From NCBI GenBank assembly GCA_033297075.1, contig MU858202.1:1-64000 (forward strand): 64,000 bases of DNA. Direction: 5' to 3'. Positions 1-64,000 of the stretch are shown piece after piece. The notes below the pieces were generated by a model. It saw only the letters and a list, made by a program, of their open reading frames with translations. It was not told where the DNA came from and made no database searches. The stretch is from Rhypophila decipiens (lineage: Eukaryota; Ascomycota; Sordariomycetes; Sordariales; Naviculisporaceae). How positions within the stretch are numbered: the first letter of the stretch is position 1; every line of letters begins with the position of its first letter. The position numbers and the translations under genes were made by a program.

Positions 1-3000
1 ACACACAATTCTAAGGCTGGCTTGCAGCTTAGAATTTGGCATCCTTTTTAAGGAGGTTTGGCCTAGTGGTGTGGTTCTAGATTCCCAAATCGTCATAGAA
101 CTTATCCTACACTGAGTCATAGCACTGCAATGGCATCCAGTTCAACATAAGTATATATATATTAAGTTTTATTATATTTTTAAGCGAATCTAAGCCTTTT
201 GAATAGATATACGTTATATGGTTTTTATTATAGCCTTGAGTAAAGTACTAGTAATGGGAATACGCTTGCGAAAATTTAGTGCGGGGAACTTTAACTAATA
301 TACCTAAAAGGGTTAGATACTATTGATTTATTTGGGGGATATAGTCGATTTAGTTGGAGCGAGTAGATACGGTATGCCAAGGGACCCTAGATGTTGTGAG
401 GTGTTACTAAGATCGATCGTCGAGTGGTCTTTCGTGGACTCGTGGGACTTGCCCCTGAAAATCCCCACATAATTACGGAGGATGTACACGTGTACCCACC
501 CACGGACGCCCGTAATAACGGTACACTAGGAACAAACTCCCAGGAACGGCGCGGGAAGGCAAGCTTGGTGAGATGATGACCTGGTGGTTTAGCTCGGGAA
601 TAAAACGATCTGTGTCTGTGTGGTAACGGAGAATTAGATAGTCTACCTCCATAGAAATATGGAGGAAGCTACAAACAGGCCTTTCCGTAATCCGTGCTGA
701 GCGTCGGTGATACAGTCAGATCTCGCGGTTACAAGAAACAAGAGCCAGGAGGGCTGATATCGCTGTCGATAATTAACAAGTAACAATATCAAGCCGATAC
801 CCGTCTTCCCCTGCGTGCGGGCAGCTGCATAGATACTGCATGCAAATTACCCATCAATGCTGGTTGGATATACGGGATAAAGATTTTCGGATTTCTCCCC
901 TGCCGTAGATGAAGAATTCGAGCCCAGGCAAATTCCGTGATCGGTTGTTGTCTTGGTTTGCTCTTTTTTCCACAAACCTGGGAAGCACTTACATGCACGT
1001 GTGTGGGCCAGAAACAACGTCGATAGAAAGATGGGATGTATTGTTGCGGCCGCACCACCGATGCTACAGTAGTAACCGCGTCCGTTCCGTACCTGAAGGT
1101 GTACTGTACTATATGGGGAAAAGGAGTCGTCGAATGGTTGTTGATGTTGTGGCGTGGATGGTTTCCCAATATGCACGCTTCTCGTAACGAGTCGGGTTCT
1201 CGGAGCGGTGCCTTATCCAACCAAGAGTTCCGCGTCTCTGTCAGGATTTGTGAATGTATTCATTTCGTCCAAGTCGAGTCCTGAATATGCAATACCCCTG
1301 ACTGGCAACCCTCATGGCTGCATGCTGGCACACTTACACGTGTAATCAGATGGCCGCCCTCGAACGCCATGCGGAACACGATCTCGAACAACTCAGCACC
1401 CAAGGAGATAACAAATAAAAGAATTGTGAGAAATGACGATATGCAAGGTACAAGGTACCTCTGATAGCAATGGATGAGAGCAAGCCATATCCATGAAGTA
1501 CGGATACACCAACTTCAATCGACATTCAAAAGGGGAGTCTGGCGTCGTCGTCTTGGCGCTTCCCGATTTCGTTCTTGTGTGCGTCGATCAGCAAGCATCC
1601 TCCTCGTTCCCGGCAGCTTTTATGCTACAATCCGCTCGCTCCTACGATGCCGCCTGAAATATCAACACAATGGATGATATCTCAGCAAGCGGGAACCTGG
1701 AGCCGTGGAGCGGCTGGGCCCTGGCGTTGCTGGGAATATCTCTGGACGACAATGGATGATCAACAAATACCCGGTTTGGTTCCGTGCCGTGTCGAAATTC
1801 GCGGCTGGGCCCGCCTGGCGGTATTATATGTATCGTGATATCGTCCATCCTAATAACTTTGATGTTGTCCTTGTCGTATACGAAGACCGCAAGAACGCCC
1901 GGCATTAAAAGAGGCACAGGTGGCGCCCGTCAACTTGACATTCTTGAGATGCAACCTCTCTCGAACGTGCCTGATGTGTAAATCAGATTGCACACCTTCT
2001 GTGAGTGATTCTTCGAGTCGAATCTGCGAAAGAGATGGTAATTTTCACCCCTAATTATGGATACAATCTCCAGTTCGTATCTGTAGATTGCCAATCACCC
2101 CATAACGGTTTCAATGATTTCCCTTGGACGTTCGAAACGCCCAGCGTTCTGGGTTGGCCGCTTTCCTAGTGCACAGTAGCGTCCCGTATTGTGGCGTTCT
2201 GTGGTTTTGGTTTTCATGTCGTAGCATCCCGAACTGGGTTTGGGAGAGAGCGACACTCTTCCGTATACGGTCGAGTCGCGTGAAGAGAATTCATGGTAGG
2301 ACATATGAGGTGCTGGTTCACAACAGAATCCGCTTTGTTGTTTTGGGTTCCTGGAGCTGCTCGAGAGAAAGAATAATTTGCATCCATACATGCATGTGTA
2401 GGGAGGTGAGATACAGGTACCCGGTACGTACTGTAATATACTCTGTACTGCAAAATACATACAATGGCAGGGCAGGCAGGGGCACAGGGGCGTGTAGAGA
2501 GCGTGCCGCACCTGCTGCAAGCTCTTGCAGGGTTCCAGCTTTAGGCCTAAATGCAGCATGCAGACGGGAAGCAGACCCAAGAGCCAAGCGAATTGTACTA
2601 GAATCCAGTGGACAAAAAGTGACTGGATGGGGTCCGTCGAGAAAAATGTGTCGGGCGGTCAGTTACGGATAGTGCAAAGAACGCCAAAACCGTGACCCTT
2701 TAACACGCGACTGGATCTCCTTTTGTTTGTTGACCACCTCGTTCAGTTGAATTTCTGTATCTTCTTTGGGTGGTCCGAGTTGAAGAGTCTTTATTCTTAC
2801 TTGGAGTCTGTCTCTCTCTTTTTCAACCCGTCCCCTCGTTGTCGATCCTCCTCCACTATTTTTCTCCCGTCCGGACCCTTAATTTTTCTCTCTTGCCCGC
2901 TCTCGGTCCCCGGCGTCTGTTCGGTTGTTAGGCGATTTAGCCTTCTCCAAGTCAAACGAAAACCCCTCTCGTATCCAACACCACACATATCAACAGATTT

Positions 3001-3416
3001 GTTTCAGAACACCCGTCAAAAGCTACTCATGCTTTGACAAGGTCCAGACTCGACGTCGTTACTTACTGCCGCCGCAATTAGCAAGTCACACGGGACAGAT
3101 CAAGACTGAATACCCTTTCAAGCCTCTCACGGGACACACTCGCCGTGTTGTTTGCCGCTACTGTGAGATCGAAAAGCCGTTAGACCGCTAAACGCTACAA
3201 CAACATAGCTCCCGCCTCGAACCATCAACGGGCAACGGTTGCAACGAAGGAGCGGTAATCGGTCGGCCAAAGATACCTTTTCCCTTTCAGTACCGTATCG
3301 AGCCGGAAAGAAGCCCAGAGAATTGGGAGCGGACAAGATACAATCGTCGACGAAATCCCGGTCCGACGACCTGTACTTCGGCCGGCGAGACTCGGTCGAG
3401 CTCGCCGTGGTATGTC
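1..3416. other. left-edge region with no recognised gene
   Basis: No reading frame here resembles a family I know; both strands carry only short overlapping frames with no coherent splice model. The first ~420 bases are clearly AT-rich (for example the TATATATA runs near 155-245) and could be the edge of a decayed repeat. GC content rises after about 420. The last ~700 bases, from about 2,710, are pyrimidine-rich with CT runs. They read as the promoter and 5' leader of the DENN gene that begins at 3417. Confidence 0.5.
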
Positions 3417-6400
3417 ATGGACAACTCCTCGACGCCTCTCGCCGACTACTTTTGGATTGCCGGTGTAGAGAATATATCATATGACGACGGTTACGAGGCT
3501 GAAGATGTCCCCACAAACGGCGTCCAGCTGGAGGAGACAATCATCGAGGATGGCGAAGGCGAGGCGGGAGAAGAAGTCGACGCTGATACATCGGTAGTGT
3601 CGTCCCCGCGTGCTACTGCTCGTCACTCGCGCCAGAATTCGGGCAACCGCCTCTCTCAATTGTCCAAGCTTTCTGTCCAACTTTCCCTCTCCGGGGACGG
3701 CCGACCTGCAGATGACACGGATGGGAATACGACCAGCAATCGAAGCAGTGCAACCATACGTCCTGTGCCCCCGCCCAACAGCAATAACTCGGCTGGTACC
3801 AATGGAATCACAGGAGCTATCAATGGTAGCTCCTTAGGCCACTTCATTGGTCAGGATGGCTTCCTCCAGGACTTCGATTTCGACAAGGCCTTGTTCAAGT
3901 TTGCTGCCGAACGCGAGAACTTTCTGGACGACTTGACCTTCAGCGCTGGCGCAAAGATACAGTCCAGGCCTCCCATGGTGAATCCGAGGGCTGAGAAGCT
4001 CAAGGTTGAAGACAACGAGGCAAGCGGAAGGAAGAGCCCGCTGAAGAGTATTCGCGGTAGCATCCGACGCAAGATCAGTTTTAGGGAGATGACCAGTGCT
4101 AGGAAGCAGCCACTTACTCCCAAAGCAGGTAAATAATTGCGCCCTCTGAATATATATCTTATGTAGTGCTGGGAAACTGACAATGCACATCAGCTTCGAT
4201 TCGAACAGCCAAGCGCCTTAGCAATTACAACTCCGTAATACCTCCCCCCGAACCTCTGAACACGGACCCTGACATGCACCCGCTCAAGAGACGCTTCGAG
4301 CCTGTACTACTTGACAGATACCCTTCCCGGGACGCAACCGTAGACGAGCTATCTAGGAGAGGCAAGTTTCCTGATTATGTGCCCATGTTTGCCTTCCCCA
4401 ACGATATTCAAATTGTATCCTCGGATGATCGCCCACGCTCAACATGGCACGGCTTCACCATGACTTCGGATGACAATTCCAAGATCTATGGCATCACTAT
4501 AATCGTCTGGACAGCCCTCGAGCCCGTGGTGGCCGAAAAGGTCGAAAAGCGGTGTGAGCAATGGAGACAAAGGCACATGACCAACGAGGAGCGGGAGCTC
4601 GCAGCCAGCTTGGGCGTCCGCCTCGCAGCAGAGCGTGCTCACCTATCACAACTCCTCGCCAAGTTGCCAACAGTGCCGTCAGGATCATCGGCTCGAGAGA
4701 CGCTGGATGAACAAATCAGCTCGGTGGAGGAGAAAATCACCTTGATGACCGAGATGCTAAGGCCACTACGCCATGGTGCCGCTTCTAAGATCGACGGTCT
4801 CACGGCTGGCGAGACGGGGCTATGGGCACCTCGGGCCTTCGGCATCTTGGGCAGAGATGTCACCCGTATGTCGTTCTGGAAAGAATGGCTCAGGGCCGTC
4901 ATTGTCCCCATGACAGACGGTGCTATCCTGCGGGTGCCAGCCAGCTCCCCCAAGGTCGGGCGTTGGCAGCCTCTGGAGCGCTACGTCGTCAACCTGTGCA
5001 CCGAGGCGTTTAGTCCTCTTAGTTCCAAGACCCAGGTCGAGTTGGGTGTGCGTGAGCTCCGGCTCTACGCTCGCAAGGAGGCTCTCAACGAGTTGCCTGG
5101 ATCCCGAACGATCGACATATATGCTTTGTTCAGGTGCTTGTCCCTGGAGAATATCGTGCTCCTGTTCGAGCATGCCATGTCCGAGTCACGAATTATCTTT
5201 TTATCTTCCTATACGGGCATGTTGCACCTTGCGTGTCATGCTTTGGCCAGCCTCCTCTATCCTCTGAAGTGGGCGAGCATATTCATCCCCGTTCTTCCAG
5301 CTCGACTGCTTTCAGCCCTGGAGGCACCTTGTCCTTATATCGTTGGCGTGGAGAGAAGGTTTGAGAATATCGAATTCCCAGAAGACGACTACGTTTTGGT
5401 GGACCTTGATCACGACAGCGTCGACGCGACAGGGGCGCCAGTGAGTCTTCCTCGGCAACACCGGCGAAAGCTCATATCCCTACTCCAAATTGCCGCTCCC
5501 CACAGGCTGCGTTACGGGGTGGCAAGCGGCGCTCCTCCATACGCGATTGAGGCATTTCCCTACGACGCATTCTCGTGCGAAAACGAAGCCTTGTTCAATC
5601 CAAATCCGTTGGAGAACTCGCTGGGTAAGTGGGTGACGCAGAACTCGTCTACCTTTGGCGAGCCCGACCCAGCCGAGGCGATCAAGCCACCACTCTTCAA
5701 CGCATTCTCACAGGCCAAGGTCGACTACTCTAAACCCGACCATCGGCCCCCTACGAGCAAATCATCAAAGGGCAGCCCACCATCGTCAGTATCACCCCAT
5801 TCGATCAACTTCCCCCCCATGCCCACCACGCCTATATCCCGGACGGACTCTGGATTCTCCCAGACCTTGAGAGAGAAGCGATCGGGCCATTTTGACGATA
5901 AATCTCGACGTAGTTCCTCGTTCGGGATCGAAAAGCACCCGCCACTCCACAGGCCCAGCCTTCCTTTCCTCAACGGACATGCGCAGAACCTGTCCATTTC
6001 GTCCATCTCCATCGACTCGCAGTCATCTTTCGGTGGCTATGCGCCATCAACATATGCTCAGTCTACCATCGCGGCGTCCACTATCATGCCGAACATGCTT
6101 ATGCAGCCTGTTCGCAACACGGACACCACCGTCTGGGTGGAGGGACACTGCTTTGAATGGACCACCAGCGAAACAAGCTCATCGTGTACTATTTGCGATG
6201 AACGATCAGAGGGAGATGGCCTCTTCAAGTGTAACGGTTGCGGTTGCTTAGCCCATAATCGCTGCCTAGGCCATGTATCTTTGGTATGTGCACAGGCTTT
6301 CCACCCAGAACGCGTCAGGGCAGCTTTTGTTCGTTGTTTGGCAAGTCTGCTCTACACGTATAGGAAGTATCTCGGACGTCCGAACAAGAACCAGAAAACG

Positions 6401-7013
6401 AGCGGGCAACTCTATGCGTTTGATATGGATGGGTTTATTAGGAGTCTGCCTTACGATCAACAGGACTACGCCATGATGATGAGGGACACACAGGGTACGT
6501 AATTTCCCCCCATACCAGAGATTTGTTGGTCAAGTCAGCTAATTGGACCTAGCATTTAATGAATTCATCCACGAACGGGAGCGGAACCCACCCTCGGAAC
6601 CCTCGATTCGTTTCTTTGACGAGATTCTCCTCGCCAAGCGAGCTCGAGGGCGGCCGGGACTGTCGGTCGGCCTGTCTCGCCTCTCGACCCTCAGAGCCTC
6701 GCACGGAGCATCCATCGGCTACGGTGCACCGAGACCGGCCAAAATCCCCAGCTATCTGAGCGACACCTCGGATCACTTGTGGAGGACTGCGTCGGTGCCC
6801 GTCCCTTCGGCTAAATTCGCCGGGGATTACAGGGCGGTTGTTACCAGAGTGCCTGCGAGGCTGGACCCTTCGCTGATGAAGGAGCCGCGGGCGATTCAGG
6901 GCGTGCCCAGGCCTGAGCAAGCGAAGACGGGCGGGCGCTTTCCAAGAAAGCAGGTGCCCAGCATGCTCGGGCCACCGACGCCGGATTTCAATGTTAATAA
7001 CTTTGGAACATGA
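3417..7013 (+). CDS. DENN-domain protein with a C1 zinc domain
   Basis: Exons 3417-4128, 4194-6494 and 6553-7013 give 1157 residues; both introns have canonical GTAAAT/GTACGT donors and AG acceptors and keep frame. DENN proteins are usually guanine-nucleotide exchange factors for Rab GTPases in membrane traffic. The order is an acidic, Ser-rich N-terminus (1-260), uDENN (about 265-345, starting at the PLKRRFEP stretch), a coiled insert with EKVEKRCEQWRQR, core DENN (about 445-647, including ALFRCLSLENIVLLFEHAM and LYPLKWASIFIPVLPA), a low-complexity Ser/Pro linker, a C1-type zinc domain (about 889-940, H-x12-C-x2-C then CNGCGC...H..C), and dDENN (about 942-1035), which the second intron splits. 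The C1 domain suggests diacylglycerol or lipid recruitment, but zinc-ligand spacing was judged by eye and lipid binding is inference. The start is the first ATG before the acidic segment. The Rab target is unknown. Confidence 0.9.
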
Positions 7014-8300
7014 ACCAGCACACTGATATAGTAAATGGAATGGTCGGAGGGAAACTGAAGTTTTTTTGGTTGTCTTTTTTGCTTTGGGACGGACAAGTAG
7101 GTTTAGGTAGCGGGTTGTATTAGTAAGAAAGGCTTTGCAAACATGCAAATTGCACATTCAATGGAGTCTGGAGGGAAGGGGACAGCAAATAAATACATGG
7201 GATGGATATAATCCGCATTGAAAATTGGCATTGGTCTTTGATTTCCTTTTCTTTGGCTTTGTTTGGGGAATCGGAATCGAAGGACGGACAAACACAGACA
7301 GAATATCCAGACATACAGACGAAACGAAGCTTTCTTGCTGTTTGTTGTCCGCTACTATAACAAGTTGTAATATAAATTATTATATCTCTTTCGTCCCTTT
7401 TTTCTGGCTGATATAGGTGCCGGTGCGTGGGTGCAAAGGCGCGAACATTGGGTATTTGTGAAATACAGGTCGTTTGGACACTTGCCGCGGCTGACTGGCC
7501 GTCACATCAGATTGCTATTGGTACATACATCGATGAAAATACCCTCCACCTCGAACTTGCATAAATGGGCATACCAGAACCCACACATCAACGTTGATAT
7601 GTGATGCAGAGTTGACGAAACACGCCACAATGGCCCATCTCCCCACTACTTGAAACCTTTCTTTTGTCCGTAAAAGGGTACACGTCTATTCAGCGGAATA
7701 TCAGCGTATCCGAGGTCAGCGGTTCGAACCCGCTCAGGGGCAATCTTTTTGCTGGTCTGGCTGGCTGGCTGTTATGCCTGTCCTTTTTCCCTGGGAAGCT
7801 TAACCTCGCCTATCCTGTCGGTGAGCGGTAAGTTAACGGTTTATACAAGGTGCATGATTCTAGCCTTGGGGCATGTCTGATATTTCTCAAATTTAGTATA
7901 CTACTATCCATAGTGATATGTGTAGTACCCGATATAATAGTTGGTCATATCACCTGAACAGCGCGCTCTTAGTGGTAGGAGGGAGTACGTCGACCTGGTC
8001 CTCTTCTATCATGCTGGGATGTCTTGGTCGCGGTAAACCGTTGTAGTACAGCTCGCCCATTAGGGCCATAGGTATTTCATTCAGCAGCTCACTCTGTTGA
8101 GTTCGGACTAGTACACGCTCTTCTTTGCAATTTCTTTTATCCATGTCTCTTTACTTCTTCTTGACCGCCAACATCACACGGTAGGTAGGTAGGTCACACG
8201 ATCCGAAAACCAAACAGCAGTCCACTGTCAGCGGATATCTTCGTCCCCCTTTCGCAACCCAACCCTGACAAGTTGAGAGGGGGGAAAACAGTTCCCATTT
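7014..8300. other. intergenic region between DENN gene and YPI1
   Basis: Convergent 3' ends face each other here. The only structured element I see is a tRNA 3'-half-like sequence at about 7700-7750, listed separately. Several short frames exist but none has a recognisable product or splice partner. The sequence near 8180 contains a short TAGG repeat. Confidence 0.5.
7700..7750 (+). pseudogene. tRNA 3'-half remnant with intact B box
   Basis: Positions 7718-7734 form a perfect T arm: a 5-bp stem AGCGG/CCGCT around the 7-nt loop TTCGAAC, with the B box GGTTCGAACCC. It is followed by a 7-nt acceptor-like strand CAGGGGC plus A at 7735-7742, and then a T5 tract at 7746-7750 typical of a Pol III stop. 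No GCCCCTG partner strand, no A box and no proper D or anticodon arm is present in the ~100 bases upstream. A weak CGGA/TCCG pairing around 7693-7712 has an 11-base loop. This looks like a truncated or scrambled tRNA gene, or a tRNA-derived fragment, rather than a functional gene. Confidence 0.55.
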
Positions 8301-8905
8301 TTATTTTCCAGTTCCGGGATTCTCATCCTTTAGCTTCGGTGGTTTCGGGACCCGTTCATAGGCGTTGGGACTTGGTTTTCGTTTTGACGAGCCACCGCCG
8401 TCCTTGTCTCCTCGTCTTTTCTTGCGGCCGTGGCTATGGCCATTACAGTCGTGATCATGGTTACCGGCTTTCTTTTTTCCCTTGCTACTGCCGCTTGGCT
8501 GTGCACCTTCTCTCCTTCCCCTGTCGTGGCCGGAGTCGGAGTCGGAATCAGATGAGCTCGAGTCGGAGGATGAAGAGTCGTCGCTGGATTCGTCTACTGC
8601 TTTTGGGCGGTGGTATATACAGCATACTGTGAAGCGGAAGTAAACATGTGTCAGTGGGCGGTCGTTGATAAGGGGCTTCAGTGGAAGGGGAAAGAGGCCG
8701 TACCTTTTGAACTTTTCCGCCCGAGACCTTCATTGTCGACGACGTCCTCGCTCCATGTTACTGACCGGCCGTCGGGGACGTGCGCGCCACGGAGTCGGAG
8801 GATGGCTTGTGTTTCGGTTGTGGTTGTCGGTGTCGTCGTTTGTACCTGCGTCTGGGTCTGTGGTTGTTGCTGCCGCTGCCCTTCTTGTCGGACGGAGGAG
8901 GCCAT
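8301..8905 (-). CDS. YPI1: Ypi1/inhibitor-3 type regulator of protein phosphatase 1
   Basis: Exons 8905-8704 and 8626-8301 (minus strand) encode 175 residues. The intron 8703-8627 (GTACGG...CAG) splits the signature so that exon 1 ends in RKSSK and exon 2 begins VCCIYHRP. Ypi1 (PPP1R11 in animals) binds the PP1 catalytic subunit Glc7 and regulates its nuclear functions. The diagnostic run is ILRLRG, then SVTWSEDVVDNEG, then KSSKVCCIYHRP. The SVTW element sits where the PP1-docking RVxF-like motif lies in the family. The N-terminus is Gln/Thr-rich. The C-terminus has a Ser/Asp run, a His/Asp-rich patch (HDHDCNGHSHG) followed by basic KKRR, and ends PPKLKDENPGTGK. The ATG lies directly before the Gln-rich N-terminus. 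Confidence 0.92.
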
Positions 8906-10231
8906 TCTGACGGGGTCTTATGTTGGTATCCGAGAATTGTTGGTGGTCTCGCCGGTCGGGAAATCTGTGGTAGTGGCTCTCTCGATAGGGATTTAAATCT
9001 TGTCCTCTGAATACGGCGGTTGCTTCCTTGATGTCTTGTGATTTGTACGAAACTTGGGTTGATGGAAAGCACTTAGGGGTAGGTTTTGGCTGAGGAATCC
9101 GATCGACCGACCGACCCCACGTCATGTCAAGGCACAGGCTGTGGTGGGGCAAAAACTGATCGCCGGACCGCCCTGACGGGACGGCGGATGCGGCACCCCT
9201 GCTCACGGGTAGACCCCTGGTCCCCACATTGTGCTTGTGATTAGTAATAATCGCAACGTTGTGTATTGCTGGCTAACCGATTCGGGATCATCTCACTTAC
9301 ACTTCATCTCCTCAACGGATAGTGCACCTTTGATATGTCTCTCAACTACTTGCTTCTACTCCCATGATTGTTTGTAGGAGTACATTTTCATAGTCTTCAT
9401 CGTATTCACCCTTCTTGTCTACTCACCGTGAAATAACGGCCGTCCATCTTCAGCCTCCCGCGTGCCTTCGCTTGAGCTCCGGACCGGTGTGGAAAGACCA
9501 CGACGGCAGAGTCTTGATCGGTATATACTAACAGTGACGGAGGTATCCATATTTTATCAAGATTATCTATCGCGAGCATCAACCAGGATCAATCGAGAGG
9601 ATGAGTCGCTGCGTCATCTTGGAGCGGAAGATCGAAGAAGGAGCTTGAAGCAAAATGTAATCTGGTAAGACTGATATGGCCAGACGTGGTATCATGTCCA
9701 CTCTTGGGCTTGTTCCCAGAGTGTACTACATCATGTCGACGGTTAGGTGATTCCCGCTTGGCGATTCTGTTTGATGGTGTTGCAGATATTCACGGCTGCC
9801 CAACATTTGGGTGACGTCAAAGTCAAGTGGCAGTCACACAGCAGATGGGAACGACGCATCAGAAGGTGCAACTAGCCAGCGTGACCGCAAACAACAAATC
9901 GGGCCATATCCGTGGGTGAGGGAAGGATGAAGCATCTACCTATGGTTCCATGGCACTCTCGGTCTCTCTCTTAGTGTTTCCACGCCGTGACTTGCCCTTG
10001 CTTTCAGTTTTGTTGCTTCTTTTCATCCCATCAAGCTGTGTCGGGATGCCTGTCTTGCGCTCCTGTCAAAAGTTGACGGGCTCAAATGATTCCTTCCCCC
10101 GCTCCTGCCCTCTACCACTTTGAGTTTTACTGCTCGCCTTTCCCTTCCTCTCACGACCGCAATTCCTTCCAAAACCGGAACCTTTTGATCTTCCAAGATC
10201 TCCGTACCCGATCTATCCCCACAGGTTTGAA
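8906..10231. other. intergenic promoter region of YPI1 and the DUF726 gene
   Basis: The two genes diverge from this 1.3-kb stretch. A minus-strand frame running from about 9227 into YPI1 is out of frame with it and has no family resemblance. Nothing else was recognised. The 150 bases before the DUF726 start are pyrimidine-rich, as usual for a fungal 5' leader. Confidence 0.5.
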
Positions 10232-12619
10232 ATGGCAGGCACGACCGAACGACTGGCAATGGCGGACACTCTCAAGGACGTTGACCCACAGGACGGTGCT
10301 TCTGCTACCGATCCGCCCGGCATCAAAGTTCCAGCTTCACCGGTCGGATCATCTTCTCCAACATCCCAACAATCGCCCTCTGACGAACACAGCTCCGAAA
10401 TGGCTCCGGGTGGCAGACAGAGACCCATTACCCCCAAACGCGAGGCTGACTTCAGTTCTTTGCTCACCGCTGGCGAGAAGACAGAGCTCCTATCACTGAT
10501 TAACAAGGTCAATGACCATCTTCAGAAGCAGATCACGCAGGTATTCGATTCGACCTGCGTGGAGGAGACGACCAAGCCAGCTCGTGTGAACTTCTGGAGT
10601 GGACTTCCGTCTCGCCTGCGAGATCTCAACATCATCAAACCACACGCACAGTGCCCGAGAAATGGCAACAATGGCAGATCGATCGCACCGCAGAAGGAGA
10701 ACCTGAACCCGTCCCTCCAAAGCGCCCCATCCTCAGACAACCAGGCTTCTGATCAAGCTCCTGATGGCTCAGCCGGCCAGGCAGCGGACACGCTCCCCCC
10801 TCGACTCCAAGAGCTCAAGAAAGAAGCATTGGCACATTTCAAGAAGTGGCAGGCAGCTGTCAACAAGAGAGTGGCTGACATATCGGTTAAGAAGACCGGT
10901 GATGCCCAGAATGCTCAGAATCCAGGCCCAGGTACTCGACGAGGAGCCCAAGCCAAGCCCCCTTTCAACAGAGGAAATCGAGCCAACGCCGCCCCCAAGA
11001 CATCGCTCACCGAGCACGACTTCAGCTTGTCGAAGCACTACACCCCAATCCCAACCTCGCTGTCCTCTCTGCCACTGGAGAAGAAGACTCTGTTGCTCCA
11101 TGCCCTCCTGCTCTTGTTTCTATCTCTTGAGAACTACACAGCCTACACTCGCTTACTGTTGCTACACATTGCTTCCTCGCTACACCTGCCTCTCCGCGCA
11201 TTGGCCGAGGATGAGGTCCGAGTAGCGAAGAGCCTGTCTCAGATCGCGAAAGACGTTCCCGCAGACGAAGTCATGCAGAAGAAGGCCGAGGAAGGGAAGA
11301 GCTCCAAGAAATGGAAGATTGGACTGGCAAGCATTGCTGGAGCAGCCGTCATTGGTATTGCTGGTGGCCTAGCCGCACCGCTTGTAGCAGCAGGCATTGG
11401 GTCTGTTCTCGGTGGGATCGGCCTGGGAGGGAGTGCTACCGCAAGTCTCCTCGGAGCAATGGCCGAGAGCGGCTTGATTGTAGGTGCTCTGTTTGGCATC
11501 TACGGCGCGAGAGCAACCGGAAAGGCAATGGAGCAATACACCAAAGACATTGACGACTTTGCTTTCATCCCGCTGCGTGGTTCTATCGGCCAAGATCTCG
11601 AGATCGGCAAAATCGAGCCCGACTGCCGCCGTTTGCGAGTTGTGATCGGCATCAGTGGATGGTTGGACGAGGCGAATGATGTCACCAACCCTTGGAGGAT
11701 GCTTGGAGAGCAGAATGAGGTCTACGGCCTCAAATGGGAAGCCGACTCCCTCCTCAAAATGGGAACTGCCATGGAGACGGTTCTCCGAAGCGCAGCCTGG
11801 CCCACGGCGAGAAAGGAAATCACTACCCAAACAAGTACGTCCCCATCGAGCCCTTGTTGAGCCTATTATCGGACTTCAGACTAACTGTGAATACTACTAG
11901 TTCATGAGAGCTTGCGAAATGCCATCTGGCCACTTGGGCTTCTAAAGATCAGCAAGATCATTGACAATGCATGGAGCGTGGTGATGGTCAGGGCCGACAA
12001 GGCCGGTGCCATCCTGGCGGACATCATCATGAACAAGGTACAGGGTGAGCGGGGGGTCACACTAATCGGATACAGCATCGGAGCTCGCGTTATTTACGCC
12101 TGTCTGATGTGTCTGGCCGAGAGGAGAGCCTTTGGACTTGTCGAAAATGCCGTCTTGATGGGAACGCCCGCCCCGTCCGGGGCCCATGTGTGGTGCGCAA
12201 TGAAGAGCGTTGTTTCCGGACGGCTCGTCAACGTATATTCCGAAAACGACTGTATACTGGGATTCTTATATCGAACCAGTAGCATCCAGTATGGTGTGGC
12301 CGGCTTGGAGCGAATCGACGGGATTGACGGTATCGAAAACGTGGATGTTTCTGCTAAGATCAGTAGCCACATGAGATACCGTTACCTCGTTGGAAGCATT
12401 CTGAGGCACATCGGCTGGGAGGATATCGACGGGCCTCAGGTGTCGGTGGACGAAGAAACACTCTTTGGGATGGAGGAGAAGAGCCGCGAGCGAGAAAGAA
12501 GGCGGAATGCGATTGATAATGCCGCCGAGAAGAAGGAGCTGGAGGAAGAGGCCAAAAGGGGGAAGAAGAAGGAACAGGAACCCATCCGCACCAGACTTAG
12601 GAAGAACAAGCGAAGATAG
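10232..12619 (+). CDS. DUF726 (TMCO4-like) alpha/beta-hydrolase-fold membrane protein
   Basis: Exons 10232-11834 and 11901-12619 join in frame to give 773 residues; the intron is 66 nt with GTACGT...TAG. The family (yeast YFL034W-like, animal TMCO4) has membrane segments followed by an alpha/beta-hydrolase-like domain; its substrate is not established. A disordered Ser/Pro/Gln-rich N-terminus runs to about residue 270. There follows a helical block (LLLHALLLLFLSLENYTAYT), a Gly/Ala-rich membrane segment around 370-420 (IGLASIAGAAVIGIAGGLAA), and the hydrolase-like core. The nucleophile-elbow motif GYSIGAR carries Ser593, just before a strand and then VLMGTPAPSG. The C-terminus is a highly charged Lys/Glu/Arg helix ending KNKRR. 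Function beyond the fold is inference. Confidence 0.9.
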
Positions 12620-13031
12620 GCAGGACTGGTTCAGCTGGCTGGAGTCTCGAAGGGGTTATGGGTTATCAGTATGGGATATACATGTTATTGTCCCTCGCGT
12701 GGGAAAGCTCACAGATATGCATCTTTATCAAGAGAATGGGGACGGTGGAATCATTATATACGCCCTTGGATTAAACTTCTCTAGATAGTTGTTATTTTTA
12801 GTCAAACAAGGCCTTGCAAGATTTACCTTGTGCGTATTGTTTCCTCGGGATGGTCTCTTACTCTAATGAAGGCAATATGTCTTGTCCTGTCCTGTCCGGG
12901 CTGTGGATCATGCTCCCCTCGTCGTCTTGTTTCTTGATACAAGTCACAAGGTTCGCTGATATGAGGAACGTTTTGAGGATCTTCATTCAAACTACGTCTA
13001 GCATCGTGCCAGTCCTCGAGTTCAGTTTCTC
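12620..13031. other. convergent 3' intergenic region
   Basis: This 412-bp region lies between two converging genes and presumably holds both 3' UTRs. I see no conserved frame or structured RNA. Confidence 0.5.
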
Positions 13032-13694
13032 CTAGTTCTCTTTTGTCTTTTTACTCCGAACAACAAAGTACCGGCCTGCCTTTTCCGAGGCCGTAGCGAG
13101 GACATCCCAGTCTTCTTTCTCGCTGGCAACAGCTCCTTCCGAAACAGAAGATACAGAAGTCCTCTTCCTCCTGGGCCGTTTACAATGTCCAAAGCTTTCT
13201 TCTTCAGAGAGCGCCTGGGAGAGGGTCTCCAACGTTATGGTTGATTCTCGCACTCCCGGGGCGGACTCGTCGCGAATGGCCGAGAGAGGCGCTACCCCGG
13301 TTGTGTCGACCTTCTGAATCTCCTTGACGAAGAGGAGCTGGGATTGGAGGGTTGAGATTATTTTTTGGAGTTCGGCTGGGGAGGAGGGCGTTGGGAGGGC
13401 GGATAGTCGGAGGAGGTGGCTTATTTGGCCGTGTGATATTTGCGGTTGGTCTTTCTCATGTTGGGGGTCGCTGGGAGATGAAGAAGAAAGGAGGGATCGG
13501 ATTGACCATGTTGGTTTTGAGAGGAGGGCGGTTGGGTCGATTTTTGGTTCGCCTGATGGTGAGGTTGCTGAGGGAGCTGGTGAGGTTGTTGATTTTGAGA
13601 AGTAGGTTTGGCGTTGGATATGGGCATATTGGGCATGGAGTGTCTTTTGCCGCGCGATGCGCAGGCAGTTTCTGCAGATTGAAGGTGAACTCAT
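13032..13694 (-). CDS. mitochondrial glutamyl-tRNA(Gln) amidotransferase GatC/Gta3-type subunit
   Basis: Single exon, 220 residues. The open frame extends seven codons upstream, but only through a non-ATG codon; the first real ATG is at 13694. The subunit belongs to the mitochondrial complex that converts Glu-tRNA(Gln) to Gln-tRNA(Gln), where GatC-like proteins stabilise the A and B subunits. The N-terminus (MSSPSICRNCLRIARQKTL) is basic, hydroxylated and poor in acids, as expected of a mitochondrial presequence. After it comes the Gta3/GatC-like core: TWSIRSLL, then ISHLLRLSALP, a helix ELQKIISTLQSQLLFVKEIQ, and VDTTGVAPLSAIRDE. The tail GHCKRPRRKR ... WDVLATASEKAGRYFVVRS matches the fungal version of the family as I recall it. 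Confidence 0.85.
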   Translation of the reverse strand: MSSPSICRNCLRIARQKTLHAQYAHIQRQTYFSKSTTSPAPSATSPSGEPKIDPTALLSKPTWSIRSLLSSSSPSDPQHEKDQPQISHGQISHLLRLSALPTPSSPAELQKIISTLQSQLLFVKEIQKVDTTGVAPLSAIRDESAPGVRESTITLETLSQALSEEESFGHCKRPRRKRTSVSSVSEGAVASEKEDWDVLATASEKAGRYFVVRSKKTKEN

Positions 13695-14110
13695 TTTCGT
13701 GAATGTAAGCAGCAAATTCTAGTGTATGCCGAATTTTTGTTGACTTCGTTGTTGGATGAATGGTTGTACATAAACGCAGAGTGGTAATGATACTGTCTGG
13801 TACGTACGGATATGCGGTAGATGCCAAGGTTTATTCTGTGGTAGCTCTTTGGCCTTTGTCACACCAAGCCTCAGCTGAGTGGCGCCGCTGCATCATAGCT
13901 CCCCCCCGAGGCTGCGTGGCCCCCGCTCCTTCAGCTCACTACCCCGTAACGATTGCCTGTCCTCTCTGACACTTGCCCCACGCCGTTAAGATCCATTCCA
14001 GCAACAACCTCGAAACGTGTAGCTCACTTCTACAGGTGCTCGTTATACTCGACCAACTTATCCGACATATCGCCCACGAATCTAACAAAGACCCCCCAAA
14101 TACCGAAACC
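13695..14110. other. divergent promoter between Gta3-like gene and SEC17
   Basis: This 416-bp bidirectional promoter serves the two flanking genes. The last ~130 bases before SEC17 are AC-rich and pyrimidine-biased. No specific regulatory motif was recognised. Confidence 0.45.
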
Positions 14111-15203
14111 ATGGCCGAGGATCCGCGCGCTCTTATTCAGAAGGTTCGCTAGCTTCCCTGCTTCAGCCTGCCCCTCTTCATCGCATTGCTGATAACCCGG
14201 GTGCACAGGCAGAGAAGCTTCGCGCTTCCACCGGTGGATTTAGCTTCTTCAGCAGAAAAGAAGACAAGTTGCAGGATGCTGTCGAGCTTTACGTACAAGC
14301 GGCCAACGCATTCAGGTTGCAGAAGAACTGTGAGACAGCATACAACCTCATCATCCGCCATAGTGGTTGCGCTGGTATCCATCATGGTTGGCTAATATTG
14401 AAAACACAGACAAAGAGGCAGGAAAGACGTTCGAGCTCGCAGCCAAGATCAATAAGAACGACTTGAAGGAGCTTGACGATGCTGCCGACAACATGCTCCA
14501 GGCCTTCAAGGCTTACAGGAAAGACAGCCCCGAAGATGCGGTTCGCTGCCTCCAAGCCGCGATAAATCAGTACACGAGTAAAGGCAATTACAGGAGGGCT
14601 GCGTCGCATATGGAGAATATGGGAGAGGTATACGAGAATGAGATCGGGGACAGGAAGCGGGCGCTGGACGCCTACGAGGAGGCTGCTGGTTGGTACGAGG
14701 ATGATAATGCGCCGGCGTAAGTGACACCAGTTTCGGTTGATGAGCGGATTACCAGTGATGCGCCGAACTAACACTCGTCGGATTTTAGCCTCGCCAACAA
14801 GCTGTGGCTCAAGGTGGCCGACATCGCTGCCCTCGAGAAGGACTACTACAGAGCGATCCAGAAGTTTGAAAAGGTTGCGGATTCATCACTGAACAACAAC
14901 CTGATGAAGTACTCGGTCAAGGACTACTACCTCAAGGCCGGTCTCTGCATTCTGGCCACCAAGGATCTCGTCACCACCAGGCGTAACATCGACAAGTACA
15001 GAGAGAAGGACCCGTCGTTCTCGACCCAGCGCGAGTGCCAGTTCCTCATCGACCTGGTCGAAGCCGTGGAGGCTGGCGAGCAAGAAATTTTCCAGGAGAA
15101 GGTGGCGGCTTATAGACGTGCGGGCAACTTTGATCAGTGGAAGTCGGCCATCGTCAGTGAGATTGGGAACCAGATCGAGGAGGCTGACAATGAGTTTGCT
15201 TAA
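14111..15203 (+). CDS. SEC17: Sec17/alpha-SNAP, cofactor of NSF in SNARE disassembly
   Basis: Four exons (14111-14143, 14209-14329, 14410-14716, 14789-15203) give 291 residues, almost the same as yeast Sec17 (292). Alpha-SNAP binds cis-SNARE complexes and recruits the Sec18/NSF ATPase to take them apart after fusion. The first exon encodes only MAEDPRALIQK; the next begins AEKLRASTGGFSFFSRKEDK, the loop family members use to touch membranes. The rest is the TPR-like helical array: YKEAGKTFELAAKI, NMLQAFKAYRK, YRRAASHMENMGEVYE and DYYRAIQKFEKVAD. The acidic end ...IVSEIGNQIEEADNEFA corresponds to the C-terminus that stimulates NSF. The tiny first exon makes the start easy to miss. The partner SNARE Vti1 happens to lie 5 kb away. 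Confidence 0.95.
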
Positions 15204-15645
15204 GATGTCTCTGTTCTGTGAGGTGCGTGGCGTGCAGTACTCATGGGTCAGATATACTTGGAATGATTGGCGTTTTTCTTGGACTTGAGACTTTGCTTGT
15301 CTTTATTCTATCTATTGATCGATAATACTGGATTGTTTTAGACAGAGGACCTGACTTTGGGTCTTGATGGTTGGATGGATTTCCCTGGGCAATTCGGATG
15401 CCACTTGTAACCCTGATGGATGCCCCGCCCAAATGCCGTTCATACCCCACAACCCTTATCGTTAGCGTTAAGGTTTACGGATAACACCGTTACCCCCAGA
15501 GTGGTAAACCGTAAACCCCACCAAGCTATCAGTTACGATAAGAAATTTCTCCGTTTTTTTTTTTGTGCTGCCATGAAGTCAAGACTGCGCCGAGGTGAAT
15601 GTGTCTGTGACTGACCAAGATTCTAGGATAATTCATACCCCCAAA
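15204..15645. other. intergenic region SEC17-RRP12
   Basis: A 442-bp stretch with the SEC17 3' UTR and the RRP12 promoter. It includes a T-rich run near 15554-15564 and repeated GGTAAACCGTAAAC/GGTTTACGG words near 15470-15515. No gene was seen. Confidence 0.45.
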
Positions 15646-18600
15646 ATGGCCTCAGTATCTCTCCAGGAGAGACTGGACCGGATCCGGAATCCAAATCTCC
15701 AAAACCAGAAACAAGTAAGTAACTATCCCATGGTCCAGGCCAAGAACGACGAGCGAACGACTGACCTCGAATTTGCGAAAAACTGTAGACCGTCAGTGTC
15801 CTTGAGGGCGTTGAGTCTGCGTTCAAGGAGCGCAACACCGAAGCAACACCGACCGCATATTTCGCCTCTCTTCTCAGTTTGCTCGACAATAAAAGCCTAG
15901 CACAATCAGTCGTGTACCCAGTCGTGTACCTGCTCGACATCGTCACCCCCTTTGCGCCAGAAGCCATTCTTCGAGCCAAGTTCACCCAGATCCTCACACG
16001 TCTCGCCCCGGTATTATCACAGCCCGATGCCGATGCTCCGTTGATTAAGGCATCAATAGGATGCCTGGAAAGCCTGCTTCTTGCCCAAGATGCTGCGGCT
16101 TGGGAAATGAGCACGGCCCAGATTGGCCCCCGGCGGGCAGTCGGCGGGCTCCTTAGCCTCACACTCGATCACCGGCCCAAAGTCCGCAAGAGGGCCTTGG
16201 ATGCACTCAAAAACATCTTGAAGAATCCTCCCCCGAGCCCCTCACTCGACCACCCTGCAGCAGCCATGTGCGCTGAGACGGCTATGCAGAGCCTGAAGGT
16301 CCTGGCCGAGAAGACCGCCCAGGAGAAGAAGGAGAGGAAGTCGGCCGTGGCCACCAACGACCCTGAGCTGATCCATGCACTTCAGCTCGTCAAGGCGATC
16401 GCCTTTGCAAGCGGCGGGTGGCCCAGCAAGAAGATCGAGAGCTTGTGCGAGCTGCTTCTGGGCATTGCACGGTCCGGCAACGAACACATGAGCATGGCTG
16501 TCTTTGATGTTTTCGAGATGATGTTTGAGGGAATGGCAGATGAGGTGGCTTCCGCTAAGCTTCCGCGTGTGCTGGAGATCATCCGAGAACTGCGCCCTGC
16601 CCCGAACGATACCCAACTTCTGCCCCCTTGGATTGCTATCCTTTCAAGAGCGTATGATGTCTCTGCACAGGTCACTCCAGACGAGACCTTCCAGGAGTTG
16701 GTGGAGCCTTTTACGATGGTTGCTGGGTATCTCGAATCCCAATCAAAGAACATCCGAATATCTGCATCCGAGTGTTTAGTTTCGTTCATGGCGAATTGCA
16801 TCCCGAATCAAGTTATTGTGGATCCCTCAATCTTCGATGAGAAGGTCATACAAAAATTGGTCAATGTGGCGGAGGGTCTTTTGACTGTGAAGTTTCAGGT
16901 GGCCTGGATGGAGAGCTTCAATGTCATAGGTGCCATGTTTGACGCTCTACGTTGGAGAGCGAACCCATATCTCCTGGCCGTGACGAAAAATATCGGCGAG
17001 ATGCGCGGTAACGACTCTTTTGCTGGCAAGCAGGAAGCCGACGAGGTGCTTGGTAAAGCGATTCGGGCAATGGGCCCAGAAGCAGTCTTGTCTGTCCTCC
17101 CTCTCAACTTGGCTAAGCCAGCCAAGGGCCAGCCAGGCAGAGCGTGGATGCTTCCTTTGCTTCGCGATTATGTTGCAAACACCAATCTCTCCCACTTCAG
17201 GTCCGAATTGGTCCCTCTGAGTCAGGCCATGTTCCAACGGGTGCTCGAGCATGGCGACGCAGAGAAGACCATGGAGATTAAGATTTACGAGACAGTTGTC
17301 CATCAAATTTGGTCCATTCTTCCGGGTTACTGCGACCTGCCGCTGGACCTCACGGAAGCCTTCGACCAGGAATTTGCCGAGATGCTTACCAACCTACTCT
17401 ATGGGCAAGTGGATCTACGCCTTGACATCTGCCGTGCTTTGAAGACGGTAGTCGAATCCAACCAGGCTATTGCTTCCCTAGCGGAGGATGATGAGCTAGT
17501 TCAGCATAGCAGAGTGACCCAGGAGATGGCGAAAAAGAACCTGGAATATTTGGGCGTTAGTTTCGCTGCCGAATTCCTTGCGGTTCTCTTCAACGTTTAC
17601 AGCACCACTTTGCCCCAGAAACGTGGCCCTGTCTTGCAGACCATCAACGCCTACCTTAGTATAATTCCCCCAGCTCGTCTCACCGAAACATTCAACCTTG
17701 TCTGCGAGAAACTTGCGGCCGCGCTCCAAGAAGTCCCAGACAAGGAACAAAAAGCCAAGAAGCAGCAAAAGGGGGGCGAGCAGATCCCATCTACCGCCCA
17801 TACCCTGATGGATCTTGTGGTCACCATGTCAATCTACCTTCCACGTGAGAGCTTCGAGGCTCTCTTCAAGATCGCCTCGGTCGTGATTGTCCGAGACGAT
17901 GACCCCCAGCTCCAGAAGAAGGCTTACAAGATGATTCCGAGAATGGCAGATTCCGACATCGGCAAAGCCGCGCTCGTGGAGAGGTCTGCAGAGCTCCAAG
18001 CCTTCCTCCTGTCTAGTGCCGACAAGGTCTCGGCTCCTGCAAGGCGGGAGCGTCTGGCGGCCATTGGTGCTCTGCTTCCTTTGCTACCAAAAGATTCCCT
18101 TCATTTCATCCCTGCTATTCTCTCCGAGGTTGTCATCAGCTGCAAGGAGAACAACGAGAAGGCTCGCACGACTGCGTTTGACGTGCTTGTTCTCATGGGC
18201 CACATCATGGAGTCCGCCGGGGGTGCCATGATTGACAACTCCAAGGTTCCGCATATGCCTGCAGATGCCCCCAAGGCAGCGGCTTCCATTGAGGAGTACA
18301 TCACGATGGTCAGCGCCGGTCTTGCTGGAAGCACGCCTCACATGATTTCAGCTTCTATCACGGCAATCACCCGTGTTCTGTACGAGTTCCGCGAGTCCCT
18401 CAAGCAGGAGACTCTGGCGGATCTCGTGCAAACGATGGACCTGTTCCTCACCTCCAACAACCGTGAGATCGTCAAGAGTGTGCTCGGCTTTGTCAAGGTG
18501 TGCGTCATCAGCCTGCCAACAGAGCTGATGCTCCCGCGTCTGGAGTCTCTGATCCCGAACATCATGGTCTGGAGTCACGAACACAAGGGCCACTTCCGGG

Positions 18601-19490
18601 CCAAGGTGAAGCACATCATCGAGCGGATGCTGCGCAGGTTCGGCTTTGAGATTGTAACCAAGTACTGCCCTGAGGACGACAAGAAACTCATCGCCAACAT
18701 CCGCAAGACGAAGGAGAGGAGCAAGAGAAAGAAGGAAGCAGCCAAGGGTGGAGATGGCGACGGTGATGAGGAAGAGACTGGCGGCAAGCGGGCTGGTCGT
18801 TTTGAGAGCGAATATGATCAGGCATTGTACAGCAGCGCGGATGAGTCCGAGCACTCGGACGATTCTGACAGCGAGATGGTTGGAAAGAAGGCGCCGAGGA
18901 AGGGCGCTCAGCAAAAGGGAGGCAATGCCTACATCTTGGAGGATGAGGACGAGCCTCTTGATTTGCTTGATCGCAACGCGCTGGCTAATATTTCGTCTAC
19001 CAAGCCCACCAAGGCGAAGCGCCCGGTCAAGACCAAGGCCAAGACGGACTTGGATGGCAAGCTTATTCTTGGGCAGGATGATGATGAGGGCGCGATGGAG
19101 ATTGATGATGCCCCGAGCAAGGAGGAGAGTGGTGTCGGCGCCTACGTGGCTGCCCTCAGGGGCAAGGACGTGCCGAGACGAGGTCTCCGTGGAAAGCTCA
19201 AGTGGAATAACAGCCGCAAGGGGAACGATGATGATGACGACGAGGAGGATGGCGGGGAGGGTATGGAGATTGATGATGCTGACGCGAAAGCTATCAAGGC
19301 CAAGGTGAACGGTGGCAGGGGCCGTGGTGGTGGTGACCGTCGGGGCGGTGGAAGGGGTGGTGGTAGAGGCGGGAGAGGTGGGCGAGGAGGTAGAGGGGGG
19401 ATCAATCCGGGACGGAGGGCTCTGGGCGAAGGTAGGAGGCAAGGGCCGACCATGCAGGGGAGGGTTGGCAAATCCCGGGGCAGGGCGTAG
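15646..19490 (+). CDS. RRP12: Rrp12, HEAT-repeat pre-ribosome export and processing factor
   Basis: Exon 1 (15646-15714) encodes 23 residues and exon 2 (15789-19490) the rest, 1256 residues in total. Rrp12 works with the nuclear export machinery and late rRNA processing of both ribosomal subunits in the nucleus and nucleolus. The N-terminus matches the family (NQKQTVSVLEGVESAFKERN, then PTAYFASLLSLL), and HEAT-type helices fill most of the chain, with the NUC173 domain in the first half. The C-terminal quarter is disordered: KERSKRKKEAAKGG from about residue 993, acidic blocks with predicted kinase sites (SSADESEHSDDSDSE), and a Lys/Asp run. It ends in about 58 residues of Gly/Arg repeats (RGGGRGGRGG type, about 1198-1256). 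A long antisense frame over this tail is composition-driven and not a gene. Confidence 0.93.
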
Positions 19491-20087
19491 AGGAGTGAGT
19501 AACAACAACATGAGAATGTGGTTATGATCTTGTTCGCTTCCGTCTGTCTGTCTCATCTTGAAAATAGACCTGCTGTTTGTTTGCTTGTTTCTTTATTTGT
19601 TGGGCATTTCGGGAGTTCTATGGTGGTTAAAAAGTAGTTTATACCGATAACGTCGATTCTTCTACAGAGTACTTTGAGGCCCATAGGACATGGACAAGAT
19701 AAGCCCAAGTGAGCATGATGCATTCTTGGTGTATACCGGACGAAGTATTATTGGGGTGCTATACTGCTCGCCAACATCCATAACTAAACCCTTCGCTATC
19801 TCCTCGCATGCGGTAGTTAATGACATACAAACATAAGTATCATAAAGGTAGTTTACATGTCTTGACGCACGCCTTCGCGTCCAGGCCAGGCAAAACAAGA
19901 CGGGGGCAAAAAGGTGCCTGGACAATCAATCATACCATCTAAAACAACCAAACGCCTTCATAAAGACCGGATTGAAAATGAATGGGTAGACAAAAGAAAT
20001 GAGATAGACAAGATACTACTGTATGCAGCACCACTCCTCCTATACGAAACAAGCATACCCCATGAGTGACGAACGAAACCTGCTTCT
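19491..20087. other. convergent 3' region RRP12-VTI1
   Basis: A 597-bp region between converging genes. A short AT-rich segment at 19575-19660 fits 3' UTR and polyadenylation sequence. Nothing else was recognised. Confidence 0.45.
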
Positions 20088-20869
20088 TCATCTAAACTTG
20101 CTGAAAATGACAGCGATAATAAGCAACACCAGAATCGTAATGATGGCGATGGTAATTAGCCGATTGGTAGCCATCCTAGTAGTTTTCGTACAACAACAGT
20201 TAGCAAGAAAGTCGAATTTGCAGGGGAAAAGGCAGGAGGAGCACAGTACCTACGGGCCATGCCCTTTAACGTCTTGACGCTACGATCCACATAACCCTCG
20301 CTCTCCTGCATCACCATGGTAGTATGCTCGATCCTCGAGCGCTGCGTGTGCAATTCAGCAAGCGTACTCGCGCCAATCGCCTCCGTCTCGTTAGCCAGCG
20401 CCTGAGACGCCCTCAGCCGCTGGGTGCTCCTGTCTAACCTATCCGTGCCGGAGAGCAGCTGCTGTCTCTGCTCGAGCTGCGCATCCGACAGTCCCCGCTC
20501 AGCATCGCTCGGGTTGTCCGAATACCGCCCCCCCCCTCCGAATTTTGATTTCTGGGCGTCGGATACGAGGGCCTTGAGCTTGCGCTTGTAGTTGTCTATG
20601 TCGGTGGCAAAGTTGCGCAGGCGCTGGTTCACACGCGGCCGGGCGTCGGAGGGTATGTTTTGCTTCTCGAGCTGCATCTGGTCAAGGAGTTCCGAGGCTT
20701 CCTCGAGGGCGCGCTCGGCGGCGGAGAGGGCTGCTTTTCGGGGCTCGCCGTGGAGTTCGGGGATCTGGTCCAGCTTGCTGACTAGGTCTGCTTGCACGAG
20801 CTTGTACTCTGCTTCGTAGGAGCTGAAGAGCTCGCCTCCTGCTTCGGTGTCGAGGGGGTTGTGGGCCAT
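20088..20869 (-). CDS. VTI1: Vti1, Qb-SNARE of Golgi, endosome and vacuole fusion
   Basis: Exons 20869-20250 and 20175-20088 (minus) encode 235 residues; yeast Vti1 has 217. Vti1 pairs with several syntaxins in retrograde Golgi, endosomal and vacuolar fusion. The N-terminal three-helix domain starts FSSYEAEYKLVQADL and includes EASELLDQMQLEKQNIP. A glycine patch (SKFGGGGRYSD) links to the SNARE helix, RLDRSTQRLRASQALANETE through LAELHTQRSRIEHT, with the zero-layer Gln in the HTQ element. The last exon supplies the end MATNRLITIAIITILVLLII, a single tail-anchor membrane segment, followed by the short lumenal IAVIFSKFR. The intron falls exactly between the SNARE motif (GMARR) and the anchor. 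Confidence 0.95.
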
Positions 20870-22076
20870 TTTGGCGGTGATGCGAGACGGGACGAGATGG
20901 GACTGGTTAGGTCTTTCTTGTTGTGGAGTTTTGGTGCTGGTAGTTATTATAGATACTCTTGTTTATTGAGGCGTGTATGCGATTACGTTGGATGGTTCGT
21001 TTCTTATGGGAGTTTGCTGCATCAGAGAAGCAGTTCGGATGTTCGGTGGTGGTGATTGATTGCGTTATGAGGCTGGTTTGAATCTTGGCTGGCTGGTCAC
21101 TGTGCTTGGCCTCTGACGACGACTCGGCGCTGGAAACGACCGGTGCCTGGGCCACGGGCAGTTGCTTTCAGCGCTGGGTTCAACGTGTCGAGCCGGGCTG
21201 CGGGGCTTTTTGTCATCCAGACAGATTCCAGCCACTTGTTCATGCAGGCGGGCACGTGCGCCACAGATCTGGGGCCCCACATCATTCCCCGTATTTAAAT
21301 GTCGAAAGATCTGGATTTTCTTCCCATTCTTCTCTTCTTTTTTCATCAATATGAAAGTTGACCCCCGGGGACGCAGAATTTAGGCTCGATGCACCCAGGA
21401 CACCTCACGGTGGCTCTGATAATGGGCATCAAGTTGTATTAACCGGGCAGAACGAAAAGGCGCCACTAAGAATTGCTACTAGCTTCAAAGCCATGAGTGT
21501 GCGATCCCGTTAGGCCTCGACAATCCGATCCATGAATGTGTGGAATTTTTTTTTAGCATGATGTGTAGCATAGGATCCGACATTTGTCTGTCCTTCGTTT
21601 TGGTTATGACAGTTGTACCTGAGTATGTCCTTGTGGGTTACGTGGACATGGCTTGTTCAGGATGCGTGTATGTTCCTGTGACTCAAGTTGTTCGCAAAGA
21701 TCTTGTGTCCTGACCAAGGGGCATGTGAACTGATCACGAGTACGGATAACGGAAGTCCTTCAGAGGCAGCGATGTTTGCGAAATCCTTTCTCGCCTACGG
21801 CCAAAGAGGTCTGTCTGTTAAAATGGAGGAGAGGTACTCCGTAGGTGGAAATGAATATGTTTCCATATCTAAACCAAATGTCATCTCTCCCCACAACCCA
21901 GAAGGAGGTCAAAGACTCCTTCCTCTGATCGGAAAGAAGAAATGACGAAACCTCTCTCTCTCTAATTGGCAACACAAACAAGAGGAAACAAAACCCAGGA
22001 AGAAATGACCGACTGAAATTTAAGGAAGTGAAAAAAAAAAGATAATTTCATCATCAAAAAAGAACCAAAAGATAAT
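20870..22076. other. intergenic region upstream of VTI1
   Basis: This 1.2-kb region holds the VTI1 promoter. Frames at about 21,085-21,354 and 21,688-21,945 have no family resemblance. A CT-rich stretch and A-runs at 22031-22068 precede the tRNA and probably terminate it on the minus strand. Confidence 0.45.
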
Positions 22077-22179
22077 CGTCACCTGCAGGATTCGAACCTA
22101 CGCTCCCGAAGGAACTGCCTAACATACTAGCTCGGGAGGAATTAGCAGGGCAGCGCGTTAACCACTCCGCCAAAGTGAC
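22077..22179 (-). tRNA. tRNA-Ser(GCT) with an intron
   Basis: Read on the minus strand from 22179, the sequence folds as a type II tRNA. The acceptor is GTCACTT paired with AGGTGAC, with G as discriminator. The D arm is GCG...CGC, the anticodon stem CTGCC/GGCAG, a short variable arm (TCC..GGA) follows, and the T arm is GTAGG-TTCGAAT-CCTGC. The anticodon is GCT (22146-22144), reading serine AGC/AGU codons. A 22-nt intron (22142-22121) sits at the canonical site one base 3' of the anticodon, so the mature RNA is 81 nt. The internal A box (TGGCGGAGTGG) and B box (GGTTCGAATCC) are intact. Confidence 0.95.
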
Positions 22180-22780
22180 TTTGCCAGGGGTGACTGTCAA
22201 TTGTTGCATGGCTAACACGACCTGGCAGATCATGTACCAAGGATGTGGGGCAATTTCTTGTCTAATACAGCCATCAACATCGGCCCTCCTGTCTTCTGTA
22301 CATGAAAAGTCGTACCGTTCTTTTGCTTTTATTATTGCGAAAGGTGTATTTGATTCTATTGTATTGTTTTTTTCTATCTCCTTGTTCATCTCGTTATGTA
22401 TGCAAAGCTGGTATGGAGTATGGTGGTCGTGCCCCTCGGTGGTCGTAAAGCCTACCTTTCGAAGAAGCCGTTGTAAACCATATGAAAAATGTTTCCTACC
22501 GGCGTGCTGGTATGAAAAGATGCATGTTTCTTAACCCCTGTGATTCGAGAGATCAGATATGACAGAGGAAGACAAGTAGGTAGGCCATGCAACCATAATA
22601 TTACTTCGAATACCATACTTAATTGACCGTTCTGATTTGATCATTTCGTAACCTACAACAAAAGCGTTCCCGTATTCCATACAACCACACCGCTCGTCTT
22701 AAAACTGTAGTCCACAACATCTATCTATCTGCCCAGCCATGGTATCCCCATGGTCAATCCCCGCCACCCCTGGTAGTAAC
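22180..22780. other. intergenic region between tRNA-Ser and RAV1 3' end
   Basis: A 600-bp stretch, T-rich around 22310-22390. It carries the upstream flank of the tRNA and the 3' UTR of RAV1. No gene was seen. Confidence 0.45.
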
Positions 22781-25700
22781 TTAAAACCCAAAGCTATCCA
22801 ACAAAGAATTGGCATCAGGCTCCTCAAACACAGTAGGTGGAGGCTTCTTTCCCCCGGGTCCGACGCTGCCGCCAGCACCGACACCCACACCGCCAGTCTT
22901 CATCTCCGAAGGCATCATCATCTGCGCGGCAGCCACAGCAGCAGGTGACCCCAAGCCGGGCGATGTCAACGGCAAGTCCGCCACGACCAGTGAGCCCCTC
23001 CTCTTTAGCAGTTTCATTGGGTTGATCTCGCCACCAAACCCGGTCGAGATGTTTGCGGTCGGTTTTAAGAATTCCCAGTTGCGTACTGTTTTGCCAGCCA
23101 GATTAGTACTTTGTTACGAGAAGGCGATGTGGACAAGGAGAGCAGCATACCCAAGTCTAGACCAAGCAAGTCACATCCCATCCTGTCATATAACCTGGCA
23201 TTATGCAGCACAAACTCCCACTCCACCTTGGGGGTGACTTTTGTCGCCCCACGCAGTGTCTGTAATGTTTGCACTCTCAGCTGCGAATAGAGCACAACAA
23301 GAGCCGGATCATCGGTCAAGAACGATCTGGACTTGAGATCTGGCGAGCCCGGTGTTTCCAAGAGGGTATAGACCGGTGTCTGGGAATCACAACGAGTATG
23401 TTAGCAAACCTCACACTCTCATCTGAAGCAATTCGTAAGAAATATCAACTTACCACCAAAGCTCGAACAGCCATGTCCCTCCTGTGCAGCATCCAAAACG
23501 CCCAAGTAGCAAGCCAGCGATTGCCCTCCTGCGCTGCAATGGTCAGAATCTCTTCCTCCAGCAGTCTTCGTAAGACAGGACCCTGGTCGCCCTCGTAGAC
23601 CCGCGCAATAGCAATCGCCAGTTGCAAGTCTTTCATCTGATTGAGGCAGACATTAACGGCATCCTGGAGATGATCGGCCAGCAAGAAGAAGGCAGCAGCA
23701 TATGCTTCATGTTATCACGTCAGCAGAAGTCGAAATTGTGAAGGCTGAAGATTGTCGACTCACCAAATCGCCTCTTACTCATCAAGGCATAGGCATTCTT
23801 GAGTGCAGCAGTTTTCCACTTGGGATCCTCAAAGTTGTTGGCCAAGAAGCGCTGCGTCGCTCCCTGTTCTTTATTCCACGACGCCATGCGCCATAGCCCT
23901 TGCAAGACCGTCTTTTTCTTGAGGGCAAGATAAAACAGGCTACAGTCGACGGGGTTTTTGGGCTCCCCTCTGGTGTACTCGTTCCGCGCAATAGTCTCGA
24001 ATTGGGTCCTCTACAACCATGTCGTCAGTCCTCAAATTTCCCCAGCCAATATCGCAACTCTCTCACATGGAATGGGGTGGACTCACCAAAGCAGCACTAT
24101 CAGTCAGCCACATAAAGATGCCACTCTCCCTAGCATCCTCCCACAAAAGCCGTCCATGATGCTGCTTGGACACAAAGTCCAGCAGGATATCCTGACTAGT
24201 CGAGTGATATGCCCAGCAAATCTCCCTCCACGACAGGTGAATCTCGTTCGTCCGTCCCTTTCTCAAGGCATGCTGTCTAAAGAATAGCATGAACCTCGCT
24301 CCGTTCTCGTCCAGCGACCGCCGCTGCTTCTCAACCATCCCGACACACTCGACGATATCCACCAGCTGGATCTGTTCGTGCCCCGACAATTGCGGCAATC
24401 CGACCCGCGTGAGCTTCTCATTGATAGCCGCCGCGATATCTTCACTAAACGTTTCCTCCCCCTCGTCATACGACATCCTCCTACTGAAGTACTCGCCGGC
24501 CTGTATTCCCGCAGAGAACGGGTCATGCGCACCCGCATAAAAGTTCTCCATGTTCAGCCCCAAATAATCATCTACCACTTCACCCTCCACCCAATATTTC
24601 AGCGTTTTGTGCAATGCCAGCAGGATATTATGCACCAAGACAATCTTGCCAGCAAGCATACACTGGCTCAGAAACTGCGGATGGAACACCGGCAGCGGAC
24701 CGTTCAGCCGCTGAACGACATCAAACAGGTCCCATTTCCCATCTCTTTTGTTGGGCAGTCTGAGGGTGGTAATCATCGATCCAGAGACATCAAACTGCCG
24801 ATCGTGAACAAACAGCTGATTTCCCGCTCCAATGACGAGATGTCCATCCCCGAGCCAAACCGAGTCGCCAATAGGATGGGGCGTCAGATCGCTAATACTG
24901 ATTTCCCGTATCGGCGCCCACGCCGGCCCCTTGTTGAGGTAATCAAATCGCATCTCCGACAGCAAGAGTATACGATGCGGGAAGCCCACCGCCAGGATAG
25001 ACTGGCTATCGGGCGTCGAAGTCCAATCCAAATCCTGGATGCGATGGTGTGTCTCGAAACCCTGCTCGTACTCCAACCTCGCACCGCGGATATCCCAGAT
25101 GGTCAAAATGGCCCTTGCTGAGTCAACCAGGGCCGCCTTTTTCATGGTACTTCCACTGACGAGGGCCGGGTCATTGACGCCAGTCTCCATGGAACTCGTA
25201 GAAAGCCAATCGACCCTCTTTCCTGCATGATTCACCCTTGCAGTCCAGAACTCGACTCGACCCGAATGAGTATATGACACCGCGACGTCCCGGGCGAAAA
25301 CATCCAAGAACCCAGATACAACAAGTGATGCACCCGCGGGATCTACAGGCAGGACGTAGGCCAGATCGCCCGCATCCTCCAGCTCAAACTGGACAAATTG
25401 CTTGAGTGACCCGCGCTGGTTGCGGTCTCCATTTGCATTTCCATTCACTACCACACCACCAGCAGGAGTGTAAAACGGAAGCCGCACCTCCCAGACAACA
25501 CCGTGCTTCTCCGACGTAATCGTAGCAATATGCGCAGTGGTGTAATCCTCGGCCTTGTGCCTCGGCAAGATCAGCAAACAAAGCGGCTTCCCGGGCACAT
25601 CGTATTTGATCTCGTCCAACAACATGGGGTCTTCCTGTCGACAATCCCACAATGAAATCTTCTCATGCTGGAGAAAGACAACAAATCGGCCTTTGCGCAA

Positions 25701-27270
25701 AACACACATGCGATGGATATGAGTATCAAAGTTGATGACGGCCTGGCGGACCAGATTCGTCCGTCTGGCGCCCAGTTCGTGTTTCCAAATCATGCACTGG
25801 TCAGCCTGGGTCCGCGATACAATCGCACGACCGCTAAAGTTACGGACAATCTTTCTAATCGGCGCCGAGTGGCCCGTCCAGAGACCTACCCGGGTGAGAT
25901 GTTTCGCTTTCGGACTCGGGTTAAAGAAGGAGGCGATATTGCTCCGGTATACCTCGACTCTGCCGTCGAAGAAATGCAGTAGAATATGGAGATGGCCGCC
26001 GGTATTGCAGTAGGCATAGGCCTCGACATGTGAGATTGACTCGGCAGGGCCGCCCTTGAGAAAGTCGAATTCAAGCGAGGTAACGTGCGCTGCGTTGAAT
26101 ATAGTGGCCTTTTGCGTCTTGCAGCCGACATTCTCGAGCGCCCAGGCCGACATCTGGCCCCTGCCGTCTAGAACCACGCAGATCTCCGGGCTGCGGTTGG
26201 CGACGGCGATAAGGTGGTCTAATGCGCCCACATCTTCGTCTGCGGGTGAGACACCATCTTGCACAGCTTTCTCTGTCGCGGCGGAGAGATCTCGTCCGTG
26301 CATCATAAACGCCCATCGAATCGTGGAGGTCGCCGGGTTCGAGTCTGATAATGTCCGGGTTTGAACAGAAGTTGCTAGATCGAGTTTCCCCCACAACCGT
26401 AGATTTTGCTGCCCATGATTGTCCGACCCAGTCCAGATCCGTAGCTGGTTGTCGAGACAGAACGTATAGAGGACATTGTCAATCGTCTGGTCTAAATGAC
26501 GAGGCCGGCGCCATTGTAGGTTGGTCACCGGTTCAGGATGGAAGAGGTAGGTGAAATCGAACCGGACGTCGTCCGACCCGAAGCTCAGCCGTCGCCATAC
26601 TTTGACCAGCTTGTCGTATTGCCCTACCGAGGCTATATAGGCCGAATCGTAGGATATGCTGGCGATTCGAACAGGGTCGGCCAATCGCTTGCGCCACGAG
26701 CATTCTGCCGTGACCGAGGTCCGGTATAATTCGAGGTGGGAATGCGCAACCAGGAGCTCTTCTTCAGTGCCCCATGACAAGGACACGCTGATATCTCCTT
26801 TCGATGAGTCGGCTTCCCTGTAGATCTGGAAGGAAGATTGTAGCGCCCACTATAGAGAGTCAGCCTCCGTGTCATATGAGGGATATCCCGAGTCCAAGTC
26901 AGCTCAGCGATTCTGCTAACCTTGAGCGCATCCTCCTCCCAGCCAAAAGGCTTGTATATGCGCACATTGCGCTGGGTGCAAACAGCTATCTTCCCCGTCG
27001 CCTCGTCGAGGGCAATAGACTGTAGATGGTCTTCGTCATCGTCGTATATCGTTTGTATCAAGGTGTCTGGGTCGCCGAGGATAGAGATGGCGCTGCCACT
27101 GATGTAGGCCTAGAAGTGATCAAAGTGAGTTAGGAACCTGAGTATTCCCGGGAAAGGCTCGGTAGGATACGCATGATTTAGGCACTCACAGTCACACGTC
27201 GAGAATTCCAGAAGCCCGTTGCCAGAGCTTGAAGCCGGCACTCTGGCTTTCCGGGCAGGACAGCTTTCAT
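22781..27270 (-). CDS. RAV1: Rav1, WD-repeat subunit of the RAVE V-ATPase assembly complex
   Basis: Seven exons on the minus strand: 27270-27190, 26849-24087 and five others (27109-26921, 24010-23764, 23704-23454, 23379-23151, 23085-22781). All join in frame to give 1354 residues, close to yeast Rav1. RAVE, with Skp1 and Rav2, promotes reassembly of the V1 and Vo sectors of the vacuolar ATPase. The N-terminus MKAVLPGKPECRLQALATG is typical of the family, which fixes the start at 27270 although the frame runs on upstream. Two WD40 propellers occupy residues ~30-700 (for example DKLVKVWRRLSF, GHSAPIRKIVRNFSG, MCVLRKGRFVVFLQHEKISLW). The conserved Rav1p C-terminal region (about 700-1250: FHPQFLSQCMLAGKIVLVHNIL, RRMSYDEGEETF, VDCSLFYLALKKK, NRWLATWAFWML, VRNWEFLKP) follows. 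The last ~80 residues are Gly/Pro-rich, with the end NSLLDSFGF. Confidence 0.95.
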
Positions 27271-28349
27271 CCTACCTACCGACGACGAGAATAGGAAATG
27301 GTTCGATGACTTGTTGACATTATTTCGACCGGCAGAAACGATGGAGGCTGAGGTGGGCGCTGAAGTTTCGGTAATGTACCACCTGTAGTGTTCTTGCTGT
27401 AATTTCCTCAAGGAATCACTTGAACAATGTCACAATGAATGTGGTCATGGGATGTCCCAGAAGTGGCCTGTCGCGATGCGATGTCGCAAGCTCGGTATGG
27501 TACGTAACGCTCTGAGTTGAATGCTTGTTAGCAGTGACCTATGCATGTGGCCTGACTTCAACACAGCAGGGGTTGTCTTAGTGTACAAGGCACAGCAGCT
27601 TACGGATACAGTGGTATTTTGTACAGAATGTACACAAGGGCTCTTGGAGACAGGTCCAGGGTTAAAGCACCCTCAGAATATATATATTAACAAATAAAAA
27701 GCTTGTTGTAATAACCCCGAGGCACATGTTTCGCTTGTACAAGAATATAAAATCTATGTACTTGTTAGGTCTATTCAGCCTTTCAGCGAGCGGGTGGTTT
27801 ACGTGTAGGTTGACTGTTTGCGGCAGGCCCGTTCGGTACGTAATCGAGGATAGCACGCCAAACACCCCTGTCCACCTTGTGATGCCGATGACGTTGGGGG
27901 TTCCTCTCAAGATACCTACCGAGGTCGCAGTTAGATCTAGCACCACACTGGTAGCGAGTGTGTGTTGAACAGAGTACATACGAACGCGCCCGTGAGGTTT
28001 ATTTCTTTTCAATTTTGACATGAGCATGTCGTTCACCAAAGAAAATCCCTCGTCCGCACGATTCCCAAGTGAGAGGGTGTCAACCCTTTCTCTCGAGCAG
28101 CTAAAGCGAACACTGGCGTTATCTCTTATCATGATAGGGACCCGTATTGCCATGCAGGCGTGCAGCCCTCTTCTCAAGCCACTTGCTGTGTATTTCGATA
28201 TATAGTCCTTTCGACCAAGTCAAAGCGTGAAATCACATGCGCCTGTCTCTTGCTTCCGTCGCAAAGCCGGTGTCTCTTGTAGTACTACATACAATTACAG
28301 TTCTATATAGGTATAGGAGCTAATAAAGAGGTAATAATACCATACTCCT
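27271..28349. other. intergenic region upstream of RAV1, downstream of COX11
   Basis: A 1.08-kb stretch containing the RAV1 promoter and COX11 3' UTR. The minus strand holds one comparatively long frame (from an ATG at 28153 to 27662, 163 codons) with no recognised family, no signal peptide and an AT-rich tail. I do not annotate it as a gene, but it is the longest non-shadow frame in this gap. Confidence 0.4.
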
Positions 28350-29512
28350 CTACGGCGCTCCTGGGATATTCTTAAAGTTCCCGTTATCATCGTATTTGGC
28401 CTCTGCAATTCCATCGTTAGCTTGATTTCGCCCCCAACAACAAACTCGAGACAGAAAGAGACTTACTGAAAAAGGTATACGACAAGGTAACCGTCTCGAC
28501 GCCCTTCATATTCAAATCATTCAGCAGATCCGGGTCCAGGTAAAAGAACACCGGCATATCCACCGTCTCGCCCGCGTTCAGCCGCTGCTCCTCGAAGCAG
28601 AAACACTGGATCTTGCTAAAGTACGGAGCCACCTGCGCAGGCGTCACGCTGTACGTTGCTACCCCAATGATGTCCTGGTCGCTCTTGTTCGTCGCCGTGT
28701 AAAACGCCAGCGCCGTCTCGCCCGGGAGAACTCGCACTTCGCGCTGCTGTGGTACGAATTTCCACGGCAGCATGTCGGAGACCGAGGAGTTGAATGTCAC
28801 CCGGATCCGCTTCGCGTCCTTCACGGGTTCAAGCCTGCTCGCGAGGTCCTTGTCGTCGTCGCTGCTGAAGCCGCCTCCATGCGCTCGAACGGGCTGTCCG
28901 CCGTACCCTGTAGTTTGGCAGATCTGTTGGAGATCCCCTGATTAGCGAAGGAACTCTGTCCAAGGGTCTCGCTGTGCCGAGGGAGATATGTACCATCTTA
29001 TACATTGGCACCGAGCCGTAGGAGAAAGCCACCGTGCCCAAGATGATGCTGATTGTGTAGAACCTGTGCGCGCAAAGACGGATGAACAAAACGAATAAGC
29101 AATTGTTCAGTAGCCATCCTCATTCCAGAAGACCCAAAATTTGGTGGGGTTTTCCCCCTGCTCCGTGGACCATGTTCAATGCCCTTTCCCAAGCCCCAAT
29201 CCAACTTCACAAGCTCCTGCTCGAAAAAGTAGAAGGAATGCATGAAAGAACTCACATCACAGTCTTGTTCCTGTGGTTGTAATACTCCTGCATGCGCTCC
29301 ATGCTCGGCGGATTCGTACTACTATGTGACGATCGCTGCGGTTGAGCTCTTCGAGTTGCTGTTTGCGAGAACGGAAGTCGAGCACCAGGGGTTCGCCATT
29401 GCTGCGGTTGGGTTTTCGGTTGGAACTGCTTCGGTACGCTTCGGCGACACAGCAAACATGGAGCTTGCGATCGGGCTATCCTCCGCGTTAGGAGGCTCGA
29501 TATTGAGTTCAT
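28350..29512 (-). CDS. COX11: Cox11, copper chaperone for cytochrome c oxidase
   Basis: Four exons (29512-29256, 29063-28994, 28923-28467, 28402-28350; minus) give 278 residues. Cox11 delivers copper to the CuB site of Cox1 in the mitochondrial inner membrane. The start is ATG 29512; the frame extends upstream only through a non-ATG codon. The first ~60 residues are basic and Ser/Arg-rich, as in a mitochondrial presequence. The single membrane span is TISIILGTVAFSYGSVP (exon 2), preceded by the matrix-side YYNHRNKTVMFYT. The intermembrane-space domain has WKFVPQQREVRVLPGET and the copper-binding CFCFEEQ motif, followed by DMPVFFYLDPDL. The last exon gives the conserved end TFFKAKYDDNGNFKNIPGAP. 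Confidence 0.95.
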
Positions 29513-30091
29513 ATTTGCTGTGTGGCCGTGAATTGGATGTTGACTTTCACAGTTGTCAGTACATTCATTGGTGGGTAGCGCTGAGACGAACGGATACACA
29601 CTAGCAGTTTAGTGGCCCAAGCTTCCACTGATACCCCCTGTGAAAAGTCGTTTAAGTACCGACAGAGGACGGATCTTACGGGTATGGAACCACTCGGGTA
29701 CGCTAGCAGCCAGTGGCACGCCTTTCCATGTTAATGACAAGGCATCGGGTTTTTATATTGTTTGAACCACCAAAATATCTTTGACTCATCTGCTCTGGAT
29801 TTTACTAATTCTAAGTGATCCCGGGCATTGTCTCAGCCGTACGAAATGACCCTCATATGGCAACCCCTGCTCGTCCTGAGCATAATGTTGGCTGTTGAAC
29901 CTGACGACGGTGGCCTTGCTGAGAACTGCGCCCAACCTCTCGGCCTGCCCAAAAATACTTATCATGTCAACATCGAGTCGTCATGAGCCATAGTGTTGGC
30001 TGTTGAACCTGACGGTAGTGACCTTGCTGAGATCGGCGCCTGAACCCTCGGTCTGCCCAAACCCCCCCCCCCCCCCCCGTTATGGCAAGGC
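29513..30091. other. intergenic region with decayed copies of the neighbouring gene end
   Basis: The right half (29855-30061) contains two diverged copies of the oxidoreductase 3' coding end and is closed by a 17-base C run (30062-30078). The left half is the COX11 promoter. Apart from the repeats, nothing was recognised. Confidence 0.6.
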
Positions 30092-30176
30092 CTACTCGTC
30101 CTTACGGTGTTGACCGTTGACCTTGACTCCAGTGACCTTGCTGCCGCCAGCGCGTGAACCCTTGGTCTGCCCAAAG
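29855..30176 (-). repeat. three tandem diverged copies of an oxidoreductase C-terminal segment
   Basis: Copy A (30079-30176) is the coding end of the FAD oxidoreductase, reading [20 protein letters not shown]. Copy B (29978-30061) and copy C (29855-29954) read in the same register as FGQTEGSGADLSKVTTVRFN and FGQAERLGAVLSKATVVRFN. B and C share RFNSQHY, which A lacks, so they are closer to each other than to A. Copy B ends in a stop after the NSQHYGS stretch; copy C stays open beyond DEQG. A C17 tract separates A and B. The period is about 100-120 bases. Confidence 0.8.
30062..30078. repeat. poly-C tract (17 bases)
   Basis: An uninterrupted run of 17 C residues lies just after the stop codon of the oxidoreductase (minus strand: G17) and between two copies of the tandem segment. 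It probably marks the junction where the segment was duplicated, and its length could vary between strains or be an assembly artefact. Confidence 0.8.
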
Positions 30177-31747
30177 ATTCTCTCCAGAACTCCAATGAAC
30201 AGCAACTGAACGAGCGAAATCCAGACTCTCAGAGCACGATCCGCGAGCAGCAGTTCTGGCTTCTTGCCTCGGCTGAATGTCGAGTCCACAAACTCGAACG
30301 GCAACTTTGCTCCCAGATGCTCCTTCGCAACACGGAGACCGCTGCTGAATCCATCTTCATGGAAACCATACTTAGTCCATGCTCCAGCATAGCTGATTCC
30401 ACGCTTGTTCTGGATCTCATGTAGCCGCTCCTGCGCTTGGACGGCAGCCGGGGTGTAAAGCGGATGTTCATACGAGTACCTGCCCTGGACGGTCTTTGGG
30501 TCTGGATCGTGGAGAGGATTCAAGGTAACCAGTACGTCTCCAAACACATCACGGGGAATATGCTGCAAGATATTCATGTTATACGTCAGTGAGACTTGGT
30601 CGATGTTCCCCTTGCCCGTCAGAGGAGAAGATTTGGTCATGTAGTTCCAGCTTGACCAGGCCAGCTCGGACCGAGGCATCAGGGAAAGATCCGAGTGCAA
30701 AACTGCCGTGTTCTCAGAGCACTTGAAGGTGGACATGATCTCCTTCTCCGTCTCGTTTGCCGATGCCTGGATGATAGAGTAGGCCTGGTCACCATGCGTA
30801 GCAAGAATGACGTGGTCAAAGACCCGCGAGGAGCCATCGTGAAGGTTAAGACGGACTTTACCATCCTCCTCATTGGTGAGAGATATTACCGGAGTGTTGA
30901 GAAAGACGTGATTGGACGGGAATCCCTTCATGACAGCCTTGATATACGCCTGCGAGCCCAGCGGAATGGTGAGCCAGGGAGGTCGTGCGGCGACAGTCGA
31001 AAGAAGATGATGGTTCCACCTGACCTAACAGTTAGCTCAGTGTAACATAGTAGAACAACACATCTATGGGGGGACTGACAAGAAGCGGATCAACGTCAAG
31101 GCAGGGAACTCGAGAGAGCACTTGTCCGGACTGGTGCTCCAGACTGCAGCAGTCATCGGGATCAAATAGTCGTCCCGAAAAGCGTCGGAATAGCCATTTT
31201 TCTCCAGGTACTCTCCAATGGTCCCTTTGGCTGTTTCAGAGACATCTCCGTCGTCTGTGATCAGCAGATCCAGAGCGAACTGGTTGAAGCGGATGATGTC
31301 GAATACCATCCGCCACATCCTGGGCGAGAAGAGGTTGCCCAGCTGGCAGAAGACAGTGCGTAGATTGGTTCCTGACCACTCGAAAAGGCCGTAATCCCTT
31401 GAGACCCCAAAAGTCATCTCCGTCTCCTTTGTCGGGACATTGACATGCTTGAGGAAGTTGATGAAGTTCGCTACCGGCGTATGAGCAACAGGTCAAACAG
31501 CACTTGGGAGGCTTGACTCACGATATGTGGCAGTGTTCATGACAATGAAGCCGGTGTCAACGGCCGTCTTGTACTTCCCGTGGACGAATTCAGCGGTGTT
31601 AGTATGACCGCCGAGCCGGTCGGCGGCCTCGAAGATGTAGACATCATGGGGACTCCGATTGAGTGCCCATAGTGCAGCAATGCCGGCACAGCCGCTGCCA
31701 ACAATGGCGACCTTCTTCCTGGGGACACGGTTAATCAACTTGCTCAT
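30092..31747 (-). CDS. FAD-dependent amine-oxidase-like oxidoreductase
   Basis: Exons 31747-31522, 31470-31080 and 31019-30092 (minus) join in frame to 514 residues. The Rossmann dinucleotide-binding motif is near the N-terminus ([18 protein letters not shown], then a strand ending [10 protein letters not shown]), as in flavin-containing amine oxidoreductases. Other family-like blocks are [46 protein letters not shown] and [13 protein letters not shown]. The whole chain resembles the NAD(P)/FAD-binding proteins that in bacteria and plants sit beside, or fuse to, cyclopropane-fatty-acid synthase; no such synthase is adjacent here, so the lipid link is only a possibility. A hydrophobic segment near the end ([19 protein letters not shown]) could be a membrane anchor. 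For intron 2 the acceptor GGTCAG rather than the earlier GTTAG was chosen, because it yields the conserved [12 protein letters not shown]. Confidence 0.88.
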
Positions 31748-33570
31748 CAGATGGTGCTTTAACTAGACATGAGAAATCAAGCGTCGCTATATGAGCTTCA
31801 TGGAAATGTCGTCGACTTGTCACAGAGCCGGGCAAGGGAGACGCTGGTGACTTCATGTATGGTCTGCGGTGGGGGGCCCAAACCATTATATACTGGGCAA
31901 GCGACGACAAGAGTAAACTCTTCCAAGTTTCGCCTGTGACATAGGACGAGTCCACAGATGACAGCGAGGAGACATAGCTTGCTGTTGTGCATCATGGTTG
32001 TCCGTAGGTGCAGCTCGCTATGCTTGATCCAAAGCGGTCGCTGTGAGTGGGCGTGGGGCAAAACGAAGCCATTGGCTCTCAACCCGCCAGACAAGAGAAT
32101 CAAGTCGAGAGATCTGCTCAGTGAAGAAGCCACTCGGCAGCAGCCAGCAGTACAAATGATGTGGTGTGTCGGGGAGCGCTGGCTGCCCAAAGGCTGCAGC
32201 AGGAGTCGCCAATGTCTCGACCATCTCGCCAATCAGAATCGAGGCGGACGAGACACCAATGGAAGAGAAAGTGGAAGCAGCAACGAGGACGATACTTACT
32301 CTACTTCTCCGTCAGAATGGCCGTCCATGTTCGCGATTCTGCTGTCAAAGGGTTGTAAGAACTCGTCGGGGCAATTCGTGATAGAGATGAAGGAAGAATC
32401 ACGAAGACCTGTGGAGGTTAGGTAGGTGTTAAAGAAGTCCTCAGTGAGCAAGGGTTCACAACGGTAGGAATCGAAACACTTTCTTCAAGAACGGTAGTGA
32501 CGTTGAAACGTGGTTGATGGCTTTTGCATTGCCGCGGTAGTTCCTTCCCCGGGGCTTGAGATAGAAAGCATATGATCTCCATTATCTCAACCGGTGTGAA
32601 GTGGGGCTACGAAAAACACAATGAGATGAGTGAAATCTATCGTAGACTTCTTGATACCTTCCGCGCCGATATGGGACGAAGGTTTCGATGGCAGCAACGG
32701 CGTTGACAGTGAGGAATCGAGACCCAAATCGACAACACCCCACAGGAATGCCTGGCAGCTTGGCAGTCACTCACTTCCCGGGACTCGTGCAGGGGATGGA
32801 CTGCTGTAAACCACGCTAAGCATTGAACCCCAGGATCCCAATTCAACAGGCCAGCTCAACATACTACCAGGAATACTGCCTTTGCTGCTTTTATCTCAAC
32901 TGGTTGAGCAAATAACCCGATATCAGAAGTATGAAGATCGGGTCGGATGAGGACATGAAGTGGTAGCCAAATATTACAAAAGGCATCAAGGTGACACCTC
33001 CTCGAGGATTACACATAGAAAGACGTGTACACCGGTGCGGGCCGGAATGTACCTGCCCGATCCCCAGAGGTGCCCGACATAAGGTATCGTATCTGTATAT
33101 ATCTGAGGAACCCACGAACAAGGCACGGAGAAGACCCCCAATCTTTCTTTTCTTTATTTCATGTTTGCACATGCGAATTTCGCGATGCCATTCGCACGAT
33201 TCACCAAAAGAACACAAAGACCATACCTTCTGTTGGTCTAGATTATATGGCACCTGCTTATCCGTACGGTAGGGTTACAATAGTGCCATCCATGCCCTGT
33301 TGGCCTGGCAAGCAAGATCCCGTTACACTGAGTCTTGGCTAAAGGGGGCCGGCGTTTGTCAGCTCTTGCCCCTGTCTGAAGGTCTCCCCCACATACTCGA
33401 TCACGACATCAGTCATTCATGACACTGATGTTTACATACAGATGTGAGGTATAGCATATTGTGATATCCCAAGCTTTATCAACAGATTTCTTATGTCAAG
33501 GTGATAAGGGGTCGGCTTACATATGGCACCGATACAATAAGCAAATGAAAGGGCTCTCAAGTTATCAACA
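31748..33570. other. intergenic region between oxidoreductase and OPT transporter
   Basis: This 1.8-kb divergent promoter region has overlapping frames at 31,798-32,425 on both strands, none with a family match or convincing splice model. The 500 bases before the transporter start are mixed in composition. No gene is annotated. Confidence 0.45.
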
Positions 33571-36053
33571 ATGGACGACCGAGAACCGCTCATCCGGCCT
33601 TCACCCGCTCCGCCCCCGGCTCCGGGGCTGGAATCCGATGCACACTCCGGGGCCCCTATACCATCCAGGAAACAGCCCCGAGTTGTGATTGAAGGGGAGA
33701 GCTTCACCGTCCGCGGAGTCCTCGTCGGTCTGTTGGTCGGTCTCGTCATCTGCTTCTCCAACATGTATTTTGGACTGCAGACAGGCTGGGTTAGCACCAT
33801 GACAATGCCGGCCAGTTTGATGGGGTTTGGGTTTTTCAAGACTCTATCTCGCCATCTCAAGTTTCCATTCTCCCCGGTAGAGAATGTTCTGGTCCAGACG
33901 GTAGCCGGAAGTATGGCTATCATGCCCCTGGGCTGTGGCTTTGTTGGGGTGGTGAGTCGTTATTCGCTACATTTCTGAAGTCTTGGTGTTTTATTGACAT
34001 TGTTCATGCAGCTCCCGGCCATGAATTATTTACTGAGGCCCGAAGAACAAGGTCCCATAGACCTCAGTTTGTGGAAACTCGTTATCTGGTCTTTGGGCCT
34101 TTGTTATTTCGGCGTCGTATTTGCCGTTCCTCTGTAAGTAACATGTTCATAAGTATGGTTGCAACTTTAGCTCTCATCTCATCGCATTCACCTATCGCAG
34201 GCGTCGTCAGGTCATCATCAGGGAACAACTGAAATTCCCCAGTGGCTTCAGCACCGCAGTCTTGATCAGCGTGCTCCACGGAAAAACTCGCAAGTCCACC
34301 AGTGACGGCAAAGATGGCCAGATCGCAGCAGGTTTCGCAAGTCTAGTCCCGTCCGACGACGAGCTTCAGGCGAACACGAGCGACGCGGATGGGAGGCAGC
34401 AGGAGGAATTGGATCATGCTTCTGATTGGCGTAAGAATGTACAGGTGCTCTTGTTGTGCTTCTTCGTCTCTGGCATCTTTACGTTTGCCACGTACTTCTT
34501 CCCGATCATAAGGAATATTCCCATCTTTGGCACCGTAGCAGCGAGCACCTGGCTGTGGACACTGAATCCCAGCTTGGCATATGTCGGCCAGGGTATAATC
34601 ATGGGGCCTGCTACGACGATACATATGCTACTAGGTGCTGTGGTCGGATGGGGTATCCTTTCGCCTCTGGCGAAGTATAAGGGTTGGGCCCCAGGGTCAG
34701 TTGATGACTGGGAGCATGGGAGCAAGGGATGGATCGTGTGGGTTTCGCTCGCCATCATGCTGGCAGACGCAATTGTGAGCTTGGGATATTTGGCCTCTCG
34801 ATCAGCTCTCCGGTATTTTCCCGAGTTCGAGGGCCTTCTTGGGCTCAAATCTTTACCCAACAAACTGAGATCCGTTCTCACCCGTCGAGACACGACCGGG
34901 TATACCTCCGTCTCCAGAGAGGATGACACAGATGCGCAGCCCTCCAGACCTCAAGAACCGGAGATCGCAGCTCTCGACAGCGACGAGATAGAATCCTCAA
35001 AAGACGAATCCGAAGACCAAGACGACGCACCGGCGAATCAACAAATCCCCGACCGCGTCGTGGCCATTGGTCTAGTCCTCTCCATCATCTTCTGCGTCAT
35101 CTGCATCCACATCGTCTTTGGCGATCTGGTGCCCCTCTACGCAACCATCACCGCGGTGTTCATGGCCCTCGTCCTGAGCATCATGGGCGTTCGCGCTCTA
35201 GGCGAGACAGACCTCAACCCGGTATCAGGCATCAGCAAACTCGCGCAGTTATTCTTCGCCCTGATTATACCCCAGTCCAACAAATCCAGCGTGCTGATCA
35301 ACCTAGTCGCAGGGGCTGTCTCAGAAGCCGGCGCCCTCCAGGCGGGTGATCTGATGCAGGATTTGAAGACGGGGCATTTACTTGGTGCTGCTCCGAGTGC
35401 CCAGTTCTGGGGACAGGTCATCGGAGCGACGGTCGGAGCTGTGGTGAGCGCGTTTATATATAAATTGTACACGGCTGTTTATACTGTTCCTGGGGACTTG
35501 TTCCAGGTGCCGACGGGGTATGTCTGGATTTTTACCGCCCGGTTGGTTACGGGTGAGGGATTACCGCCTTTGGCTAGGGAGTGGGCCATGGGGTTTGCGA
35601 CATTGTTTGCAATTACTACGGTGGTCAGGATCTATTTTGGGGGCGATAAGAGGCTGCAGGCGATGATACCCGGGGGCATTGCGGTTGCTGTTGGTGAGTA
35701 TTCTGTTGACCTACCTTCTATCCTTTGCTTTTTGAAGCTGACTATCTTCGTGACACAGGCATGTATAATGTCCCCTCGTTCACCTTGGCAAGAACGATAG
35801 GCGGCTTGTTGAGCTGGTGGTGGGTGACTTATAAAGGGTGGCGCGATACACCCTTAATCGTGCTCGCATCGGTATGTCCAAGTTCAGTCCTCGCAAACAA
35901 CACTTTGAACTATAACATGGGAAGCAGAACATCAGTTAGCTAACCACGCGGTGGGCTTCTTGCCTATTACGCTCACAGGGTTTCATTCTTGGAGAAGGAT
36001 TTTTGAGTATCGTCAACTTGATCATGCAGAGCGTTGGTGTACCTCATCTCTGA
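33571..36053 (+). CDS. OPT-superfamily oligopeptide/metal-chelate transporter
   Basis: Five exons (33571-33951, 34012-34133, 34201-35693, 35759-35871, 35979-36053) encode 727 residues. OPT transporters move small peptides or metal-chelate conjugates across the plasma or vacuolar membrane; this sequence resembles the fungal YGL114W-like branch. After a Pro-rich cytosolic N-terminus come many membrane segments, among them VRGVLVGLLVGLVICFSNMY and FGLQTGWVSTMTMPASLMGF (a family hallmark), VENVLVQTVAGSMAIMPLG and LRRQVIIREQLKFPSGFSTA. A long hydrophilic loop (about residues 395-440, SRPQEPEIAALDSDEIESSK) precedes the second half, which has NPVSGISKLAQLFFALIIPQ. The last exon encodes GFILGEGFLSIVNLIMQSVG and the end VPHL; without it the reading frame would stop early in intron 4. 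A T23 tract follows the stop by 25 bases. Confidence 0.93.
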
Positions 36054-36568
36054 GCCTTAGTTTTCATTGGAGACAGGGTTTTTTTTTTTTTTTTTTTTTT
36101 TGGATAAGTGCAGAATGTTACCAGCGTAGAAACAGAGAGACTAGACATTTAATGTGATAATTATACAGTTATTTATTAGACAGCGTAGTACACAAGGTAG
36201 TAGCTACATCTATTCTCCCCAGCATGGTTGCTGTTTTCTTTGCACATAATTCTGGATCTGGGTTAGCAACATCTTGGAAGAATATGACTGGGACGGCACA
36301 GTACCTCTGGATTTATCAATTGGGCTACATACTGATGCCCCTTGGCTGGTTGTTCTGCCATGCATGACATCCAGTCAGTGCATGACAGGTCGTGTCGTTG
36401 ATAAGCAGCGCAATCCGCCGCGATCAACCCAGCTCAAGCAGGTCGACGGCAAGCCAACCAGCGGCGGGTATCAAAACCATACCGGTAAAATACTTTTGCT
36501 GGGCCCAAAATCGAACCCACCCCAGCTCAATCATAGATATCCCATACAAGATACATTCATCACGGATA
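36054..36568. other. convergent 3' region with T23 tract
   Basis: The 515-bp region contains an uninterrupted T run (36079-36101) in the presumed 3' UTR of the transporter, and the 3' UTR of PRP3. A tRNA-like TCGAACCC word near 36512 does not fold as a T arm with acceptor. No gene was seen. Confidence 0.5.
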
Positions 36569-38053
36569 TCAAGTCATAGTCTTGGCCTGCGTCCAGAAGT
36601 TATCCATCTTCCTCAAAGCCAGAAACTCCCTGGCCTCTTCGTCCGTTTCGAGCACCTTAGAGCCCCACTTCCTAAACGTCTGGGCCTTGACCTCGCCCTC
36701 AAAGACGAGCACGCACTTGTTGGCAGACAAGTCCTTCAGGTTCCCCTCGTCATCTTCACCCCTGAGCCACTCTCGCCCACCGGTGTCCTTCTCGCGAGCA
36801 GGCAACGACTCGGTCCAATTAATCCTCCTAAGCATCAGCTTCTTGTAGTTGTTGATGCTGTGCTCGCCGCCCTCGACAATCACGAGATTGAACTTCGGGT
36901 TCATGATACACACACCGTTGAGCCCGTTCTGGGTGGCGTTCATGCTGATCTTGTACCTGTGCTGTCCGTTGGCCAGTGAATTGATCTTGAACACGAGAAT
37001 GTGAATACCCTTGGAGGCGTCCTTGGCCTGGTTCTGGGCGAGCTTCTCGTGCCGTTCCTCCTTGGTCAGTTTGCGCTCCTCGTTCGCCTGCATGTGCTTG
37101 TCGAAACGCTCGGCGATCTCACGGTTCACGCGCGCCTCGACTGCCGTGGGGTCTTTGACTGCCTCTTCGCCAAGGACGCGCATCATGTTGGATTTCTTGA
37201 CCTTGGTTGGATCTGCCGGCAAGAGGCCCAGTCGTTGCTTAGCCTGCTTCTCCTTCAGGTTCTCCATGCGCCGTTGCCTGCGCAGCTTGTCCTGCTCCTT
37301 GGGCGTCAGGTACATGGGTTTCGGCTCTGGCGCTAGTTTGTCCTGTGGCGGCTCGATAGCGACGGGATGTTGGACGTAGATCGTGACGATGCTGTCGGGT
37401 GTTGTGATTTTGAGTGACTCCGGGACATTGCTATAGTCTTTGCCATCCACAAGAGCCTCGTCCCACCACTCAATGTCTGGAGGCGCATCAACGGCCCATG
37501 CCTTCTCCACATCGCGATCCTCGTCCGCGCCGGCTTTCCGAGCCTGGTCCGCGATCCTCTTTTTCATGGCCTCGAGGGCCGCCTGTCTCCGCAAGGCATT
37601 GGCCATCTGGATGTATTTGCCTTTTTGGTTGAAGATGAGCTGTTTGGAAGGCCGCGCCTTCCCCGCCGCTCCATGGCTTGATTCTAGGTATGGGTTCACT
37701 CGAGTGCCATCCGGGCCGGTAGCAGTCGAGAAGCCGGCGGGCTTCTTTTTGAATGATGATGCGAAGGCATCGGATCGGCGAGTTGCAGCGGAACCAGTGG
37801 ACGTCTCGCCCATTCTGCCGCTCGGGCTGTTGAGGTCGGCGAGCGCAGGATGTACGGGGACGTTCAGGCCACCTTTGGCTTTTGGAGTTCCCACCGCAGC
37901 AGCGACACGGTCTTTGAGCGCGGCCAGGCGATCGGCTGCGGACTTGAGTTTCTGAATTTTGGAGCTTGAGTCGTGATGGGGACCGAGCACGCCGTGATCG
38001 ACGGGTCGATCCATGCTAGATGCTCGATTCTCTCTCGGGTTTGTTGGCGACAT
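36569..38053 (-). CDS. PRP3: Prp3, U4/U6 snRNP-associated splicing factor
   Basis: Single exon, 494 residues. The frame continues upstream of 38053 only through non-ATG codons, so the start is the ATG of MSPTNPRENRASS. Prp3 binds U4/U6 snRNA with Prp4 and is needed to assemble the tri-snRNP. The N-terminus is disordered and basic (SAADRLAALKDRVAAAVG, KKKPAGFSTATGPDGTRVNP). The conserved PRP3 core includes FNQKGKYIQMANALRRQAAL, PPDIEWWDEALVDGKDYSN, TIYVQHPVAIEPP, YLTPKEQDKLRRQRRMENLK and QRLGLLPADPTKVKKSNMMR. The C-terminal RNA-binding domain (former DUF1115) carries INSLANGQHRYKISMNATQN, GVCIMNPKFNLVIVEGG and RRINWTESLP, and ends LRKMDNFWTQAKTMT. Confidence 0.95.
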   Translation of the reverse strand: MSPTNPRENRASSMDRPVDHGVLGPHHDSSSKIQKLKSAADRLAALKDRVAAAVGTPKAKGGLNVPVHPALADLNSPSGRMGETSTGSAATRRSDAFASSFKKKPAGFSTATGPDGTRVNPYLESSHGAAGKARPSKQLIFNQKGKYIQMANALRRQAALEAMKKRIADQARKAGADEDRDVEKAWAVDAPPDIEWWDEALVDGKDYSNVPESLKITTPDSIVTIYVQHPVAIEPPQDKLAPEPKPMYLTPKEQDKLRRQRRMENLKEKQAKQRLGLLPADPTKVKKSNMMRVLGEEAVKDPTAVEARVNREIAERFDKHMQANEERKLTKEERHEKLAQNQAKDASKGIHILVFKINSLANGQHRYKISMNATQNGLNGVCIMNPKFNLVIVEGGEHSINNYKKLMLRRINWTESLPAREKDTGGREWLRGEDDEGNLKDLSANKCVLVFEGEVKAQTFRKWGSKVLETDEEAREFLALRKMDNFWTQAKTMT

Positions 38054-39012
38054 CTTGGAAAGCGTAATCGAAATTGTATCTCGAGGAAGGTGTGGGCGAT
38101 TTTGCGGCCGCTGAAGGAAGATGGAGGATGGTGCCCGAGTGCTTGGACTGAGGACACGCGATTGCAAGAAGCCAAAGGGTATAGAACTTAAATACTTTTT
38201 TTTGCTCTGGTTTCTTCGACAGGATCAGATTTAAGTTTAGGTCCTGGCCGTATGACAACTTTGTCTTTTGTTTTCTTGAACCGACGACTCTGCAGTGGTA
38301 TTAGTACAAGTACCCTGTATGGATAAAACCTCGCCACTGGTCCAAACAAAGCTTAAGGCAGCGCTGCGGCTGTACCCGTAGCTGATGCGATTGATAAGAT
38401 AAGAGCTGAGTTTTGAGGGCTGCATAACCGACGAGGGTGCTGTGGAACATGTGCTTGGCCTGCTGATGCCAGGACTTCGGGAATACCGTATTGTATCAAT
38501 ATGTATTGAGTGACCTCGTACGGATATGGGATCTCTCACAATCCTTATTATCGAACGAACAGTTAACCTTGAAGGAGACAAGCATCTTGACAACATACTA
38601 GGATCGATTATTACCAGATCAGCCTAATGGATGCAGCTTGCACAGGGAACTTGGGGAGGCACGGTTACGTTCACTCTGACTGCGGAGGACAATCTCGCTG
38701 ACACTGACACCCACTCTGATCTGTTGGTGGCTTGGTGACTGTTCGATCCAACTGCCGGAGTTGAATCTTATTGAGAAGGAAAGTGGTTATCTTGGAGGTG
38801 CAGAAGGTTTGGACTTTTCAAGCCGTGCACCCGTTTACATGTGTAACGGGTAACGGGATAGTGGGGTGCGAGAAAGCTGCCCCACACCTAGTCTCAATCT
38901 GCCACCAAAGACCGCCAAAAAAAAAATATTATCGTTCTCGCCCAAAGTTCGAGATCCAATTCTCCAGACGATAGAATTGCTGCGAGGTCCCTCTGCTCAC
39001 CACGACGCGACC
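38054..39012. other. divergent promoter PRP3-RPA190
   Basis: The 959-bp region lies between two divergently transcribed genes. It includes an A run at 38919-38928. No frame with a recognisable product is present, and no motif is specific enough to name. Confidence 0.45.
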
Positions 39013-42000
39013 ATGAATATATCCCAGCCAATAACCTCTGCGCTCGAGAGCGTCGAGTTCACGCACTTCACCGACGAGGAGATCCACAAACTTTCAGTCA
39101 AGAAAATCGTATCCCAGGATACCTTTGACAAAAAACTAAACCCACTTCCGGGCGGTCTTTACGATCCGGCACTTGGTTCGTGGGGTAATGGCTTGTAAGA
39201 GAATCAATTCTCTCCGTATCTATACATATGGCCGCGACCCTGGCTGACTGAACTCGTCCGCAGTTGTACGACATGCCACCAAACACAATGCCCCGGCCAT
39301 CCGGGCCACATAGACCTCCCGGTGCCCGTCTACCACCCCGTCTTCATGGACCAAGCATACCGACTTCTTCGATCGCTATGCGTGTATTGCCACAAGTTCC
39401 GCGTTTCGCGCCGAGATATTCATCGATACAGCTGCATGCTCCGCCTTCTTCAGGTCGGATTACTTAACGAAGCACAGATGGTCGACGCGATCGGCGAGAG
39501 CGAGCTCGGCCAGGAACTTGACCAGTTCAAATTGGCCAGCGTGCCCTCGGGAGAGTTCAACGAGGCGGAAGAAGATGGGAGCTCAGAGGATTTGACTGTC
39601 CGGGCCAGAGAGGCGTACGTACGTCGGACTCTGAAGGACCACCACAAGCGTTTCAAGATGGAGGAGATTAAACATGGCAAGCACGAAGGTGCGGCAGACA
39701 TGAGGAGATTTTTGATCAAGGATTTCCTTGCTCTTATTGCCAAGGACAAGAAATGCAAGAACTGTGGCGGTGTATCCCCCGCTTACAAAAAGGAAAAGTA
39801 CGTCAAGATCTACGAGCGGGATTTGACTCAGAAGGAAAAGGATACCATGCAAGCGATGGAGAAAAAACGGCCCGACGCTTTAAAACTGGCTCAGGGGTCA
39901 ACCTCAGACGAAGACGAGGGCTTTTCCGACGTTGAATCCTCCGCCGGCGAATCCGAGGGTGAAGGCGAAGAGCTTGACGAGAACGGCGATGTGGTCATGG
40001 CGGAACCGAAACCAGAACAGGAACCGAAACCTAAAGCGAGGTCTTACGGCCCCCCTCCCCCCGAGGGCCATCGATTGCTCAGCACCGTGGAGGTCAAGGC
40101 GCGTTTAGAGCTGCTTTTCAGAGAAGAGCAGCAGATACTGTCCTTGCTCTACAACGCGAGACCCCCTACCAAGAAGTCCAAGCCGGTCACACCCCAGATG
40201 TTTTTTATCCAAACACTGCTGGTCCCTCCCAACAGATATCGGCCAGAGGTAAGAATACAGCCTTTTCTGTGGACTGTGTGCGCCTGCTAACTGCTCATGT
40301 ATCATTAGGCCAGGATGCAAAACTCGGTCAACGAAGCTCAACAAAACACTCTCTACAGAAATATCCTCAAGGCAATGGCGCGGTTTGTGGATATATCGAA
40401 AAAGATGTCCGATCCGGTCAAGAAGTCGGGCCGCAAGGGGAAAAAGGTGCAGGGAGAGCAGGATATGGAGCCCTTGATTCAAGCCTGGACAACTCTGCAG
40501 GACACTGTCAACTCTCTCATTGACCGCGACAAGAATCCAGTTAGACTCGCAGCCGGGAAGCTGCACGAGGAGGGTATCAAACAAAAGCTCGAGAAGAAGG
40601 AAGGGTTGTTCAGAAAGAATATGATGGGAAAGCGCGTCAACTTCGCCGCCAGAAGTGTTATCTCACCCGACCCGAATATCGAAAGCAACGAGATCGGTGT
40701 TCCTCCGGTTTTTGCCAGGACGCTGACCTATCCCGAACCGGTAACAAACCACAACTTCAAGGATCTCCAGCAGGCTGTCATCAACGGCGCCGACAAGTGG
40801 CCAGGCGCTGTTATGATTGAGAACGAGTACGGCCAGCTGATGAATCTGAAAAGAAAGTCGCTGGAGGATCGTGTAGCCATCGCGAACCAGCTTCTCGCCC
40901 CGTCTTCGACCAGTTTCAAGGGAGTTCGAGGCAAAAAGGTTCATCGGCATCTCACCAACGGCGACGTTGTCATTATGAACCGCCAGCCGACTCTCCACAA
41001 GCCCTCGATGATGTGTCACCGTGTAAAGGTGTTGCCAGGAGAAAAGACGATCCGTATGCACTACGCCAACTGCAACACATACAATGCCGATTTTGACGGT
41101 GACGAAATGAACATGCATTTCCCCCAGAACGAGATTGCCCGCGCCGAGGCTCTCCAAATAGCCGACACTGATCATCAATACATCTCTGGCACGGCCGGAG
41201 ATCCTCTGCGTGGTCTGATTCAGGACCATCTTTCAGTTTCAGTGGCCCTCTGCGGGAAAGATACCTTCTTTGATCGCGGCGCCTACTATCAGCTCATCTA
41301 TGCAGCCCTCCGACCGGAACATGGGCAGATTATGGGTGACCGCATAGAACTTGTTACCCCTGCGGTTCTGAAGCCAGTTGCTCGATGGACGGGCAAGCAA
41401 GTCATCACCACCATTCTGAAAAACATTAGACCTCGTGACTGCGGCGATCTCTGGATGAATGGCTCCTCCAAGGTCCCTGCCCGCCGGTGGGGTCCAGCTG
41501 GCTCTGAGGAAGACCAAGTCATGTTCCGTGACGGTGAGTTCGTCTGCGGCATTCTCGACAAGGCGCAGCTGGGTTCCGCCGGCGGGGGTCTCATCCACGC
41601 AGTTCACGAGGTCTATGGCCCTTCGAGTGCTGGCAAGCTGCTCAGCAGTGTGGGCCGTCTCCTGACTCGCTACCTCGCCATGATCGCTTTTACTTGCGGC
41701 ATGGATGATCTTCGCATGACCCCCGAGGGCGAAGCAACCCGGCAAGCCAAGCTCGAAGCCGCCTCAACCATCGGTCTTCAGGTAGCATCCAAGTTCGTTT
41801 CCATGGAGGACCAGAAACCGACAAAGAGCGATCCGCTATTGCTCGAGCGGTTGGAAGACGTGTTGAGGGACGATACGCAGCAGGAGAAGCTGGATCTCAT
41901 GATGAATGCGCAGTGCGGCGTGCTCTCTAGTGAGATCACAAAGAGCTGTCTCCCCGACGGCCTCGAGAAGCCGTTCCCGTGGAATCACATGCAGTCTATG

Positions 42001-44330
42001 ACAACTTCGGGAGCCAAGGGCAGTCCTGTCAACGCCAACCTCATTTCCTGCAACTTGGGACAACAGGTTCTGGAAGGTCGCCGAGTTCCCATCATGGTCA
42101 GCGGCAAGACCCTTCCAAGCTATAAGCCGTTTGAGACAGACGTGAGAGCAGGTGGTTACATCTGCAGCCGTTTCTTGACTGGTATCCGGCCGCAGGAGTA
42201 CTACTTCCATCACATGGCGGGTCGTGAAGGTCTAATCGACACAGCCGTCAAGACAGCCCGTTCCGGCTATCTGCAGAGATGTTTGGTCAAGGGTATGGAA
42301 GGTCTCAGGGTTGCCTATGACACTTCTGTCAGAGACTCGGACGGTTCTGTCATTCAGTTCCTGTTCGGAGAGGACGGTCTCGACATTGCCAAGCAGAGAT
42401 ATCTGAATAACTTTGAATTTGTCCTGCGTAACCTCGACTCCGAACTGACGCAAATCGGCTATCACGATGATATCGACAAACTGTTCGAACTCAAGGACGA
42501 CACCATTAAGCGCATGAAGAGTGCTATCAAGTCCAAGGGCCGCCTGACAGGTGTCCAGGACCCCGTCCAGTCTGCGCTAGACCCTTCAAGATTCGGATTC
42601 GCCACGTCAGAGAAGTTCTTTGAGAGCATGACCAAGTATATCAAGTCCAACGAGCACGGTCTGATCAGGGAGAAGAAGGAGAAGGACTCAGACAAGCATA
42701 AAGGCCAAACTGCGCGCAAGACTGCCGAGAAGATCATGGCGCTCAAGTATATTCGCTCGCTGGTTGAGCCTGGCGAGGCCGTTGGGATTGTCGCAGCTCA
42801 GTCTGTTGGTGAACCATCGACGCAAATGACGCTGAATACTTTCCATTTGGCTGGTCACTCGGCCAAGAACGTCACACTCGGTATTCCACGCCTGCGTGAA
42901 ATTTTGATGACGGCTAGTGCCAAAATTTCTACACCAGCCATGACACTCTATCCCCATGAAGAGCTTTCAGAAATGGATTGCGAGCGATTCGCCAAGGCGA
43001 TCAGCGTGCTCCCTCTCTCCCATGTCACCATGAGCGCCACCGTGAGGGAGCAACTCGGCCCAGGGAAGAGCTTCGCATTGGCCAAAATCTACACTGTCAA
43101 GCTGAAGTTCTTCGACCGGAAGAAGTATACCGAAGAGTATGCGATTGAGAAGTCGGATGTGCTTGATACGGTGGAGAACAAATTTGCGCCACTGCTCTGC
43201 GCATTCATCAAGAGAGAACTCAAAAAGAGGCTGAAGGGTGGCACGGCAGCCACTCCTGAGATTGGCGTCAGGGTTGGTTCGGTAGAAATGGCAAGACCAA
43301 ACGCAGAGTCGGCGGCCGCTGAAGATGACGATGACGATGACGACGACGACGACGACGAGGATGCCACCAAGTCCAAGAAAGCAGAGCTAGTGTCATATGG
43401 CCCTAACGACGACGCCGACAATGCGATCCAGAAGGAGATGGACAAAATGGTCGACACTGAGGAGGAGGGCGATGAGATCCTTGAGTTTGAGAACAGAGAT
43501 GATGTCGGCAGCCCAGAGCCCGAGGAGTCCCAGAGCGCGGATAATAGAGCTATCGGCAAGGCACGCAGAACCAAGGTTGTCGACAAGAACGATTACATAA
43601 CCGACTTCAAGTGTGACGAGGATGACGGGCAGTGGGCCCGGCTTGTACTCGAATTCGATCCTACCAAGCCTAAGCTGATTATACTCAACCTTGTCCAAGA
43701 AGCGGTCAGAAAGGCGCTCATTCAGCAGATCTCAGGACTCGGATCAGCCATGTACGTGGCAGAGAAGTCCAAGGATGCAAAGACGGGCAAGGAGACCGTG
43801 ACCAACGTGGTCCACACTGAAGGCGCCAACCTGCGGGCGATGCAGCAATACGTCGATTTTATCAACCCTAACACTGTTGAGACCAACGACATCGCCCAAG
43901 TCCTCCAGGTGTACGGCGTGGAGGCCTGCCGAAACAATATCACCAAGGAGCTCAGTAATGTTTTCAGCGGTCACGGTATCGCGGTCGACCTCCGCCATCT
44001 GAACCTGATTGCCGACTACATGACGAGGAATGGCGGCTTCACCCCTTTCAACCGCATCGGTCTTACGGGCAACGTCAGCCCCTTCACCAAGATGAGTTAT
44101 GGTATGTCACTCCCTGTTTATTTCTCATTTCCATTCACCCAGGTAACATGTTCTTTGCTTTAGAAACTACCGTTGGCTTCCTCAAGGATGCCGTCCTCGA
44201 TGGCGATTGGGATCCTTTGGCGACACCATCCAGTAGGTTGGTCGTGGGCAAGCTAGGCGGCACAGGTACGGGTTCGTTTGACGTGTTAACAAATGTGCCC
44301 ACGGCACTGGCGCCCGTGCATGTGTATTAG
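39013..44330 (+). CDS. RPA190: RNA polymerase I largest subunit (Rpa190)
   Basis: Exons 39013-39194, 39264-40248, 40309-44101 and 44164-44330 encode 1708 residues (yeast Rpa190 is 1664). This subunit forms half of the active centre of Pol I, which transcribes rDNA in the nucleolus. The N-terminus SQPITSALESVEFTHFTDEE is typical. Intron 1 splits the clamp zinc motif, which reads C62-x2-C65-x4-C70-x2-H73 after splicing; CVYC and CKNC pairs follow. The catalytic loop YNADFDGDEMNMHFPQNEIA holds the magnesium-binding Asp650, Asp652 and Asp654. Later landmarks are the bridge/trigger region with GREGLIDTAVKTARSGYLQR and VGIVAAQSVGEPSTQMTLNT. A Pol I-specific acidic insert (EDDDDDDDDDDDDED type, 43321-43365) sits in the jaw region. 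The last exon ends SFDVLTNVPTALAPVHVY. Confidence 0.97.
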
Positions 44331-46394
44331 GGATAGTACATGTAAAGAGGCATGTTTTAATGCGCAAAGAGGCGTATTACTCAAATCAAATGGGAAAATT
44401 GATACTGGCAAGGAGGTCGCATATTTGAGAAGGCAGGGAGTCATGCTGGTTGGGTATGCAAGGAGGCCAGCTGAATAAAGTAAGCAGGCGTGTTGGAGTA
44501 GCCAAAGAGGCAATATTCCCCAGGTAGATGTTAGCTACGGTAATACAAGCCTTATATGAGTAGCTTGCTGGAGCAATGTTTTCTCGTTGATGGGCACCCA
44601 TTTCCTGTAACCCGAAGTGATTAGTTTGCTCTGGCTCGAGATGCCTGAGTGTTACTATAAGCCGAGCTTATGAAGGAATACCTATTGCCAAAATACCCCG
44701 AAATGTTCGGATCTCAAGTTTCACTTTCTTCATTACTGTGCTTGTGCATCTCGTCATTTTGCCGGTGTGTTTTCTCTTTGTTCCTTCGTTGCTTTGTCTT
44801 TTCCCCTTTCTTTCTCATGGAAAGACACTTCTCTCTCAGTATGAGTTACATGAACCAGTATTGCATTGTGAAGATGGTCACCTGATGGGGCTGACATGGT
44901 CTTTGGTATTCATTTTCGCAACTGGGGTTTAAACGTACAATCTATCTGGATCCCTCCGCACATGTATTTAAATTTCCAGTGTTTCGTTCCAGAGATGAAT
45001 GAGGAAAGCGGACAGTATCATCATTTAGTTGTTCCTGATCTTCACATAGAGGAGAGCAATAGAAAACGCGAGAGATTTGTAACAACATGCTGTTGCAAAT
45101 TATTCCGCAAGTCCTTCACTGAGATGAGCTCAGATGTCTATGCCGCCAACCAGCTCACCGCCACATTTCAGATATCAACGGGACTCGCATATCTATACCA
45201 ACCGAGAATCACATTATTTAGTACCTGAGTAAAATACAAGTTTCATCAAACCTTTATTCGCTCAGTGTTAACATTTACATACATGTGCCCTCACTCTTCT
45301 TAGTCATCGCCAACATGACTCCATCGCCATCAAGCCACATGACGGGACTTACTTATCTGACCTCCCTTCTTCACCATGTCTCTCTCCCTCCTTAATTACC
45401 CACCAACCGCAAAGTCGGACAAGACGTACGGATAGACTTTAGGCAACCAAGCAAACAAAGAGATCAAAGCATGAAAGTTAAAAGGTCACCCCAAGCCAAG
45501 CAATATAAAGGGTGGAAAAGGTGAGATTAGTTAATGTGGCAGAAAGTATATCGATAGACATGAGAAACCCCAAGACAAAATAAAAAAGACAACAGAAACA
45601 CGTATAAAGCATAACACAGAACATTGACCATATACACAAGTCAACGACAAGATTTCCTCGTAGACGTTTCACGCCATAGAACATCAACCTGGAAGAGAAG
45701 CCGAACAGAAACAGGATCCAAGAGAGGAACAGAGGCGGTAAACCCAAAGATAAGCAGACAGATGACACAATATCAAACGTATCAGAACCAGAAAGTTTCC
45801 AGTTCAAAGAACCAGACAAGCAAGCAACCAGTGCAAGAAAAGACAAGTCAAAGTAAAAGTAAAAGATATCATCATCATGTCAAGTCGCGTGTGTCGCGCT
45901 CACCGTGTTCATTAATATCCACCAGCCCCCACTGACGCACAGCAATGTGCCTTTGCACCCTTTGGTGGATGATGCATCAACTCCACCACAAACGGACCAG
46001 CCCCCTCCATGATCCATGCATTGTTTATCGACAAGCACGCGCGACGCGTCAAGAAACAGACAAGAGTACACGCGGTCTGAAAACACCAGCGGGCAACATC
46101 ATTCATCATGGCAGAGGTCACAAGAGCAAGAAGAGTCCAAAAGATGTGATCATGAAATCAGCGTTTGTTTGGTATTAGCAGCTTTCCCCTTCGCTGCATT
46201 GTAATGTACAAGCCACCGATATAGAAAAGTCATCGCAAAGTTAAACGCCGATTGATACCCCCAATGTGTGCCGTGATTGATCCCATCATCAATTCAACAA
46301 GCTTGTCCCATGTAAGAAAAAGTCATGACCGCCCATTAAAAGAAACCCCCCAAATTTGAAAACCCAGCAGAAAAGAACACAAGGGTATTTTCGC
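44331..46394. other. convergent 3' region RPA190-histone H3
   Basis: A 2.06-kb region without a supported gene. From about 45,470 to 45,870 the plus strand is strongly A- and purine-rich, which creates a hydrophobic frame of 122 codons on the minus strand. I consider that frame compositional. It may include a long H3 3' UTR. Confidence 0.45.
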
Positions 46395-49125
<2,731 letters not shown>

Positions 49126-52100
49126 ACGTCGAACATTTCACGACTTCTTTTACGCTTTTCTCATGAATCTTTTTTCACAACAACCAATTCCCGTATTGAG
49201 GGACTGGCGGCGGCGGGGTTTTCGGGTCTTGTCATGATGACTTTTTCTCTCATGGGGTATATGGGTTTTCTGCACGCGATTTGCGATTCATTTTCGGGGT
49301 TTACTGTATCATAACTGGGGCAAATCAATGGGTGTTTACACGGCTTGACACAAACATAATATGATATCCCCTCTGGGTCTCCTGGAGGCACACGCATCTT
49401 TTGCTCTGTTCACATTATTCTTGCTCTCGTGCTCTCCCTCGGTCGCGCTTTCCTGGTCAGTCGCGCTTTTGTTTACGTGGGTCTCGCGTCTTGTGGGGCT
49501 GCACGGGTTTCCTCGTCCTCATGTCTTGGGTGGGTTGATTTCCTTCGCGTAGCCGGTGTGAAGTCATTCCTCGGTTTTGTGTTCAGATGTTCATTATTTG
49601 GGTCGTCGCTCAATGGCAGGAGAATCGGCGATGACATTGTTTGTGACTCATCGATGCCGTTTTTTCTCCTGGCCGGTGTGCTCCCGTGACCTTTGAGTTT
49701 TCAGTGAATCTTTCGGTCTTGGAAGCTTAATTCTTGCCACCGTTGTCTGTATGTGCACGTGTGTTTATATCCGCTTGGCCTGACTTGAGCAGCTTCCTGT
49801 TCCTGTATGCTCTTCTCCGGCGACTGTGATCTCCATGTCTGTGTCCTGCCTGGTATCTGACTTGCGGATTTCTGAGGCCTGGCATATGACGTTTGTTGTT
49901 CCCATTTTTCTTTGCTGGCGGTGCGAGACTCGTGAGTGGTGTTGTTGGTGGTAGTCACGTGATTGGTATGGTGTTAGTGCTGGGGGCTGTCTGTGGTTCT
50001 GTTAACCTTCTCTGACTTTCCACGAGAGCCACCGACGGGGAAACCTTAAGTGTTCTATCTAAATCCACATTCTTGAATCATAAGCTTATTCTGTTGCGTT
50101 TTGTTTTAACGGCCTTCCCCCGGTATGTTTTGGTATTCCTGGTACATGAAGTTTCTCGAATTTAAATGATGAATGATGACAATGCTCTGTGTGCTCGTTC
50201 ATCAAACTGTGTTCCTTTGTACGTGTATTGTTCTTTATATGCTTGCCAGTTGCTTACTTGCTATATAGGCTCACACCTGTCTCTCTTGTCTGTTTAAAGG
50301 GGTTGTACAAGGTTCTCATACCTTCTATTTATTTCAGTTCGTTATTGTTACTAAATATCAATGTAATAACTTTGTATAGTGTCCGAATATCTTCGACCTC
50401 GGATACTTTCCTTCACGCATGGCTTTTTGCACTGTATTTGAGACCTAGGTTCTTGGTACATGTTGTTGCTTTTTATTTCCCGTCTTGATTACTTGTCCTT
50501 GTTTGGGGTGTTCTCGAATCATCTTATGGCATTACTAGGATTTGATGAGTTCTGAATACGTTATATATTTTCCAGGGGGAGCCCATCACGCATCATCACG
50601 TTAGAATGCACAACATAAACGACAAGTAGGAGTATTGGGCAGGAATTCGATCATCTTGGTGATATCTAGGAATTCGAGCAAAGAGCGAACTTAAGCATTA
50701 ATAACAGCTATTATGTTATATAGCAGGCCTGTTATGTAGTCTCCGCATTGACACAGAGTTGAGTCTCATGGTGTTGGACGATACTGGACATGGAGGCTAC
50801 GTCCTCACTCGAATGTGTGTGGTTATACGGCAGTGTCTTCCACTCAATCGAGTGATTGCTATCACTGAGTTCTCTATGGATAACATGTGAACATGACTTG
50901 GCCCTTTCTCTTCAGACGTCCCGGGGCTCTGTAAGAGATGTTTGTTTTCTTCTCGCCCCGACACATAAACACCATCCATAGTGAACGGAGGTTTCGATTT
51001 ACCCTAACGCCATTAGGTACGTATGTCTATATCAAGTCTTAATATTGGGATATTTTCTCCATCGGTATATTGCTATTTGATTTCCCACGTGAAATCCATG
51101 GAATGTGATGGATCGTTTGATAGTTACTGTTTGATTACACTAGACTCAGGTCATTACTTCATCAACACGATACCAGAAAAGTTATATTTATATGTATTCG
51201 GGAGATTCAGGGGGAGGAAGAATATCATAGGCTCTAGAGACATTTGAATTGAACATAGAGTTGCAGTGACAGTTGTCAACATCCACTGCTCGTGAATTGG
51301 TACATTGATCACTATAACATATACCTTGGTGAGCAAGTTCAACAAACGACTTATACTGTCCATGTTTTTTGTCCAGGCCATCGGCCTCTCGCGAAGCTTT
51401 CAGTCCATACCCTGGAACATGTGCTTATGATATAGTGACACCCCTCAACATAGAATATATAACCATAACAAAGAGATGCGCAGATAGTTGTTCCAACAAC
51501 AGGATACACATAAAGAGCAAGGTAAATGCAGCTTGCCGACCAGCCGACTGAGGGATGCACTAACCACGGAGTGAGGATACCCATTTGGTTTCTATGTTAC
51601 CCTACGAGCATATTGTCAAACAGAGGACTAAAATCCCTCCACACATACTCGAAAACATACCGGGAGAGAGAGGGCACCGGAATGATGGATATCACAGACT
51701 CCACGAATGGTTCTGTGGCCCACATTGTTGCCGTCAAACCGTCACCCAACACAGAGACGAGAAAAGAATATCCTTTGGTAGCAGAAAGTTCGCAGTATGG
51801 ACCAAGTCTCACCTCCACATCGAAGCAACAAGTCAGGCTTCATATGTGATAACATGTACCTACATTAACCAACGTAGGAACTCGGATATGATACATTGAG
51901 ACTGGACAACAGGACCGCATCTCTCGAGCTGCGTGGAGAGCATACCTGCCAATAAGCGCGATATCCCATGGATAACAACACTGGTGAGCATATACTGCCT
52001 ATCATCACCAGCACAGAAACCCATCCACAAGTCCACTGTCCGCAAGTGTAGACAACGTCAACCATCGCGAGAGTACCCCAACGTACATGGACACCTGCAG

Positions 52101-52843
52101 CCGTTATCCTTAGAGAGAGAGGAGCACGAGAGCATGAGCATGTTCCAACCAGAGGAATAACTCGAATCTCGATGAACTATCTGATGAAGCAAACCTTTAA
52201 ACCTCCGATGGCCAAACAGGGAGATAAAGGCTCACTATACAGGGATCGGAGAATAGGAAACCTTGCAGCCACCAACTCCCCCGCGTATGTACAGCTACTG
52301 CTGTGGCATTATCACCATCCCCCAAGTGCATCCCAGTTTAAATATTCCATAGATGTTCACGACACCCAAGACGTGAAAGCTCATATGAGGCCGAGGGAGT
52401 ACAGGAAACAGATAAGAATAAGACCCACGCAGTCCTCATCCTTACCGATATGAGGATGACATTCGTATGACTACAAGGCCAGCTGCGAGATGAGGCAAGG
52501 AGGGGATTACCTTGCATGGATGTAGTTCCGTCGTCCATAATTTTCCGAACAGAGGCAGGGAATTTGGTCGTCTGCGTATAGCCTAATCACGACGCAGACT
52601 TGGGTAGGAACAACACACCCCGCAAGCAACCCAGGAACTCGAGAACGGAAGCCATGTCACTATAGTACATGCACGAACATGTCAGAATATTTCTAGACGT
52701 AGCCTCATGTTCCGAGTGACGAATTAGGCAAGTAATGATTCAAGTACTTATACCCGAGACTTGGACGTGGGAGCCGGGCAAGACTTCCCAGGTGCAGAAA
52801 CGTCCAAACTAAACCCAGGAGCTCACAAAATAAACCAACAGCA
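49126..52843. other. gene-poor 3.7-kb region after histone H4
   Basis: The first 1.4 kb is T- and pyrimidine-rich on the plus strand, producing several Leu/Phe-rich frames (for example near 50,189-50,488) that I treat as compositional. From about 50,600 to 52,840 the sequence is A-rich on the plus strand with small frames and no family match. I found no transposase, reverse transcriptase or terminal repeats. The final part is the promoter of the secreted-protein gene at 52844. Confidence 0.45.
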
Positions 52844-53339
52844 ATGAGGAGCCTATTCACCACCACGGTGATGATCGCCGCCCTCTGGTATGCAACCTGA
52901 AGCCTCGCCAACCTACCACGAATCCATACAAGTCTCCTACTGACAAAAACCAAAAACCCACGAAAGCAGCGGAACACAAGCAAGATGCTCACCACCGCAA
53001 ATCACAACCACATCATCAACCTCAGTCAGGTCAACGACCATAGCCACGCAAACCACATCCCTTCTGCCAGAGCATTGCACCACCCGCCCGGCGTCAACGC
53101 GCTTCTCCACGAGCGGGTGCGCCATCACCTGCTCCACGCTGTACACCAACTGCATTGCCGACATGGGCTTGATCATTCCCTGCGGATGCACGTCCGTGGC
53201 GGTGCGTCCCGTCACAACGTACGTCTGCCCGTCGAACAAGGCTTGTTTTCAGTGCCAGACTGGATGGGGGCTTCACAAGGAGACTGAGACGGGATGCGAG
53301 ACCAAGACGGCCACGGCCACGGCGAGACCTACACCGTGA
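52844..53339 (+). CDS. small secreted cysteine-rich protein
   Basis: Two exons (52844-52887 and 52970-53339) give 137 residues. Exon 1 is only 44 nt and encodes the start of a signal peptide (MRSLFTTTVMIAAL), completed in exon 2 by CGTQA; the 82-nt intron has GTATGC, a CTGAC branch point and GCAG. After a Thr/Ser-rich stalk (about 26-63) comes a compact module with nine Cys at 65, 69, 76, 86, 88, 101, 107, 110 and 124. It contains GCAITCSTLYTNC, DMGLIIPCGC and CFQCQTGWG. I recall the DMGxIxPCGC / CxxCxTGWG arrangement from uncharacterised fungal secreted proteins of Thr/Ser-rich type, but no function is known to me. The tail is Thr/Ala/Pro. It stands alone in a gene-poor stretch, as effector-like genes often do; that role is conjecture. 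Confidence 0.75.
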
Positions 53340-53894
53340 GCGAGGACACGGAGTTTGCGGTCAGTAGGGCGGAGAACGTTGATGGGAGGAAAGGGAGTGT
53401 CAGTCGATGTCGCTGTTTCGGAAAATATTCGCCCAGAATTGGCCGCAAGACGGCATTGCTGGCTGTCGGCTTCGAGCTCTGTATACATGTAGACGGATTA
53501 GTAGTACATACAAACTCAGGAGAACCGTTTGGCAGCAATTCGCTCGAATTGAACTATGCTTGAAGGTGTGAGAAGAGCAAGCATCGAACAGTAACCCCCA
53601 AGCCCAAACTGAGAATATTCCACGTGAAATCAAGCCGGTGAGCCGTCTTCTTGACGGACACGCCTCTCCATAACGAGCCATGCAGCTTCTGCGTGCCTGA
53701 AAGCGCCCCTTCCTCAACTGCTTAGAAGTCAGCGAGAGAGACAGCAACCGACGGCGCGACCAACGAACGCCATGCAGAGGGATGCCCAGTGAATCGATCC
53801 AGTCACTTGACTGGAGACAACGATGACGCAAGTTATCGAGCACTGCCCGACGACTTGACCGGACGTTATGGCCCGCTGTAGGTGCCGTTACAGC

Positions 53895-53995
53895 AAAGAA
53901 AGAAAGAAAGAGAAAGGAGAATAAAAAAGATAAGAGAAAAAGGGGGGAAAAGAGAATCAAAAACAAGAGCAAAGAGAAAGAAAGAAAGAAAGACG
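53895..53995. repeat. GAAA-type polypurine microsatellite tract
   Basis: About 100 bases of nearly pure A/G on the plus strand, with GAAAGAAAGAAAG at both ends and an irregular AAAAGG core. It generates a hydrophobic pseudo-frame on the other strand. Confidence 0.75.
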
Positions 53996-55474
53996 AGTGA
54001 CGACGGGGAAGGCTTTAAATAGCACATTGCTGGCAGGGAGTCTCGGAGGATCAGGACGCGAAAAGGAAGGACGAAAGCGCGTTTAGTCATTGAAGTCGTG
54101 ATTTTCGGTGCACATCTTGGCACTAAAACAGATTTATGATTGGCTGATTGGCACGGGGCCCCGCTTTAATCCCGAAGCGAGAACACCTCTCACCGTTCGT
54201 GGCATTCGCGTTCCCCCTCGCAAAAAGCTGCTTTTTGGAAAGAGAGCGCCTATCACGGCTGGCCGGTCGGAGGACTCGTGCCGAGCGGGCAGAGACCGGA
54301 ATACGCATGTTGCTATACATCACCATTGAACTAATTAACCATGGTCGTTTCCAGGTGCTTGTAAAACACGAGCAAGGCTCGATGAGTTCAGCATGCTGTC
54401 CTCGGCTCTGAGAAAGGGCCGGGAATGGGATGAGGGATTTTGACGATCCTTTTAAAGATCTTCATGAAGTATGAGACCAGAGACTGTATCGAGGTACGAT
54501 ATTCACCGCGGTCAACATGCTCACCGACGTCAGGACTCGCATGAAACAGTGGGCACTCCGTGTCAGATACCCACTTCACGATGGAGTACGGCTTCAAACA
54601 TGAGCTTGATTTTGCGCCTTCACATCGTTTTTTCTTGCTCCTCCACGACAGGGCCCGCCGATGCCGACGAACGGCGGATCCGGTGCAAAATAGCGGACAC
54701 AGAGAAACTTTCGATTCTTCTCCTGCTCGAGGGGTTTTCCCGTTTTCAACGGACCCTGCATCGGGTGGACTCTACGGGGCAGGTCCGTCACGGATTTTGT
54801 TTCCCGTGCTTCAGTCAACCGTCTTGACGATGGTCTTGTCGGCCAGCCTGATAGAAAGACGTTCCGACAATCCAGTTAGCTGTTATCAACGCACAGCGGA
54901 AGGCGGATTTACCCAGCTTGGTTAAAGTTAACCTCATGGCTCTGTCCGGTACTATCCAACAGCTCCGAACGGGCGCTACTGCACACGATATGACGATGAA
55001 TTGCGGACACTATGCGAAACCCACTCCGACAGAAAACTTCTCCTTGGCTCGTACAGAACCAGCTGCTCACACCTCGGTGTTTCTCGGTGAGTAGAATGCC
55101 TGATCCTTGTCTGATCATCTGAGAAGTCAAGAAAACATCACCCACGATGCTGGCCCCAATGTTGGAGAAAAAATGCTGCCCATGGTTGGTAGCTGCCTAC
55201 CGTTGAGTCCAGCTCTTTCGATGCATATGCACATGCATACTGAAGCAACCCGTGGCACTGGGTCCGGACAAAGACGTGGGCTTTGTCGTTGCTGTCCAAG
55301 GGGCGGCGGCGGCGGCGGCTAGATCCCAAAACAGCCATTCCGCCCCAATGAGCGGGATACCGGAAAACGGCAGTGCAGCTCGCACCACGGGCGAAGTCAA
55401 AAGTTTGTCTACACCCATGTGGTTTCTGCAGAGTTTGTTTTCTAGCTCTGCATGTTTAATATTTCTCCCCACAA

Positions 55475-55966
55475 GTGAGGGGAGCAGGCAGAGCTTCTTT
55501 CCTTTCGGAGCCTTCTGTCGGCCCTATTCCCGGCGAGCAATCCATACGTACCTACCTTACACATGTAGGGACCCGCATGCTCCGACTCAAGGTTTCGACA
55601 ACGTCATCCCGGATTGGATGCCCGCTCCATGACGACAGTGCGCCTTTGGAGCTGCTTCCGCCACTTTGGGGAGTCTGTCGGCTGGAACTCTCTCAGGTGG
55701 CGAGCCGACTCGTTCGCAATGTAGCCCTCGTCTCCTCTCTCCGAAGACAAATGCTGGCGGAGTTTCCAGAAAGGGCACTTACATCTGAGGTCAGATCAGA
55801 ATCGTCGAAGAGCTTCAATTCATGGCCGTCTGGGACTCACCTTCCCGACTCTGCCGTTCATCTGAGGGTACCGATTATATCACTCCAGGAAGCCGTGACC
55901 GCACCGCCGGTTCCTCCCCCGTCCATCGACCAGATTTTGCACGACATATCCTCCTGGGCTGAATAA
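55475..55966 (+). other. possible coding frame, unrecognised
   Basis: A 163-codon frame ending TAA at 55966, 286 bases before the sugar transporter start. The second half has a protein-like texture (for example LSQVASRLVRNVALVSSLRR, then EFPERALTSEV and SIDQILHDISSWAE), but the first part is unconvincing and the true start, if any, may be an internal ATG (55580 or 55748) or an upstream exon. I recognise no family. It might be a remnant of a larger gene, such as the end of a transcription-factor-like protein, or chance. Confidence 0.25.
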
Positions 55967-56251
55967 CCTTAGAAACTCTATATCCGCCACCTGGCAAGGG
56001 ATCTCGTGGAACCCAATCCCTGGTATTGGTCTTCTGACCCTGCCTCAACGTGGGTCGTCGACTTCTGGTTTCTATTTGTGAAACTATGGGTAGTGCTGGG
56101 GGGCAGTTTACTTAGCATTGCTCCTGCCGGCAACTTAAATAGACCACCGGACCATCTACTTTCCCTCTACCGTGCCAGGATTTCTCCCCTCTTGTTCTCT
56201 CGTCGCAACCGTTGTTCTGGGTTTCTCCTCCAGTCAAACGAAATTATCACG

Positions 56252-57961
56252 ATGCGGTTCTTCAACTCCAAGTCAGCAACAACGGCCGGCGATGCTGTCC
56301 CTCCCAATAAGGAGGAGGCCATCGCAGCCCCAGTCCCGACCAATGATGTCGCCGTCTTGGCCAAGGAGCAACAGATTACCATGATGGCTATCTGGCTTGG
56401 TACCGTTGCCAGTGTTGGTGGCTTCATGTTTGGATATGTCAGGTTGGTACTTCACTAACAATACTGCACCTCGGCATGAAACTCACATACTGACCACCTC
56501 GTCCATCTCTATAGCGGTCAGATCTCGGGTTTCTTCGACATGGAAGATTACGCCAGGCGGTTCGGAGATAACTACCAGTTCAGCGCGGCCCGGCAGGGTG
56601 CCATCGTGGGCTTGCTTCCTGCTGGATGTCTCTTCGGCTCCTTGATTGCCGGAAAGATCGCCGATTCCCTAGGCCGTCGTCTATCCATCTCTTTCTCGGC
56701 CCTCTTCTCGTGCATAGGAACCATCATAGAGGTCTCGTCCAACACAGTGTGGGCACAGTTCGCCGTGGGGCGTCTCGTCACTGGCTTTGGTATCGGTGCC
56801 TTGTCTGTCCTCGTCCCCATGTACCAGTCCGAGTCGAGCCCCGTCATCCTCCGCGGCGTGCTCATCTCGTGCTACCAGCTCTTCATCACCCTCGGCATCT
56901 GGCTTGCCGAGATGATCAACTACGGCACTCACAACATGAACGGCACCTCTGCCTCGTGGCGCATTCCCAACGCCATCTCCTTCGCCTGGGCCCTGATTCT
57001 TGGCGGAGGCATTCTATTCCTTCCCGAGTCACCACGTTATGCGTACCGCCAGGGCCGTGAGGACGAAGCTCGCCAGACCATCGCCCGGTTGGCGGGACTG
57101 CCCCTCGACGCGCCATCGGTCAATCTGCAAATCAACGAGATTCGAGAAAAGCTCGAGGAAGAGCGCGCGGGCGCCGAGGCACAGTGGTACGAGATCTTCA
57201 CCGGCCCTCGCATGCTCTACCGTACCTTGCTGGGCATCGTCCTCCAGTCCGGACAGCAACTCACGGGCGCCAACTTCTTCTTCTACTACGGCACGACAAT
57301 CTTCCGCGCGACAGGCCTGTCGGATAGCTACGTCACACAAATTATCTTGGGGTCTGTCAACGTCGGATGTACGTTTGGCGGACTGTGGGTGGTCAAGAAC
57401 TGCGGCCGGAGAAATGCGCTCATGGTCGGCGCTGCCTGGATGATGATGTGTTTTCTGGTGTACTCCTTTGTGGGCCACTTCTCGCTTGATCATACCAACC
57501 CGCAAAATACACCGAGGGCGGGCAACGTCTTGATTGTGTTCTCGTGCTTCTTTATCGTTGCCTTTGCGACGACCTGGGGTCCCCTCGTGTGGACTGTCGT
57601 TGCTGAGCTGTACCCGGCCAGATACCGTGCTCCGGCTATGGCGGTTGCCACGGCTGCGAACTGGTTCTGGAACTTTATGATGAGCTTCTTTACGAGGTTT
57701 ATTACGGACAAGATTGGGTATTTGTATGGCTTGGTTTTTGCCGGCTGTTGTGCGGCCCTGGTGGCGGTTGTTTTCTTCTTCTTGATTGAGAGCAAAGATC
57801 GGTCTTTGGAGGAGATTGATAGTATGTATCTGATGAGGGTCAGTCCGATTCGCAGTGCCAAGTGGGATGCGGCGGAGAAGAGGGATAATGAACGATCCAG
57901 TGAGAGCAGTGCTGCGAGTAGGAGGACTGATTCTAGAGATGGTGAGAAGGGAGAGAAATGA
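56252..57961 (+). CDS. MFS hexose transporter
   Basis: Exons 56252-56442 and 56515-57961 encode 545 residues. Members of this sugar-porter family take up glucose and related hexoses by facilitated diffusion or proton symport. Twelve membrane segments are visible. Signatures in order are GFMFGYVSGQISGF at the end of TM1 (the intron splits the Ser codon), GKIADSLGRR after TM2, GRLVTGFGIGALSVLVPMYQ with the following SESSP, and PESPRYAYRQGR at the centre. Then come the TM7 QSGQQLTGANFFFYYG, important for sugar recognition in this family, and the TM10-11 VAELYPARYRAPAMAVATAA with NWFWNF. The C-terminus carries ESKDRSLEEIDSMY and a Ser/Arg/Glu tail. Substrate and affinity cannot be read from sequence. 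Confidence 0.93.
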
Positions 57962-58265
57962 GCGAGTGGCGATGGTGTTGGTGTTGGGTTCATTGTTTAG
58001 TTGGATATATCATCATGGCGTTACTTTACGTCTGCATACCAGGTAGTTTGCAGTGGTTACATGCATGGGCGGGAGTTTTTTTCATACGCTGAATTGGTTC
58101 TATCAATGGTAGATAGTATAATGAAGAACTGAAGAGTTTAAACGTGCAAGATCCAAACACCAGATAGCTACCTACCTCCCTATCCTAACTCGGAGACCAA
58201 AGAACAAGATGGCACACAGACAAGGCAAACTCCACGAATTCACCCATATGTAGGTAGTTACAAGT
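57962..58265. other. convergent 3' region sugar transporter-rvt
   Basis: Only 304 bases separate the stop codons of two converging genes. Short and AT-richer, with no other feature seen. Confidence 0.5.
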
Positions 58266-60105
58266 CTACAACATCATCTGCCAAGTAACCTTCTTCTGGC
58301 GCATCATACTCAACACGCCCCCAGGAAGGAACTGCTTATCGACTAGACTCAAAGCCCCATATGCCTCGAGCAGTTCCTCGGCATAAAGCGCAACAAACCA
58401 TTTATTTTCCGGCGTCAATGGAGGAGCATTTTTACCTCCTGACGTTGCTTTGCGGAACCCCCCGTTGCGGGAAGAATATCCGCCTCTGCCGCCGCGCCCG
58501 CGATAGTGACCGCGTCGTCGAATGTGGGAAGACCTCTCGGGGTGGACGCCGGATGAGGAAGATAGTGCGTCGTCCAGAGCATCCAGGGTGCGTTTGTCGA
58601 GGGCTATACTCTTCCCCTGGGGCGTGGAGAGGAGCGTGTCAGTGTAGATGTTTCTCAGGTTGAGGCTGAAGCGCTCCCTGAAGCGGGCGAATTCGAGGGG
58701 GGAAAAGAATTTGTGCGCTTCGCGGGGGCGGATTATGGGGTTTGTTGTTGTTGTTGTTGTCTCTTTACTGGTCGTTGCTGATGGTGTTGGCGCGGAGCAG
58801 TTTCGGTCGTCGGACTGACCAGAGGAGGAGGAGCTACCACCGTTGGAGGCGGTATCAGACTCGTCATCGTCCTCGGAATCAGACTCGGACTCAGACTCAG
58901 ACTCATCTGGCATTATATCGCGGAGCCGGGAACGGAGCTTCCAGGAGTGTGTTTCGTCGAATAGGTTTTTATAGTTGAGGTATTCGGCGTGCTCGTCGGC
59001 CAGGTATTTCTCGAGGATCTTGTCGGGGGAATCGCTTAGTTGGTCCCGCACGAGGAGGAGCGGCACAAAGGGGTTGCGTAGGCCCAGGCCGCCTAGTGTT
59101 TCGGGGAGGTGGACGAATGCGTCGGGTATGGTGGCTGATTCGTCGGGCAGGTCTAGGTGCGAGCTGATCATGGATTTTACGTGGGCTGTTACGTTCCCGT
59201 TTGCTGGGGGAGGGAGCAGGCGGTTGAGCATGCGCGAGTAGGTGTCTAGCATGGCGTCGACGTGCTCTACGCCGAGGCAATGTGCTGGCTCACCGAGGAC
59301 GTTGGTGAAGAAGCGGCCTATGCAGCTGTTCCAGGTTTGGACCCAGGCTAGCACGCTCTTGCATTCGCCGAGCTGTTTCTCCAGCTGGTCCAGGTGGGCG
59401 GATACCCGGCCTTGGTCGATTTGCCATTTCCCCGAGGCGCTATCTAGGACGAGGAAGCCGACTGATACTGTGCCTGCGGGGAGGCGCTGCATGATCTGGG
59501 AGTCATCTTCGGCGTCGGGGGAGATGGTTGAGTTGCCTGGCAGGTAGACAAACCCTGTCTTGCTCCTGTTAAACTCTAGGCCGAAAATCTTGCCATAATC
59601 TTGCATGCAAGCCCAGGCGCGAGCAGCCGTCTCGGGCTCGCCGCACAGCCAGATATCGTCGTGGATTCGATACAGCAAGACCCCAGTCTGCCGGTGAACC
59701 GCCAGATCCATGCAGAAGAGAAGCATCTCACCGATCAGCTTCTCCGAGGCATGAGCCATGGGGACGCCTCGCTTTCTCGTGCGCGGTCCATGCTGGGGAC
59801 GGTCGTCGGATGCCATGTCTAGGTTGAGCGGCGCCTCGAGATACTTCCGGAAGAAGTCGATCCACTCCTCCTGGAAACCAAAGTAGCGCATCACGGCGAA
59901 GGCTGTGCTGTGCGGGATACTTGTCCCGAACCACTGGATATCTGTCTGGATCAGAGCAACTGGTCCACGGGCGTCCTTTGGTGACTGGTGAGTTACGCCC
60001 CGGAGGCGGTGGATGAACATCTCGGCGGTCAATTGGCGTAGCAGCTGCTGGCGAATGTTGGTTTTCTGTTTTGGCAGTTTGACTTCGCGAGAGTATGCCC
60101 AGTCA

Positions 60106-60141
<36 letters not shown>

Positions 60142-61298
60142 GTCTCGTCCATCTCATTGTCGTACTGCTGCCCGCCTTCAAACAGAGAGGTCTCACTACT
60201 CGGCAGCGACGAGAGAAAGAATGTCTCCAGATAGTTCATCGCCCGCTCCGGTTCCACACCTTGACCCTCTACCCAGTGCTGGTCCAGGTAATACCGCCGC
60301 CGATGGCGATCCCTCGCCGATGGGAACGCATGACCATCCATATCTCTCGTCCACACCTTCTCCATAAACTGCTTGAGGAGGGATTTCATGATGGTGCTCA
60401 GCTTGACGCCAATATACTGCACAAAGATCATCTGCAGGATGTCGTCGTCGGCCCAGATGCGATACTTGCCGTTCAGCCCGGCCCGGGGCATCACGGGGAT
60501 ACCCTGCTCGCCGGCGTTCCACTGCCACCGCTTGAGGTCGGCGAAGCGCATGTTGAGCACGTCGGCGATCTCGTCCTTGGCCACCTCACTCTCGAGAAAG
60601 TTCTGCAGGATGGCGCGCTTCTCGTCGCTCACCAGGTCCTCGGTCAGGAGCCCCTTGATGCAGCTGGTGAGCGAGGCCTGGTTGAAGGGGCAGGTCTCGT
60701 TCATCAGCGAAGCCGTCTGGTTCGAAACACGGTCCCGTAGTTGTTGCAGGGTTGCCTGGCTTTTCTCATCGGGGAATAACCCGTCGAGGAAGCCGCGGAT
60801 CTCATGCTCGCTTGTCTCGAGCGGCTCGAACACGACAGACTCGAACTTGTTCACCAGGTCTTTGAGTCGCTGGCGCTGGCTCTCTGCCACGGGGTGCGAG
60901 CTCGTCTCTGGGGCTGCCTGTTCCATCCACTCAGTGAGGAGGCGGGAGTACAGATGTGCCATGTCCAACCTGCGGCTCTGCACGTCGAGTTTGGAGTGCA
61001 GCTGGCGGTCAAAGTTGGCCAGCTTCGACTCGGGAATCGAGGCGTCGTACTTGGACTGTGCCAGCCATCTCTCTATGTTGTCCAGAGAGTGATCGGCCAA
61101 GGCATTGGGGCTGGCCAGCTCCCGGCAACCGTCCAGGAGGCTACCCAGGCGATCCCTGCGGTCCGGGGAGCCATGTGCCTTGTTGATGAAGGCTTGTTTG
61201 CGAGCTTCGTACGAGTTTCGACGGGAGTCCAGCTCTCGGATCTTGGACAGGCTGATGCTTTGTAGGGTCCTAGATAGGACTGACATTGGCGAAGACAT
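58266..61298 (-). CDS. rvt: rvt, cellular (domesticated) reverse-transcriptase-related protein
   Basis: Single exon, 1010 residues. The frame extends upstream only through non-ATG codons, so the start is ATG 61298; Met5 is an alternative. The long helical N-terminus (SKIRELDSRRNSYEARKQAF, KLDVQSRRLDMAHLYSRLLT) is followed by a polymerase core with the RT motifs in order. Motif A is ALIQTDIQWFG (Asp453), motif B is KRGVPMAHASEK (about 509-520), and motif C is YRIHDDIWL with Asp547-Asp548. Motif D is FGLEFNRSKTGFVYLPG and motif E is VSVGFLVLD. The three catalytic Asp are intact. An insert before motif A holds 13 Asp (387-399). The C-terminus has Ser/Glu/Asp and Thr runs, an RGRGGRGG patch (about 935-955), and ends in a conserved-looking helical block. 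It lacks endonuclease, RNase H, gag or terminal repeats. This matches rvt genes, single-copy host genes of fungi and some other lineages known to polymerise nucleotides but not to transpose; their role is unresolved. Confidence 0.9.

Positions 61299-64000
<2,702 letters not shown>

Follow-up and report, generated by a model that had tools for sequence, protein, structure and literature searches.

An intact rvt reverse transcriptase gene of Rhypophila decipiens and a related paralogue clade with histone-tail-like loops

According to published work, the RVT proteins encoded by rvt genes are present in bacteria and eukaryotes and have a large loop 2a (PMC5718144), and rvt genes are usually single-copy, with products that carry out untemplated polymerisation and relieve stress only when their catalytic residues are intact (PMC10680173). 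For the Neurospora crassa RVT, terminal transferase activity, dispensability for growth, and strong induction when protein synthesis is inhibited have been reported (PMC3520738). Similar chemistry is described for bacterial reverse transcriptases (RTs): Abi and DRT9 enzymes use tyrosines of their own as primers, DRT9 makes a homopolymer by protein priming (PMC12483538), and class 1 UG/Abi RTs carry out template-free, protein-primed DNA synthesis (PMC13275509). Two other uses of the name were set aside as unrelated, since the “RVT” genes of PMC4920403 are transposon RTs and the term is a LINE label in PMC11943222. Our literature search found no papers on the function of the bacterial UG37 RTs, and a histone link of RVT was not reported among open-licence PMC papers.

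The gene studied here lies in a 64,000-nucleotide stretch of the Rhypophila decipiens genome (hereafter, the window). Like N. crassa RVT and the other members of the Gladyshev-Arkhipova class, it encodes a long, intronless fungal protein with an RT palm of the D + DD type and a large loop 2a before motif A, and no mobile-element parts were found. It differs from this class in the extra Arg-Gly-rich and acidic insertions of its C-terminal region, and R. decipiens differs in carrying three paralogues instead of a single copy. In addition, a Neurospora tetrasperma relative falls into a clade that we call N, whereas the window protein belongs to a separate clade, W, and the two proteins are 34% identical (alignment A3). 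The third clade, H, departs further from the described class, as its members have lost the motif A Asp and many of them carry histone-tail mimics.

Locus, architecture, and active site of the window gene

The window gene is an intact, host-owned member of the RVT class known already. Its minus-strand frame runs through 1010 residues to a stop without internal stops (Table 1), GC content by codon position follows a coding pattern (0.60/0.42/0.73), and 1010 open codons would be expected by chance with a probability of only about 1e-15 given the gene's own base composition. The original prediction had described an intronless 1010-residue protein with Asp453 in motif A and His546-Asp547-Asp548 in motif C, placed between a sugar transporter and AROM, and all of this was recovered: a Sugar_tr/MFS transporter (56540-57961, plus strand) lies downstream and converges on the gene, and AROM (from 62633, plus strand) lies upstream and diverges from it, its 5' part encoding 3-dehydroquinate synthase and the beginning of EPSP synthase. 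The claimed lack of mobile-element features also held, as Pfam searches at E values up to 10 detected no endonuclease, RNase H, integrase, or gag domain in the window protein, and no LTRs or flanking duplications were seen among direct and inverted repeats of at least 20 bases in 57700-62000, where the sole exception was the GTC run that encodes poly-Asp. A search for a starvation element in the rvt-AROM intergenic region found one TGACTC against 0.64 expected, which is not significant. Separately, the C4 paralogue described below has one complete TGAGTCA, a single site, 69 bases ahead of its first ATG.

Table 1. Features of the rvt locus and the histone H3 gene used for comparison (positions in the window)
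Feature	Position	Strand	Remarks
Canonical histone H3 gene, first open frame	46464..46874	-	3' end probably spliced; reference for the H3-like tail of C40
rvt gene	58266..61298	-	1010 codons and stop, no intron
Arg-Gly-rich stretch, residues 927-940	58479..58520	-	Inside an insertion missing from the other 16 proteins of alignment A1
Acidic, Ser-rich C-terminal insertion, residues 798-813	58860..58907	-	Alignment A1
RT motif C, LLYRIHDD	59655..59678	-	Asp547, Asp548
RT motif B region, RKRGVPMAH	59751..59777	-	Arg508 in 361/362 and Gly511 in 362/362 family proteins
RT motif A, VALIQTDIQW	59931..59960	-	Catalytic Asp453 at 59940-59942; Gly458 (Asp+5) at the steric-gate position
Loop 2a insertion, residues 338-416	60051..60287	-	Middle disordered; 13 consecutive Asp at 60102-60140
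N-terminal all-helical region, residues 1-265	60504..61298	-	Before the fingers hairpin; AlphaFold2, pLDDT mostly >90
rvt-AROM divergent intergenic region	61299..62632	.	1334 bp; rvt (-), AROM (+)

The AlphaFold2 model, from which motif 2 of the window protein was placed, puts the 79-residue loop 2a insert between the fingers hairpin (residues 267-283) and motif A (447-456). This insert is partly disordered, with pLDDT below 50 at residues 381-399 and 401-404, and values below 50 recur at residues 919-955 around the Arg-Gly stretch. All three low-complexity segments (the 13-Asp run, the acidic-Ser run, and the Arg-Gly stretch) are missing or far shorter in the other 16 proteins of alignment A1; among the 121 listed clade W proteins, an acidic run of at least eight residues occurs in 14, and two or more RGG/RGR motifs in three. 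Judging from this distribution, the insertions of the window protein could be drift.

A feature of the active site that is shared by the two catalytically intact clades concerns position 458, five residues after the motif A Asp. This position holds Ala, Gly, or Ser in all listed W proteins that have a residue in this column (120/120), and Gly in all such N proteins (119/119). Motif A of the aligned group II intron RT has the form Asp-x-x-x-x-Phe, and the family profile aligns there without a gap. Phe at Asp+5 is a steric gate against ribonucleotides, so that its replacement by Ala, Gly, or Ser predicts ribonucleotide use by the W and N enzymes. This fits the 2011 founding rvt study, in which RVT is said to prefer NTPs.

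Class assignment and paralogues

By its sequence, the window protein is a fungal RVT, the product of an rvt gene. The profile evidence was divided: Pfam RVT_1 reached 15 bits on the window protein, below its cut-off of 29.6, whereas the PADLOC profile RT_UG37 matched residues 11-745 with an E value of 4.7e-54, and NCBIfam gave no match. We take RT_UG37 to be a profile built from bacterial sequences; it is filed under DRT in PADLOC, an anti-phage library, and it was matched by 48/48 members of alignment A3. As in the bacterial UG37 RTs, the match covers the N-terminal region together with the RT core, but the window gene is eukaryotic and has no defence context, and the match ends at residue 745 of 1010, which is profile position 657 of 778. 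A single-sequence search of solved structures returned three matches (E at least 0.83), all to the acidic or Arg-Gly stretches, and the family profile found DRT9 as its best relative (9ioa/9nlx, E 4e-7). The protein-primed UG/Abi enzymes DRT9, AbiK, and AbiA are distant from the window protein in sequence (13% identity). No relative was found in viral contigs or, by tblastn with the C4 protein, in plasmids, and two scans of genome contigs did not recover a bacterial locus, so the bacterial link is drawn from the PADLOC profile.

Searching the whole genome with the window protein yielded three rvt loci, namely the window gene, C4 (37% identity over residues 5-790 of the window protein), and C40 (36-38%); C318, an additional low-scoring hit (E 0.003), spans residues 339-401, the part with the poly-Asp run. 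Because all three loci are full-length, the claim of a single-copy gene fails in R. decipiens, and the original prediction thus stands for anatomy and class but not for copy number. C4 is 100% identical to QBC37DRAFT_409892 of R. decipiens (Sordariales). The window protein had 317 homologues at E <= 0.001, and the nearest full-length relative among the best 120 of these was just 53% identical (up to 60% over part of the length). Two R. decipiens records were among the listed matches of the C4 search, yet the listed matches of the window protein include no protein above 53% at full length; the gene may therefore be patchy in distribution or have no record of its own.

A midpoint-rooted tree was made of 362 proteins (P0001-P0361 and C40), drawn from the best 120 of 317, 485, and 300 matches, so that the clade sizes of 120-121 follow from these listings. 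The tree splits into W, N, and H with supports of 0.99-1.0, and H is the sister of N. Clade W consists of the window protein and 120 listed others, N contains C4 and the Neurospora tetrasperma protein P0285, and H contains C40, so that the window protein and the Neurospora relative occupy separate clades. Chaetomium olivicolor and Parathielavia appendiculata have W and N members side by side among the listed matches. The catalytic triad (Asp453/Asp547/Asp548) is kept in 121/121 listed W proteins and in 119/120 listed N proteins, where the exception, P0272, is an alignment gap at motif C. Within W, the window protein belongs to a subclade of 42 (support 1.0) together with Sordariales such as Diplogelasinospora, Podospora, and Chaetomium names, and its nearest neighbour among the listed matches is Diplogelasinospora (support 0.72).

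The distance of the window protein from its nearest listed relative raises the question of relaxed constraint, in which the window copy would be a duplicate in decay, its role gone. Its long low-complexity insertions would suit such decay, as would its three deviations from the 95 near-invariant columns of clade W, which place it at rank 10 of 111 W proteins (ten of the 121, shorter than 800 residues, were left out) where the median protein has none. However, 1010 codons have stayed open, the three catalytic Asp residues and 92/95 near-invariant columns are kept, and its branch, the fifth longest of the 42, is long yet within the range of the clade. We consider decay improbable, and the window gene is a real and probably functional RVT, one more member of a known family.

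Slightly less probable still is the view that the window gene derives from a non-LTR (R2/LINE-like) RT, as a domesticated or relict copy, and does not form part of a separate class. The best fold matches of the model were R2 and LINE-1, not the DRT enzymes, but this common fold does not settle the class. Identity is 11%, however, and neither an endonuclease domain (Pfam) nor long flanking repeats were found; the genome search returned three divergent copies instead of many alike, and RT_UG37 matches most of the protein. The genome's own retroelement RTs separate clearly on the rvt profile, which scored 1063-1202 bits at the three rvt loci and no more than -2.1 bits on ORFs from eight retroelement RT loci. 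The loss of the steric gate further sets the window protein apart from R2, LINE-1 ORF2, and group II intron RTs, as does the lack of any detected endonuclease or RNase H.

A paralogue clade with histone-tail-like loops

Clade H, to which C40 belongs, differs at the active site. The motif A Asp is present in 0/121 listed H proteins, 95 of which have Val in its place, and the second Asp of motif C is Asn in 32/121. Two residues after the lost Asp, Glu or Asp occurs in 105/121 listed H proteins but in 0/121 W and 3/120 N proteins, which carry mostly Gln, Lys, or Arg there. Given this acidic residue, calling clade H catalytically dead would be too strong, and we state only that its motif A Asp is lost; a shifted metal ligand is possible, and the H proteins may not be fully inactive.

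Loop 2a is also much longer in clade H, with a median of 124 residues vs 66 in W and 59.5 in N. The loop of C40 equals the canonical H3 gene of the window at 29/39 compared residues, and slightly beyond the H3-like part it reads GGVKRHRRIL, which resembles the H4 basic patch. Across the clade, local alignment identified an H3-tail mimic in 67/121 listed H loops and an H4-tail mimic in 40/121 (either in 87, both in 20), with thresholds set at the maximal scores of reversed tails in clade H loops (54 for H3 and 49 for H4). Scores above every shuffle were obtained for H3 in 70/121 or 75/121 listed H loops, depending on the shuffle set, and for H4 in 47/121, whereas 0/241 listed W and N loops exceeded the 99.9th percentile of shuffled loops. 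Exact words of at least eight residues shared with H4 were found in 12/121 listed H loops and in 0/241 W and N loops. The model of one carrier, P0125, shows disorder over residues 418-495, a range that includes its mimic (427-457).

The main competing explanation is that the H stretch is a basic nuclear-localisation or nucleic-acid-binding segment that looks histone-like by composition only. Clade H loops are indeed rich in basic and acidic runs, the reversed H3 tail scores up to 54 in them, and H3 Lys9, Lys14, Lys18, and Lys27 are less conserved in carriers than Arg8, Arg17, and Arg26: among the listed carriers, R17 is kept in 64/67 and R26 in 59/63, but K9 in 27/49, K18 in 25/64, and K27 in 38/63. 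Against composition stand the exact words of at least eight residues shared with the H3 tail, which occur in 55/121 listed H loops and reach 31 residues, but in 0/241 listed W and N loops; 0/7240 shuffled loops reached eight, and one reached six. Moreover, tails of H2A and H2B gave no signal in W, N, or H loops, and parsimony places an H3 mimic at the root of clade H, with the H4 mimic derived. We thus judge a purely compositional origin unlikely, and favour mimicry of the histone tails. An assembly artefact or a recent H3 gene capture, which the 11.4 kb distance between a canonical H3 gene and an rvt gene in the window might suggest, can be practically dismissed, as the feature recurs across many genera and assemblies, the C40 frame is open through the histone-like stretch, and C40 and the H3 gene use the same codon at only 11/29 shared residues vs 12.0 expected from codon usage, a comparison that led us to reject recent capture and that indicates a match which is old and kept at the protein level.

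Carriers of the H3 mimic among the listed matches include Naviculisporaceae, Apodospora, Fusarium, Ilyonectria, and Clonostachys as well as Bisporella (Leotiomycetes) and Lepidopterella (Dothideomycetes), so that the mimic spans three fungal classes, the Sordariomycetes included. On the tree, the H3 mimic alone required 25 changes vs 39.9 when shuffled, and the H4 mimic 19 vs 33.8. Counting either mimic, 26 changes were required, nearly as many as with shuffled labels (mean 29.9, minimum 23). This combined trait therefore follows the tree only weakly, and the mimic has often been gained, lost, or blurred.

The better retention of R17 and R26 than of K9, K18, and K27 weakens the idea that the H3 mimic serves mainly as a substrate of lysine methylation. 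Where mimic lysines are replaced, the substitutes are mostly Arg, Met, and Gln (72, 33, and 26 of 174 for H3; 43, 29, and 11 of 107 for H4), and H4 Lys16 is changed to Met in 26/40 listed H4 carriers. At histone lysines, Arg, Met, and Gln mimic or block modification, and a loop that serves histone-modifying enzymes as a decoy, or inhibits them, would fit such a pattern; we hold this reading loosely because Met content is raised throughout the clade H loops (3.7% vs 1.0-1.4%). Histone-mimic proteins include viral NS1 tails and EZHIP, which, like clade H, have a short H3-like segment in a disordered part of a protein that is not a histone, and the Lys-to-Met changes recall EZHIP-like inhibitors. 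Clade H differs from them in that up to 31 exact H3 residues, in some members with an adjoining H4 mimic, lie inside a protein with a polymerase fold. Among open-licence PMC papers we found no report of such an RVT clade, which lacks the motif A Asp and shows H3 or H4 tail mimicry in most of its listed members (87/121).

Proposed mechanism and significance

Because of homology, we extend the published properties of RVT, Abi, and DRT enzymes to the window gene, and we infer from them its activity, its mode of priming, and a role in stress. Like the RVTs studied so far and the bacterial Abi/DRT enzymes, the window protein would most likely be a multimeric right-hand polymerase that needs no external template for nucleotide addition and is probably primed by the protein itself. 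Ribonucleotides would be usable, as Gly replaces the bulky steric-gate residue. In clade H, the motif A Asp is gone and loop 2a has become a mimic of the histone H3 tail, in many species of the H4 tail as well, which would most likely engage a protein that binds or modifies histone tails; this chromatin partner, too, is part of what we infer.

The family assignment, the active-site residues, the steric-gate change, the three paralogues, and the mimic were established in this study. Taken as a whole, we find it fairly likely that the window gene codes for an RVT polymerase with an intact catalytic site, one that works untemplated and self-primed and can use NTPs, within a family of three clades of which clade H carries a histone-tail mimic. 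More tentatively, and with somewhat less than even confidence, we propose that filamentous ascomycetes possess in clade H a dedicated group of RVT proteins whose canonical catalytic centre was abandoned and which turned into chromatin-facing partners of the active RVTs. Their disordered loop 2a, which imitates the H3 tail and often the H4 basic patch, may recruit a histone methyltransferase, acetyltransferase, remodeller, or chaperone, or compete for one, and multimerisation may couple RVT polymer synthesis to the state of chromatin.

A natural system of three paralogues, two intact and one without the motif A Asp but with a histone tail, makes the cellular role of RVT proteins testable. The long UG37 profile match ties a eukaryotic cellular gene to bacterial protein-primed defence RTs, and the steric-gate change makes ribonucleotide use predictable from sequence. 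The paralogue with the histone mimic hints at an unexpected link between RVT and chromatin: the mimic points to chromatin as a place to look and narrows the candidate partners to a short list, and the missing Asp offers a built-in comparison. Finally, an H3/H4 tail mimic in a non-histone protein, kept over three fungal classes, would be unexpected for chromatin biology as well.

RVT paralogues and other reverse transcriptase matches

Beyond the rvt loci, RVT_1 matches were found at 14 other places in the R. decipiens genome, none of which was an rvt locus, and the internal stops in two of them fit retroelements, as expected. The clade N protein encoded on contig C4 carries about 50 extra residues at its N-terminus, ahead of the usual start (MTSSRYITRALPRL...), which could possibly represent a mitochondrial presequence or a mis-chosen start.

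Features of the window and of the two paralogue loci (L016, contig C4; L017, contig C40)
Feature	Coordinates	Strand	Remarks
Canonical histone H3 gene	46464-46874	-	Longest among 7 PF00125 matches in the genome
Acidic-Ser and Arg-Gly-rich insertions, C-terminal part of window RVT	58434-58907	-	
Divergent intergenic region common to rvt and AROM	61299-62632		1.3 kb
N-type RVT paralogue	L016:2383-5229	-	
RVT paralogue on C40	L017:4059-7067	-	Motif A has lost its Asp; LeuAspAsp at motif C

Insertions and additional domains

The acidic-Ser and Arg-Gly-rich insertions of the window protein were found in none of the 16 other proteins of alignment A1; at least three RGG/RGR motifs were present in four clade N proteins (P0260, P0337, P0340, and P0344). 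Four database models were annotated, by Pfam accession or by name, with a domain beside RVT, namely P0229 (named GST N-terminal domain), P0239, and P0235 (PF07859) in clade H and P0304 (named protein kinase domain) in clade N, and these models may be fusions made in gene prediction.

Histone H3 gene near the window rvt

A distance of 14.4 kb separates the histone H3 gene from the start codon of rvt, and 11.4 kb separates it from the nearer rvt end, a closeness that is probably due to chance. A near-copy of its tail is present in the C40 paralogue, where residues 426-473 comprise an H3 tail mimic (a histone-tail-like stretch in loop 2a) followed by an H4-like basic patch.

The rvt-AROM intergenic region

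The intergenic region held only one TGACTC site, which was not significant, and a TGAGTCA site lies 69 bases upstream of the first ATG of the C4 rvt paralogue. As rvt is reported to respond to amino-acid starvation and shares this divergent region with AROM, possible joint control of the two genes is worth considering.
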